Assembly (NCBI RefSeq): GCF_001462205.1
Contig: NZ_LKIR01000123.1
Location: 1 to 39,359, forward strand
From: Haloparvum sedimenti
GTDB taxonomy: Archaea; Halobacteriota; Halobacteria; Halobacteriales; Haloferacaceae
Direction of reading: 5' to 3'
Length of the DNA: 39,359 bases
The position numbers and the translations under genes were made by a program. Each line of letters starts with the position of its first letter. The stretch's first letter is position 1. Positions 1 through 39,359 of this stretch are shown here, piece after piece. The notes under the pieces were generated by a model. The model saw only the letters and a program-made list of their open reading frames with translations. It was not told the DNA's origin and ran no database searches.

Positions 1-412
1 CGACCGGCGTCTTGAACGGGAACCGGACGCCGCTGCGGGAGTCCTCGCCGGTGATGGCGGTGGTTCCGACGGTGTGGTAGCTCTCGACGACCTCCTCGAA
101 GGTCACCTCCTCGGCGTTGGGAAGCACGTCCTCGCGGGCGTGGCCGGCGAAGCCGTACGCCTCGCTGTCGCGGTCGATCTCCGGCGGGTCCACCAGCTTC
201 AGCTCAGAGAGCCCGAAGTTCTTCATCGCCCGGGCGATGGAACCGACGTTGCCCGGCGTCTCGGGCTCGACGACGACCACGACCGGCTTTTTGCTCCGTG
301 GGCCCTCCGGTGCGTCCTCAGCCTCGGCCCGCTCGACCTCGGCGGCCGCGTCTTCCTCGGCGGCGTCCGCGGCCGGATCCTCGGCGGCCGCCGCGTTCTC
401 TCCCCCGCTCAT
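1..412 (-). CDS. trmJ: tRNA 2'-O-methyltransferase, SpoU/TrmJ type (partial)
   Basis: SAM-dependent RNA ribose 2'-O-methyltransferase of the SpoU (SPOUT) class, probably the TrmJ-type enzyme acting on tRNA. About 137 N-terminal residues are present; the rest lies beyond the left edge. An Ala/Glu-rich tail of about 40 residues precedes the catalytic domain, which opens with VVVVVEP, then the SPOUT motif-1 signature PGNVGSIARAMKNFG (residues 53-67, with Asn55 and Arg61), then a segment matching the usual GHARED region. The ATG at 412 overlaps the TGA of the upstream gene (ATGA), so the two are probably co-translated. The family call is firm. The exact target nucleotide (position 32 of tRNA in known TrmJ enzymes) is inferred from the family. 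Confidence 0.85.
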   Translation of the reverse strand, partial: MSGGENAAAAEDPAADAAEEDAAAEVERAEAEDAPEGPRSKKPVVVVVEPETPGNVGSIARAMKNFGLSELKLVDPPEIDRDSEAYGFAGHAREDVLPNAEEVTFEEVVESYHTVGTTAITGEDSRSGVRFPFKTPV

Positions 413-1008
413 GAGTCCGAGGGGTAGTCGGTCGAAAGGTCCAGGTCCGACTCGGAGAGGTCCTCGGCGGTCAGCCGGTCCTCGGGGTCGAACTCGTCCC
501 CGTCGTCGGGACCGTACTCGTGGAGGTCGATCCGGCGTCCCTCGAACTCCTCTTCGAGCCGGCGCTGGACCTCCTTCTGGTCCGGCGGCTCCGGGACGCC
601 TTCGGGGTCGTCGTCGACGTGATCGATCCCCCCGTAGCCCTCCGGTGCGCGGTTGCCCGCCGCGTACCACTCGTGGAAGGCGTCGGACAGCTCCGGGTCG
701 CCGCGGTGGGCGTCTCCGCCCGCCTCGCGGAACCAGTAGAGGAAGTCCGCCTCGTGGGCGGGACACAGCAGCACCTCGCCGAGCGGTTCGCCGTAGACGA
801 TCTCGGCCTGTCGGGCCTTCTGTACCTCCTCCTCGCCGTACTCGAGGTAGCAGGCGTCACAGGGCTCCTCGACGAGCTTCGTCAGCCGGAGGAGGCGCTC
901 GCGCGGCTCCTCGGGGATCTCGTCGAGGGGCTTGAACTCCCCCTCGGGGGTGAATATCTCGGACTCCTCGAACCGCCATCCGCGGAGGCCGACGCTCACC
1001 TTAGACAT
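409..1008 (-). CDS. conserved haloarchaeal protein with putative zinc site, upstream of trmJ
   Basis: A 199-residue acidic soluble protein of unknown function. The start at 1008 is chosen because it gives MSKVSVGLRG and lies about 28 bases after a TATA-like GTTTTTAAC on the minus strand (near 1032-1040); longer readings of the frame lack haloarchaeal composition. The N-terminal half carries C50-x2-C53 and C82-x2-H85, an arrangement compatible with one bound zinc. The C-terminal third is very rich in Asp and Glu and probably flexible. Its stop overlaps the trmJ start by four bases, pointing to a shared transcript and perhaps a role tied to tRNA modification (inference). I recognise the pattern as a conserved haloarchaeal family but cannot assign a function. 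Confidence 0.8.
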   Translation of the reverse strand: MSKVSVGLRGWRFEESEIFTPEGEFKPLDEIPEEPRERLLRLTKLVEEPCDACYLEYGEEEVQKARQAEIVYGEPLGEVLLCPAHEADFLYWFREAGGDAHRGDPELSDAFHEWYAAGNRAPEGYGGIDHVDDDPEGVPEPPDQKEVQRRLEEEFEGRRIDLHEYGPDDGDEFDPEDRLTAEDLSESDLDLSTDYPSDS

Positions 1009-1141
1009 GTCCGAACGTCGGGTGCGGGCGGTTAAAAACGCGTCCTTCCGGGGTTCGCGGGCGGTCGTTGTGCCGGCGACCACCACCCACGCCCCCGCCG
1101 CTTCCGGACGACCTATGGTTCGCGCGCCCCACGATCCGCCC

Positions 1142-2389
1142 ATGCGAAACGTGGACGCCGCGGGGCTGGGGATCGGCGACGACCACCCCCCGCGCATCAT
1201 GGGGGTGCTCAACGTCTCGAAGGAGTCGCCGTACTCGCCGAGCGTCTTCGACGACCCCGGCGAGGCGGCCGAGTACGTGGACGAGGCGCTGATCGACGAG
1301 GGCGCCGACATCGTCGACGTGGGACTCGAATCGGCCAACAAGCGCTTCGAGGTGCTCTCCGCGGAACAGGAGCTGGACCGGCTCGACACCGCGGTCGAAA
1401 CGCTGGCGTCGACCTCCGGCGACGCCGTGTGGTCCATCGAGACGCGTTACCACGAGGTCGCCGAGGCGGCCCTCGACCGCGGGTTCGACATGGTCAACGA
1501 CATCTGCGGCTTCGCCGACCCGAAGATGCCCGAGGTCTGTGCGGCCCGCGACGCCGCGGTCGCGAAGATGGCCTCGCCGCCGGACCTGGAGCGCCCGGGT
1601 GCCGTCGAGGAGATCGACGACATCTACGAGGCGCTGGCGCAGAACGGCTTCACCGACAAGACCATCCTCGACCCGGCCTTCGGCGGCTGGTCGGAGGCGA
1701 AGACGCTCGAACACGACCGCGAGACGTTCCGCCGGCTGCGGGAGTTCCGCGGCTACGGCCGCCCGCTGCTCGTCTCGATCAACCGCAAGAACTTCCTCCG
1801 GTCCGTCGCCGACCGCGACACCGACGAGGCCCTGCCGGTCTCGCTGGCGGCCACCTCGATGGCGGTCGAGCGCGGCGCCCACGTGATCAGGACCCACGAC
1901 GTTGCGGAGACTCGCGACGCGGCGCTGATCGGCAAGGAGTTCGCCCGCGACCGCCTCCGCGAGACGGGGCCGGACGCCGAGGTGACCGTCGAGGAGTTGG
2001 ACGTGACGACGCCGCGGGAGGCGGAGCGACACCTCGACAGGCTCGACGCGACGGCCGGACGCGAGAGCCCCGACAGCACCGATCTCGCCGACCGGAGCGT
2101 CGTTCGGATCTACGAACTCGGGGGGCTTTCGCCGGAGGAGCGCGGAGCCCTTCGGTCGGCCATCGCCGGAACCGGCGCCGCGTTCGTGCTCGCCGGGGCA
2201 GCCGCGACCGAGACCGAGGGAGCGTCGACGGCGTCTCCCTCGACCGACGGCGGAGATCCCACTCCCGAACCGGCCAGCGGACTGCTCGTCGGCACCCCCG
2301 CCGCGCTCGCCGCGGCCGATGACGCCTATTCCGGGGATTCGGACGCTGTCGGCGAGGTTATGCGGAGCATAACGCGGTCCTTCAGCTAA
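1142..2389 (+). CDS. folP: dihydropteroate synthase-like (pterin-binding) protein
   Basis: A 415-residue protein with a DHPS-type TIM barrel in its first 300 residues. It begins with IMGVLNVS (canonical DHPS: MGVLNVTPDSF), followed by GADIVDVGLES in place of GGEST, MVNDICG, and a late basic segment SINRKNFL. DHPS joins 6-hydroxymethyl-dihydropterin pyrophosphate to p-aminobenzoate in folate synthesis. The motifs here are altered (SKESPYSPSVF instead of the TPDSFSDGG type loop), and a C-terminal extension of about 100 residues is added, so the accepted amine may differ. The next gene, mptE, makes the pyrophosphorylated pterin substrate, which supports a pterin role. An in-frame ATG at 1115 would add nine residues; 1142 is preferred because the conserved block starts soon after it. 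Fold: confident. Exact reaction: inferred. Confidence 0.8.
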   Translation: MRNVDAAGLGIGDDHPPRIMGVLNVSKESPYSPSVFDDPGEAAEYVDEALIDEGADIVDVGLESANKRFEVLSAEQELDRLDTAVETLASTSGDAVWSIETRYHEVAEAALDRGFDMVNDICGFADPKMPEVCAARDAAVAKMASPPDLERPGAVEEIDDIYEALAQNGFTDKTILDPAFGGWSEAKTLEHDRETFRRLREFRGYGRPLLVSINRKNFLRSVADRDTDEALPVSLAATSMAVERGAHVIRTHDVAETRDAALIGKEFARDRLRETGPDAEVTVEELDVTTPREAERHLDRLDATAGRESPDSTDLADRSVVRIYELGGLSPEERGALRSAIAGTGAAFVLAGAAATETEGASTASPSTDGGDPTPEPASGLLVGTPAALAAADDAYSGDSDAVGEVMRSITRSFS

Positions 2390-2390
2390 G

Positions 2391-2404
2391 AGAAAGTTTA
2401 TGCC
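2391..2404 (+). promoter_or_regulatory. candidate TATA region between folP-like gene and mptE
   Basis: AGAAAGTTTATG just after the folP-like stop resembles a haloarchaeal TATA element. A start about 25 bases downstream would leave a leader of about 140 bases before the mptE GTG. A 56-codon frame (2400-2570) lies across this leader and its TGA overlaps the mptE GTG, but its codon use is poor. A separate mptE promoter is therefore possible but unproven. Confidence 0.3.
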
Positions 2405-2566
2405 CCTTTGCCAACAACGGTTCGACCGGACGCCGGAAGGGCACGTGGGTAGGGGTACTCTGTGCCACTCCGGCCCATACAGTTACGATCGCCAGCGGCG
2501 GCGCCGTCCGTTGGCCCGGCGTGATTCTGAGATCGGCGACGTGGCCGGGACAGGGGGGACCGTCGC

Positions 2567-3265
2567 GTGAACTTCGACGAGTGGGAACCCGCCTACGAGG
2601 CCGTGCTCGCCGACTTCGGGTACGACCGGACGGCCGACGAGCGCGCCCGCGACGTTGCGGCGGGGCTGGCGACGCCGTTCGACCGCGGCCGGCTCGCGTT
2701 CCTGGAGGGGGCGACGGTCGCGGTCGCGGGCGCCGGGCCATCGCTGACCGCCCGGAGCGAGCTCGCCGCGGCGCGGGGCGCCGACGCCGTCGTCGCAGCC
2801 TCGACCGCCGCGGACGCGCTCCGGGAGGAAGGCGTGACCGTCGACCTGATGGTCACCGACCTCGACAAGAATCCCGAGACTGCACGCGCCCTGACGGCGG
2901 CCGGGACGCCAGTCGCGGCCCACGCCCACGGCGACAACGTCCCCGCGGTCCGCGAGTGGCTCCCGGCGTTCGAAGCCGCCGCGACGCTCGTGACGACGCA
3001 GGCCGAGCCGTGGGGACCGGTCGAGAACTTCGGCGGTTTCACCGACGGCGACCGCGCGGCGTTCCTCGCCGACCACTTCGGGGCCGCGGAGCTCCGGTTC
3101 GTCGGGTGGGACTTCGAGGACCCGGGCGTCGATGCGGCGAAGGCGCGGAAGCTCGAGTGGGCCGCTCGGCTCCTCGGCTGGCTGGAGCGCCGCCGCGGCG
3201 AGCGGTTCCCGGTGCTGAACGGGCGCCGCGAGGACCTGTCGTTCCCGTGGCTCGACGGGTCGTAG
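2567..3265 (+). CDS. mptE: 6-hydroxymethyl-7,8-dihydropterin pyrophosphokinase (MptE, DUF115)
   Basis: A 232-residue DUF115/MptE-family enzyme. MptE transfers pyrophosphate from ATP to 6-hydroxymethyl-dihydropterin, giving the activated pterin used in archaeal folate or methanopterin synthesis; it replaces bacterial FolK. Visible family blocks are VAVAGAGPSL (residues 51-60), MVTDLDKN (95-102), HAHGDN (119-124) and the late GWDFEDPG. The GTG start at 2567 is supported by a strong GGGGGG Shine-Dalgarno-like run about eight bases upstream. It follows the DHPS-like gene on the same strand and converges with the dihydrofolate reductase gene only 13 bases after its stop. These neighbours all point to folate metabolism. 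Confidence 0.88.
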   Translation: MNFDEWEPAYEAVLADFGYDRTADERARDVAAGLATPFDRGRLAFLEGATVAVAGAGPSLTARSELAAARGADAVVAASTAADALREEGVTVDLMVTDLDKNPETARALTAAGTPVAAHAHGDNVPAVREWLPAFEAAATLVTTQAEPWGPVENFGGFTDGDRAAFLADHFGAAELRFVGWDFEDPGVDAAKARKLEWAARLLGWLERRRGERFPVLNGRREDLSFPWLDGS

Positions 3266-3278
3266 GGGCCTTCTCGTC

Positions 3279-3857
3279 TTACTCGTCGGGGGGGTTCCCG
3301 GACTCGGCCCGGCGCTCGTAAACGACGAACGCGAGGTCCTCGCGCTCGTCGCGGGAAACTTCGGTCCACGCCTCGGGATCCCGCTCCGGGAACCGCGTGT
3401 CGCCCTCGTGAACGTTCTCGATCTCCGTGATCCGGAGTCGGTCCGCGACCGGGAGGAACTGCTCGTAGACGCGGGCGCCGCCGGCGACGAACACCTCGTC
3501 GACGCCGCGCTCGCGGGCGTCCGCCGCGGCGACGGAGAGCGCCTCGTCGAGACTCCCGGCCTGCACCGCGCCCTCGGGGAGGTCGAGGTCGCGCCGAGAG
3601 AGGACCACGTTCGTCCGATCCGGCAGCGGCCCGCCGATCTGGCCCGCGATGCTCTCGTAGGTCGTCCGGCCGAGGATCACGGGGTGGCCCGTCGTGGTCT
3701 CCTTGAAGTGCGCGAGGTCGGCCGGGTAGTGCCACGGCATCCCTCCGTCCGCGCCGATGACGCCGTTGTCCGCGACCGCGGCGATCAGCGTGAGCGTCAG
3801 GTCCGCAGGCGGCTCCGGCGGCGTGCTCGGGTCACCGCCCTCGTTCACCTCGCCCAT
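3279..3857 (-). CDS. hdrA: dihydrofolate reductase
   Basis: NADPH-dependent reduction of dihydrofolate to tetrahydrofolate, regenerating the cofactor oxidised by thymidylate synthase. The protein is 192 residues: an acidic, proline-rich tail of about 20, then the DHFR domain with LIAAVADNGVIG, MPWHYPADLAHFK (Asp47 is the catalytic acid, equivalent to Asp27 of E. coli DHFR), VILGRTTYESI and FVAGGARVYEQFL (cofactor loop). It starts four bases after the thymidylate synthase stop on the same strand, so the pair is almost certainly one operon, matching the known haloarchaeal hts-hdrA arrangement. The start at 3857 is the first ATG after the upstream stop; the extra N-terminal tail could be shorter in the real protein. 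Confidence 0.93.
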   Translation of the reverse strand: MGEVNEGGDPSTPPEPPADLTLTLIAAVADNGVIGADGGMPWHYPADLAHFKETTTGHPVILGRTTYESIAGQIGGPLPDRTNVVLSRRDLDLPEGAVQAGSLDEALSVAAADARERGVDEVFVAGGARVYEQFLPVADRLRITEIENVHEGDTRFPERDPEAWTEVSRDEREDLAFVVYERRAESGNPPDE

Positions 3858-3861
3858 GTCC

Positions 3862-4884
3862 TCACTCCGCGACCGCGAAGGAGAGCCCCTCCGCGGAGTC
3901 GTAGTCGACCAGTTCGACGTCGTCGTAGGTCAACTCGTCGAGCGGCTTGTCGGCGATCTCGATCCGGGGGCGCTCGCGGGGCTCGCGGGAGAGCTGTTCG
4001 AGCAGGCCGGGGACGTGGTCGTAGTTCTCCTCGCCCGCCGCCTCCGCGGGCGCCTCGTCCTCGAGCCACGCACGCACGCCGCGGTAGTCGGCCTTCTCCT
4101 CGACGCCCGCGAGGCGATCCTGCAGGCGGTCGAGGTTGTCGCCGTACCACGCGCCGCGGTCGCCGGTGCCGCAGTAGACGTGCGCGTCGACGATGGTGTG
4201 ACCGAATTCGCCGACCTCGAACGCCGTGCGCTGCGCGATGGCCTTCGCCAGGAGTGCGTAGGCGGCGATGTTGAACGGCACGCCGAGGGCAACGTCGCCG
4301 GAGCGCTGCGTGAGGTGGAGGTTGAGCTTGCCGCCCTGCACGTTGACGACGAACGTGTAGTGGCAGGGGGGGAGCGTCGAGACGGCCGCGTTCGCGGGGT
4401 GCCACGCGTTCACGACCATGCGCCGCGAGTGCGGGTTCTCCGCGAGGGTGTCGAGCACGTACTGTATCTGGTCGAACGTGCGGACCTGCTTCCCCTCCGC
4501 GTCCTCCTCGACGGTGACCCAGCGCTGGCTCTCGTCGGGCCACGTCTCGCCCTCCAGCCCGCCTTCAGGGACGGGGTAGCGGCGCCAGAAGCGGCCGTAG
4601 GCAGTATCGAGCCGCCCCTCCTCGTCGGCCCACGCATCCCAGATCTTCGTGTGCTCGCGGAGGTTCCGGACGTGTTCCTCGCCCGAGAGGTACCACAGCA
4701 CCTCGTGGATCAGCGAGTTCCAGCGGTAGCCGTCGAGCTTCTTGGTCGTCAGCAGGGGAAAGCCCTCCGAGAGGTCGATGGTGTAGCCGCCGTTGAACGT
4801 CGCGACGGTGTCGACCCCCGTGCGGTTCGGCTTGTACGTGCCCGTCGAGAGGGTCTCGTCGACGAGATCGAGGTACTGTTGCAT
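3862..4884 (-). CDS. thyA: thymidylate synthase
   Basis: Makes dTMP from dUMP using methylene-tetrahydrofolate. It is 340 residues, somewhat longer than the roughly 264 of E. coli ThyA because of an insertion after GRFWRRYPVP (about residues 106-135) and an acidic insertion near residues 245-275. Active-site features are Arg21 in KPNRTGV, nucleophile Cys174 in LPPCHYTF, QRSGDVALGVPFNIAAYA (dUMP binding) and the terminal block ending SFAVAE. It is transcribed together with the reductase downstream. The upstream 105 bases have no other gene; a TCTTTAGG sequence on the minus strand near 4950-4957 is the only TATA-like element seen. Confidence 0.96.
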   Translation of the reverse strand: MQQYLDLVDETLSTGTYKPNRTGVDTVATFNGGYTIDLSEGFPLLTTKKLDGYRWNSLIHEVLWYLSGEEHVRNLREHTKIWDAWADEEGRLDTAYGRFWRRYPVPEGGLEGETWPDESQRWVTVEEDAEGKQVRTFDQIQYVLDTLAENPHSRRMVVNAWHPANAAVSTLPPCHYTFVVNVQGGKLNLHLTQRSGDVALGVPFNIAAYALLAKAIAQRTAFEVGEFGHTIVDAHVYCGTGDRGAWYGDNLDRLQDRLAGVEEKADYRGVRAWLEDEAPAEAAGEENYDHVPGLLEQLSREPRERPRIEIADKPLDELTYDDVELVDYDSAEGLSFAVAE

Positions 4885-4989
4885 GGGTGGAAATCCCCGC
4901 GGCCGCGGCCGGCCGGGGTGGTCTATCGGTGGAAACGCGGCCGGCTACCTAAAGACCCCGGAGTGTGCCGTCGGTCGCCGGAACTCGGA

Positions 4990-5307
4990 TCAGGCGTCGT
5001 CGGAACCGGTCGGTCCCTCCGCGTCCGCGTTCGCGGCCGCGTGTTCCGCGAGTCCGTAGTACCCCGGCGCGTCGGGCTCCTGCGGCTCCGCGACCACGAG
5101 GTCCTCGGCGTTGGTCATCACCCACGGGATCGCCCAGTCGACGAGCACCGCCTCGGTCCCCTCGTCGATCTCCGCGTCCGGCTCCAGTCCCTGCAGCAGT
5201 CGGGCGATCTCCGGCACCGTGTAGAGCAGGTCCGGCTTCAACAGCTCCGCGGCCGTGTAGAAGTCGCAGGGGTACGTCTCCGCGAACTCCTCTTTCGGTT
5301 TGGGCAT
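4990..5307 (-). CDS. small conserved haloarchaeal protein (DUF5827-like)
   Basis: A 105-residue acidic protein with no signal peptide or membrane segment. The conserved-looking core is YPCDFYTAAELLKPD, LYTVPEIARLLQ, DWAIPWVMTNAEDLV and EPDAPGYYGL. TVPEIARLLQGLEPD reads like a helix-turn-helix-type helical pair, but this is only an impression. I recall this pattern as the DUF5827 family of haloarchaea, from memory and unchecked. It lies upstream of thyA on the same strand with a gap of about 105 bases, so a shared transcript is possible. A perfect 9-bp palindrome (5347-5366) lies 40 bases upstream of the start. Function unknown. Confidence 0.75.
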   Translation of the reverse strand: MPKPKEEFAETYPCDFYTAAELLKPDLLYTVPEIARLLQGLEPDAEIDEGTEAVLVDWAIPWVMTNAEDLVVAEPQEPDAPGYYGLAEHAAANADAEGPTGSDDA

Positions 5308-5346
5308 GCGCGGCCGTTCGAACGCGACCGCGTAAACGCTGCCGGT

Positions 5347-5366
5347 CGAGCCTCCGTGGAGGCTCG
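5347..5366. promoter_or_regulatory. perfect 9-bp palindrome upstream of the DUF5827-like gene
   Basis: CGAGCCTCC-GT-GGAGGCTCG forms a perfect 9-bp inverted repeat with a two-base centre. It sits 40 bases upstream of the minus-strand start at 5307, where an operator would lie, and is not followed by a T-run. It could be a dimeric regulator site or a chance GC-rich palindrome. Confidence 0.35.
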
Positions 5367-5426
5367 GTGCGAGTGCCAGCGGCGGTGGTGCGGACCGGCG
5401 GTCGACCCTCGGGGGTCATCTCCGAG

Positions 5427-5475
5427 AGCGTGCTGCCGTGTTTGTTGCCAACGCCGGGCAATCCCTCGACCGCTC
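5427..5475. repeat. diverged copy of the 49-bp dispersed core repeat
   Basis: This 49-bp segment matches the tandem units at 11952-12000 (40 of 49 bases, aligned by eye) and 12027-12075. The best conserved part is TTGTTGCCAACGC followed by CCCTCGACCGCTC. It lies alone in the 207-bp gap between two minus-strand genes, without the flanking hairpins or terminal inverted repeats seen around 12 kb. It looks like a decayed solitary copy of a dispersed noncoding repeat. Confidence 0.6.
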
Positions 5476-5514
5476 TTTCAGACGCGTCGCGGAAGGGTCC
5501 CTGCCCGTCCCGCC

Positions 5515-5775
5515 CTACTCCTCGTCCGCCGGCTCTCTCACGTCGCCCGCCTCCGTGCGCTTCGCGTAGACGGCCAGCGAGACGGCGGTGGCGAACCAGA
5601 TGGGGGCGCCGACGCGGATCGCGAACGCGGCCCGGGCGCCCCAGGTGTCGAGCGTCACGACGGTCGACAGCAGCGCGACGACGGGCGCCCCCACGAGGAT
5701 GGTGACGACGAAGGTCATCTGCATCACCCAGCCGTAGTCGATGCCCTCGACCTCGGTGCGCTCGACGGGTTGCAC
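5515..5775 (-). CDS. small membrane protein (DUF5822-like)
   Basis: An 86-residue membrane protein starting at a GTG at 5775. Two hydrophobic helices are evident: MQMTFVVTILVGAPVVALLS (about residues 18-37) and IWFATAVSLAVYA (about 57-69). Between them sits TLDTWGARAAFAIRVGA. The conserved N-terminal motif VERTEVEGIDYGWVMQ and this layout match what I remember as DUF5822 of haloarchaea, from memory and unchecked. The longer open frame upstream has basic, non-haloarchaeal composition and overlaps the panB promoter, so the GTG start is preferred. It is divergent from panB (131 bases apart). Function unknown. Confidence 0.7.
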   Translation of the reverse strand: MQPVERTEVEGIDYGWVMQMTFVVTILVGAPVVALLSTVVTLDTWGARAAFAIRVGAPIWFATAVSLAVYAKRTEAGDVREPADEE

Positions 5776-5872
5776 GCGCGGACCTGCGGCGCGCGCGCCC
5801 AAATCGCTGCCGGTCCGGCCGCCGCGATCGGCTCGGAGGGATCGACCCGGAGGAACCGACCGCGACCCCGAC

Positions 5873-5881
5873 CACTTTATC
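5873..5881 (+). promoter_or_regulatory. TATA-like box of panB
   Basis: CACTTTATC is centred about 29 bases before the panB ATG at 5906, the spacing expected for a leaderless haloarchaeal transcript. No Shine-Dalgarno-like sequence stands next to the start codon. Confidence 0.55.
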
Positions 5882-5905
5882 CGCCGGGCGCCGAACCGAA
5901 CGGGT

Positions 5906-6715
5906 ATGACCACGACGCGGGGGTTGCGGTCGAAGGCGGGCGAGGAGCCGATCACGATGCTGACCGCGTACGACGCGCCGACGGCGGCGGTCGTCGACGA
6001 AGCAGGTATCGACGTCATCCTCGTCGGCGACAGCATGGGGAACGCCGTGCTCGGGTACGACACGACCCTCCCGGTAACTCTCGAGGAGGTCGAAAGCCGA
6101 ACGGGCGCTGTCGCGCGCGCGGCGGAGGACGCGCTGGTCGTCGCCGACATGCCGTTCCTCTCGTTCGGCGTCGACGAGGCCGAGTCGATACACAACGCGG
6201 GACGGATGCTGAAGGAGGCGAACGCGGACGCCGTGAAGATCGAGTCCGGGCCGCACACCGTCGACCTGACGGCGCGGCTCACCGACCTGGGGATCCCGGT
6301 GATGGCGCACCTCGGGTTGACACCCCAGCACGTCAACCGCCTCGGCTACGGCCGACAGGGAACCGACCGCGAGGCCGCCGAGGAGATCGTCGAACTCGCG
6401 GGCGCGCACGCCGACGCCGGCGCTTTCTCGCTCGTGTTAGAACACGTCCCCGCGAACCTCGCGGGCGCGGTGACGGAGGCGCTGGAGATCCCGACGATCG
6501 GCATCGGCGCGGGCCCGGACTGCGACGGGCAGGTCCTCGTGATCAACGACGTGCTCGGGCTCGACGACTGGTCGCCGCCGTTCTCGAAGCAGTTCGGTGA
6601 CGTCCGCGCGGAGATGGCGCGCGCGGTCGGAGAGTACCGCGACGCGGTGGAGGCGGGCGAGTTCCCGAGCGAGGAGCACAGCCACGTTGAGGAGACCCTC
6701 GAGGACCTCTACTGA
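5906..6715 (+). CDS. panB: 3-methyl-2-oxobutanoate hydroxymethyltransferase
   Basis: Ketopantoate hydroxymethyltransferase: adds a hydroxymethyl group from methylene-tetrahydrofolate to 2-oxoisovalerate, the first step to pantoate and CoA. The 269 residues match the usual size of about 265. Family blocks are MLTAYDAPTAAVVDEAGID, VLVGDS-type VILVGDSMGN (metal/substrate), HLGLTPQHVN, SLVLEHVP (catalytic Glu) and IPTIGIGAGPDCDGQVLV. The ATG at 5906 is supported by the TATA spacing and by the family start (TTTRGLRSKAGEEPI). The one-carbon donor links it loosely to the folate genes nearby. A small hairpin follows the stop. Confidence 0.95.
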   Translation: MTTTRGLRSKAGEEPITMLTAYDAPTAAVVDEAGIDVILVGDSMGNAVLGYDTTLPVTLEEVESRTGAVARAAEDALVVADMPFLSFGVDEAESIHNAGRMLKEANADAVKIESGPHTVDLTARLTDLGIPVMAHLGLTPQHVNRLGYGRQGTDREAAEEIVELAGAHADAGAFSLVLEHVPANLAGAVTEALEIPTIGIGAGPDCDGQVLVINDVLGLDDWSPPFSKQFGDVRAEMARAVGEYRDAVEAGEFPSEEHSHVEETLEDLY

Positions 6716-6725
6716 GCGGGGCACG

Positions 6726-6742
6726 CTCCAAGCAGTTTGGAG
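6726..6742 (+). terminator. small hairpin after panB
   Basis: CTCCAA-GCAGT-TTGGAG is a 6-bp perfect stem with a five-base loop, 11 bases after the panB stop, in the 165-bp gap between convergent panB and the EF-1beta gene. No T-run follows, so a role in termination or 3'-end stability is only possible. Confidence 0.3.
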
Positions 6743-6880
6743 GGGCACCACGTTGGATGGGCTCCGTGAGTCCGGCCGGGACGCTGCGAGCGGGGAGAAG
6801 ACACCACGGTTCCGGTGAAACGCGCGGCTGGCGGCGCTTCCGATCAGGGGGAGAGAAAACGCACGAAAGCGGTCGTCAGC

Positions 6881-7147
6881 TTACAGCCGGCCGACGTTCT
6901 CGACCGCGATCGACTCGACGCCCTCGACGTCGGCGAACGCCTCCTCGACGGCCTCGGTACCGCCGGCGTCGTCGGGGACGATGACGGTCGGCAGGAGCGC
7001 GACCAGCCCGAACGCGACCTCGTCGCGCTGGAACCCGCGGATCTTCGCGCCCTTGGGCAGCGACTCCTCGAGACGGTCCTCGAGGTCGTCGAGGTCGATC
7101 TCGGGGCTCTGCGGCATGACCTTGATCTGAGCGGCGACGTCACCCAT
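6881..7147 (-). CDS. ef1b: translation elongation factor aEF-1beta
   Basis: Archaeal elongation factor 1-beta, the nucleotide exchange factor for aEF-1alpha. At 88 residues it has the normal archaeal size and single alpha/beta domain: [43 protein letters not shown] split by a short turn, LLPTVIVPD and [12 protein letters not shown] at the C-terminus. The start at 7147 lies three bases from the stop of the zinc microprotein upstream, so both are read from one transcript driven by the promoter at 7351-7360. This pairing is known from Haloferax volcanii, where the zinc microprotein gene HVO_2753 precedes the EF-1beta gene. Confidence 0.93.
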
Positions 7148-7149
7148 GA

Positions 7150-7329
7150 TCAGGGCCCCCGGAAGCCGCAGTCGGGACACTCGTAGAGGTTGCTCTGCTT
7201 GCGGCACGTCGCGCAGCGGTAGATCGTCGTGCCGCAGTCGGGGCACGCGAACTCCGCCGCGTTCTTCCCGGACACCTTGATGCCACAGGAGACGCACTTG
7301 CGCGCCGCCTGCTGCCGGCTCTCGCTCAT
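7150..7329 (-). CDS. zinc-finger microprotein with four C-x2-C knuckles (HVO_2753-like)
   Basis: A 59-residue protein with four zinc knuckles: C12-V-S-C15, C29-P-D-C32, C39-A-T-C42 and C51-P-D-C54. It closely resembles HVO_2753 of Haloferax volcanii, a 59-residue microprotein with four C(P)XCG motifs that binds zinc and is needed for normal swarming and biofilm formation (known from the literature). The C-terminal [12 protein letters not shown] stretch is the most conserved part as I recall it. It is the first gene of a two-gene operon with EF-1beta. The ATG at 7329 lies about 25 bases after a clear TATA box, indicating a leaderless transcript. Confidence 0.88.
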
Positions 7330-7350
7330 ACACTAAAGAACCGGCGCACG

Positions 7351-7370
7351 ACTTTTAACCGTTGTTCTTT
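7351..7370 (-). promoter_or_regulatory. promoter of the zinc microprotein / EF-1beta operon
   Basis: Read on the minus strand, the region contains AGAACAACGGTTAAAAGTCG, with the TATA box GGTTAAAAGT centred about 26 bases before the ATG at 7329. The same block, with one base changed, precedes the rpl11 gene (11281-11300), so both translation operons appear to share a promoter design of upstream BRE-like bases plus TATA box. Confidence 0.7.
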
Positions 7371-7463
7371 GGCGCCGCCCCGTGTCTCCGTCGCATGGGC
7401 GGCCGCTCAGTGGACGCAAACCGAGTTTTCGACGTTTCCGGGACTCGACGCCGCCTTCCGCTC

Positions 7464-8699
7464 TCACCCGATCAGCAGCGGGCCGATCAGGACGCCCATC
7501 AGGTGGACCCGTCGGGCGCCGACCCGCGGCGGTACCAGTCCGAGCGCGGCCGCGATCGCGAAGACGCCCACACCGATCGGGCCGGCGAACAGGAACGACA
7601 GCGCGGACAGAAACGCCAACACGCAGAGGCTGAGCCGCGTGTAGTCCGCGCTCCCGACCACGCGGAGGTAGGCGTCTCCGACCAGGAGGACGAGCGAGAA
7701 ACCCGCGAGGGCAGCGGCGACGGTCGTCGCCAAAAGCACCGGGAGCGCGAGCGGGGCTCCCGCACGCTCGAGCGCGACCATCACGCCCGTCCGCGGCGTC
7801 CCGAGTGCGACGAGCGCGAACAGCGCGAACACCGTGTTCGAGGTCCCAGCGCCGGAGGTGGCGACGACGAAACCCCGGTCGGCGTCCTCGGCGGGGACCG
7901 CCGGCAGCGCCAGCACCGACGCGATGGCCGCCGAGATCCCCGGCAAGTAGCCGACGACCGCGCCCGCGAGGGAGCCAGCGCCCGCGGCCCGTCCGAGCGA
8001 ACGAGGGGCCATCGTCAACCGCGCGTCCGCCTGCGGCGGGACGCCCGATCCACGCAGCGCCTCGATCAGCACCGGCGCGCCGAACAGTCCCGTGAACAGC
8101 GGAGCGAGCATCCCGCCGGCCTCGAGCGGTGCGGCCGGCTCCACGTCCAGCGTGAGGATACCGAGGGCGGCGCTCGACAGGAACGCCACCGCGCCGCCGG
8201 CCGCGGCTCGCCGCGAGGACTCGGTCACGAGGAGGAACGCGACCACGGCGCCGAGTACGAGCCAGAGATGCGCACGGAGCGTTGGATAGACGCGTGACAT
8301 CACCCAGGTCACCGGAACCGCCAGCGGAAGCGCGAGCGCGACGGCTGCGCCCGAGCCGACCGCCGAGAGCCGCAACGCCTCGCGGCCGCGGCCGGCGATC
8401 ACGAGGCGGTGACCCGGTAGGGAAGCGACCGCCATCGAAGCGTCGGGGACCCCGAGCGCGAGCGCCGGGACGATGTCGAGGAAGGTGTGAACGACGCCCG
8501 CGGCCAACATCGCCACTCCGAGCAGGAGCGGGTCGGCGTCGCTCCCAGCCGCGACGCCCGCCAGAAGCAGCGCGAAGTTGTTGGCGTGGAGCCCCGGAAC
8601 CAGCCCGCTCGCGGTGCCGAGCGCGATCCCGCCCGCCAGAAACGCGAGCAGAGAGGCGGCGAGTGCAGGATCGACAACGAGGCGGAAGCCGGGGTCCAT
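7464..8699 (-). CDS. TctA/DUF112-like integral membrane protein
   Basis: A 411-residue polytopic membrane protein with about ten hydrophobic helices. Two internally related motifs, GLVPGLHANNFALLL (about residues 32-46) and VVGYLPGISAAIASV (about 257-271), are the duplicated signature of the TctA/DUF112 superfamily, whose bacterial members are the large permease of tripartite tricarboxylate transporters. No TctB or TctC partner is nearby, as is typical of the archaeal branch, so the substrate cannot be stated. The start at 8699 gives MDPGFRLVVDPALA and follows a GC-rich 65-bp gap from S17e. A separate transcript is likely. Confidence 0.8.
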   Translation of the reverse strand: MDPGFRLVVDPALAASLLAFLAGGIALGTASGLVPGLHANNFALLLAGVAAGSDADPLLLGVAMLAAGVVHTFLDIVPALALGVPDASMAVASLPGHRLVIAGRGREALRLSAVGSGAAVALALPLAVPVTWVMSRVYPTLRAHLWLVLGAVVAFLLVTESSRRAAAGGAVAFLSSAALGILTLDVEPAAPLEAGGMLAPLFTGLFGAPVLIEALRGSGVPPQADARLTMAPRSLGRAAGAGSLAGAVVGYLPGISAAIASVLALPAVPAEDADRGFVVATSGAGTSNTVFALFALVALGTPRTGVMVALERAGAPLALPVLLATTVAAALAGFSLVLLVGDAYLRVVGSADYTRLSLCVLAFLSALSFLFAGPIGVGVFAIAAALGLVPPRVGARRVHLMGVLIGPLLIG

Positions 8700-8767
8700 C
8701 CCGCGGAGTTGGCCGCGGCTTCCGGTGTAAAGCTACGGGAGGAGCGTGCGTCTCGGTGCGTCGAAAA

Positions 8768-8959
8768 TCAGGCTGCGCCGGCCTGCGACTTCTTGCGGGT
8801 AACGTAGCCGGCGATGCGGTTCCGGACGCCCTTCGACTCGACGGTCGTCAGCTCGTCGACGCTCTCCTTGTTCGTCTCGAAATCCGTGTTGAACGACTGC
8901 GGATACCGCTCCAGCAGCGCGTTCCCCAGCTGCTTGATGTACTTGGGTTTGATAGCCAT
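8768..8959 (-). CDS. rps17e: 30S ribosomal protein S17e
   Basis: Small-subunit ribosomal protein shared by archaea and eukaryotes. It has 63 residues, the normal archaeal length, and starts MAIKPKYIKQLGNALLERYP with FNTDFETNKESV and RNRIAGYVTRK further on, all typical of S17e. Acidic substitutions fit haloarchaea. The ATG at 8959 is preceded on the minus strand by ACCCTTTTAGTTCGG (about 8974-8988), a TATA-like element about 25 bases upstream. It stands alone, between an archease operon and a permease on the same strand. Confidence 0.95.
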   Translation of the reverse strand: MAIKPKYIKQLGNALLERYPQSFNTDFETNKESVDELTTVESKGVRNRIAGYVTRKKSQAGAA

Positions 8960-9073
8960 AGGGGGTGATACCTGCGGGCCGAACTAAAAGGGTTCGTTCC
9001 CGAGCGCGCCGGTGTGACGACCTCTCACGCCGGACCCCGCCGTCGCCGGCACCACCAACGACTTCGGTTGCGC

Positions 9074-9484
9074 TCAGACGTCGAAGACGACGTACGCCTC
9101 CCAGCCACCGTTCCGCCGCTCCAGCTCCATCTCCGAGTAGGTGACGGCCTTCACGTCGCGGGCGTGGACGGCGGCGAGAGGCACACCGCGGGCGGTCGCC
9201 TCGGCCACCCACTCCTCGCCCTCGCGCCGGACCGTACACTCGTGGTCGACGGGGAGTACTTCGCGCACGTCGCGCTCGTAGATCAGCCGGTCGAGATAGT
9301 CGAACAGCAGCGCCTCCTTTCCCTCCGCGCGCTCTTCCATCTCGAACCGCTCCCCGTCGGCCGGCCACGACTCGCACATCGCGGCGGTCAATCCGGCGGC
9401 CACGTCCGCGAACACGCCGTCGAGGGTGTCCGCGGTCGCCGCCACCGCCACGTCGGCGGTGTGGTCGCGAAGCTCGAAGGTCAC
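9074..9484 (-). CDS. archease (RtcB ligase activator)
   Basis: Archease stimulates the RtcB tRNA-splicing ligase by helping guanylylation, and its family binds metal through conserved Asp residues. At 136 residues it has normal size. Family marks are FELRDHTADVAVAA at the N-terminus (Asp7 and Asp11), GLTAAMCE, LLFDYLDRLIYERDV, GVPLAAVHARDVKAVTY and the terminal YVVFDV. The ATG at 9484 overlaps the stop of the DUF502 gene upstream (ATGA), so it is the second gene of that operon. The rtcB ligase is not in this window. Confidence 0.93.
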   Translation of the reverse strand: MTFELRDHTADVAVAATADTLDGVFADVAAGLTAAMCESWPADGERFEMEERAEGKEALLFDYLDRLIYERDVREVLPVDHECTVRREGEEWVAEATARGVPLAAVHARDVKAVTYSEMELERRNGGWEAYVVFDV

Positions 9485-10629
9485 CGTTCGTCCTCCCCAT
9501 CGTCGGCGTCGACCCGGTCGTCGTCCGCTTCGGAGGTCCCCTCACCTGCGCTTTCCCCAGTAACCTCGGAAGGCCTCCGGTCGGTCGGCTCGCGCTGTTC
9601 CGGCGGTCGGTCGGCCGCCTCCGAGGGCTGCTCCTCCGTTCCGTCCTGTGCGGACTCGTAGCGTCCGGCACGCTCGGCCGGGGTGACCGTCGTCTCCTCC
9701 CGGTCGTAGACTCCCGCTTCGCCGGTTCCGGACTCGTCCGAAGCGTCCGTGGATTCGTCCGGGCGCTCGCGCTCCGCGATGGAGTCTGGCGTCTGCGCCT
9801 GCTCGGGGTCGACGGCGCGGTCGTAGTGGCTCGTCCGCTCGGTGGCAGTCGCGTCGGCCGGGCGTTCCTCGTCGGCGACGTTGCCGGGGTCGAACCACCC
9901 TTCGACCTCCTCGAACGTCGAGAGGCCGCGGAGTCGGCTGGCGGGGACCCCGACCTCGCCGCCGGTCGCCTCGCTGACGGCGACGCCGCTCGTCACGAGT
10001 GCGCGGATTCCCTCCTCGACGGTCATGTCGATCTCGACGATGCGGTCGTTCGGAACGAACACGACGTGGCCGCCCATCACCGGGTTGGGGGCCATCGGCA
10101 TGAACAGCGTCGTCATGTCGCCGCGGCCGACGGGGTCGGAGATGGTCTCGGGGGTTTCGCTCGTGACGAACGCGGTCGTGTAGACGCCCTCCGTCGGGAA
10201 CTCGACGAGGACGACCTCCTGGAAGTTCTGGTCGTCCGACTCGAGCATTACGTCCGACATCTGCCTGAAACTTTCATAGACGGAGCCGACGCCCGGAATT
10301 CGCTCGATGACGTAGTCGAAGTAGTCGACCGCGCGCTGGCCGTACCGCGAGGAGTTCGCGGTCAGCCCGACGACGAGGATGAGCAGCAGCAGGACCACCG
10401 GCGTGGCGAGTTCGACCAGGACCTCCTGCTGGATCGGTCCGACGCCGGGGACGGTCACCTGTGACTCGAACGGGAGGATGACGTCCGAGAAGAGGTCGAG
10501 GTACGTGTAGATGTAGTTGAACGCGATCGCGAGGACGATCAGCGTGATCAGAAGCGGCACGATGACCGCGACGCCCGTGAGGAATCCGTTTCGGAGTTCG
10601 TCGCGAGCGCGCGGCGACTCGTCTGCCAT
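9481..10629 (-). CDS. DUF502 family membrane protein with acidic cytoplasmic tail
   Basis: A 382-residue protein. Residues about 15-100 hold two membrane segments (FLTGVAVIVPLLITLIVLAI and TPVVLLLLILVVGLTA) separated by a short exposed loop. Then comes the DUF502 core: IERIPGVGSVYESFRQM, VVLVEFPTEGVYTTAFVTSE, TLFMPMAPNPVMGGHVVFVP, VEEGIRALVTSGV. The last 150 residues are a disordered, acidic, Thr/Glu-rich tail absent from most DUF502 proteins. Two ATGs are possible; 10629 lies 29 bases from the TATA-like ATTAAC on the minus strand (10655-10660), whereas 10638 is only 20 away, so I chose 10629. It overlaps archease by four bases. Function of DUF502 is unknown. Confidence 0.85.
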   Translation of the reverse strand: MADESPRARDELRNGFLTGVAVIVPLLITLIVLAIAFNYIYTYLDLFSDVILPFESQVTVPGVGPIQQEVLVELATPVVLLLLILVVGLTANSSRYGQRAVDYFDYVIERIPGVGSVYESFRQMSDVMLESDDQNFQEVVLVEFPTEGVYTTAFVTSETPETISDPVGRGDMTTLFMPMAPNPVMGGHVVFVPNDRIVEIDMTVEEGIRALVTSGVAVSEATGGEVGVPASRLRGLSTFEEVEGWFDPGNVADEERPADATATERTSHYDRAVDPEQAQTPDSIAERERPDESTDASDESGTGEAGVYDREETTVTPAERAGRYESAQDGTEEQPSEAADRPPEQREPTDRRPSEVTGESAGEGTSEADDDRVDADDGEDER

Positions 10630-10691
10630 CGTGGCCATCGACGCCCGACCCCGAGTTAATTGTTCCCCCCTCGGATCGCGCCGGACGGTGG

Positions 10692-10700
10692 AGTTATATC
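10692..10700 (+). promoter_or_regulatory. TATA box of the GNAT gene
   Basis: AGTTATATC lies with its TTATAT (10694-10699) about 28 bases before the GTG at 10725, indicating a leaderless transcript. The intergenic region is shared with the divergent DUF502 operon, whose own box lies at 10655-10660 on the other strand. Confidence 0.6.
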
Positions 10701-10724
10701 TCGTGGGCGTGTTATCTCGTCCCA

Positions 10725-11198
10725 GTGAGCGTCAACGTGCGGAAGCGTGTCGACCGACCGGGAGACGCGGACCACGTCGCGGCCGCGTGGGACCTCAAGG
10801 AGCGGATCCGCGAGGCCGAGGGCGTGCTCCGGCAGCGCCGCGGCTTCTTCACCGACGCCTACCGGCGGTCGACGACGCACCTCCTCTTCGAGGACGACGA
10901 ACTCGTCGCGTTCGCCTCGGTGCGGCGCGACGGCTACATCCTCTTTCTCGCGGTGGCGCCGACGGCGCGCGGACACGGCTACGGCGAGCGCCTCGTCGCG
11001 GAGGTCGCGGAGGACAACCGCTCGGTCACCTGCCACGCGCGGACGACGAACGCGGAGGCGCTCGGCTTCTACGAACACCTCGGCTTCGAGGTGAAACGGC
11101 ACATCGAGAACTACTACGAGGACGGCGGCGACGCCTACTACCTCAAACTCGGCGAGGACTCGCTGCGCGAGCGGCTCTCCGATTTCGTCCGTCGCTGA
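10725..11198 (+). CDS. GNAT family N-acetyltransferase
   Basis: A 157-residue acetyl-CoA-dependent acetyltransferase of the GNAT fold. The acetyl-CoA binding motif A is LFLAVAPTARGHGYGERLV (R/Q-x2-G-x-G/A), preceded by the beta strand LVAFASVRRDGY and followed by RTTNAEALGFYEHLGFEVKRHIENYY, the motif B region typical of RimI-like enzymes. The HIENYYEDGGDAYYLKL ending is very like protein N-terminal acetyltransferases (RimI/ArdA type), so alpha-amino acetylation of proteins is a fair guess. The start is GTG at 10725, fixed by the TATA spacing. Substrate unknown. Confidence 0.87.
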   Translation: MSVNVRKRVDRPGDADHVAAAWDLKERIREAEGVLRQRRGFFTDAYRRSTTHLLFEDDELVAFASVRRDGYILFLAVAPTARGHGYGERLVAEVAEDNRSVTCHARTTNAEALGFYEHLGFEVKRHIENYYEDGGDAYYLKLGEDSLRERLSDFVRR

Positions 11199-11280
11199 AC
11201 GGGCCGGCGGGACACCGGCAGGAGCCGCGCCCCGAGGCCGCTCCCGCCGGCGTGCGAACCGCTCGCGCACCGCGCGCCGA

Positions 11281-11300
11281 AGAACAACCGTTAAAAGTCG
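11281..11300 (+). promoter_or_regulatory. promoter of rpl11
   Basis: AGAACAACCGTTAAAAGTCG contains the TATA box CGTTAAAAGT about 27 bases before the ATG at 11320. It is the same as the promoter of the zinc microprotein/EF-1beta operon (7351-7370, minus strand) except for one base in this 20-bp block. Confidence 0.7.
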
Positions 11301-11319
11301 CGCCCGGGTTGCTAGGAGT

Positions 11320-11796
11320 ATGGCTGGAACTATCGAAGTGCTCGTTCCCGGCGGGCAGGCCGACCCGGGCCCGCCGCTCGGTCCCGAGCTCGGCCCGACC
11401 CCCGTGGACGTGCAGGACGTCGTCAACCAGATCAACGAAGAGACCGCCGCGTTCGACGGGATGGAGGTTCCCGTCACCGTCGAGTACGACGACGACGGCT
11501 CCTTCAGCATCGAGGTCGGCGTCCCGCCGACCGCGGAGCTGATCAAGGACGAAGCCGGCTTCGACACCGGCTCCGGCGAGCCGCAGGAGGACTTCGTCGC
11601 CGACATGACCATCGAACAGGTCAAGAAGGTGGCCGAGCAGAAGTCCTCGGACCTGCTCTCGTACGACACGAAAAACGCCGCCAAGGAGGTCGGCGGCACC
11701 TGCGCCTCCCTCGGCGTCACCATCGAGGGCGAGGACGCCCGGACGTTCGACGACCGCGTCGACGCCGGCGACTACGACGACATCCTCGAAGCGTAA
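11320..11796 (+). CDS. rpl11: 50S ribosomal protein L11
   Basis: Large-subunit protein of the GTPase-associated centre that binds 23S rRNA and contacts elongation factors. It is 158 residues. The signature GGQADPGPPLGPELGPTPVDV (split here as residues 11-20 and on) and INEETAAFDGMEVPVTV in the N-terminal domain, then the RNA-binding C-terminal domain with DLLSYDTKNAAKEVGGTCASLGV, are typical of archaeal L11. A GGAG sequence lies four bases before the ATG. The usual neighbours L1, L10 and L12 are not adjacent; the 1.1 kb downstream is the noncoding repeat region. Confidence 0.96.
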   Translation: MAGTIEVLVPGGQADPGPPLGPELGPTPVDVQDVVNQINEETAAFDGMEVPVTVEYDDDGSFSIEVGVPPTAELIKDEAGFDTGSGEPQEDFVADMTIEQVKKVAEQKSSDLLSYDTKNAAKEVGGTCASLGVTIEGEDARTFDDRVDAGDYDDILEA

Positions 11797-11898
11797 CCGC
11801 GCGGCCGTAGTTCCACGTTTCGTCGCGGACGACGTCCGCGGGTCGCGTTTTCTGCCGGTTTTCTCACCCAGCGGTGCATTCCCCGTGATCGGTCGACA

Positions 11899-11913
11899 GC
11901 GATACTGGGTATA
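11899..11913 (+). repeat. left terminal inverted repeat
   Basis: GCGATACTGGGTATA, 102 bases after the rpl11 stop. It pairs perfectly with 12878-12892. The ACTGGGTATAA portion also looks like a TATA box, so a promoter role at one end is an alternative. Confidence 0.65.
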
Positions 11914-11949
11914 ACGGGGTGATCAAGAAGTGTCTGTTTTTTGTCTTAT

Positions 11950-12080
11950 AAAGCGTCCTGCTGCGCTTGTTGCCAACGCTTAGAAAGCCCTCGACCGCTC
12001 GCTTTACGCTGGTTTTTGTGTCAGAAAGCGTCCTGCTGCGATTGTCGCCAACAGCCAGAAAGCCCTCGACCGCTCGCGGA
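11950..12080. repeat. two tandem units of a 75-bp repeat with conserved 49-bp core
   Basis: Cores at 11952-12000 and 12027-12075 agree at about 43 of 49 bases, with a period of exactly 75 bases. Because 75 is a multiple of three, the minus strand reads through both as similar peptide-like strings (VEGFL-VGNKRSRTL), but the composition is not haloarchaeal protein. Each core runs from AGCGTCCTGCTGCG to CCCTCGACCGCTC. A third, diverged copy lies at 5427-5475. Confidence 0.75.
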
Positions 12081-12164
12081 CGCTCAGCGACATATCGGCG
12101 CCTCTCCGCAACGCCCGGCGCCGATAGGGGTCGTCTGAGCGCCCGCGACCGGCCTCGCCCTTTC
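12058..12164. repeat. long imperfect hairpin element with GAAAG/CTTTC ends
   Basis: The left arm begins GAAAGCCCTCGACCG (12058) and continues through CGCGGACGCTCAG. The right arm, CTGAGCGCCCGCG (12135-12147) to CCCTTTC (12164), pairs with it at about 22 of 30 positions. At the centre TATCGGCGCC (12093-12102) pairs perfectly with GGCGCCGATA (12117-12126) over a 14-base loop. Compensating differences in the arms suggest either selection on structure or a folded repeat. Confidence 0.6.
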
Positions 12165-12629
12165 AATCCGCCAGGAGGTGGTTTGTGTAGTCGGCCGTCG
12201 CAGCCGGTAGCTCGGTGGGTCTCTGTTCTGGCTGTCGAGGTGAGCGTAGCCTCACGCCTCCCCAACCTCAGCCGCCCTCGGCCTTCGCGTCGCTTCGGCC
12301 GCGCGCGGGCTTCCCTCGCGCGCGTTTCTCGCGCGGCGGGCGAGAGACAAGCTCTCGCTGCTCGCAGGCGTGCAGTAGCGCGCCTGCGACGCCGGGCGTT
12401 CGACAGCCGGCGAGCCGATGCGCCGTGTCCGGCGCGATACGGCTGCACTCACGGCGGGAGTCCCGCAGTATCTGCGATAAATGTTCGTCCGGCGACGGTG
12501 CGGTGCGGTTGGCGCGCGCCGCGGCGACCCTGTGTCGCCGCGACCGCGCGAGGGAGGCGGCGGCGCGGCCGCATGCGGTGCGGTCGCGCGGCCGCGCCGC
12601 CGCCGAGGCTGGGGAGGGACGAGGCTGCT

Positions 12630-12671
12630 GGGCGGTTGCGGTGCTGTGCGGGGCGGTTGCGGTGCTGGGCG
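12630..12671 (+). repeat. 21-bp tandem repeat, two copies
   Basis: GGGCGGTTGCGGTGCTG plus four bases is repeated at 12630-12650 and 12651-12671, differing at one base, followed by a degraded partial copy. It lies inside the 994-bp segment just before the second hairpin element. Confidence 0.6.
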
Positions 12672-12683
12672 GTGGGTGGGGCT

Positions 12684-12794
12684 GAAAGGGGCAGCCGGCT
12701 CGATCCCGCCCGGACGACGCAAGCACCGCAGCGGGCTGTGCGGAGAGCGAGGAGCGCAGCGAGGCCCGGCGGGTCGAGCCGGCTGGGGCTTTCT
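12684..12794. repeat. second long hairpin element with GAAAG/CTTTC ends
   Basis: GAAAGGGGCAGCCGGCTCGA at the left pairs with TCGAGCCGGCTGGGGCTTTC at the right. The 12-bp core CAGCCGGCTCGA (12692-12703) and TCGAGCCGGCTG (12774-12785) is perfect, and the stem extends inward through CCCGCC/GGCGGG with slips. It resembles the element at 12058-12164 in size and in its GAAAG...CTTTC boundaries, though the arm sequences differ. Confidence 0.6.
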
Positions 12795-12877
12795 GGACGG
12801 TGTTGTCCAGATCAGCAGGATCGATCGCAGTCACAAAAACACCCCTAAATAACAGAAAGGCAACATACGCGTGTCGA

Positions 12878-12892
12878 TATACCCAGTATCGC
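12878..12892 (-). repeat. right terminal inverted repeat
   Basis: TATACCCAGTATCGC is the exact reverse complement of 11899-11913. It lies 53 bases beyond the stop of the phosphoglycerate mutase gene. Confidence 0.65.
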
Positions 12893-12945
12893 CGTTGTTC
12901 GGCGGAATTCTCTCGAGAATCCCGCGCCACCGGTCGGTCGTGCGG

Positions 12946-14499
12946 CTACTCCAGCAGGCTCTCGCCGGTCATGGCGGCCGGCTGTTCGACGCCCATCAGC
13001 TCCAAAAGCGTCGGCGCCACGTCGCACAGGGAGCCGCCGTCGTGGACCGCGTGGCCGCCGCCGTCGCCGTCGGGCGTGAGGTAGACGAACGGGACCGGGT
13101 TGAACGTGTGCGCGGTGTGCGGCTCCTCCTCCGTACCCATGTCGTCGGCGTTACCGTGGTCGGCGGTGACGACCGCGTGCCCGCCCGCGTCCGCGACCGC
13201 GTCGAGCAGCCGCCCGAGCTGTACGTCGACCGCCTCGACGGCCTCGACCGCGGCGTCGAAGTCGCCGGTGTGGCCGACCATGTCGGGGTTCGCGTAGTTG
13301 AGGACCAGGAGCTCGGGGTCCTCCCGCTCGATGAACCCGACCGCCTCGTCGGTCAGCTCCGCGGCGGACATCTCCGGTTGCAGGTCGTAGGTCGGCACGT
13401 CCGGGCTGTCGACGATGATCCGCTCCTCGCCGTCGAAGGCCACCTCGCGGCCGCCGTTGAGGAAGTAGGTGACGTGCGGGTACTTCTCCGACTCCGCGAT
13501 GCGGAGCTGCTCGAAGCCCGCGTCCGCGGTCACCTCCCCGAGCGTGTCTTCGGGGATGGTGGGCGGGAACGCGACCGGGAACTCGTAGGTCTCGTCGTAC
13601 TCCGTGAGCGTGACGAGTTCGATGGCGGGCTGGTCGAGGTCGTACTCCCACGTCGGCACGGTGCCGGTGAGCATCCGGACCAGCTGGCGAGCGCGGTCCG
13701 CGCGGAAGTTGAAGAAGACGACCGCGTCGCCGTCCGAGAGGGCCGGCCCCCCCGCGACCAGCGTCGGCTCGACGAACTCGTCGGTCTCGCCGCGGGCGTG
13801 CGCCTCCTCGACCGCCCCGGTCCCGGAGGCGGCCTCGTGGGGCGCCTCGCGGTTCACGATGGCGTCGTAGGCGCGCTTCGTGCGCTCCCAGTTCTCGTCG
13901 CGGTCCATCGCGAAGTAGCGCCCCGTCACGGTCGCCACCTCGCCCGTGCCGGCCGTCTCGGCGTGGGCCGTCACCTCGGCGAGGAACTCGTCGCCGATCT
14001 CGGGCGCGGTGTCGCGGCCGTCCGTGAACGCGTGTGTCGTCGCCGGCACGCCGTGGGCAGCCGCGCCGTCGATCAGCGCCTTCAGGTGGGCGATGTCGGA
14101 GTGGACCCCGCCGTCGGAGACGAGCCCCATGAAGTGGACACGGCCGCCCGTCTCGGCGACGTGCGAGAAGGCCGACTCGATGGCCTCGTTCTCCGCGAAG
14201 GTACCGTCCGCGATGACGTCGGAGATCCGGGTGTACGCCTGCTTGACGACTCGTCCTGCGCCGATGTTGAGGTGGCCGACCTCCGAGTTGCCCATCTGTG
14301 CGTCCGGGAGACCGACGCGCCGGCCGTGGACCTCCAACCGACCGGACGCTCCGCGGCTCGCGGCGTCGTCGAAGGTGGGCGTGTCCGCGGCCGCCACCGC
14401 GTCGCGACCGGCGTCGCGGTTCGGGTCGGGAGCCGGGTGGTCGCCGTCGCTCCCGGCGCCGAGACCCCAGCCGTCGAGGATCACGAGGGCTGCGTGCAT
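12946..14499 (-). CDS. gpmI: 2,3-bisphosphoglycerate-independent phosphoglycerate mutase
   Basis: Interconverts 3- and 2-phosphoglycerate in glycolysis and gluconeogenesis using two Mn ions. At 517 residues it matches the family. N-terminal ALVILDGWG (Asp9, metal), GNSEVGHLNIGAGR with nucleophile Ser72, FMGLVSDGGVHS, HAFTDGRDT, VTGRYFAMDRD, FFNFRADRARQL, LLVLNYANPDMVGHTG and VVTADHGNADDM are all present. An insertion of about 12 residues rich in Asp and Pro (residues 14-30) separates the first two blocks. The stop faces the 994-bp repeat segment. The start at 14499 gives the family's normal N-terminus. Confidence 0.96.
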   Translation of the reverse strand: MHAALVILDGWGLGAGSDGDHPAPDPNRDAGRDAVAAADTPTFDDAASRGASGRLEVHGRRVGLPDAQMGNSEVGHLNIGAGRVVKQAYTRISDVIADGTFAENEAIESAFSHVAETGGRVHFMGLVSDGGVHSDIAHLKALIDGAAAHGVPATTHAFTDGRDTAPEIGDEFLAEVTAHAETAGTGEVATVTGRYFAMDRDENWERTKRAYDAIVNREAPHEAASGTGAVEEAHARGETDEFVEPTLVAGGPALSDGDAVVFFNFRADRARQLVRMLTGTVPTWEYDLDQPAIELVTLTEYDETYEFPVAFPPTIPEDTLGEVTADAGFEQLRIAESEKYPHVTYFLNGGREVAFDGEERIIVDSPDVPTYDLQPEMSAAELTDEAVGFIEREDPELLVLNYANPDMVGHTGDFDAAVEAVEAVDVQLGRLLDAVADAGGHAVVTADHGNADDMGTEEEPHTAHTFNPVPFVYLTPDGDGGGHAVHDGGSLCDVAPTLLELMGVEQPAAMTGESLLE

Positions 14500-14629
14500 G
14501 GTCGTGGCGTGGGTGGCTGCCCGTAACTACGCTTCGCTTCGCGCGAACCCCGCCGGTCGATGAGAACCGGACGACTGCGACGGGATCAGACGGACCGTTC
14601 GCCCCTGCGAACGAAACGAACGGATGTGT

Positions 14630-14639
14630 CTATTTATGC
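14630..14639 (+). promoter_or_regulatory. TATA box of the secreted protein gene
   Basis: CTATTTATGC is centred about 28 bases before the ATG at 14663. This spacing supports 14663 as a leaderless start rather than the ATGs at or before 14636. Confidence 0.6.
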
Positions 14640-14662
14640 GTCGAGGGGCACTTCGTCCGGGT

Positions 14663-15604
14663 ATGAACGCGACGCCCCTGATCGCAGTCCTGCTGGCGGG
14701 GTGTTGTCTCGTGGGCGGCGTCGGCGGCGTCGGTGCGGCGCCGACAGCACCGATCGACGGCGCGCAGGTCGAGACTCCCGCCGACACGCCCGGCGGAACT
14801 TCGGAGGGCAGCGGAACGGCCGACTCCGACGAGAACGGCACGGAGAACGCGTCGAGCGACGACCCCGGGTTCGGGAGCGCCGTCTCCTCGTTCGTCCAGT
14901 CGACGACCGCCGGGACGGGCGGCGAGGTCGACCAGGGGATGTGGGAAGCACGCGTCAAGGGGAACGTCAGCGCCGAGGCGGTCGAGAACCGCTCCGCGGA
15001 GCTGGCCGACCGCGTCGCCGACCTGCGGGAGCGCCGCGCCGCGCTCGCGGCCCGGTACGAGAACGGCAGCCTCACCCCTGGCGAGTACCGCGCGAGGGAC
15101 GCCCGGCTCCGCGCGGAGCTCCGGTCGATCGGCATCGCGGCCAACGAGACGGGCGCCGTCGCGGAACGGTCGGGGGTTCCGGCAGCGTCCGTCGAGCGAG
15201 CCAACGCGGTCGCAGCCGCGGCCAGTGAGGCGAGCGGACGCCCCGCGACCCCCGGTGGCGGCCCGCCCGACGGCGTCCCCGGCGAGGGGGCGAACCGGTC
15301 AGGCAACGGTTCCGGACCGCCCGGCGCGGGGGAGGGCCCAGGTAACGGCGCGGGCGACGGTGGAGGCAACGGCGCGGGTGCGGGCGACGGGGGACCGCCA
15401 GACGGCGCACCCGGCGCGGGTAGTGGGGGGAACGGTAGCGGAACCGGTGACAACGGCGGCAACGGCAGCGAATCGGGGACGCCCTCGGACTCCGGAAACG
15501 GCGACCGCGGAGCCGCCGAGGGGAACGGCCCGGCGTCCGATCGCAGCTCGCCGAACGGGGCGGAGGCCGAGCGGACTTCGGAGCCGACCGGCACCCCGGA
15601 GTGA
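14663..15604 (+). CDS. secreted haloarchaeal protein with Gly/Asn-rich C-terminus
   Basis: A 313-residue exported protein of unknown function. Residues 1-26 form a signal peptide (LIAVLLAGCCLVGGVGG), perhaps a lipoprotein because of the two Cys residues. A Thr/Ser/Asp-rich linker follows, then a helical core of about 85 residues (about 95-180) with MWEARVKGNVSAEAVENRS, VADLRERRAALAARYENGSL and GEYRARDARLRAELRSIG, which looks like a short coiled coil. The last 120 residues are Gly-, Asn-, Pro- and Ser-rich and surely disordered. Several N-x-S/T sites could be N-glycosylated. A 22-bp tandem repeat spans its stop codon. The helical core is a pattern I recall from haloarchaeal surface proteins, without known role. 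Confidence 0.7.
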   Translation: MNATPLIAVLLAGCCLVGGVGGVGAAPTAPIDGAQVETPADTPGGTSEGSGTADSDENGTENASSDDPGFGSAVSSFVQSTTAGTGGEVDQGMWEARVKGNVSAEAVENRSAELADRVADLRERRAALAARYENGSLTPGEYRARDARLRAELRSIGIAANETGAVAERSGVPAASVERANAVAAAASEASGRPATPGGGPPDGVPGEGANRSGNGSGPPGAGEGPGNGAGDGGGNGAGAGDGGPPDGAPGAGSGGNGSGTGDNGGNGSESGTPSDSGNGDRGAAEGNGPASDRSSPNGAEAERTSEPTGTPE

Positions 15605-15651
15605 CGCGACCGACACCCCGGAGTGACGCGACCGACACCCCGGAGTGAGAC
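15586..15651 (+). repeat. three tandem 22-bp repeats across a stop codon
   Basis: Units at 15586-15607, 15608-15629 and 15630-15651 share GACCGACACCCCGGAGTG followed by ACGC or AGAC; the first has GGC for GAC. The gene's TGA (15602-15604) lies in the first unit. Since 22 is not a multiple of three, gain or loss of a unit upstream of the stop would change the reading frame at the C-terminus. Confidence 0.8.
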
Positions 15652-15709
15652 GACATCGTCCAGGGCTTGTGGCCCGCGGTCGGTGGGGAGTCGCCGGAGC
15701 GCCGTCGGC

Positions 15710-15746
15710 GTGTTAGACAGCCTTTTAGCTGCTCGTCGCTAACCAC
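15710..15746. promoter_or_regulatory. promoter with flanking inverted repeat upstream of the ArsR-like gene
   Basis: The TATA-like CTTTTAGC (15722-15729) is 27 bases before the ATG at 15753. It is flanked by GTGTTAG (15710-15716) and CTAACCAC (15739-15746), an imperfect inverted repeat, placed where a self-acting repressor could block promoter use. The operator role is inference. Confidence 0.4.
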
Positions 15747-15752
15747 ACGTTA

Positions 15753-16409
15753 ATGGACTCCGCGGTATTGCTCGATCTCCTCGGCAACGAGAACCGCCGG
15801 CGCATCCTCCGGCTCCTCTCGCACAAGCCGTGTTACGTCACGGAGATCTCCGAGTACCTCGGGGTGAGCCCGAAGGCCGTCATCGACCACCTGCGCAAGC
15901 TGGAGGAGGCCGGCCTCATCGAGTCGCGGACGGACGACAAGCGCCGCAAATACTTCCACATCTCCCGGAGCCTCCGGCTGGAGGTCAACGTCTCGCCGCA
16001 CGGCTTCGGCGCCAAGAGCGCCTATCCGGCGAGTGCGAACCTCGACATGAACGGGCGCTGCTCGCTGCTCTCGCTCGAGTTGGACCTGGAGCCGGAGTGT
16101 GACGACATGGCGGAGCTGGCCGCGGAGTTCGGTCGCCTCCGGTCGCTCGACCGCGAGCTCTCGCTGGCCCAGCGGTGGGTCCACGGTCGGCTCGAGGAGA
16201 CGCTCTCCCGGATCGACGAACGGCTCGGCACCGAGGCCGACAGCCAGTTCTACGCCGAGGTACTGGCCGCGGTCGTGGAGACGGACGGCTCCGCGGACGC
16301 GGTCGCGGCCGAAGTGAGCGCGCCCGGCGACGCGGTTCGGGACGCCCTCGACAGGCTCGCTGACGTGGGCGTTCTCACGCGCAAAGAAAACGGCTTCGCG
16401 GTACGGTAG
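15753..16409 (+). CDS. ArsR-family winged helix-turn-helix regulator
   Basis: A 218-residue DNA-binding regulator. Residues 3-65 form an ArsR-type winged helix: LLDLLGNENRRRILRLLS, YVTEISEYLGVSPKAVIDHLRKLEEAGLIES and the wing DDKRRKYFHIS. The middle (about 70-110) carries VNVSPHGFGAK and LDMNGRCSLLSLELD, a conserved-looking sensor or dimer segment; the C-terminus holds a helical stretch and a second small winged-helix-like region (DAVAAEVSAPGDAVRDALDRLADVGVLTR). Only three Cys are present (residues 27, 103 and 116), so metal sensing is unsure. It stands alone with its own promoter and may regulate itself. Targets unknown. Confidence 0.88.
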   Translation: MDSAVLLDLLGNENRRRILRLLSHKPCYVTEISEYLGVSPKAVIDHLRKLEEAGLIESRTDDKRRKYFHISRSLRLEVNVSPHGFGAKSAYPASANLDMNGRCSLLSLELDLEPECDDMAELAAEFGRLRSLDRELSLAQRWVHGRLEETLSRIDERLGTEADSQFYAEVLAAVVETDGSADAVAAEVSAPGDAVRDALDRLADVGVLTRKENGFAVR

Positions 16410-16433
16410 CGTCCGACCTCGGCGTCGTCGCAG

Positions 16434-16916
16434 TCACTCCACGTTCGCGGTCAGTCCCGCGCGGAGGTCGCGTCCGAAGTAGGTGCCGAGGAGCGCGACG
16501 ACCGCCCCGAGCGCGGTGCCGACGCCGACGAGGCCGACGCCGTACTCCTGCAGGAACTGGACGCCGACCGGAAGGAACCCGACCGACAGGGCGCTCAGGA
16601 GCGCGCTCGCCGCGCCGATGCCGGCGCCCGCCAGCGCCGTCTCCACGTAGCGGCGACGCGAGGCGAGTGCACCGATCAGGAACGCGCCCGCGGCGACGCC
16701 GGCGAGTCGTCCGATGCTGCCGCCGATTATCGGGACGAACCCGCCGAGCACCGAACCCGAACCGAGCGTGAGCAGCGCGACGCCGAGCGCCCTGAGCGAG
16801 AACGCGCGGCCGCGCACGCCGACGAGCGACGCCTCGCCTCCGTCGGTTCCGGCATCGTCCGTGGACGCGGCGGTGTCGCGCGTTCCGGCGTCGGACCGGT
16901 CGATGGAGGGCGTCAT
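16434..16916 (-). CDS. small integral membrane protein, unknown
   Basis: A 160-residue protein. The first 35 residues are acidic, Ser/Thr-rich and probably cytoplasmic. Four hydrophobic, Gly/Ala-rich helices follow: ALGVALLTLGSGSVLGGFVP, GRLAGVAAGAFLIGALA, ALAGAGIGAASALLSALSV and VGLVGVGTALGAVVALLGT. Short basic loops (ASRRRY, FGRDLR) suggest cytoplasmic connections. Codon use is normal for the window. It converges with the ArsR-like gene, 24 bases away, and is divergent from the universal stress protein gene. I do not recognise a characterised family. Confidence 0.72.
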   Translation of the reverse strand: MTPSIDRSDAGTRDTAASTDDAGTDGGEASLVGVRGRAFSLRALGVALLTLGSGSVLGGFVPIIGGSIGRLAGVAAGAFLIGALASRRRYVETALAGAGIGAASALLSALSVGFLPVGVQFLQEYGVGLVGVGTALGAVVALLGTYFGRDLRAGLTANVE

Positions 16917-17051
16917 ACCGGACCGTTCGGCCGCGCGGCCTTTGTTCTTGCGCCGGGCGGAACGACGCGTTCTCGCTCAGGGCGGGACGACGCGGGTCGG
17001 TCCGGCGCACCGAGGGCAGCACTCAAGCCGGCGGCCCGCGAAGCCCGAGAC

Positions 17052-17477
17052 ATGACCGACATCCTCTCCCGACCGCTGGTTCCGGTCGCGAGCGTCGAGG
17101 ACGCGGAGTCGACCTACGAGGCGCTCCGCGAGTACGTGGACGCTGACGCCGAGATCCACGTCGTCAACGTGATCGAGAAGGCCGGCGGCGCGCCCGACAA
17201 AGCGGGCGTCGAACAGCGCGAACTGGCGGCCGAGGAGGCGTTCTCTCTGTTTCGGGACCGCGCCGAGGCGGACGGGCTGACGGTCGAGACGGACCTGTTG
17301 TACGGGACCGACGTGGCGGCGGCGATCCGCGAGGCGGCCGCGGAGAGGAGCGCCACGTCGATCGCCTTCCGGTCTCGCGGCGGCGGCCGGATCGTCGACT
17401 TCCTCTCCGGAAGCGTCCGGACGAAGCTCGTGACGGAGGTTGACCGGCCGGTCGTCGTACTGCCCCGAGACGAGTAG
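17052..17477 (+). CDS. universal stress protein (UspA family)
   Basis: A single-domain UspA protein of 141 residues. It begins with the usual ILSRPLVPVASVEDAE strand, has VDADAEIHVVNVIEKAGG as the second strand, and near the C-terminus FRSRGGGRIVDFLSGSVRTKLV followed by DRPVVVLP, the region that in ATP-binding members is G-x2-G-x9-G-S/T. The glycine spacing here (RGGGRIVDFLSGS) fits only loosely, so ATP binding is uncertain. Such proteins respond to stress in haloarchaea in many copies. It stands alone on its strand. Confidence 0.88.
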   Translation: MTDILSRPLVPVASVEDAESTYEALREYVDADAEIHVVNVIEKAGGAPDKAGVEQRELAAEEAFSLFRDRAEADGLTVETDLLYGTDVAAAIREAAAERSATSIAFRSRGGGRIVDFLSGSVRTKLVTEVDRPVVVLPRDE

Positions 17478-17552
17478 CTGACGGTGCGGCGACGGCGCGT
17501 CTGACGCCCGGCGGACGGGGATTTAACCCGTCACGGCGACAACGCCGTGCGA

Positions 17553-18041
17553 ATGAGTCCCGTGCCCGCGTCGATCGCCTGGCTGCTCATCGGCATCGCG
17601 GCCGGACTGATCGGTGCCGCGGTGATGGCCTACCCGATGTCCCGCGACGCGACCGGTTTCGTGCCCGCACGGGTCGCTACGGCGCTCGTGACGCGGTGCC
17701 GACCCGCCGACGTGCCCCTCCCGCAGGCGCTCGTGTTCCACGGCGCGGCCGGGGCGGTCACGGGGGCGGCGTACGCCGCGCTGGCAGCCGGGTTCGACAG
17801 AGTTCTGCCCGCGGTCGGCACGCTGTCCGGTGGGATCGGGTTCCCCGCACACCTGCTGGCGGCCGCGCTCGTGACCGGCGCGGTGTACCTCGTGTTTGCG
17901 GTTGCCGTGTTCCCGTACGTCGGCGGGCGCGCCTACAAGGAGCGCGACACGGAGGTGCAGGGTCGGTGGCTCCGCGCGAGTCTCGCGTTCGGCGCCGCGC
18001 TCGCGGTCACGGCGCCGGCGCTCGCCTCCCTCCTGAGGTGA
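17553..18041 (+). CDS. four-helix membrane protein, unknown
   Basis: A 162-residue integral membrane protein with four hydrophobic segments: WLLIGIAAGLIGAAVMAYP, LVFHGAAGAVTGAAYAALAA, LLAAALVTGAVYLVFAVAVF and LAFGAALAVTAPALASLL. A conserved-looking loop VGGRAYKERDTEVQGRWLR lies before the last helix. The ATG at 17553 lies 30 bases from a TATA-like ATTTAAC (17521-17527); the GTG at 17547 two codons earlier is the alternative. It reads the same way as the nucleoside phosphorylase gene 76 bases downstream, but the latter has its own SD-like sequence. Function not recognised. Confidence 0.72.
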   Translation: MSPVPASIAWLLIGIAAGLIGAAVMAYPMSRDATGFVPARVATALVTRCRPADVPLPQALVFHGAAGAVTGAAYAALAAGFDRVLPAVGTLSGGIGFPAHLLAAALVTGAVYLVFAVAVFPYVGGRAYKERDTEVQGRWLRASLAFGAALAVTAPALASLLR

Positions 18042-18117
18042 CGGAAGGCGTCCGCGGTCACACACGGACGCCGCCGCGGACCGTATCGCTTTTGCCGCGT
18101 CTCGGGGAGGGTTCCAC

Positions 18118-18843
18118 ATGGCGAAACAGCCGCACCTGCTCGTCGAGGAGGGCGACGTTCACGAGATCGCGATCATCCCGGGCGACCCCGGCCGCGTCGA
18201 CCGCATCGCGGACCAGTGTGACGACAGCGAGGTCGTCGCACAGAACCGCGAGTACAAGGTCGTCAACGCAGAGTACGAGGGCTGCGAGCTGACGATCTGC
18301 TCGACCGGGATCGGCTGTCCCTCCGCGGCCATCGCCGTCGAGGAGCTGTCGCGCGTCGGCGTCGACACGTTCCTCCGCTGTGGCACCTGCGGCGGGCTGC
18401 AGTCGGACATCGAGATCGGGGACATGGTCGTCGCCTCCGGTGCCGCCAAGGAGGAGGGGACCTCCAAGCGCTACGAGTCGGCGAACTACCCCGCGGTGCC
18501 GGACTACGACGCGCTGACGGAACTCGTCGGCGCGGCCGAGCGCAACGGCGAGGAGGTTCACGTCGGCCCCATCGTCTCCGACGACGCCTTCTACAACGAG
18601 TCCGAGGACTTCGTCGACGACTGGGAGGACGCGAACCTGCTGGCCATCGAGATGGAGGCCGCGACCGTCTTCTCGCTGGCGCGCCGGAAGGGCCTCCGCG
18701 CCGGTGCCATCTGTACCGTGGACGGCAACCTCGTCGAGGGCACCCAGAAAGGCGCCGACTCGGACGACGAACTCCCCGAGAAGGCCAAGAACAACGTCGA
18801 GCGCGCGATCAAGATCACGCTCGAAGCGGTCACGGCGCTGTAG
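18118..18843 (+). CDS. udp: uridine/nucleoside phosphorylase
   Basis: Phosphorolysis of a nucleoside to base and ribose-1-phosphate, for pyrimidine salvage. The 241 residues carry the PNP/UDP family-1 features: IIPGDPGRVDRIA (phosphate loop), STGIGCPSAAIAVEEL, FLRCGTCGGLQSDIEIGDMVV and the sugar/base site LLAIEMEAATVFSLAR. The fold is clear; uridine is the likelier substrate because of close similarity to archaeal UdP proteins as I recall them, while purine nucleosides cannot be excluded. The start is backed by GGGGAGGG about eight bases before the ATG, one of the few clear Shine-Dalgarno sequences in the window. Confidence 0.9.
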   Translation: MAKQPHLLVEEGDVHEIAIIPGDPGRVDRIADQCDDSEVVAQNREYKVVNAEYEGCELTICSTGIGCPSAAIAVEELSRVGVDTFLRCGTCGGLQSDIEIGDMVVASGAAKEEGTSKRYESANYPAVPDYDALTELVGAAERNGEEVHVGPIVSDDAFYNESEDFVDDWEDANLLAIEMEAATVFSLARRKGLRAGAICTVDGNLVEGTQKGADSDDELPEKAKNNVERAIKITLEAVTAL

Positions 18844-18897
18844 GCGTACCGAGCGCCGTCGACACGCTCGACGCGGTTACGGGAGGCGATGAAGCCA

Positions 18898-18952
18898 CCG
18901 CGGTCGATAATCGGTGCAGAAACGCCGCGACCGGTGATCGGTGACAGAAATG
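18898..18952. repeat. two imperfect direct repeats of about 27 bp
   Basis: CCGCGGTCGATAATCGGTG-CAGAAAC (18898-18923) is followed directly by CCGCGACCGGTGATCGGTGACAGAAATG (18925-18952). The pair lies between the converging phosphorylase and channel genes. It may be a 3'-end or protein-binding feature, or a simple tandem duplication. Confidence 0.45.
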
Positions 18953-18983
18953 TGCGGCGGTTTGTGAGTCCCCGCGAACCGAT

Positions 18984-20141
18984 CTACTCCTCGTCCCCCT
19001 CGCCCATGATCTCGTCGGCGACCTCCTCGCCGTCGTCGCCGAACGCGGAGTCGACGAGGAGGTGGCCGCCGAGCGTCGACGGCGAGATGACGTGGTCCGC
19101 GCCCGCGCGACGGAGCTTGTCGACGTTCTCGCGCTGTGTCGCGGCGGCGACGATCCGGATCGAGGGGTTGAGCTGTCGCGCGGTGAGGATCGCCAGCGCG
19201 TCCTTCGCGTCGTCGTTGGTGGCGACGACGACCGCGCGTGCCTCTTCGATGTGGGCGCGCTCGAGGGGCGTCACGTCGCTCGGGTCCGCGGTGAGCGTCG
19301 GCACCTCCTGATCGTCGAGGAGGCGGGCGCTCCGGTCGTCCTCGGTGATGACCGCGAACGTGACGCCTCGCTCCGCGAGTTCTTCGAGTATCGGTTCCGT
19401 CAGGTCCCCGTATCCGAGCACGAGGACGTGGTCTTCGAGTAGGTCGAGCTGTCTGTCTGTCATTTTTCCGAGTGCCTTCGAGAGTTGCGCCTCGATCGCG
19501 GGCGTCAGCAGGACACCGAGCGCCACCGCGAACGCGGCCACGTTGATCACCAGCACCGAGATGCCGAACATGCGACCGATGTCGGTCGCCGGCGAGATGT
19601 CCCCGTAGCCGACGGTCGAGGCGGTGACGACCGTGAAGTAGAACGCGTCGACGACCGTTTCGATCCCCGAGAACTCCTCGCGGAGCGCGAAGGAGCCGAA
19701 CGTCCCGTATCCCATCGCGGTGACGAGGGCGGTGCCGGCCGCCAACTGCGTGGGCGAGGGGCGGTACGTGCGCGTGAACCGCCCGCGGTTGACAAGGAGA
19801 CCCGGCAGCGAGACCAGCGACAGGACGACGAGGGGATACGCGAACGCCGAGGTCTGCAGGAGCCCCTGTACCGCGGTCAGCGGAAGCAGTACCGCCGTCG
19901 AGTACCAGCCGACGCGGTAGCCACGCTTGAGTGCGTAGCCGCTGCCGAGCATTGCGAACCCCGTCAGCGTCCCCGTGAAGCCGACGGTCTGTTTCACCCA
20001 GTCCGGGACGTACGGTGCGAGCGGGCCGGCAACGCCGCCGGTCGAGATGTGGATGAGCCCGACGAGGATCGACAGCACCGCGATGGCGAACGTCAACACG
20101 ATTGACGCCCGCACGGTGACCCACTCCCGGCTTAGACCCAT
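18984..20141 (-). CDS. potassium channel with RCK (TrkA-N) domain
   Basis: A 385-residue ion channel. The first 125 residues contain four hydrophobic helices not found in minimal two-helix channels. Then come outer helix AAGTALVTAMGYGTFGSFA, pore helix and selectivity filter TASTVGYGDISP (TVGYGD gives K+ selectivity), and inner helix VLVINVAAFAVALGVLLTP. From about residue 235 an RCK/TrkA-N Rossmann domain follows: DHVLVLGYGDLTEPILEEL (G-x-G-x2 variant for nucleotide), VPTLTADPSDVTPLERA, EEARAVVVATNDDAKDAL and RIVAAATQRENVDKLRRAGADHVISP. A complete TrkA-C is lacking. It is divergent from two genes encoding TrkA-C-like domains, suggesting a shared K+ function. Confidence 0.9.
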   Translation of the reverse strand: MGLSREWVTVRASIVLTFAIAVLSILVGLIHISTGGVAGPLAPYVPDWVKQTVGFTGTLTGFAMLGSGYALKRGYRVGWYSTAVLLPLTAVQGLLQTSAFAYPLVVLSLVSLPGLLVNRGRFTRTYRPSPTQLAAGTALVTAMGYGTFGSFALREEFSGIETVVDAFYFTVVTASTVGYGDISPATDIGRMFGISVLVINVAAFAVALGVLLTPAIEAQLSKALGKMTDRQLDLLEDHVLVLGYGDLTEPILEELAERGVTFAVITEDDRSARLLDDQEVPTLTADPSDVTPLERAHIEEARAVVVATNDDAKDALAILTARQLNPSIRIVAAATQRENVDKLRRAGADHVISPSTLGGHLLVDSAFGDDGEEVADEIMGEGDEE

Positions 20142-20160
20142 ACCCGCTCGTCGCGGACTG

Positions 20161-20305
20161 CGAACTTAAACGCCACGCGACGCGGGCATCGCGATGCGGA
20201 CCCCATGTTGCGCTCGGTCCGGTTGCGGTCCACGCGGACCGGTGTGGACCGCCGCGGACCGCCGACGGCGGTAAGCGTTTAGGTGTGCCGGGAAAGAGGG
20301 AGAGC
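20161..20305. promoter_or_regulatory. divergent promoter region with phased GGACC/GGTCC sites
   Basis: The 164-bp region between the channel gene and the TrkA-C gene pair contains GGACC or GGTCC at 20198, 20216, 20227, 20236, 20246 and 20256. The last five start 11, 9, 10 and 10 bases apart, i.e. on one face of the helix. Nested palindromes such as CGGTCCACGCGGACCG arise from them. On the minus strand GTTTAAGTTC (20163-20172) is a TATA candidate for the channel gene; AAGCGTTTAGG (20273-20283) serves the plus-strand pair. A cooperative regulator site is inferred. Confidence 0.5.
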
Positions 20306-21562
20306 ATGACGCTCCCGGTCGAGATCCTCTACGGGATCTACCTCGGCGTGCTGACGGGGATCGTGCCGGCGCTGGTGGCCGGCGTCCTCGGATTCGTGTT
20401 CAAGTACTTCACGGGGGTGACGATCCCCGGGTTCGGTGTCGTCGTCCTCGCGCTCGCTATCGCAGGGGTCAACGGCGGCCTGCTCGCGCTCAACGACCCG
20501 ACCGTGCGCAACTCCGAGCGCGCTCCCGCGGTGCTGACCGCGATTTTGGTCGTGTTGATGCTTTCGCTGTACGCCCACGCGCAGGGTGACAAGCTCGGCG
20601 CGACGGTGCCGCGTCGGATGTCGCTGCGCACGCTTCGGGACCGCACCCTCTCCGCGGACGTTATCGAGCGCGTCGGCGGCCGTGGACAGGTCCGGATCGA
20701 CATCGCCGGATCGGTCGGCGACATGGAGGGCTACCCGCCGCTCCCGGCGGCGATCCGAGCCGAGATCACCGACGACGAGTGGAAATTCCCGGCGGACGTG
20801 CCGCTCTCGGAGCTGGAAACGCGACTCGCCGACCGTCTCAAAACCGAGTACGACCTCCCGGACGTGGCCGTCACGATCGACGAGCGAGCGCGAGCGACGG
20901 TCAGCGCCGCGCCGCCGATGGGCGGGCTCTCGAAGCGCGTGCCGTCCGGCCAGCGTGCGGTCTCGGTCTCTGCGCTCGTTCCGACGGGGATCGCCCGCGG
21001 CGACGAGGTCCGCGTGTTCACCGACGACGGGGTCGTCGAGGGAACGGTGCTCTCGGCGAAGTCCGGCGGATCGACCCCAAAGCCGAGCCCGGCATCCGCC
21101 TCGCCAGCGACTGCGGCCGGAAGTGATGGGGCACCGCGGACCGACGGCGGCGAGGGCGCAGCGGCGGAGGCGCCGCCACCGAGTGCGCCGACCACCACGG
21201 GCGGGGAGGGCCGCGTCACGCTCGCCGTCGACCGCGCGGAGGCGAGCACACTGCTGGCGGCCGACCGCGGGCGGGTGCTGGTGGCCTCGCGCGGCACGCA
21301 CCGGGAGTTCGAACTGACGACGCTGCTGCGCCGGGCCGGCAAGCGGTTTCGGCGGATGACGGTTCGGGCCGACGGCCCGCTCGACGGGCACTCGCTCGCG
21401 GACGCCGCGGTCCGTGAGACGTACGACGTGGTCGTCGTCGCCGCGAAGGCAGAAACGTGGACGGTCGCCCCGCGGGGCGGCGCGACGCTGTCCGCGGGCG
21501 ACGAGCTGTTCGTCGTCGGAACGCGCGAGGCGCTCGACGACTTCGCTGAGGTGGCGGCGTGA
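20306..21562 (+). CDS. membrane protein with TrkA-C-like (RCK_C) domains, first of pair
   Basis: A 418-residue protein. Residues 1-95 hold three hydrophobic helices (VLTGIVPALVAGVLGFVFKY, GFGVVVLALAIAGVNGGLLAL, APAVLTAILVVLMLSLYA). The cytoplasmic remainder has a segment GDMEGYPPLPAAIRAEI...FPADVPLSELETRL, a TrkA-C-like module around LVPTGIARGDEVRVF, a Pro/Ala/Gly-rich linker (about 255-300), and a final TrkA-C-like module ADGPLDGHSLADAAVRETYDV...GDELFVVGTREAL. No TrkA-N nucleotide-binding domain is present. ATG 20306 is preferred over the GTG at 20285. Its stop overlaps the start of its paralogue by four bases. Confidence 0.8.
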   Translation: MTLPVEILYGIYLGVLTGIVPALVAGVLGFVFKYFTGVTIPGFGVVVLALAIAGVNGGLLALNDPTVRNSERAPAVLTAILVVLMLSLYAHAQGDKLGATVPRRMSLRTLRDRTLSADVIERVGGRGQVRIDIAGSVGDMEGYPPLPAAIRAEITDDEWKFPADVPLSELETRLADRLKTEYDLPDVAVTIDERARATVSAAPPMGGLSKRVPSGQRAVSVSALVPTGIARGDEVRVFTDDGVVEGTVLSAKSGGSTPKPSPASASPATAAGSDGAPRTDGGEGAAAEAPPPSAPTTTGGEGRVTLAVDRAEASTLLAADRGRVLVASRGTHREFELTTLLRRAGKRFRRMTVRADGPLDGHSLADAAVRETYDVVVVAAKAETWTVAPRGGATLSAGDELFVVGTREALDDFAEVAA

Positions 21563-22977
21563 CGCCGGCGCTCGCAGCGGCCGGCCTCGTGATGGGCGTC
21601 ACCGCCGACGGGAGCGGAGCGGTACTGCAGGCCTCCGGCGGCGCCACCTTCAACGAGCCGATGCGGGCGGCGGCGACGTTGGTCACGTTCGCGGTCGTGG
21701 CCGCGGTCGCAGCGGGGAGCGCCGCCGTCGCGTACCGGTGGTACTTCCGCGAACGCGTGGGGGAGGGCATCGCCGCGCTGGTCGGCGTCGCGGTCGTCGC
21801 GCTCTACCTCAACACGGCGTCGCTCGGGGCGGTCATCGGCGGCACCGAGTACGAACTCCTCCGGCTCGACGCGGTGTTCTTCAACGTCGTCGCCATCGGC
21901 GTCGCGGCCGCCGCGGCGCCCGTCGGACTCCACATCGGCGACGGGCTCGCGACGAACTTCTTCGCGGTCGCCGGCGGGAAGCGGCTCGAGGGGGAGGTGA
22001 GCGACGTGGTCCGGACTATCGGCCGCGTGACACCGGTGACGCTCCCCGCGGTCGACGACATCGGCGACATGGACGCCTACGAGCCGGTCGACCCCGAGAC
22101 GAAGACGGAGATGGCCGAGAAGACGCTGCTGTTCCCGCGCCGGCTCACCGTCGAGGAGCTCCGCGACCGGCTCGTGACCCGGATCAAGGAGGACTACGGC
22201 GTCGGCTACGTCGACGTCGACGTGACCGCCGACGGCGAGGTGGAGTTCCTCGCGCTCGGCTCGCGGGCCGCCGGCATCGGCCCGACGCTCGCACCCGGCA
22301 CGGCCGCGGTCGCGGTGACCGCCGACCCCGCCAACGCGGCGACACCAGGTGACGTGGTGCAGGTTTGGAAGCCGGGAGGCGCGGCGGACGAAGCGGAGGC
22401 GGCAGGTGCGGGGGGGACGGGGGAGTCCGGAGAGGCGGCACCGCGCCCGACGCGCGTCGCCAACGCGGAGCTCCGCGCGACCGTCGGCGACGTGGCGACG
22501 TTGGCGCTTGACGAGGCGGACGCGTCCGCGCTCGACGACCGGACGAACTACCGGCTGGCCACGCTGCCCGCGGAGCCGCGGGCCGACCGCGAGTTCGCGA
22601 CCGTCCTGCGGGGAGCCGACGAGACGATGAGCGCGGTCGTCCTCGAGTCCGGGAGTCCCCTCGTCGGGACCACCGTCGCGGACGTCTCCGCGGTCGTCGC
22701 CGCGGTCCGCCCGGCCGGGGGGAGCGTGCAGGCCATCCCGCCGCGCGCCTACGCCTTCGCCGCGGGCGATACGGCCTATCTCGTCGGTCGGCCGGACGAG
22801 CTCCGTCGGTTCGAGGCGCTCGCCGCGGACACCGAGGACGGCGAGAGCGACGCCGACGGCGTCACCGGGTCCGACGACGCGGACGAGGCCGACGCGGATG
22901 ACGACGCGGCGGCAACCGATGAGGCCACCGAAACGAGAACGAATCGACCCACCGACGGCGTTGACGACGGCGAGTGA
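21559..22977 (+). CDS. membrane protein with TrkA-C-like (RCK_C) domains, second of pair
   Basis: A 472-residue paralogue of the preceding protein: three or four N-terminal helices (AAATLVTFAVVAAVAAGSAA, GIAALVGVAVVALYLNTASL, FFNVVAIGVAAAAAPVG), then GDMDAYEPVDPETKTEM...FPRRLTVEELRDRL, a TrkA-C-like module (LAPGTAAVAVTADP...PGDVVQVW), linker, and a last TrkA-C-like module (ESGSPLVGTTVADVSAVVAAV...AGDTAYLVGRPDEL). The C-terminal 50 residues are an Asp/Ala-rich tail. The GTG start sits inside GTGA, where the upstream gene ends, so translation is coupled and a heteromer is likely. Function inferred only from domains and the divergent K+ channel. Confidence 0.8.
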   Translation: MTPALAAAGLVMGVTADGSGAVLQASGGATFNEPMRAAATLVTFAVVAAVAAGSAAVAYRWYFRERVGEGIAALVGVAVVALYLNTASLGAVIGGTEYELLRLDAVFFNVVAIGVAAAAAPVGLHIGDGLATNFFAVAGGKRLEGEVSDVVRTIGRVTPVTLPAVDDIGDMDAYEPVDPETKTEMAEKTLLFPRRLTVEELRDRLVTRIKEDYGVGYVDVDVTADGEVEFLALGSRAAGIGPTLAPGTAAVAVTADPANAATPGDVVQVWKPGGAADEAEAAGAGGTGESGEAAPRPTRVANAELRATVGDVATLALDEADASALDDRTNYRLATLPAEPRADREFATVLRGADETMSAVVLESGSPLVGTTVADVSAVVAAVRPAGGSVQAIPPRAYAFAAGDTAYLVGRPDELRRFEALAADTEDGESDADGVTGSDDADEADADDDAAATDEATETRTNRPTDGVDDGE

Positions 22978-23040
22978 CGCCGGTCGGCGGCCGGCACGAC
23001 CCGGTCCGCCCTACCGGCACGGAGCCGGGACGGACGCAAT

Positions 23041-23049
23041 CCTCTTACG
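23041..23049 (+). promoter_or_regulatory. TATA-like box of samp1
   Basis: CCTCTTACG lies about 28 bases before the ATG at 23071, consistent with a leaderless transcript separate from the TrkA-C gene pair upstream. Confidence 0.4.
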
Positions 23050-23070
23050 CGCGGCGGTGGGCTGTCCGGT

Positions 23071-23343
23071 ATGGAGTGGAAACTGTTCGCCGACCTCTCG
23101 GAGATCGCCGGCGGACGCACGGTGACCGTCGACGCCGAACCGGGCGATACGGTCGGGGACGCGCTCGACGCCCTGCTGGCCGAACACCCCGACCTGCGCG
23201 ACCGGATCATGGAGGGGGACGAACTCGCGGACCACATCAACGTCCTCGTGAACGGCTCGAACGTCGCCCACGAGGGCGGGTTGGCGACCGAGTTGGATGA
23301 CGGGGACGAGCTGGCGCTTTTCCCGCCGGTCAGCGGCGGCTGA
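23071..23343 (+). CDS. samp1: SAMP1-like ubiquitin-like small archaeal modifier protein
   Basis: A 90-residue beta-grasp protein of the MoaD/ThiS family ending in Gly-Gly. The C-terminal diglycine is adenylated by the E1-like UbaA and joined to lysines of target proteins (sampylation) or thiolated for sulfur transfer. MEWKLFADLSEIAGGRTVTV at the start, GDALDALLAEHP, DHINVLVNG and the ending ELALFPPVSGG match SAMP1 (HVO_2619) of Haloferax volcanii as I recall it, more than SAMP2 or SAMP3. UbaA is not in this window. It precedes deoxyhypusine synthase by 74 bases. Confidence 0.88.
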   Translation: MEWKLFADLSEIAGGRTVTVDAEPGDTVGDALDALLAEHPDLRDRIMEGDELADHINVLVNGSNVAHEGGLATELDDGDELALFPPVSGG

Positions 23344-23417
23344 CGCCACAGCGAGCAGCCGATCGGCCGCCGCGCGTAACCGGACTTTTCAAACGCGCCC
23401 GTCGCGGACGGTGACGC

Positions 23418-24485
23418 ATGAGCGACGACGAGGGTCACGAGGACGGCGAGGAGGCTCACGGCCGCGAGGAGGAACACGCGGGCCACCACCCACCCCACCG
23501 CGAGGAGTTCTCCGAGGACCCGCTCGGACACACGCGCGTAGCGGGAGGAATGACCGTCTCGGAACTGGTCGAGCAGTACGGCCACGCCGGCATCGGCGCG
23601 GAGTCGGTCCACGAGGCGGGCGACGTGCTCGCGGAGATGCTGGGCAACGAGGACTGCACCGTCTTCCTGTCGCTGGCGGGCGCGATGGTCCCGACCGGGA
23701 TGCGCGCGGTCGTCGCCGACCTGATCCGCGACGGCTACGTCGACGCGCTGGTGACGACGGGCGCGAACCTCACGCACGACTCCATCGAGGCCATCGGCGG
23801 GAAGCACCACCACGGCCGCGAGGGAGATCCCGAGAAGTCCGCCCGCGAGCACGACGAGACGCTCCGCGACGAGGAGGTCGACCGCATCTACAACGTCTAC
23901 CTGCCGCAGGAGCACTTCGCGCTGTTCGAGTCGCACCTCCGCGAGGAGGTGTTCCCGCCGCTGGAGGCGGAGGGGACCGTCTCCATCGAGCGCCTCTGTC
24001 GGGAACTCGGGCGCGCGAACGCCGAGGTCAACGAGCGCGAGGGCGTGGCCGAGGCGCCGGGCGTCGCCGCGGCGGCCTACGAGAACGACGTACCGATCTA
24101 CTGCCCAGCCGTTCAGGACTCGGTGCTGGGCCTACAGGCGTGGATGTACGCACAGACCGGCGACCTCACGCTGGACGCGCTCGCGGACATGACCGCGCTG
24201 ACGGACCTGGCGTTCGACGCCGACGACGCCGGCTGCCTGCTGGTCGGCGGGGGGGTCCCGAAGAACTTCACCCTCCAGACGATGCTCGTCACGCCCCGCG
24301 CGTACGACTACGCCGTCCAGATCACGATGGACCCCGAGGCGACCGGCGGCCTCTCCGGCGCGAGTCTGGAGGAAGCGCGCTCGTGGGGGAAACTGGAGCG
24401 GGACGCACGCAACGCCTCCGTCCACGGCGACGCGACCGTGATGCTCCCGCTGCTGGTCGCGGCCGCCCGCGAGCGGATCGAGTAG
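23418..24485 (+). CDS. dys: deoxyhypusine synthase
   Basis: Transfers an aminoalkyl group to one lysine of aIF5A using NAD. The 355 residues start with a His/Glu/Asp-rich tail of about 35 (seven His), then FLSLAGAMVPTGMRAVVADLI, VDALVTTGANLTHDSIEAIGG (with the insertion KHHHG), and the catalytic-lysine region LLVGGGVPKNFTLQTMLV with Lys282, then YDYAVQITMDPEATGGLSGA. All match the DHS fold (NAD and substrate loops). In Haloferax the donor is reported to be agmatine rather than spermidine, and an agmatinase homologue completes the reaction. aIF5A and the agmatinase homologue lie 6 kb downstream on the same strand. Confidence 0.93.
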   Translation: MSDDEGHEDGEEAHGREEEHAGHHPPHREEFSEDPLGHTRVAGGMTVSELVEQYGHAGIGAESVHEAGDVLAEMLGNEDCTVFLSLAGAMVPTGMRAVVADLIRDGYVDALVTTGANLTHDSIEAIGGKHHHGREGDPEKSAREHDETLRDEEVDRIYNVYLPQEHFALFESHLREEVFPPLEAEGTVSIERLCRELGRANAEVNEREGVAEAPGVAAAAYENDVPIYCPAVQDSVLGLQAWMYAQTGDLTLDALADMTALTDLAFDADDAGCLLVGGGVPKNFTLQTMLVTPRAYDYAVQITMDPEATGGLSGASLEEARSWGKLERDARNASVHGDATVMLPLLVAAARERIE

Positions 24486-24577
24486 TCCCGCTCCGCCGGC
24501 GTTCCGTGTCCATGGGCGACCGGCAAGTCCAGATTCTTCACGAACGTTTATGATTAACGAGGACGCAGGGTAGCGTG

Positions 24578-24842
24578 ATGGCACCCGTAGTACACGAGTA
24601 GTCGGGCGGCGACGGAATCGGACGGACCGAACGGACCCACTGCCACGCGGTCGACGGACGCCCGATGGCGCGACGAGACCGCGCCACCCGGTTCGAACAC
24701 CCCGGCCGAGAGCGAGACACCGAGCGGCGACCGCCCGACGACCGGTGCGGAGGCCGTGGCGCGCGCCCCGGCGACGTTCGACGCGGGCGACACGCGGCGG
24801 CTCCGCAACCTGGTGGACGACGCCAACGGCGTCGTGCGCTGA
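24578..24842 (+). pseudogene. probable frameshifted small gene
   Basis: A TATA-like CGTTTATGATTAA (24545-24557) is followed about 28 bases later by ATG at 24578, which opens only MAPVVHE before a TAG. From 24591 another frame, shifted by one base relative to that ATG, stays open for 83 codons to a TGA at 24840-24842. In it nearly every third base is G or C, and the peptide is typically haloarchaeal, ending TRRLRNLVDDANGVVR. It has no in-frame ATG near its beginning. The simplest reading is a small gene broken by one indel, real or from sequencing. Alternatively translation begins at the GTG at 24756, giving 28 residues. Product unknown. Confidence 0.5.
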
Positions 24843-24891
24843 CGCGCCGCTTGCGGTGCTTTTCTGAAGAACGAGCGTCGCCGCGTCGCAG

Positions 24892-25494
24892 TCAGAAGAG
24901 GTCGTCGACGCGATCGCGAGTCGTCGCCTCGGCGCCGGAGTTGTCCACGACGGCGTGTTCGCGCTCGAGGGGGTCGTACTCCTCGCGGAACAGCTGGTGG
25001 ATCTCGAAGTCGGCGTCCGAGAGGCCGTCCCGGGCCGCGATTCGATCCTCGACGACGGACTCCTCGCACTCGACCTTGACGAGCCGGAAGGGGGCCCCGT
25101 GCTCGGCGGCGGCCGCGCGCACGTCCTCGCGGAAGCGGGCCTGCGCGAACGTGGCGTCGAGGACGATGCTCCCGCCGTCCGCGACCGCCTCCGCGGCGCG
25201 GTCGATCAGTTCGCCGTACACCCGCTCCGTCTCCGCGTCGGTGTAGTCCGGGTCCGGGAACAGCTGCTTCCGGATCGCGTCCGTGCGCAGGACCTCGCCG
25301 TCGACGTGCTCGGCGACGCGGCGCGCGACGGTCGTCTTGCCGACGCCCGGCAGGCCGCAGACGACGACCAGCGCCGGCCCGTCGTCGGTGACGGCGGCCG
25401 CGGTCGCGTCGGGATCCGCCGCGACGGCTTCGTCGGAGTCGGCGTCCGCCTCGTCCCCCGCGACCCCCGACCGCGGTCGCCCGCTCTCAGCCAT
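24892..25494 (-). CDS. P-loop kinase-like ATP-binding protein
   Basis: A 200-residue protein. After an Asp/Ala-rich tail of 38 residues comes a Walker A site CGLPGVGKTTVARRVAE (GLPGVGKT at 47-54), then EVLRTDAIRKQLF (the substrate-loop pattern of zeta-toxin/AAA_33 kinases), VLDATFAQARFREDVRAAA (Walker B-like Asp) and a C-terminal helical lid region with RDGLSDADFEIHQL. The C-terminal ETERVY...DATF layout resembles the kinase half of bacterial AAA_33 proteins that pair with aminoglycoside phosphotransferase-like domains. It is a phosphotransferase-fold protein; the substrate is unknown. A short upstream frame (25487-25540) overlaps its start codon. Confidence 0.82.
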   Translation of the reverse strand: MAESGRPRSGVAGDEADADSDEAVAADPDATAAAVTDDGPALVVVCGLPGVGKTTVARRVAEHVDGEVLRTDAIRKQLFPDPDYTDAETERVYGELIDRAAEAVADGGSIVLDATFAQARFREDVRAAAAEHGAPFRLVKVECEESVVEDRIAARDGLSDADFEIHQLFREEYDPLEREHAVVDNSGAEATTRDRVDDLF

Positions 25495-25804
25495 CCGACT
25501 CGCTCCCCCGGATTCGCCCTCGCCCCGGCGCGGTACTCATTCGGAAGCGATCACTGGCGTAGCGTAAATGAAGGTTCCCCTCCCGCGGCCGCTCGCGACG
25601 CGGTGACACGGACCGGGGATAGCTCGGTGGGGCGGGCGACGACAGCCCGGCCCGCCCACGGAGCCGCGGACTTAACCCGACCGCGGGCGTACGACCGCGC
25701 GGCCGATGACGACGCACCGCTCCGAGCCGCCTCGGCACCGGCGATGACGAGCCCTATGAGTGCCGAGGCCGACCTTTCACGGCTACGCATCCCGCGTACC
25801 TGCC
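25495..25804. other. 310-bp intergenic region, no convincing gene
   Basis: The stretch lies between two minus-strand genes. A TATA-like TCATTTACG on the minus strand (25562-25570) is 27 bases before an ATG at 25540 that opens a 17-codon frame ending at 25487, inside the P-loop gene. The only longer frames are Arg/Pro-rich and look like shadows. GC-rich repeats of CGCGG are present but no tRNA cloverleaf or strong hairpin was found. Confidence 0.5.
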
Positions 25805-28000
25805 TCAGATTCCCGTCTCCAGCGCCGTCTCGACCCGCTCCAGCACCGTCAGCAGGCGCGGTTCGAGCGCCATGATCTCGTCGGTGTCGTAGATCTCCTG
25901 CTGGTCGCTCCAGAGCGCCTCGCGTGCCTCCTCGAGCAGGCCGCGGACGGTCGCGAGGCGCTCGTCCGCGGTCGCGGCGTCCCCCTCCGCGGCGGCGTCC
26001 GCGGCTGCGGTCGCCTCCTCGGCGGCCCGAGAGAGGCGGTTCAGAACCGTGTTCTCGCGCGTCGTCTCGCGGTCCGCGTCGTCGTCCTCGCCGTCTCCGC
26101 TGTCGTCCCCCGCCGCGAGTTCTCTGGCGAGGTCGCGCACCGCGGCGACCTCCTCGCGGAGGGTGGCCGCGAGGGGCCCCTTCCCGGTTTCGACGCGCTC
26201 GCGGACCGCCTCGGTGCCGTCGCCGAAGGTCCCCGGCGTGACGCGGTACGCGCCGGGGCGGCCGTCGGCGTCGACCACCTCGACCGTGTAGCGCCCCTCG
26301 CGGTGGACCGCGACGGCGAAGCGGTCCGGCTCCGTCGGCCGGCCCTCGTAGACGACGCCGGCGTAGTCCTCGACGACCCGGACCGTCTCGATCCCGCTCG
26401 CGTCGCGGCCGTCGCCGCGGATCCAGCCGGCGTCCTCGTTGGCCACGACCGTCAGGTCGCCGTCCGCGCCGGCGCGGACCGTGCCGCCCTCGTGGACGAA
26501 CCCCTGCGCGAGCGGGGCGATTCCGGGCGCGTTGACCGTCAGCAGGTGATCGCCCGGCTCCACGTGCAGGGAGCCGAAGACGCCGCCGCGGGTGACCGCC
26601 GCCTCCGGATCTTCGCTCGCGAGGCGGACGGCGGCTTCCACCGGGAGCGCGAACAGGGAGACGGTCGCGGCGTCCCCGAGCGCGTCCGACCCGCTGCCGA
26701 GCGTGCCGTCGAGCGCCCCCTCCGCGCCCGCTCGGAGCTGCCGGACGCGACCGACCACGCGGTTCCGCAGCCCCGCTGGCTCGGCACCGTCGATCCGTCG
26801 GCGGTGCGCGGGGTCCGTCACGTCCGCGAGGGGATCCGCGTACCGCTCCTGCTCCCACGGGATGCCGACCGAGGTGATGTGGCTCGCGAGCCGGTCCTCC
26901 ACGAATCCCGGAACCGCGAATTCGAAGCTCAACTGCGGGCCGACGAAGCCGTCCACCTCCTCGCGGACGGCGTCGAGCGGCTCCAGCGCGTAGGTCGCGT
27001 CCGCGTCCGTCGGGCTGTCCGGCGGGGCGAGCACGAGCCCCGGCCCGCGAAGGAGGATCTCCGCGGGCGGTCGCGGCAGCCCGCGCCAGTCGCCGACCGT
27101 GACGCGCTCGTCGACGAAGTCGCTCCGCTCGACGTCCAGATCGGGATGCTCGTCGAGCCGGTGGCCGTCCAACTCGGGCATCACGAAGGGGAGTCGCGCC
27201 CCCTCGCCGCGCGGGAGGCCGTAGGCGAACGGGGCGCCGATCCCCTCCGTCACCTCGATCGCGTCGTTGGTCACGTCAGAGACCCAGTCGTCGGTTGGGA
27301 GGCGCTCGAAGCTCGGAACCACGTGGTTCACCTCGCTGGCGCTGGAGTGGGAGCCAACCTCCGAGAGGACGCCGAGTCGTCGGCCGTCGCTGACGTCCGG
27401 GTCCAGAAACTCGTTGTTCGGGGTCCCCCTCGCGTGCGCGCTCGCGGACACCAGCAACGGGGCACCCGTCTCCCGGTCGAGAAACACCTGCAGGAGTTCC
27501 CAGTCGTGCCAGTGGAAGTTCACCGTGAACTGGTCGAACGCCGAGTAGAACCAGTACTGAATCGCGTCGACGCCGGGCGCCGCCTCGACGACGTTGTAGA
27601 ACGCGACCGGTGCCGGCGGGGAGCCGCTCTCCGCGAACGCGGCACTGTACCCGTCGAGCGCCGCGAAGCCGTCCACTTCGCGCCTTCCGTTCGTCTCGAC
27701 GACGTACGGACGCGGGTCCGTCGGGAACCACTTCTCGAGCGCCCCGAAGTAGAGGTCCGGCGCGTACCGGCGGACGCGCTCGGGAACGTCCGCGTTCGGG
27801 TCCGCGTCCGTCTCGGGACCGGTCTCGGGAGTCGCCGTTCCGTCGGGCGTCGTTGCCGCATCCGGCGGCTCGTTACCCCGCGAGGCGGTCCACGCCCCCG
27901 CGACCCCGACGCCGCCGAGCGCCGCCAGTCCGGCGTACGCGAGGAGGCGCCGGCGGCGCTCGTCGGGGCGGTCGGCGTCCGGTTCGTCCGATTCAGTCAC
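25805..28000 (-). CDS. large exported protein with Vps62-like domain
   Basis: A 731-residue protein. Residues 16-40 (RRRRLLAYAGLAALGGVGVAG) form a basic-hydrophobic signal or membrane anchor of Tat-like type (twin arginines before the hydrophobic core, but not the full consensus). After an acidic Thr/Pro-rich linker comes RYAPDLYFGALEKWFPTDP (79-97), the opening pattern of Vps62-type domains, then YWFYSAFDQFTVNFHWHDWE (149-168) and a serine/histidine run HARGTPNNEF...GSHSSASEVNHVV. The HWHDWE box recalls the GHRHDWE heptapeptide of NPP1/NLP proteins, which share the beta-sandwich. The C-terminal third has PEGA-like strands and a final helical region with acidic spacer. Role unknown; likely surface-bound. 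Confidence 0.75.
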   Translation of the reverse strand: MTESDEPDADRPDERRRRLLAYAGLAALGGVGVAGAWTASRGNEPPDAATTPDGTATPETGPETDADPNADVPERVRRYAPDLYFGALEKWFPTDPRPYVVETNGRREVDGFAALDGYSAAFAESGSPPAPVAFYNVVEAAPGVDAIQYWFYSAFDQFTVNFHWHDWELLQVFLDRETGAPLLVSASAHARGTPNNEFLDPDVSDGRRLGVLSEVGSHSSASEVNHVVPSFERLPTDDWVSDVTNDAIEVTEGIGAPFAYGLPRGEGARLPFVMPELDGHRLDEHPDLDVERSDFVDERVTVGDWRGLPRPPAEILLRGPGLVLAPPDSPTDADATYALEPLDAVREEVDGFVGPQLSFEFAVPGFVEDRLASHITSVGIPWEQERYADPLADVTDPAHRRRIDGAEPAGLRNRVVGRVRQLRAGAEGALDGTLGSGSDALGDAATVSLFALPVEAAVRLASEDPEAAVTRGGVFGSLHVEPGDHLLTVNAPGIAPLAQGFVHEGGTVRAGADGDLTVVANEDAGWIRGDGRDASGIETVRVVEDYAGVVYEGRPTEPDRFAVAVHREGRYTVEVVDADGRPGAYRVTPGTFGDGTEAVRERVETGKGPLAATLREEVAAVRDLARELAAGDDSGDGEDDDADRETTRENTVLNRLSRAAEEATAAADAAAEGDAATADERLATVRGLLEEAREALWSDQQEIYDTDEIMALEPRLLTVLERVETALETGI

Positions 28001-28136
28001 GTGCGTTCATTGTTACCAAGGACTGGCAGCTATATCCCTGTTCCCCCGAGCGCTGGGACGCACGACGGCCGTGTCGTCATACGCAAGCTTTTGACCCCCG
28101 AGGGAAAACGCGGAGGCGAACCCGGTTCCGCGCATC

Positions 28137-29822
28137 ATGGCTCCCGACCCCTCCATATCCGTCCTCTACGTCGACGACGACCCGGCGCTGCTCGACTTGA
28201 CGGAGCAGTTTCTGGAGTCCGAGAACGACGCGCTCGCGGTCACGACCGCACAGGGCGCCAGGGCGGCGCTGGACTTGCTCGACGAGCGCTCCTTCGACGC
28301 CGTCGTCTCGGACTACCAGATGCCCGAGATGGACGGACTCGAACTCCTTCGCACGCTGCGGGAGGAGCGCGACTCGGACGTGCCGTTCATCGTCTTCACC
28401 GGGCGTGGCCGCGAGGAAGTGGCCGTCGAGGCGCTGAACCTCGGCGCCGACCGCTACCTCCAGAAGGGGGGTGACCCGACGGCCCAGTACGGGGTGCTGG
28501 TGCAGGCGATCGAACAGGAAGTCGAACACCACCGGACGCGGACCGCGCTGGAGCGCCGCGAGCAGAACCTGCGGATCACGCTGGAGTCCATCGGCGACGC
28601 GGTGATCGCCACCGACGAGACCGGAGCGATCGAGCGCATGAACGGCGTCGCCGAGGACCTGACCGGCTGGGACCGCGAGGACGCCGTCGGGCGCCCGCTC
28701 CCGGAGGTGTTCGACATCGCCAGTCAGGAGACCGGCGAGCCGATGGAGAGCCCGGTCGAGGAGGTGCTCGAGCACGGCCGGACCGTGGGGCTCGCGAACG
28801 GGACGGTCCTCCGAGCGCGCGACGGCGAGGAGCGGGTTATCGCGGACAGCGCCTCGCCGATCACCGACGAGGACGAGGTCGTCGGCGTCGTTCTGATCTT
28901 CCGGGACGTGACGGAGACGTACCGCAAGCGGGACCGGCGGCGCCGCCAGCGGGAGGCGGTCGTGGACCTCTCGACGCACGAGGCGGTCGTGGAGGGGCGC
29001 GTGGACGAGGCGGCGGCGTTTATCGACGAGACGATGACCGAGGTGCTCGAGGCCGGCCGTTCGTCCGTGTGGCTGTTCGACGACGACCGCGAGACGATGA
29101 CGTGTCTGGACCTGTACGAGCGGGACGACGACGCTCACGGGTCCGGTATGACGCTGTCGGCCGAGGCGTATCCGAACTACTTCGAGGCGCTGGTGACTCA
29201 CCGGTCCATCGCCGCGGCGGACGCGGCGGCGGACCCGCGGACGGCCGGGCTGACGGAGTCGTACCTCGAACCCGAGGGCATCGAGTCGATGCTCGACGCG
29301 ACGGTGCGCCGCGGCGGCGAGGTCGTCGGCGTGCTGTGTGCGGAGACCGTCGGCGACTACCGCGAGTGGACCGAGGACGAGCGCCGGTTCGCGGGCGAAC
29401 TGGCAGACCAGTTCGTGCTGGCACTCACGAACCGCACGCGGCGCCGTCGCGAGACCGAACTCCGACGGAAGACACGGAACGCGAGGGCGCTGTTCGAGCA
29501 GTCGCCGACGGCGGTCCTGGAGCTGTCGCCCGACCTCGAGATCCGGCGCTGGAACGACCGCGCGTCGACGCTGTTCGGCTACGACGCCGACGAGGCGGTC
29601 GGCCGACACGTCGGCGCGCTCGTCCCCGACGCGGACGAGGCGGAGGTGACGGCCTCGTGGACCGACCGCGTCCCGCGCGACGAGCCGACCTCGTTCGTCC
29701 GACGGAGCGTGACCGCGGACGGGACGGTGTGCCGCTTCGAGTGGCACGTGCAGACCGTCGTCGGGGACGACGGCGACCCGCGGAGCGTCCTCGCGTTCGT
29801 GACGCCGGTTGACGACGCGTAG
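28137..29822 (+). CDS. response regulator-PAS-GAF-PAS signalling protein without kinase domain
   Basis: A 561-residue cytoplasmic sensor. The order is REC receiver (about 5-125; acidic DDD at 13-15, phosphoacceptor Asp59 in VVSDYQMPEMDG, conserved Lys in RYLQKGGD), PAS (about 140-265; ESIGDAVIATDETGAIERMN and VVGVVLIFRDVTE), short helix, GAF (about 285-435; EVLEAGRSSVWLFDD... GGEVVGVLCAE) and a second PAS (about 455-558). The usual HATPase and HisKA domains of haloarchaeal regulators, and the bacterio-opsin-activator HTH, are both missing; the protein stops right after the second PAS. It is divergent from the Vps62-like gene. Output unknown. Confidence 0.87.
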   Translation: MAPDPSISVLYVDDDPALLDLTEQFLESENDALAVTTAQGARAALDLLDERSFDAVVSDYQMPEMDGLELLRTLREERDSDVPFIVFTGRGREEVAVEALNLGADRYLQKGGDPTAQYGVLVQAIEQEVEHHRTRTALERREQNLRITLESIGDAVIATDETGAIERMNGVAEDLTGWDREDAVGRPLPEVFDIASQETGEPMESPVEEVLEHGRTVGLANGTVLRARDGEERVIADSASPITDEDEVVGVVLIFRDVTETYRKRDRRRRQREAVVDLSTHEAVVEGRVDEAAAFIDETMTEVLEAGRSSVWLFDDDRETMTCLDLYERDDDAHGSGMTLSAEAYPNYFEALVTHRSIAAADAAADPRTAGLTESYLEPEGIESMLDATVRRGGEVVGVLCAETVGDYREWTEDERRFAGELADQFVLALTNRTRRRRETELRRKTRNARALFEQSPTAVLELSPDLEIRRWNDRASTLFGYDADEAVGRHVGALVPDADEAEVTASWTDRVPRDEPTSFVRRSVTADGTVCRFEWHVQTVVGDDGDPRSVLAFVTPVDDA

Positions 29823-29918
29823 ACCCCCCCACCTCGGCCGGTCGGCGGTCCGAAGCCGACGACGTTCGACGCCGACCGCGCCCGAAAGCGGTAAGCCGGG
29901 GGACGCGCAACTCCGCCC

Positions 29919-30044
29919 ATGGAAGCGTACATCCTCGACGAGGACGAGGAGAAGCTCGCCCCGGCCGTGGTCGTCGCGACGATCGCCTTGCTCGGGCTGT
30001 TCGCGTTCGGGTTCCTCTTCCTCCTCGTTCGGTCGGTCCTGTGA
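29919..30044 (+). CDS. 41-residue single-helix membrane protein
   Basis: A small frame, ATG 29919 to TGA 30042-30044. The first ten residues are acidic (MEAYILDEDEEK) and the rest forms one membrane helix, APAVVVATIALLGLFAFGFLFLL split by no charge, ending LVRSVL, which places the acidic end in the cytoplasm if the positive-inside rule applies at Arg38. Codon positions are GC-rich as in real genes here. It lies between the REC-PAS gene and the aIF5A gene. I do not recognise a named family; the acidic head plus helix looks like other haloarchaeal microproteins. Confidence 0.62.
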   Translation: MEAYILDEDEEKLAPAVVVATIALLGLFAFGFLFLLVRSVL

Positions 30045-30152
30045 CCCGCCCCGGGGTCGCGACCGCGCTGTGAGCGGACGTGTCGGCGCGGTCGCCACGC
30101 CGCCAGACTGACGCGAAGAGCCGGGGATCCGCGGCGTCCGGCGCGTTCCAAA

Positions 30153-30161
30153 CCGTTTATA
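30153..30161 (+). promoter_or_regulatory. TATA box of the aIF5A-agmatinase operon
   Basis: CCGTTTATA lies 25-33 bases before the ATG at 30186, indicating a leaderless transcript. No SD sequence precedes that ATG. Confidence 0.65.
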
Positions 30162-30185
30162 CCCGGCCGACGGGAATCGGTGTGT

Positions 30186-30563
30186 ATGCCGCGAGAGCAG
30201 AAGCAGGTTCGCGAACTCCAGGAGGGGAGCTACGTCATGATGGACAGCTCGCCCTGCAAGATCAACCACTACAGCACCGCGAAGCCGGGCAAGCACGGCA
30301 GCGCGAAGGCTCGCATCGAGGGGAAGGGCGTCTTCGACGACAAGAAGCGCTCGCTCTCGCAACCGGTCGACGCGAAGGTGTGGGTCCCGATAATCGAGCG
30401 GAAGCAGGGCCAGGTCGTCTCCGTCTCCGGCGACGACGCGCAGGTCATGGACCTCGACACCTACGAGACGTTCACGATGCGCATCCCGGAGGACGAGGAC
30501 TTCACCTCCGACGACAACATCGAGTACCTCGAGTACGAGGGCCAGCGGAAAGTCGTCGGGTAG
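30186..30563 (+). CDS. eif5a: translation initiation factor aIF5A (hypusine-containing)
   Basis: A 125-residue homologue of eIF5A/EF-P that aids peptide bond formation and termination on the ribosome. The hypusination loop [14 protein letters not shown] holds Lys36, the residue modified by deoxyhypusine synthase. The N-terminal SH3-like domain ([19 protein letters not shown]) and C-terminal OB-fold ([33 protein letters not shown]) are complete. The agmatinase homologue begins only five bases after its stop, and deoxyhypusine synthase lies 6 kb upstream, giving a functional group for one modification. Confidence 0.96.
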
Positions 30564-30568
30564 TCGCA

Positions 30569-31396
30569 ATGTTCCCCGGCGCGACCGCCGACCGCGAAGC
30601 TGCTTCCTACGTGGTCGTCGGCGCGCCCCTCGACGCGACGACCACGTTTCAGCCGGGCACCCGGTTCGGACCGGACCGGATCCGGCGTTTTTCAGAGACC
30701 TTCGACGACTACGACCGCCGCACCGACAGCCGCTTCTCCGCGCTCGGCGTCCACGACGCCGGCGACGTGGCGCCGTGGGACGACGTGGAGAGCTATCTCG
30801 ACCACCTCGCCGGCGAGCTCCGCGCAGCCGTCATCGACGACGCGGTCCCGCTCGCGCTCGGCGGCGAGCACACCGTCACCCACGCGGGCGTCGACGCCGT
30901 CGAACCGGACGCGCTCGTCGTGCTCGACGCACATCTCGACCTGCGGGACGCCTACGACGGCAACCCGCTGAACCACGCCTGCGTCACGCGCCGCGCGCTC
31001 GACGACCTCGGCGTCGACCGAGTCACCGTCGTCGGCGCGCGCACCGGGTCGCCCGAGGAGTGGGACCGCGCCGACGAGCCGGACGTGGAGGTCGTCGCGC
31101 CCGATGACGCCCGCGCGTGGGTCGACGGCCTCGGCCCCGACGCGTTCGCCGGCGAGTCCGTCTACCTCTCCGTCGACATCGACGGGGCCGACCCGGGCTT
31201 CGCCCCCGGCACGGGGACGATGGAGCCGTTCGGGCTCTCCCCCCGCGAGATGCGCGACGCGGTGCGGGCGGTCGCGCCCGCCGCCGCGGGGTTCGACGTC
31301 GTCGAGGTGAACGACCGCGACGACGGGCAGGCGGCGGCGCTCGGCGGGAAGCTCCTGCGGGAGTTCGTCCACGCCCACGCCGCAGCGGACCGGTAG
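30569..31396 (+). CDS. speB: agmatinase / ureohydrolase family protein
   Basis: A 275-residue ureohydrolase. All six manganese ligands of the arginase/agmatinase family are present: His101 in GGEHT, Asp120, His122 and Asp124 in VLDAHLDLRDA, and Asp203 and Asp205 in SVDIDGADPGFAPGTGT. Agmatinases split agmatine to putrescine and urea. In Haloferax the gene neighbouring aIF5A has been proposed to hydrolyse agmatine after it is joined to aIF5A, so this may be a modification enzyme rather than a free agmatinase (inference from context). It starts five bases after the aIF5A stop, so they are one operon. Confidence 0.9.
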   Translation: MFPGATADREAASYVVVGAPLDATTTFQPGTRFGPDRIRRFSETFDDYDRRTDSRFSALGVHDAGDVAPWDDVESYLDHLAGELRAAVIDDAVPLALGGEHTVTHAGVDAVEPDALVVLDAHLDLRDAYDGNPLNHACVTRRALDDLGVDRVTVVGARTGSPEEWDRADEPDVEVVAPDDARAWVDGLGPDAFAGESVYLSVDIDGADPGFAPGTGTMEPFGLSPREMRDAVRAVAPAAAGFDVVEVNDRDDGQAAALGGKLLREFVHAHAAADR

Positions 31397-31517
31397 CGCC
31401 CACGTCGCGGCGGGCGAGCAGATCGCCGCCGGAGCCGCACCCGAACCGCGGCCGGCGGGACCGCGTCAGTCGGCCGGTCCCGCAACCTCTTTCCCGACTC
31501 TCCGCCAACCGCGAGCC

Positions 31518-32426
31518 ATGAGTCACGGACCCCTCGACGACGACGCGGTCGAGAGCTATCGGGAGGCCGGCGCGGTCCTCGTGGAGACGATGAACGAGGC
31601 CCGGGAGATGGTGGAACCGGGCGTCACCCACCTCGAGGTCGCGGAGTGGGCCGAGGACCACGTCCGCGAGGAGGGCGCCGGGCTGGCGTTTCCGGTGAAC
31701 ATCAGCGTCGACGAGGAGGCGTCACACGCGACGCCGGGACGAGACGACAACACCGAGTTCGGCGACGACGACATGGTCTGTCTGGACGTCGGCGTCCACG
31801 TCGACGGCTACATCGCGGACGCGGCGGTCACCGTCGACCTCTCGGGCACCGACGATCTCGTGGAGGCCTCGGAGATGGCGCTGGAGGCGGCGCTCGAGGA
31901 GGCCGGTCCCGGCGTGCCGGTCGGCGAGATCGGCGCGGCCATCGAAGACGTGATCCGCGGCTACGGCTACACGCCCGTCCTCAACCTCTCCGGGCACGGC
32001 GTCCAGAAGTACGACGCCCACACGGGGCCGAACGTCCCGAACCGCGGCGTCGACCGTTCCGTGGAGCTCGAGCCGGGACAGGCGGTCGCCATCGAGCCGT
32101 TCGCGACGGACGGCCGCGGGAAGGTCGGCGAGGGAACGACCGAGGAGATCTACGAGCAGGTGAGCGACCGGAGCGTCCGCGACCGGCGCGCTCGAAAGGC
32201 GTTAGAGCAGATTGAGGCGTTCGACGACCTCCCGTTCGCCGCGCGGTGGCTGGAGGGTACGGGCACCGAGATGGCGCTCAAGCGCCTGAAACAGAAGAAC
32301 GTGGTCAAGGGGTATCCGGTGCTGAAAGAGGAGGCGGGACAGCTCGTCAGTCAGGCGGAACACACGCTGCTCGTGACCGAGGACGGTATCGAGGTCACGA
32401 CCGCGGGCATCCACTCCTTCGACTAA
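31518..32426 (+). CDS. map: methionine aminopeptidase, type II
   Basis: Removes the initiator methionine co-translationally. The 302-residue creatinase-fold protein has the five metal ligands Asp90 and Asp101 (LDVGVHVDGYIADAAVTVD), His160 (NLSGHGVQKYDAH), Glu193 (AIEPFA) and a late Glu in SQAEHTLLVTEDG, plus the active-site His70 in ASHATPG. The insertion of about 60 residues between Glu193 and the last Glu marks the archaeal/eukaryotic type II. The start at 31518 gives the usual short N-terminus (LDDDAVESYREAG). It stands alone on its strand with an intergenic gap of 121 bases on the left. Confidence 0.95.
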   Translation: MSHGPLDDDAVESYREAGAVLVETMNEAREMVEPGVTHLEVAEWAEDHVREEGAGLAFPVNISVDEEASHATPGRDDNTEFGDDDMVCLDVGVHVDGYIADAAVTVDLSGTDDLVEASEMALEAALEEAGPGVPVGEIGAAIEDVIRGYGYTPVLNLSGHGVQKYDAHTGPNVPNRGVDRSVELEPGQAVAIEPFATDGRGKVGEGTTEEIYEQVSDRSVRDRRARKALEQIEAFDDLPFAARWLEGTGTEMALKRLKQKNVVKGYPVLKEEAGQLVSQAEHTLLVTEDGIEVTTAGIHSFD

Positions 32427-32476
32427 CCCCGCCGACCGCGGCCGACGCGGTCCGCGAGCGGTTCACAAAAGGGTGA

Positions 32477-32677
32477 TCAGGCGTTGTTCATCCGCGTCGC
32501 GGTCTCGGTGTCACACTCCGTACAGGTCACGATCCGGTACGGCTCGCGCGAGAACTGCGCGTTCTCGTCCTTCTCGCTTTCCGTGCGGATCTCGACGCTC
32601 ACGTCGTGGACCGTCTCGCGGTCGCACTCCGGACACACCTCGCGAACGACATCCGGGTCGGAGGGTTGTGTCGCCAT
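32477..32677 (-). CDS. small zinc-ribbon protein
   Basis: A 66-residue protein with two knuckles, C15-P-E-C18 and C52-T-E-C55, about 33 residues apart, forming a zinc ribbon. The central beta region VHDVSVEIRTES...FSREPYRIVTC and the ending ATRMNNA are conserved-looking, reminiscent of the haloarchaeal DUF7835 zinc beta-ribbon family (from memory, unchecked). The start at 32677 is fixed by a TATA box GTCTTTATCC on the minus strand (32701-32710), about 29 bases upstream; the longer frame upstream is Pro/Arg-rich and unlike protein here. It is a possible RNA- or protein-binding microprotein. Confidence 0.8.
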   Translation of the reverse strand: MATQPSDPDVVREVCPECDRETVHDVSVEIRTESEKDENAQFSREPYRIVTCTECDTETATRMNNA

Positions 32678-32936
32678 GCGGACGCCACTACTCGGGAGCC
32701 GAGGATAAAGACTCGCGTCCGGGATCTGAAACGAATCGATAACTCCTGTGGCCGATTTCGGTGCGAGCGGTCCGCTCTCTAGGGTTCCGTCGACGCGACG
32801 CGGTGTGGTGGTCGGTCTACCACGCATTCGAAACCGGCTTAGCTTTCGGACGCGGTCGGGGGACCGCGCGTCGGGGCTCGGGCCGGGGGCCGTCCGGACC
32901 GAGAAGGTTGAAGGCGCGTCCCCTCCCCCTGTCGCC

Positions 32937-33524
32937 ATGGAGCAGCTTTACGCGCCGTGGCGCATCGAGTGGGTCGAGCGGGAGACGGACCCGATCGACG
33001 GCTGTCCCTTCTGTGTCCTGCCCGACCGCGACGCCGACCGCGACTCCCGGATCGTCGCGCGCGGCGACCACAACTTCCTCCTCCTGAACAACGCGCCGTA
33101 CAACCCCGGCCACGCGATGGTGATTCCCTACGACCACCTCGGCGCGTGGGGCGACCTCTCGGACGCCGCCATGCTCGAACACGGGCAGCTGAAGGCGGCG
33201 ACCATCGAGGCGATGGAGGCCGCGATGGACCCCCACGGCGTCAATACGGGGATGAACCTCGGCGGGGGCGCGGCCGGCGGCTCCATCGACGACCACCTGC
33301 ACACGCACGTCGTCCCGCGGTGGACCGGCGACACGAACTTCATGCCGATCGTGAGCGACACGAAGGTGATCGTCGAGGCGGTCGACCGGACGTGGGAGCA
33401 CCTGCACGAGGCCTTCGCGGGGCTGGACTGTGCGATTGACGGGAGCGAGGGAGCGAGCGGGAGCGCGGACGGCGCGGACGAGGGAGCGAGCGACCCGACC
33501 GACGCGGTCCGCGTCTCCTTTTAG
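32937..33524 (+). CDS. HIT family nucleotide hydrolase
   Basis: A 195-residue histidine-triad protein. The catalytic box is DDHLHTHVVPRW with His120, His122 and His124. The N-terminal APWRIEWVERE and FCVLPDRDAD (C-x2-C with GCPFC, residues 23 and 26, possibly zinc) and NNAPYNPGHAMVIPYDHLG mark the archaeal HIT branch that includes Ap4A hydrolase/phosphorylase-type enzymes. The last 25 residues are an acidic Ser/Ala/Gly tail. It is followed by the metal-dependent hydrolase 22 bases later, so the two are probably one transcript. Exact nucleotide substrate unknown. Confidence 0.9.
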   Translation: MEQLYAPWRIEWVERETDPIDGCPFCVLPDRDADRDSRIVARGDHNFLLLNNAPYNPGHAMVIPYDHLGAWGDLSDAAMLEHGQLKAATIEAMEAAMDPHGVNTGMNLGGGAAGGSIDDHLHTHVVPRWTGDTNFMPIVSDTKVIVEAVDRTWEHLHEAFAGLDCAIDGSEGASGSADGADEGASDPTDAVRVSF

Positions 33525-33546
33525 GCGGCCGCCCGAACGCCCGTCC

Positions 33547-34401
33547 ATGAGCGACGGCGACCTCGGCATGCCGGTGCTGGACAACCACCTCCACCTCGAC
33601 CCGCGGCACGCCCGCGGCGTCGAGGCCGTGAAGGACTTCGCGCGCGTCGGCGGTACCCACCTGCTCGTGGTCAACAAGCCCTCCTGGCACCTCGGCGTCG
33701 AGGCCGTCGAGCCCGAGGATTTCCGGGCGGTTTTCGAGGAAACCCTGGACGCGGTCGCGGACGCCACCGAGGCCCTGCCCGGCCGCGCGTGGCCGGTGCT
33801 CGGTGTCCACCCCGGGCTCATCAGCCGGCTCGTCGACGAGCGCGGCTTCTCGCCCGAGGAAGCGCGCGACCTGATGCGCGGCGGGCTGGAGGTGGCCGCG
33901 GAGTTCGTCGCGGACGGGCGCGCGCTCGCGCTCAAGTCCGGTCGGCCGCACTACGACGTGAGCGACGCGGTCTGGGGGGCCTCCAACGCCGTCACGAAGC
34001 ACGCCTTCGAACTCGGCGCGGAACGCGACTGCGCGGTCCAGCTCCACACCGAGGCCAGCGAGGACCTCACGGAACTGGCCGAGTGGGCCGAGGCGCGCGG
34101 CCTCCCGGCACGGAAGGTCGTCAAGCACTACGCGTCCGGGCGGCTCCGCGGCCCGACGCCGAGCGTGATGAGCGAGAAGGACCGCCTCCTGACCGCGGCC
34201 GAGGCCGGCGAGCCGTTCCTGATGGAGACGGACTTCGTGGACGACCCCGACAAGCCGGGGATGGTGCTCGGTCCGAAGACGGTCCCGCGCCGGACGCGCT
34301 GGCTCCTGGAAGAGGGGTACGAGGCGGCCATGCGGACCGCGCACGTCGAGACGCCCCACGAGGTGTACGGGATCGACACCGAGGCGACGCTGGACCGCTG
34401 A
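33547..34401 (+). CDS. TatD-related metal-dependent hydrolase (TIM barrel)
   Basis: A 284-residue amidohydrolase-fold protein of the COG1099 type. The metal-binding HxH is DNHLHLDPRH (His14 and His16), with further candidate ligands in VLGVHPGL (His of strand 3), VQLHTEAS (His) and MEDTD-like LMETDFVDDP (Asp). Layout resembles TatD deoxyribonucleases, but the archaeal family's real substrate is not established as far as I know. The start at 33547 is 22 bases after the HIT gene's stop. It ends with a normal TGA, 100 bases before the DUF2150 gene. Confidence 0.85.
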   Translation: MSDGDLGMPVLDNHLHLDPRHARGVEAVKDFARVGGTHLLVVNKPSWHLGVEAVEPEDFRAVFEETLDAVADATEALPGRAWPVLGVHPGLISRLVDERGFSPEEARDLMRGGLEVAAEFVADGRALALKSGRPHYDVSDAVWGASNAVTKHAFELGAERDCAVQLHTEASEDLTELAEWAEARGLPARKVVKHYASGRLRGPTPSVMSEKDRLLTAAEAGEPFLMETDFVDDPDKPGMVLGPKTVPRRTRWLLEEGYEAAMRTAHVETPHEVYGIDTEATLDR

Positions 34402-34500
34402 ATCTTCTCACAGCCGCCGTTTCGAGCAGTCCGTGTCACGCCGGGACGCGGAGCCGAGGGATCGGAAAGGCCTTTGAGTGGTGCGGGCGACGTTCGGGAC

Positions 34501-35085
34501 ATGACTGACGACGAGGAGGGCATAGAGACCTTCTACTCCGCCGAACGCTGGCAGAACTGGCTCGACCGCGTCGAAGAGGAGGACCTCGATCCCGAGAACG
34601 AGGACTCCGCACGGCTCCTGTTGAACCTGCAGGACGACGCCGCAATCGCGGTCGCGAAGATCCTCGCGGCCTACGAGGAGGGGCGGGTCGACGAGGACCG
34701 CGCGGTCGAGGAACTCGGCGACGTCCGCGACATCGTGCTCTCGGAGGTCGACTTCGACGACGAGGACAAGCTGATGCTGATCGACGGCGTCCAGACCTCG
34801 CTCGTCCCCGTCTTCTACGCGGCCGAGGAGTACATCGTCGCCGGCGCCACCGAGGGCGAGGTCGACGAGTTCGTCCGCGCCGCGGCCGGCGCGGAGGCCG
34901 ACGAGGACCTCGACGCCGCGCTCGGCTACGTCGTGCAGGCCGGCACGCGCGTCATCGACGGCGACGCGCTGGACGTGGACCTGCTGGAGGAGTTCGAGTA
35001 CGGGCTCGTCTCCGAGTGGGTCAACGGGCTCGACTCGCTCCAGTCCGCGCTCGAGGATCCGGAAGTCGTCGAAGAAGAGGGCTGA
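34501..35085 (+). CDS. DUF2150 family protein
   Basis: A 194-residue, extremely acidic, helical soluble protein. The recognisable opening is FYSAERWQNWLDRVEEEDLDPENEDSARL and the centre has LMLIDGVQTSLVPVFYAAEEYI, which I recall as archaeal DUF2150. Function is unknown. GGCCTTTGAG about 34 bases before the ATG is a weak TATA candidate. Its stop lies 12 bases from the converging pilin-like gene. Confidence 0.85.
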   Translation: MTDDEEGIETFYSAERWQNWLDRVEEEDLDPENEDSARLLLNLQDDAAIAVAKILAAYEEGRVDEDRAVEELGDVRDIVLSEVDFDDEDKLMLIDGVQTSLVPVFYAAEEYIVAGATEGEVDEFVRAAAGAEADEDLDAALGYVVQAGTRVIDGDALDVDLLEEFEYGLVSEWVNGLDSLQSALEDPEVVEEEG

Positions 35086-35097
35086 GGACGGGCGGGG

Positions 35098-36702
35098 TTA
35101 CGGTTCCTGCGGTGCGATGAAGTAGGTCGCAGTGTCGCGCCCGTCGTCAATGATCACGGAGATGACGAAGAAGTCGCCCTCTTGTACGTTATCACCGTTT
35201 TGGAAGTCGAGTCTGAGGGTGCGTTGCTGGTTGCCACCGAACTCGACTCGAACGTTCTGGTTGTAGGCACCTCGGATCTGCATCGTCTTGCCATCGTACA
35301 CTAACTGCGGTGGTGGATCCCTCGACTTCCCCTGACTTTGCCGGTTCACGTAGTAGAAATTGTACCGCATCGCTGTGATGTTCTGTGCCTCATTGTCCAG
35401 ATTCTCTAACGTGATATTGACGAAGTCCCCTCCATCAGTGATGTTAGCACTTCCGAGAACGATGCTGTTCTCTCGGCTGGGATTGATCTGATCGCCGGTG
35501 TTCGACCCGCCCCGCGTATCTTGTGAACCGCGCTCAGCGGACATTTGGAACGTGAAAGTTCCGTACGGCTCGTTCACGGCGGTCGCGTTCGCCGTCACTT
35601 CCACATCTCCCGGTTCATCAGGCGTGAAGCCCACCGACGCGCGTCCATCCTCACCGGCCGTGACGGTCGTACGGGTCAGGGTCCCGTCGCTGGTGGTGAA
35701 CTCGACGTCGCCGCTCACGGGATTGTTGTACTGATCTCGGAGTTCAACTGTGAGCTTCTGGGTCGCGTTCGTCCGCGCGATCGTTCCGTCCCCCTCAACG
35801 TCGACGATGTAAACGGGACTCGTCTCGCCGACCGCGCTCGCGTCGTTGCGCTCGCGGACCTCCAGTTGCGCCATGCGGAGCTCGTAGGTCCGGGTGCCGT
35901 TCAGCGTCACCTCGACGCGGCCGCCCGCGGTCGCGCTCACGTCGTCGACGCGGGGGTTCGCGAGCAGCGACTGGCCCGTCCGGTTCACCCACTCGGAGGC
36001 GGAGATCCCCGGCGGCGCGTCGAGCCGGAGCCTGATCGGGTCGTCGTTCTCGCCCGTAATCGTCACCGTCCGCTCGGTCGCGCTCACGGGGTCGGTCGTC
36101 AGCGCGACCGCGTCGCCGCCGGCCGAGACGTCACCCTCCACAAACGTGAGCGTGAGTCGGTCGCCCTGCAGCAGCGACTGTCCCGTCAACGGGATCTGGC
36201 GACCGTCGCTGTGTCTGTACGCCTGCTGGCCGGTGACGACGACCGGCTGGCCGCCGAACACGTTGTAGTCCGGCCGGAACGCGACGTCTCGGGTCGAGTA
36301 GTTCGCACCCGAGAGCGCCGTGGTGACGAACGTCCGCGTGTTCGTCGCCTCGCCGTCGACCGCGGTCACGTTCTCCAGCGTGACGTTCCGTTCCGCTGTC
36401 GCGGTCACCCTGTTGTCGGGCGGACCGGGATTGACGAATATCGCCCGGGCCGGATAGCTGACGCCGGTCCGGACCGTGGTGCCGACGCTCACGTCGCGGC
36501 CCGCGGCCGCGATCACGTCGTTCTGGAGGTCGATCATGTCCTCGCTCGCCTCCTGGTAGGCGTTGAACTCGACGCCCCGGTTCTGCTCGGGAACCACGGT
36601 TGCCTGATACAGCGAGAGCCCGATGATGAGGAATCCGAACAGGATCACCGCCCCGACCTGCACGGACTGTCCCCGATCGGCCAGGCGAAGATCCATTGTC
36701 AC
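35098..36702 (-). CDS. pilin-like membrane-anchored protein with Ig-like (Big_1) domain
   Basis: A 534-residue surface protein. The N-terminus RLADRGQSVQVGAVILFGF, followed by a single hydrophobic helix to YQATVVP, is the haloarchaeal pilin-like pattern with a charged segment before G-Q. The exposed part has many N-x-S/T sites and beta-rich strands. About residues 300-375 form an Ig-like Big_1-type domain (QKLTVELRDQYNNPVSGDVEFTT, GRASVGFTPDEPGDVEVTA). The last 150 residues carry a second beta domain. The 3' part (about 35104-35560) is clearly richer in A and T than the rest, which hints at recombination. Divergent to a second gene with a related N-terminus. Confidence 0.75.
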   Translation of the reverse strand: MTMDLRLADRGQSVQVGAVILFGFLIIGLSLYQATVVPEQNRGVEFNAYQEASEDMIDLQNDVIAAAGRDVSVGTTVRTGVSYPARAIFVNPGPPDNRVTATAERNVTLENVTAVDGEATNTRTFVTTALSGANYSTRDVAFRPDYNVFGGQPVVVTGQQAYRHSDGRQIPLTGQSLLQGDRLTLTFVEGDVSAGGDAVALTTDPVSATERTVTITGENDDPIRLRLDAPPGISASEWVNRTGQSLLANPRVDDVSATAGGRVEVTLNGTRTYELRMAQLEVRERNDASAVGETSPVYIVDVEGDGTIARTNATQKLTVELRDQYNNPVSGDVEFTTSDGTLTRTTVTAGEDGRASVGFTPDEPGDVEVTANATAVNEPYGTFTFQMSAERGSQDTRGGSNTGDQINPSRENSIVLGSANITDGGDFVNITLENLDNEAQNITAMRYNFYYVNRQSQGKSRDPPPQLVYDGKTMQIRGAYNQNVRVEFGGNQQRTLRLDFQNGDNVQEGDFFVISVIIDDGRDTATYFIAPQEP

Positions 36703-36832
36703 CCTTCACCCGTCCGAGCGTCAAAACAGTTCTCCCCGGAGCGCGGTCCGCGGAGCGTGTGCCGACCGAACGCGTCCTTCAGCCTGAAACGATCCCCAAT
36801 GTACTTACGCCTCTCCCGATCCAGTGTAACCG

Positions 36833-38338
36833 GTGCGTGGGCAGTCGGAGACCATCGGCGTGGTGTTGCTGATGGGTGTGGTGGTGGTGGTGTCGACGAC
36901 CATCGGGGTCGCGTCACTGGCGACGTTCTCGGGCGCGGACGAGCGAGCAAGCGGGGCGACGCTCCTCGACGCGACCATGAGCGACGATTTCGTGCGGATC
37001 CACCACACCGGCGGTGAGCCGCTGGATCCGGAGACCACCGAGGTCCGTCTGCAGACTCCCGAAAGAACGACAGTCTACCGGATCGCCGACGACGGGAGTC
37101 TCGACGGGAGCCCCCCTTTCTCGGCGGGCGACCGGTGGACGCTCCCGGAACCGCCGTACTCGTCCGGCGACGAGGTCACGGTCGCGGTCGTCGACACGGC
37201 CGGCAACGCGGTCCTGTTCAGCGTGACCGACCGCGTTCCGGCGGCCGCTGAGGCCGATCCCACCGCGACCCCGGCGGAGACGCCCACGTCGACGGACAGC
37301 GAAACTGCGACCGAAACTGCGACTGAAACTGCGACCGAGACGCCGACCGAAACCGCGACCGAAACGCCGCCGTCGCGGCCGCGAGGGGACGGGCTCTCGG
37401 GGCTCTCCATCTCGGACCTGACCTCCGGTGGGGGCGGCCAGACGCAGACCGTTTCGTTCACGCTCGACGGGCGGCTCCCCGCCGGCGAGACAGTCACAGT
37501 TGACCTGAGCGAGGCGCAGGACGCGAGCGGAAAGGGCAAAGGAAACGTCCGGCAGCTTCAGTACGCGAAGTCGACCGTCGACGACGACCGCGTCGACGTG
37601 GCCGCCAAGAACGACGACGCCAGCGTGACCTTCACCGCCGACGAGACGGTCGGGGACGGCGAGACGGTGACGTTCACGATCCGGAACGTCGAGGCGGCCG
37701 ACGACCACTCGGCGGAGCACACGGTCGTCTTCAGTCGGTCCGACGCAGACGACTCCGACTCGACGACGTTCGTCGTTCGCGTCTCCGGTGACAAGACCGT
37801 GAGCGGCGAGAACTGGAACGGCGACCTCTACGTCGACGAGGACGTGACCGTCGGGGAAGCGAGCGTCAACGGAAACGTCACTGCCGGCGGTGACGTCACG
37901 CTCGGGGAGGACGGAGCGATCAACGGCGTCGTGACCGCGGGTGGGACCATCACCGTCGCCGAGGACGGGACGATGAACGACGCCGGTGACGCCGGCGGCG
38001 ACGTGACCGTCGCCGAGGGTGGGACGATCAACGGCGACCTGGAGACCGGCGGGTCTCTCACGCTCGCCGGACCGATCAACGGGAACGTCGCCGCCGACGG
38101 GGGCGTCACGGTACAGGAGGACGGCACGGTCGAAACCGTCGACGCCGGAGGCGATGTCACCGTGAACGAGGATGGGGCCGTCTACGACGATGTCACGAGT
38201 GACGGTGCCGTGGAGGTGAACGAGGGCGGCACCATCCACGGCGAGGTCTTCGTCGGTAGTGGTGACGACATCGAGTGCGAAGAGGGCGCGACGATCAACG
38301 GACAGTCCTGTGAGGAGTACGTCGAGGAGAACTACTGA
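36833..38338 (+). CDS. pilin-like protein with bactofilin-like beta-helix repeats
   Basis: A 501-residue protein with a GTG start. It opens RGQSETIGVVLLMGVVVVV, a type IV pilin-like N-terminus (PF07790-like). Residues about 35-130 form a small beta domain. Then comes a stalk with repeated TATETATE (encoded by 12-bp repeats, about 37301-37368) and a beta domain at about 200-320. Residues about 330-490 contain eight or so repeats of about 19 residues of the type GDVTVAEDGTINGDVTAG, as in polymer-forming (bactofilin-like) beta-helices. The end has a C-x9-C pair (DDIECEEGATINGQSCEEY). It probably sits outside the cell as a stalked beta-helix. Confidence 0.78.
   Translation: MRGQSETIGVVLLMGVVVVVSTTIGVASLATFSGADERASGATLLDATMSDDFVRIHHTGGEPLDPETTEVRLQTPERTTVYRIADDGSLDGSPPFSAGDRWTLPEPPYSSGDEVTVAVVDTAGNAVLFSVTDRVPAAAEADPTATPAETPTSTDSETATETATETATETPTETATETPPSRPRGDGLSGLSISDLTSGGGGQTQTVSFTLDGRLPAGETVTVDLSEAQDASGKGKGNVRQLQYAKSTVDDDRVDVAAKNDDASVTFTADETVGDGETVTFTIRNVEAADDHSAEHTVVFSRSDADDSDSTTFVVRVSGDKTVSGENWNGDLYVDEDVTVGEASVNGNVTAGGDVTLGEDGAINGVVTAGGTITVAEDGTMNDAGDAGGDVTVAEGGTINGDLETGGSLTLAGPINGNVAADGGVTVQEDGTVETVDAGGDVTVNEDGAVYDDVTSDGAVEVNEGGTIHGEVFVGSGDDIECEEGATINGQSCEEYVEENY
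37301..37368 (+). repeat. 12-bp coding tandem repeat (Thr-Glu-Thr-Ala)
   Basis: Roughly six copies of a 12-bp unit like ACCGAAACTGCG, some with G/C or T/C changes, encode the Thr/Glu-rich stalk. Copy number change would lengthen or shorten the stalk without changing the frame. Confidence 0.7.
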
Positions 38339-38403
38339 TTTTTCGACGCGCGACGTAACTCCTCATCGACAAGCCCATATGCCCGCTTCGTGAAGAATCA
38401 GGC

Positions 38404-39359
38404 ATGACCACGGTCGGCATCGACGCCATCGAGATCCGAACGGGGAAGCTGAAGCTCGACCTCCCGAACACGTTCGCGCCGGAGAAGGGCGACGACCCGG
38501 AGAAGTACACGAAGGGGCTCGGCCTACAGGACTCCTCGTTCCCGGACGTGTACGAGGACATCGTCACGATGGGTGCCAACGCGGCAAAGCAGCTGATGGA
38601 CCGCAAGGGGCTGTCGCCGTCGGAGATCGGTCGGATCGACGTGGCAACCGAGTCCGCGTTCGACCACTCGAAGCCCGTCTCGACGTACATCGCGGGCTGT
38701 CTGGAGCAGGTGTACGACGGCGACTTCCGCCACGCGAACAAGGGCGAGCGAAAGTTCGCCTGCGTCGCGGGGACGCAGGCCATCGACGACGCCTACAACT
38801 GGATCCGTGCGGGGCGGAACCGCGGTCGCGCGGCGCTCGTTATCTGCACCGACACCGCGCTGTACGCCCGCGGGGACCCCGGCGAGGCGACGCAGGGCGC
38901 GGGTGCGGTCGCGATGCTCATCGATGAGGACCCGGACCTCGTGGCGCTCTCGGACGACCAGGGGTACGGCTCGATGGACGAGACGGACTTCCTGAAGCCG
39001 AACCAGCAGTTCCCCAGCGTCGACGGCAAGCGCTCGATGCAGGTGTACCTCGCCCGCATGCGCGAGGCGCTGGAGGACTACGAGTCGGTCGCGGGCAATA
39101 TCGAACTGGACGACTTCCAGTACGCCCCGTTCCACACGCCGTTCCCGGGGATGGTCCGCAAGGCGGCCCTACTCGCGTACAGACACGTCATCCGCGACAC
39201 GGAGCGCGAGGAGGAGCTCGCGGAGGAGATCGGCCGCCAGCCGCGCGAGGACGAGTACGAGGACCGCGAGGCCTACGAGGAGGCGATCCGCGAGCACATG
39301 GACGAGCTGAAGGACACCGAACAGTACCAGACTTGGTACGCGAAGACCGTCGAGCCGAC
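38404..39359 (+). CDS. hmgB: hydroxymethylglutaryl-CoA synthase (partial)
   Basis: Joins acetyl-CoA and acetoacetyl-CoA into HMG-CoA, the committed start of the mevalonate pathway to archaeal isoprenoid lipids. The first 318 residues are present; the end lies beyond the window. Catalytic residues are Glu83 (ATESAFDHSK), nucleophile Cys120 (ERKFACVAGTQA) and His244 (YAPFHTPFPGMVRK). The acidic helix near residues 265-300 is typical of haloarchaea. Start ATG 38404 gives MTTVGIDAIEIRTGKLKLDL, the family start; CCATATGCC (38376-38384) about 25 bases upstream could be its TATA element. Confidence 0.95.
   Translation, partial: MTTVGIDAIEIRTGKLKLDLPNTFAPEKGDDPEKYTKGLGLQDSSFPDVYEDIVTMGANAAKQLMDRKGLSPSEIGRIDVATESAFDHSKPVSTYIAGCLEQVYDGDFRHANKGERKFACVAGTQAIDDAYNWIRAGRNRGRAALVICTDTALYARGDPGEATQGAGAVAMLIDEDPDLVALSDDQGYGSMDETDFLKPNQQFPSVDGKRSMQVYLARMREALEDYESVAGNIELDDFQYAPFHTPFPGMVRKAALLAYRHVIRDTEREEELAEEIGRQPREDEYEDREAYEEAIREHMDELKDTEQYQTWYAKTVEP

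What the first reader, a model, noticed from the sequence alone, without database searches (positions are those of the whole stretch)
11899..12892. 994-bp noncoding segment with perfect 15-bp inverted ends and internal hairpins
The sequence shows exact inverted repeats at both ends of an almost 1-kb region that lacks any gene-like reading frame, and inside it tandem 75-bp units, two long imperfect hairpins and a 21-bp tandem repeat. No transposase and no clear target duplication are visible. This would fit a large non-autonomous element, or a structured RNA locus. I recall related-looking GC-rich intergenic sequence in Halorubrum-type genomes, unchecked, so the family may be widespread yet undescribed as a unit.
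Basis: partly seen in the sequence, partly recalled or inferred. Interest (0 to 1): 0.75.

Follow-up and report, generated by a model that had tools for sequence, protein, structure and literature searches.

The report
Haloarchaeal mobile DNA hairpin repeat element
The 1-kb gene-free stretch is one of about 90 scattered copies, in this salt-loving archaeon, of a non-coding hairpin element found across most haloarchaea, whose stems keep changing sequence in matched pairs; no described family that we could find contains it, and what copies it is unknown.

Summary
In detail: 11899-12892 lies between the convergent genes rpl11 and gpmI, is non-coding, and carries the perfect 15-bp ends, 75-bp and 21-bp tandem repeats and hairpins. 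It is not a lone structure. It is an inverted dimer of a repeat unit present about 90 times in this genome (assembly size identical to Haloparvum sedimenti DYS4). At least 14 copies (453-1152 bp) are bounded by CGATACT[GT][AG]GT inverted ends without target duplication or transposase and with a strong symmetric flank preference. Those ends occur only in this genome among 117 sampled.

The core is far wider: a hairpin GAAAGCCCC-stem-loop-stem-GGCCCCTTTCAGTCCCACCC in 83 of 117 genomes and 37 of 49 genera of the order, often as tail-to-tail inverted pairs 13-25 bp apart. Its stems covary strongly, also at one orthologous site. G-T and A-C intermediates are equally rare, so constraint looks DNA-level rather than that of one RNA strand. 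It is not linked to IS605/Y1 transposases and is absent from Rfam.

Best reading: REPIN/BIME-like non-autonomous mobile DNA, packaged between inverted ends in Haloparvum. The mobiliser is unidentified; mobility is inferred from dispersal and patchy presence, not shown.

The parts
11899..12892 (.). whole element: inverted dimer of unit U (U1 forward, U2 reverse, heads outward) between inverted ends
11899..11913 (+). left inverted end, head type b (GCGATACTGGGTATA)
12878..12892 (-). right inverted end, head type b
11934..12077 (+). two 75-bp head repeats of U1 (each repeats about 55 nt of upstream sequence plus the 5' arm of the hairpin); copy number varies 1-5 between loci
12056..12175 (+). U1 copy of the conserved GAAAG...CTTTC hairpin (divergent stem)
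12245..12400 (+). U1 modules B/C: CCTCCCC(A)ACCTC box, GC-rich stems and the GTGCAGTAGC stem-loop
12443..12462 (-). tail box GACTCCCGCCGTGAGTGCAG of U2, also at the tails of several other copies; here near the junction of the two units
12500..12615 (-). U2 stem C and stem B (CCTCCCCAGCCTC - stem B - TCCCTCGCGCG - stem C - GCGCGCC), covarying among copies
12626..12667 (-). 21-bp tandem repeat: CCGCACAGCACCGCAACCGC-type linker between stem A and stem B
12673..12795 (-). U2 copy of the order-wide hairpin (stem A), R1 138.5 bits
12796..12877 (-). U2 head region (single head, GATCCTGCTGATCTGGACAACACCGTC)

Best explanation
A copy of a non-autonomous, REPIN/BIME-like mobile DNA repeat of haloarchaea. 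Shown: a conserved long hairpin (GAAAGCCCC-stem-conserved loop-stem-GGCCCCTTTCAGTCCCACCC) is dispersed in intergenic DNA across the order, singly or as tail-to-tail inverted pairs; its stem pairing is kept by paired changes; in Haloparvum it sits, with extra stems B and C and 75-bp head repeats, between CGATACT[GT][AG]GT inverted ends; bounded copies lack target duplications and prefer flanks CTRTCGnTCR; the window copy is an inverted dimer of two diverged units. Inferred: copies spread when an enzyme supplied in trans recognises the ends and/or the extruded single-stranded or cruciform hairpins and inserts the element without a staggered-cut duplication, tolerated mainly between genes and less often upstream of two divergent genes. 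Which enzyme does this was not found.
For: About 90 hairpin copies in this genome; 14 complete inverted-end elements of 453-1152 bp; flank information 7.8 bits against a null maximum of 2.2; no TSD at any offset. Hairpin in 83/117 genomes, 37/49 genera, with very uneven copy number within genera. Inverted pairs 13-25 bp apart at 17 of 86 loci searched (sequences). Covariation: 26 sequences, score 0.468 against 0.129 shuffled and at most 0.09 slid; 112 sequences, 0.560 against 0.133 and at most 0.09. G-T 23 against A-C 20 cells, so no strand bias. Presence/absence at rpl11 and at gatE among congeners. Own copies: 17 convergent, 19 tandem, 5 divergent gaps.
Against: No mobiliser identified. No clean empty site was obtained for a Haloparvum inverted-end copy (no second Haloparvum genome held). 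Some sites are occupied in several species (gatE in four congeners; L316/L318), so many copies are old and inherited. Symmetric G-T and A-C counts are also compatible with RNA from both strands or a palindrome-correcting mutation process.
Confidence: 0.68

Rival explanations
1. A family of structured non-coding RNA genes: the hairpin acts as RNA (sRNA or mRNA-leader element), and copies are gene duplicates kept for function.
For: Very strong covariation with conserved loop and tail boxes; compensatory turnover at one orthologous site; TTATAA-like box about 30-40 nt upstream of copies in one genus.
Against: G-T intermediates are no commoner than A-C (23 against 20), whereas selection on one RNA strand favours G-U; copy number ranges from 0 to at least 31 within families; no Rfam family; often inverted pairs.
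Confidence: 0.18
2. A host-maintained DNA site, such as a bidirectional terminator or a binding site for a chromosome-organising protein, spread for function rather than as a selfish element.
For: Convergent gaps exceed divergent ones (17 against 5 own, 19 against 12 elsewhere); pairing maintained long after insertion at gatE.
Against: Tandem gaps are the commonest; 34 of 117 genomes have none detected; no T-run after the hairpin as archaeal terminators need (sequences; general knowledge).
Confidence: 0.1
3. A degenerate IS200/IS605 derivative (PATE) whose hairpin is the subterminal palindrome recognised by a Y1 transposase.
For: No target duplication; palindromes; PATEs are common in haloarchaea (PMC3119063).
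Against: Among 38 Y1/TnpB loci only one lies beside a copy, where an IS605 sits next to it; genomes with no Y1_Tnp hit have at least 31 copies (G013, G072, G015) while one with 10 hits has 2; inverted ends are present, which PATEs lack.
Confidence: 0.04

Closest known systems
REPINs / BIMEs (inverted doublets of REP palindromes, bacteria; PMC3116915)
   Same: Extragenic, multi-copy, inverted pairs of hairpins with compensatory stem changes, clover-like fold possible, non-autonomous.
   Different: Hairpins over 100 nt with conserved loop instead of 20-40 bp; no GTAG/CGTC tag; no linked RAYT transposase; archaeal.
Small mobile repeats (SMRs) of Haloquadratum (PMC3119063)
   Same: Inverted ends, no target duplication, no transposase, ends not matched to a transposon, mobiliser unknown.
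   Different: SMRs are 80-110 bp and target IS605/PATE palindromes; these are 453-1152 bp in ordinary intergenic DNA and carry the order-wide hairpin.
MITEs
   Same: Short non-coding elements with inverted ends, many copies.
   Different: No parent transposon with the same ends found and no target duplication.
PATEs / IS605-derived elements
   Same: Haloarchaeal, palindromes, no target duplication.
   Different: No IS605 linkage; inverted ends present.

Membership tests
MITE | terminal inverted repeats, short, non-coding, multi-copy | tested here: met
   14 bounded copies, 453-1152 bp
MITE | ends shared with an autonomous transposon | tested here: inconclusive
   none of 9 DDE_Tnp_1 loci in the genome carries an inverted pair of the ends; draft assembly of 143 contigs and other transposase classes not searched
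MITE | target-site duplication | tested here: not met
   (some transposase families make none)
SMR (Haloquadratum) | inverted ends, no target duplication, too short for a transposase | tested here: met
SMR (Haloquadratum) | length about 80-110 bp | tested here: not met
   453-1152 bp
SMR (Haloquadratum) | SMR-A preference for inserting into IS605/PATE palindromes | tested here: inconclusive
   flanks show a CTRTCGnTCR consensus, but left and right flanks of one copy are not more complementary than those of different copies
PATE / IS605 | no terminal inverted repeats; palindromes related to IS605 ends | tested here: not met
REPIN/BIME | extragenic inverted pairs of palindromes with compensatory changes | tested here: met
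REPIN/BIME | 20-40 bp REP with GTAG (or CGTC) tag | tested here: not met
   hairpin about 105-147 nt, bounded by GAAAG/CTTTC boxes
REPIN/BIME | linked RAYT/Y1 transposase | tested here: not met
structured ncRNA | covarying secondary structure | tested here: met
structured ncRNA | excess of G-U over A-C on one strand | tested here: not met
   23 against 20 cells
structured ncRNA | transcription | not testable with these tools
   no RNA-seq available

The most novel reading that the evidence does not exclude
A previously unrecognised, haloarchaea-wide class of long DNA hairpin element whose base pairing is actively kept for long times after insertion, either by a dedicated hairpin-dependent copying machinery not yet known or by a palindrome-correcting process, independent of Y1/IS605 transposases.
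Probability: 0.35. Interest if true: 0.82.

Novelty: new variant of a known kind. Interest (0 to 1): 0.62.

Why it matters
Haloarchaeal intergenic DNA is largely unannotated. A hairpin family that reaches at least 31 copies in many genomes and about 90 in this one, absent from Rfam and, as far as the open literature searched shows, undescribed, gives a concrete target for annotation, a new case for comparing archaeal repeats with bacterial REPINs, and a pointer to an unknown mobilising enzyme. Covariation without wobble bias makes the DNA-or-RNA question directly testable.

Tried and rejected
Chance or low-complexity GC-rich DNA: rejected by exact end counts against reversed controls and covariation controls. 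Coding region: no plausible acidic, conserved ORF. IS605 terminal palindrome: 38 Y1/TnpB loci scanned, one adjacency explained by an IS605 next to a copy. An autonomous transposon with the same ends: none found among DDE_Tnp_1 loci, and unpaired ends are copies broken by assembly gaps. Target duplication: none at offsets -14 to +30. Insertion into individually perfect palindromes: not supported. Link to the OB-fold 'DNA-binding protein' gene downstream in five plasmids: treated as a shared plasmid region because most copies elsewhere lack it. Syntenic rpl11-gpmI empty sites: gpmI is elsewhere in relatives. Phage records: no match. Literature search with the box sequence: no paper.

Full report
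What is in the window. The stretch 11899-12892 lies between the 3' ends of rpl11 (11320-11796 +) and gpmI (12946-14499 -). The inverted pair is the only perfect 15-mer of its kind at 200-1500 bp spacing in the window.

Copies in the same genome. A DNA search found some 40 other loci at 69-87% identity, and a covariance model of the main hairpin found 90 matches at E up to 0.001. Comparing 39 loci showed that the window element is two diverged copies of one unit U, placed head-outward in inverted orientation; most loci hold a single U, and about a dozen hold the inverted dimer. U consists of one to five 75-nt head repeats, stem A (GAAAGCCCC...GGCCCCTTTCAGTCCCACC), a CCGCACAGCACCGCAACCGC linker, a CCTCCCCAGCCTC box, stem B, TCCCTCGCGCG, stem C and a variable tail. 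The arms of stems A and B change in matched pairs between copies.

The inverted ends. GCGATACTGRGT has 51 matches at up to one mismatch against 10 for the reversed control, and 18 against 0 exact. Fourteen elements of 453-1152 bp have both ends; the other ends abut assembly gaps or contig ends. Ordinary copies have a tail end (CGATACTGAGTGATGCAGACCGATTCAGA) and a different head end; the window copy has the same head end twice, which is why its 15-bp match is perfect. No bounded copy contains a transposase and none shows a target duplication. The ten bases outside the ends share a consensus CTRTCGnTCR on both sides (7.8 bits, null maximum 2.2 in 2000 draws). The two flanks of one copy are not more complementary than flanks of different copies, so each end has its own preference. 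The tail end was found in no other genome among 117 of the order.

The order-wide core. A search of 40 relatives matched only the stem-A module. Reading these copies showed a fixed frame with fully variable stems: GAAAGCCCC, stem, CTCGCTGCGCTCCTCG ... TGCGGTGCTTGCGTCG, stem, GGCCCCTTTCAGTCCCACCC. It is present on chromosomes and plasmids of Haloferacaceae, Natrialbaceae, Halobacteriaceae, Haloarculaceae and Haladaptataceae. At 17 of 86 loci searched the hairpins form inverted pairs, 3' ends facing, 13-25 bp apart, often with a small central palindrome and complementary outer flanks, so that the pair could fold as a clover.

Covariation and strand. On 26 sequences 93.6% of cells pair, 24 of 32 pairs have two-sided changes and the score is 0.468 against 0.129 shuffled and at most 0.09 when slid; on 112 sequences the score is 0.560 against 0.133. 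These two alignments were fitted to the model and lean towards it, but the sequence-only alignments and an orthologous set agree. At the gatE 5' gap four congeneric species carry the hairpin at the same place, with compensatory changes at five pair positions; a fifth congener and other genera lack it there. In the well-aligned variable stem, G-T pairs (23) are no more frequent than A-C mismatches (20) among 1774 cells. Selection on an RNA read from one strand should favour G-U, so the constraint looks like DNA (either strand, or a cruciform), or a copying process that restores palindromes. This is an inference; RNA from both strands would look similar.

Mobility. Support: dispersal, very uneven copy number, shared inverted ends with a flank consensus, and presence/absence between congeners at rpl11 (L095 filled; L092 and L094 lack it) and at gatE. 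Against recent activity in general: some sites are shared by several species. Own copies avoid divergent gaps (17 convergent, 19 tandem, 5 divergent; gene calls by a simple acidic-ORF rule), as expected if insertions into promoter regions are removed.

Mobiliser. IS200/IS605 enzymes were tested: 38 Y1 or TnpB loci gave one adjacency, where an IS605 lies next to a copy, and Y1 hits do not track copy number (G013, G072 and G015 have none with at least 31 copies; G005 has 10 and 2 copies). None of nine DDE_Tnp_1 loci has the ends. The mobiliser therefore remains unknown.

Comparison. In architecture it works like bacterial REPINs (PMC3116915) but fails their size, tag and RAYT criteria. In its ends it resembles the SMRs of Haloquadratum, which also lack target duplications and a known mobiliser (PMC3119063), but it is four to ten times longer. 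It matches no Rfam 15 family. No open-access paper in the library holds its box sequence, and a 2025 survey of REPs in bacteria and archaea does not mention haloarchaea (PMC12306157). Subscription papers were not searched, so 'undescribed' is provisional.

Noticed in passing
L083-L087, about 2500-4050: Five plasmids from five genera carry the hairpin about 500 nt upstream of a conserved ~290-aa OB-fold 'DNA-binding protein' gene; the intervening leader is itself highly conserved and rich in palindromes.
   Followed up: partly
L250:2230-2600 (genome C103:87489): An IS605 tnpA-tnpB element ends directly beside a U copy whose stem A has lost its loop (GAAAGCCCCAGCCGACTGCCCCTTTC).
   Followed up: partly
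L027, L045, L047, L057, L009: Loops of stems A or B hold inserted extra stem-loops, some shared between copies (GAAAATCGGAGATTTTC, CCAGCGTGCAGTAGCGCGCTGG), as if loops accept cassettes.
   Followed up: no
L318, L319, L328, L329, L331 (one relative genus): Head repeats also exist in this genus and carry a TTATAA-like box 30-40 nt before AACACCTC, a possible promoter.
   Followed up: no
window 12673-12695 and all stem-A copies: On the reverse strand the tail box reads GTGGGACTGAAAG, similar to the GTGGGATTGAAGC end of haloarchaeal CRISPR repeats (recalled from memory, may be chance).
   Followed up: no
contigs C58, C87, C103, C112, C133 ends: Several contigs of the assembly end in or near copies of this element, and many N gaps fall inside copies, so copy number is underestimated.
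   Followed up: partly
L138:6912-7036: Halorubrum sodomense has a hairpin copy about 1.4 kb beyond its gpmI gene.
   Followed up: no
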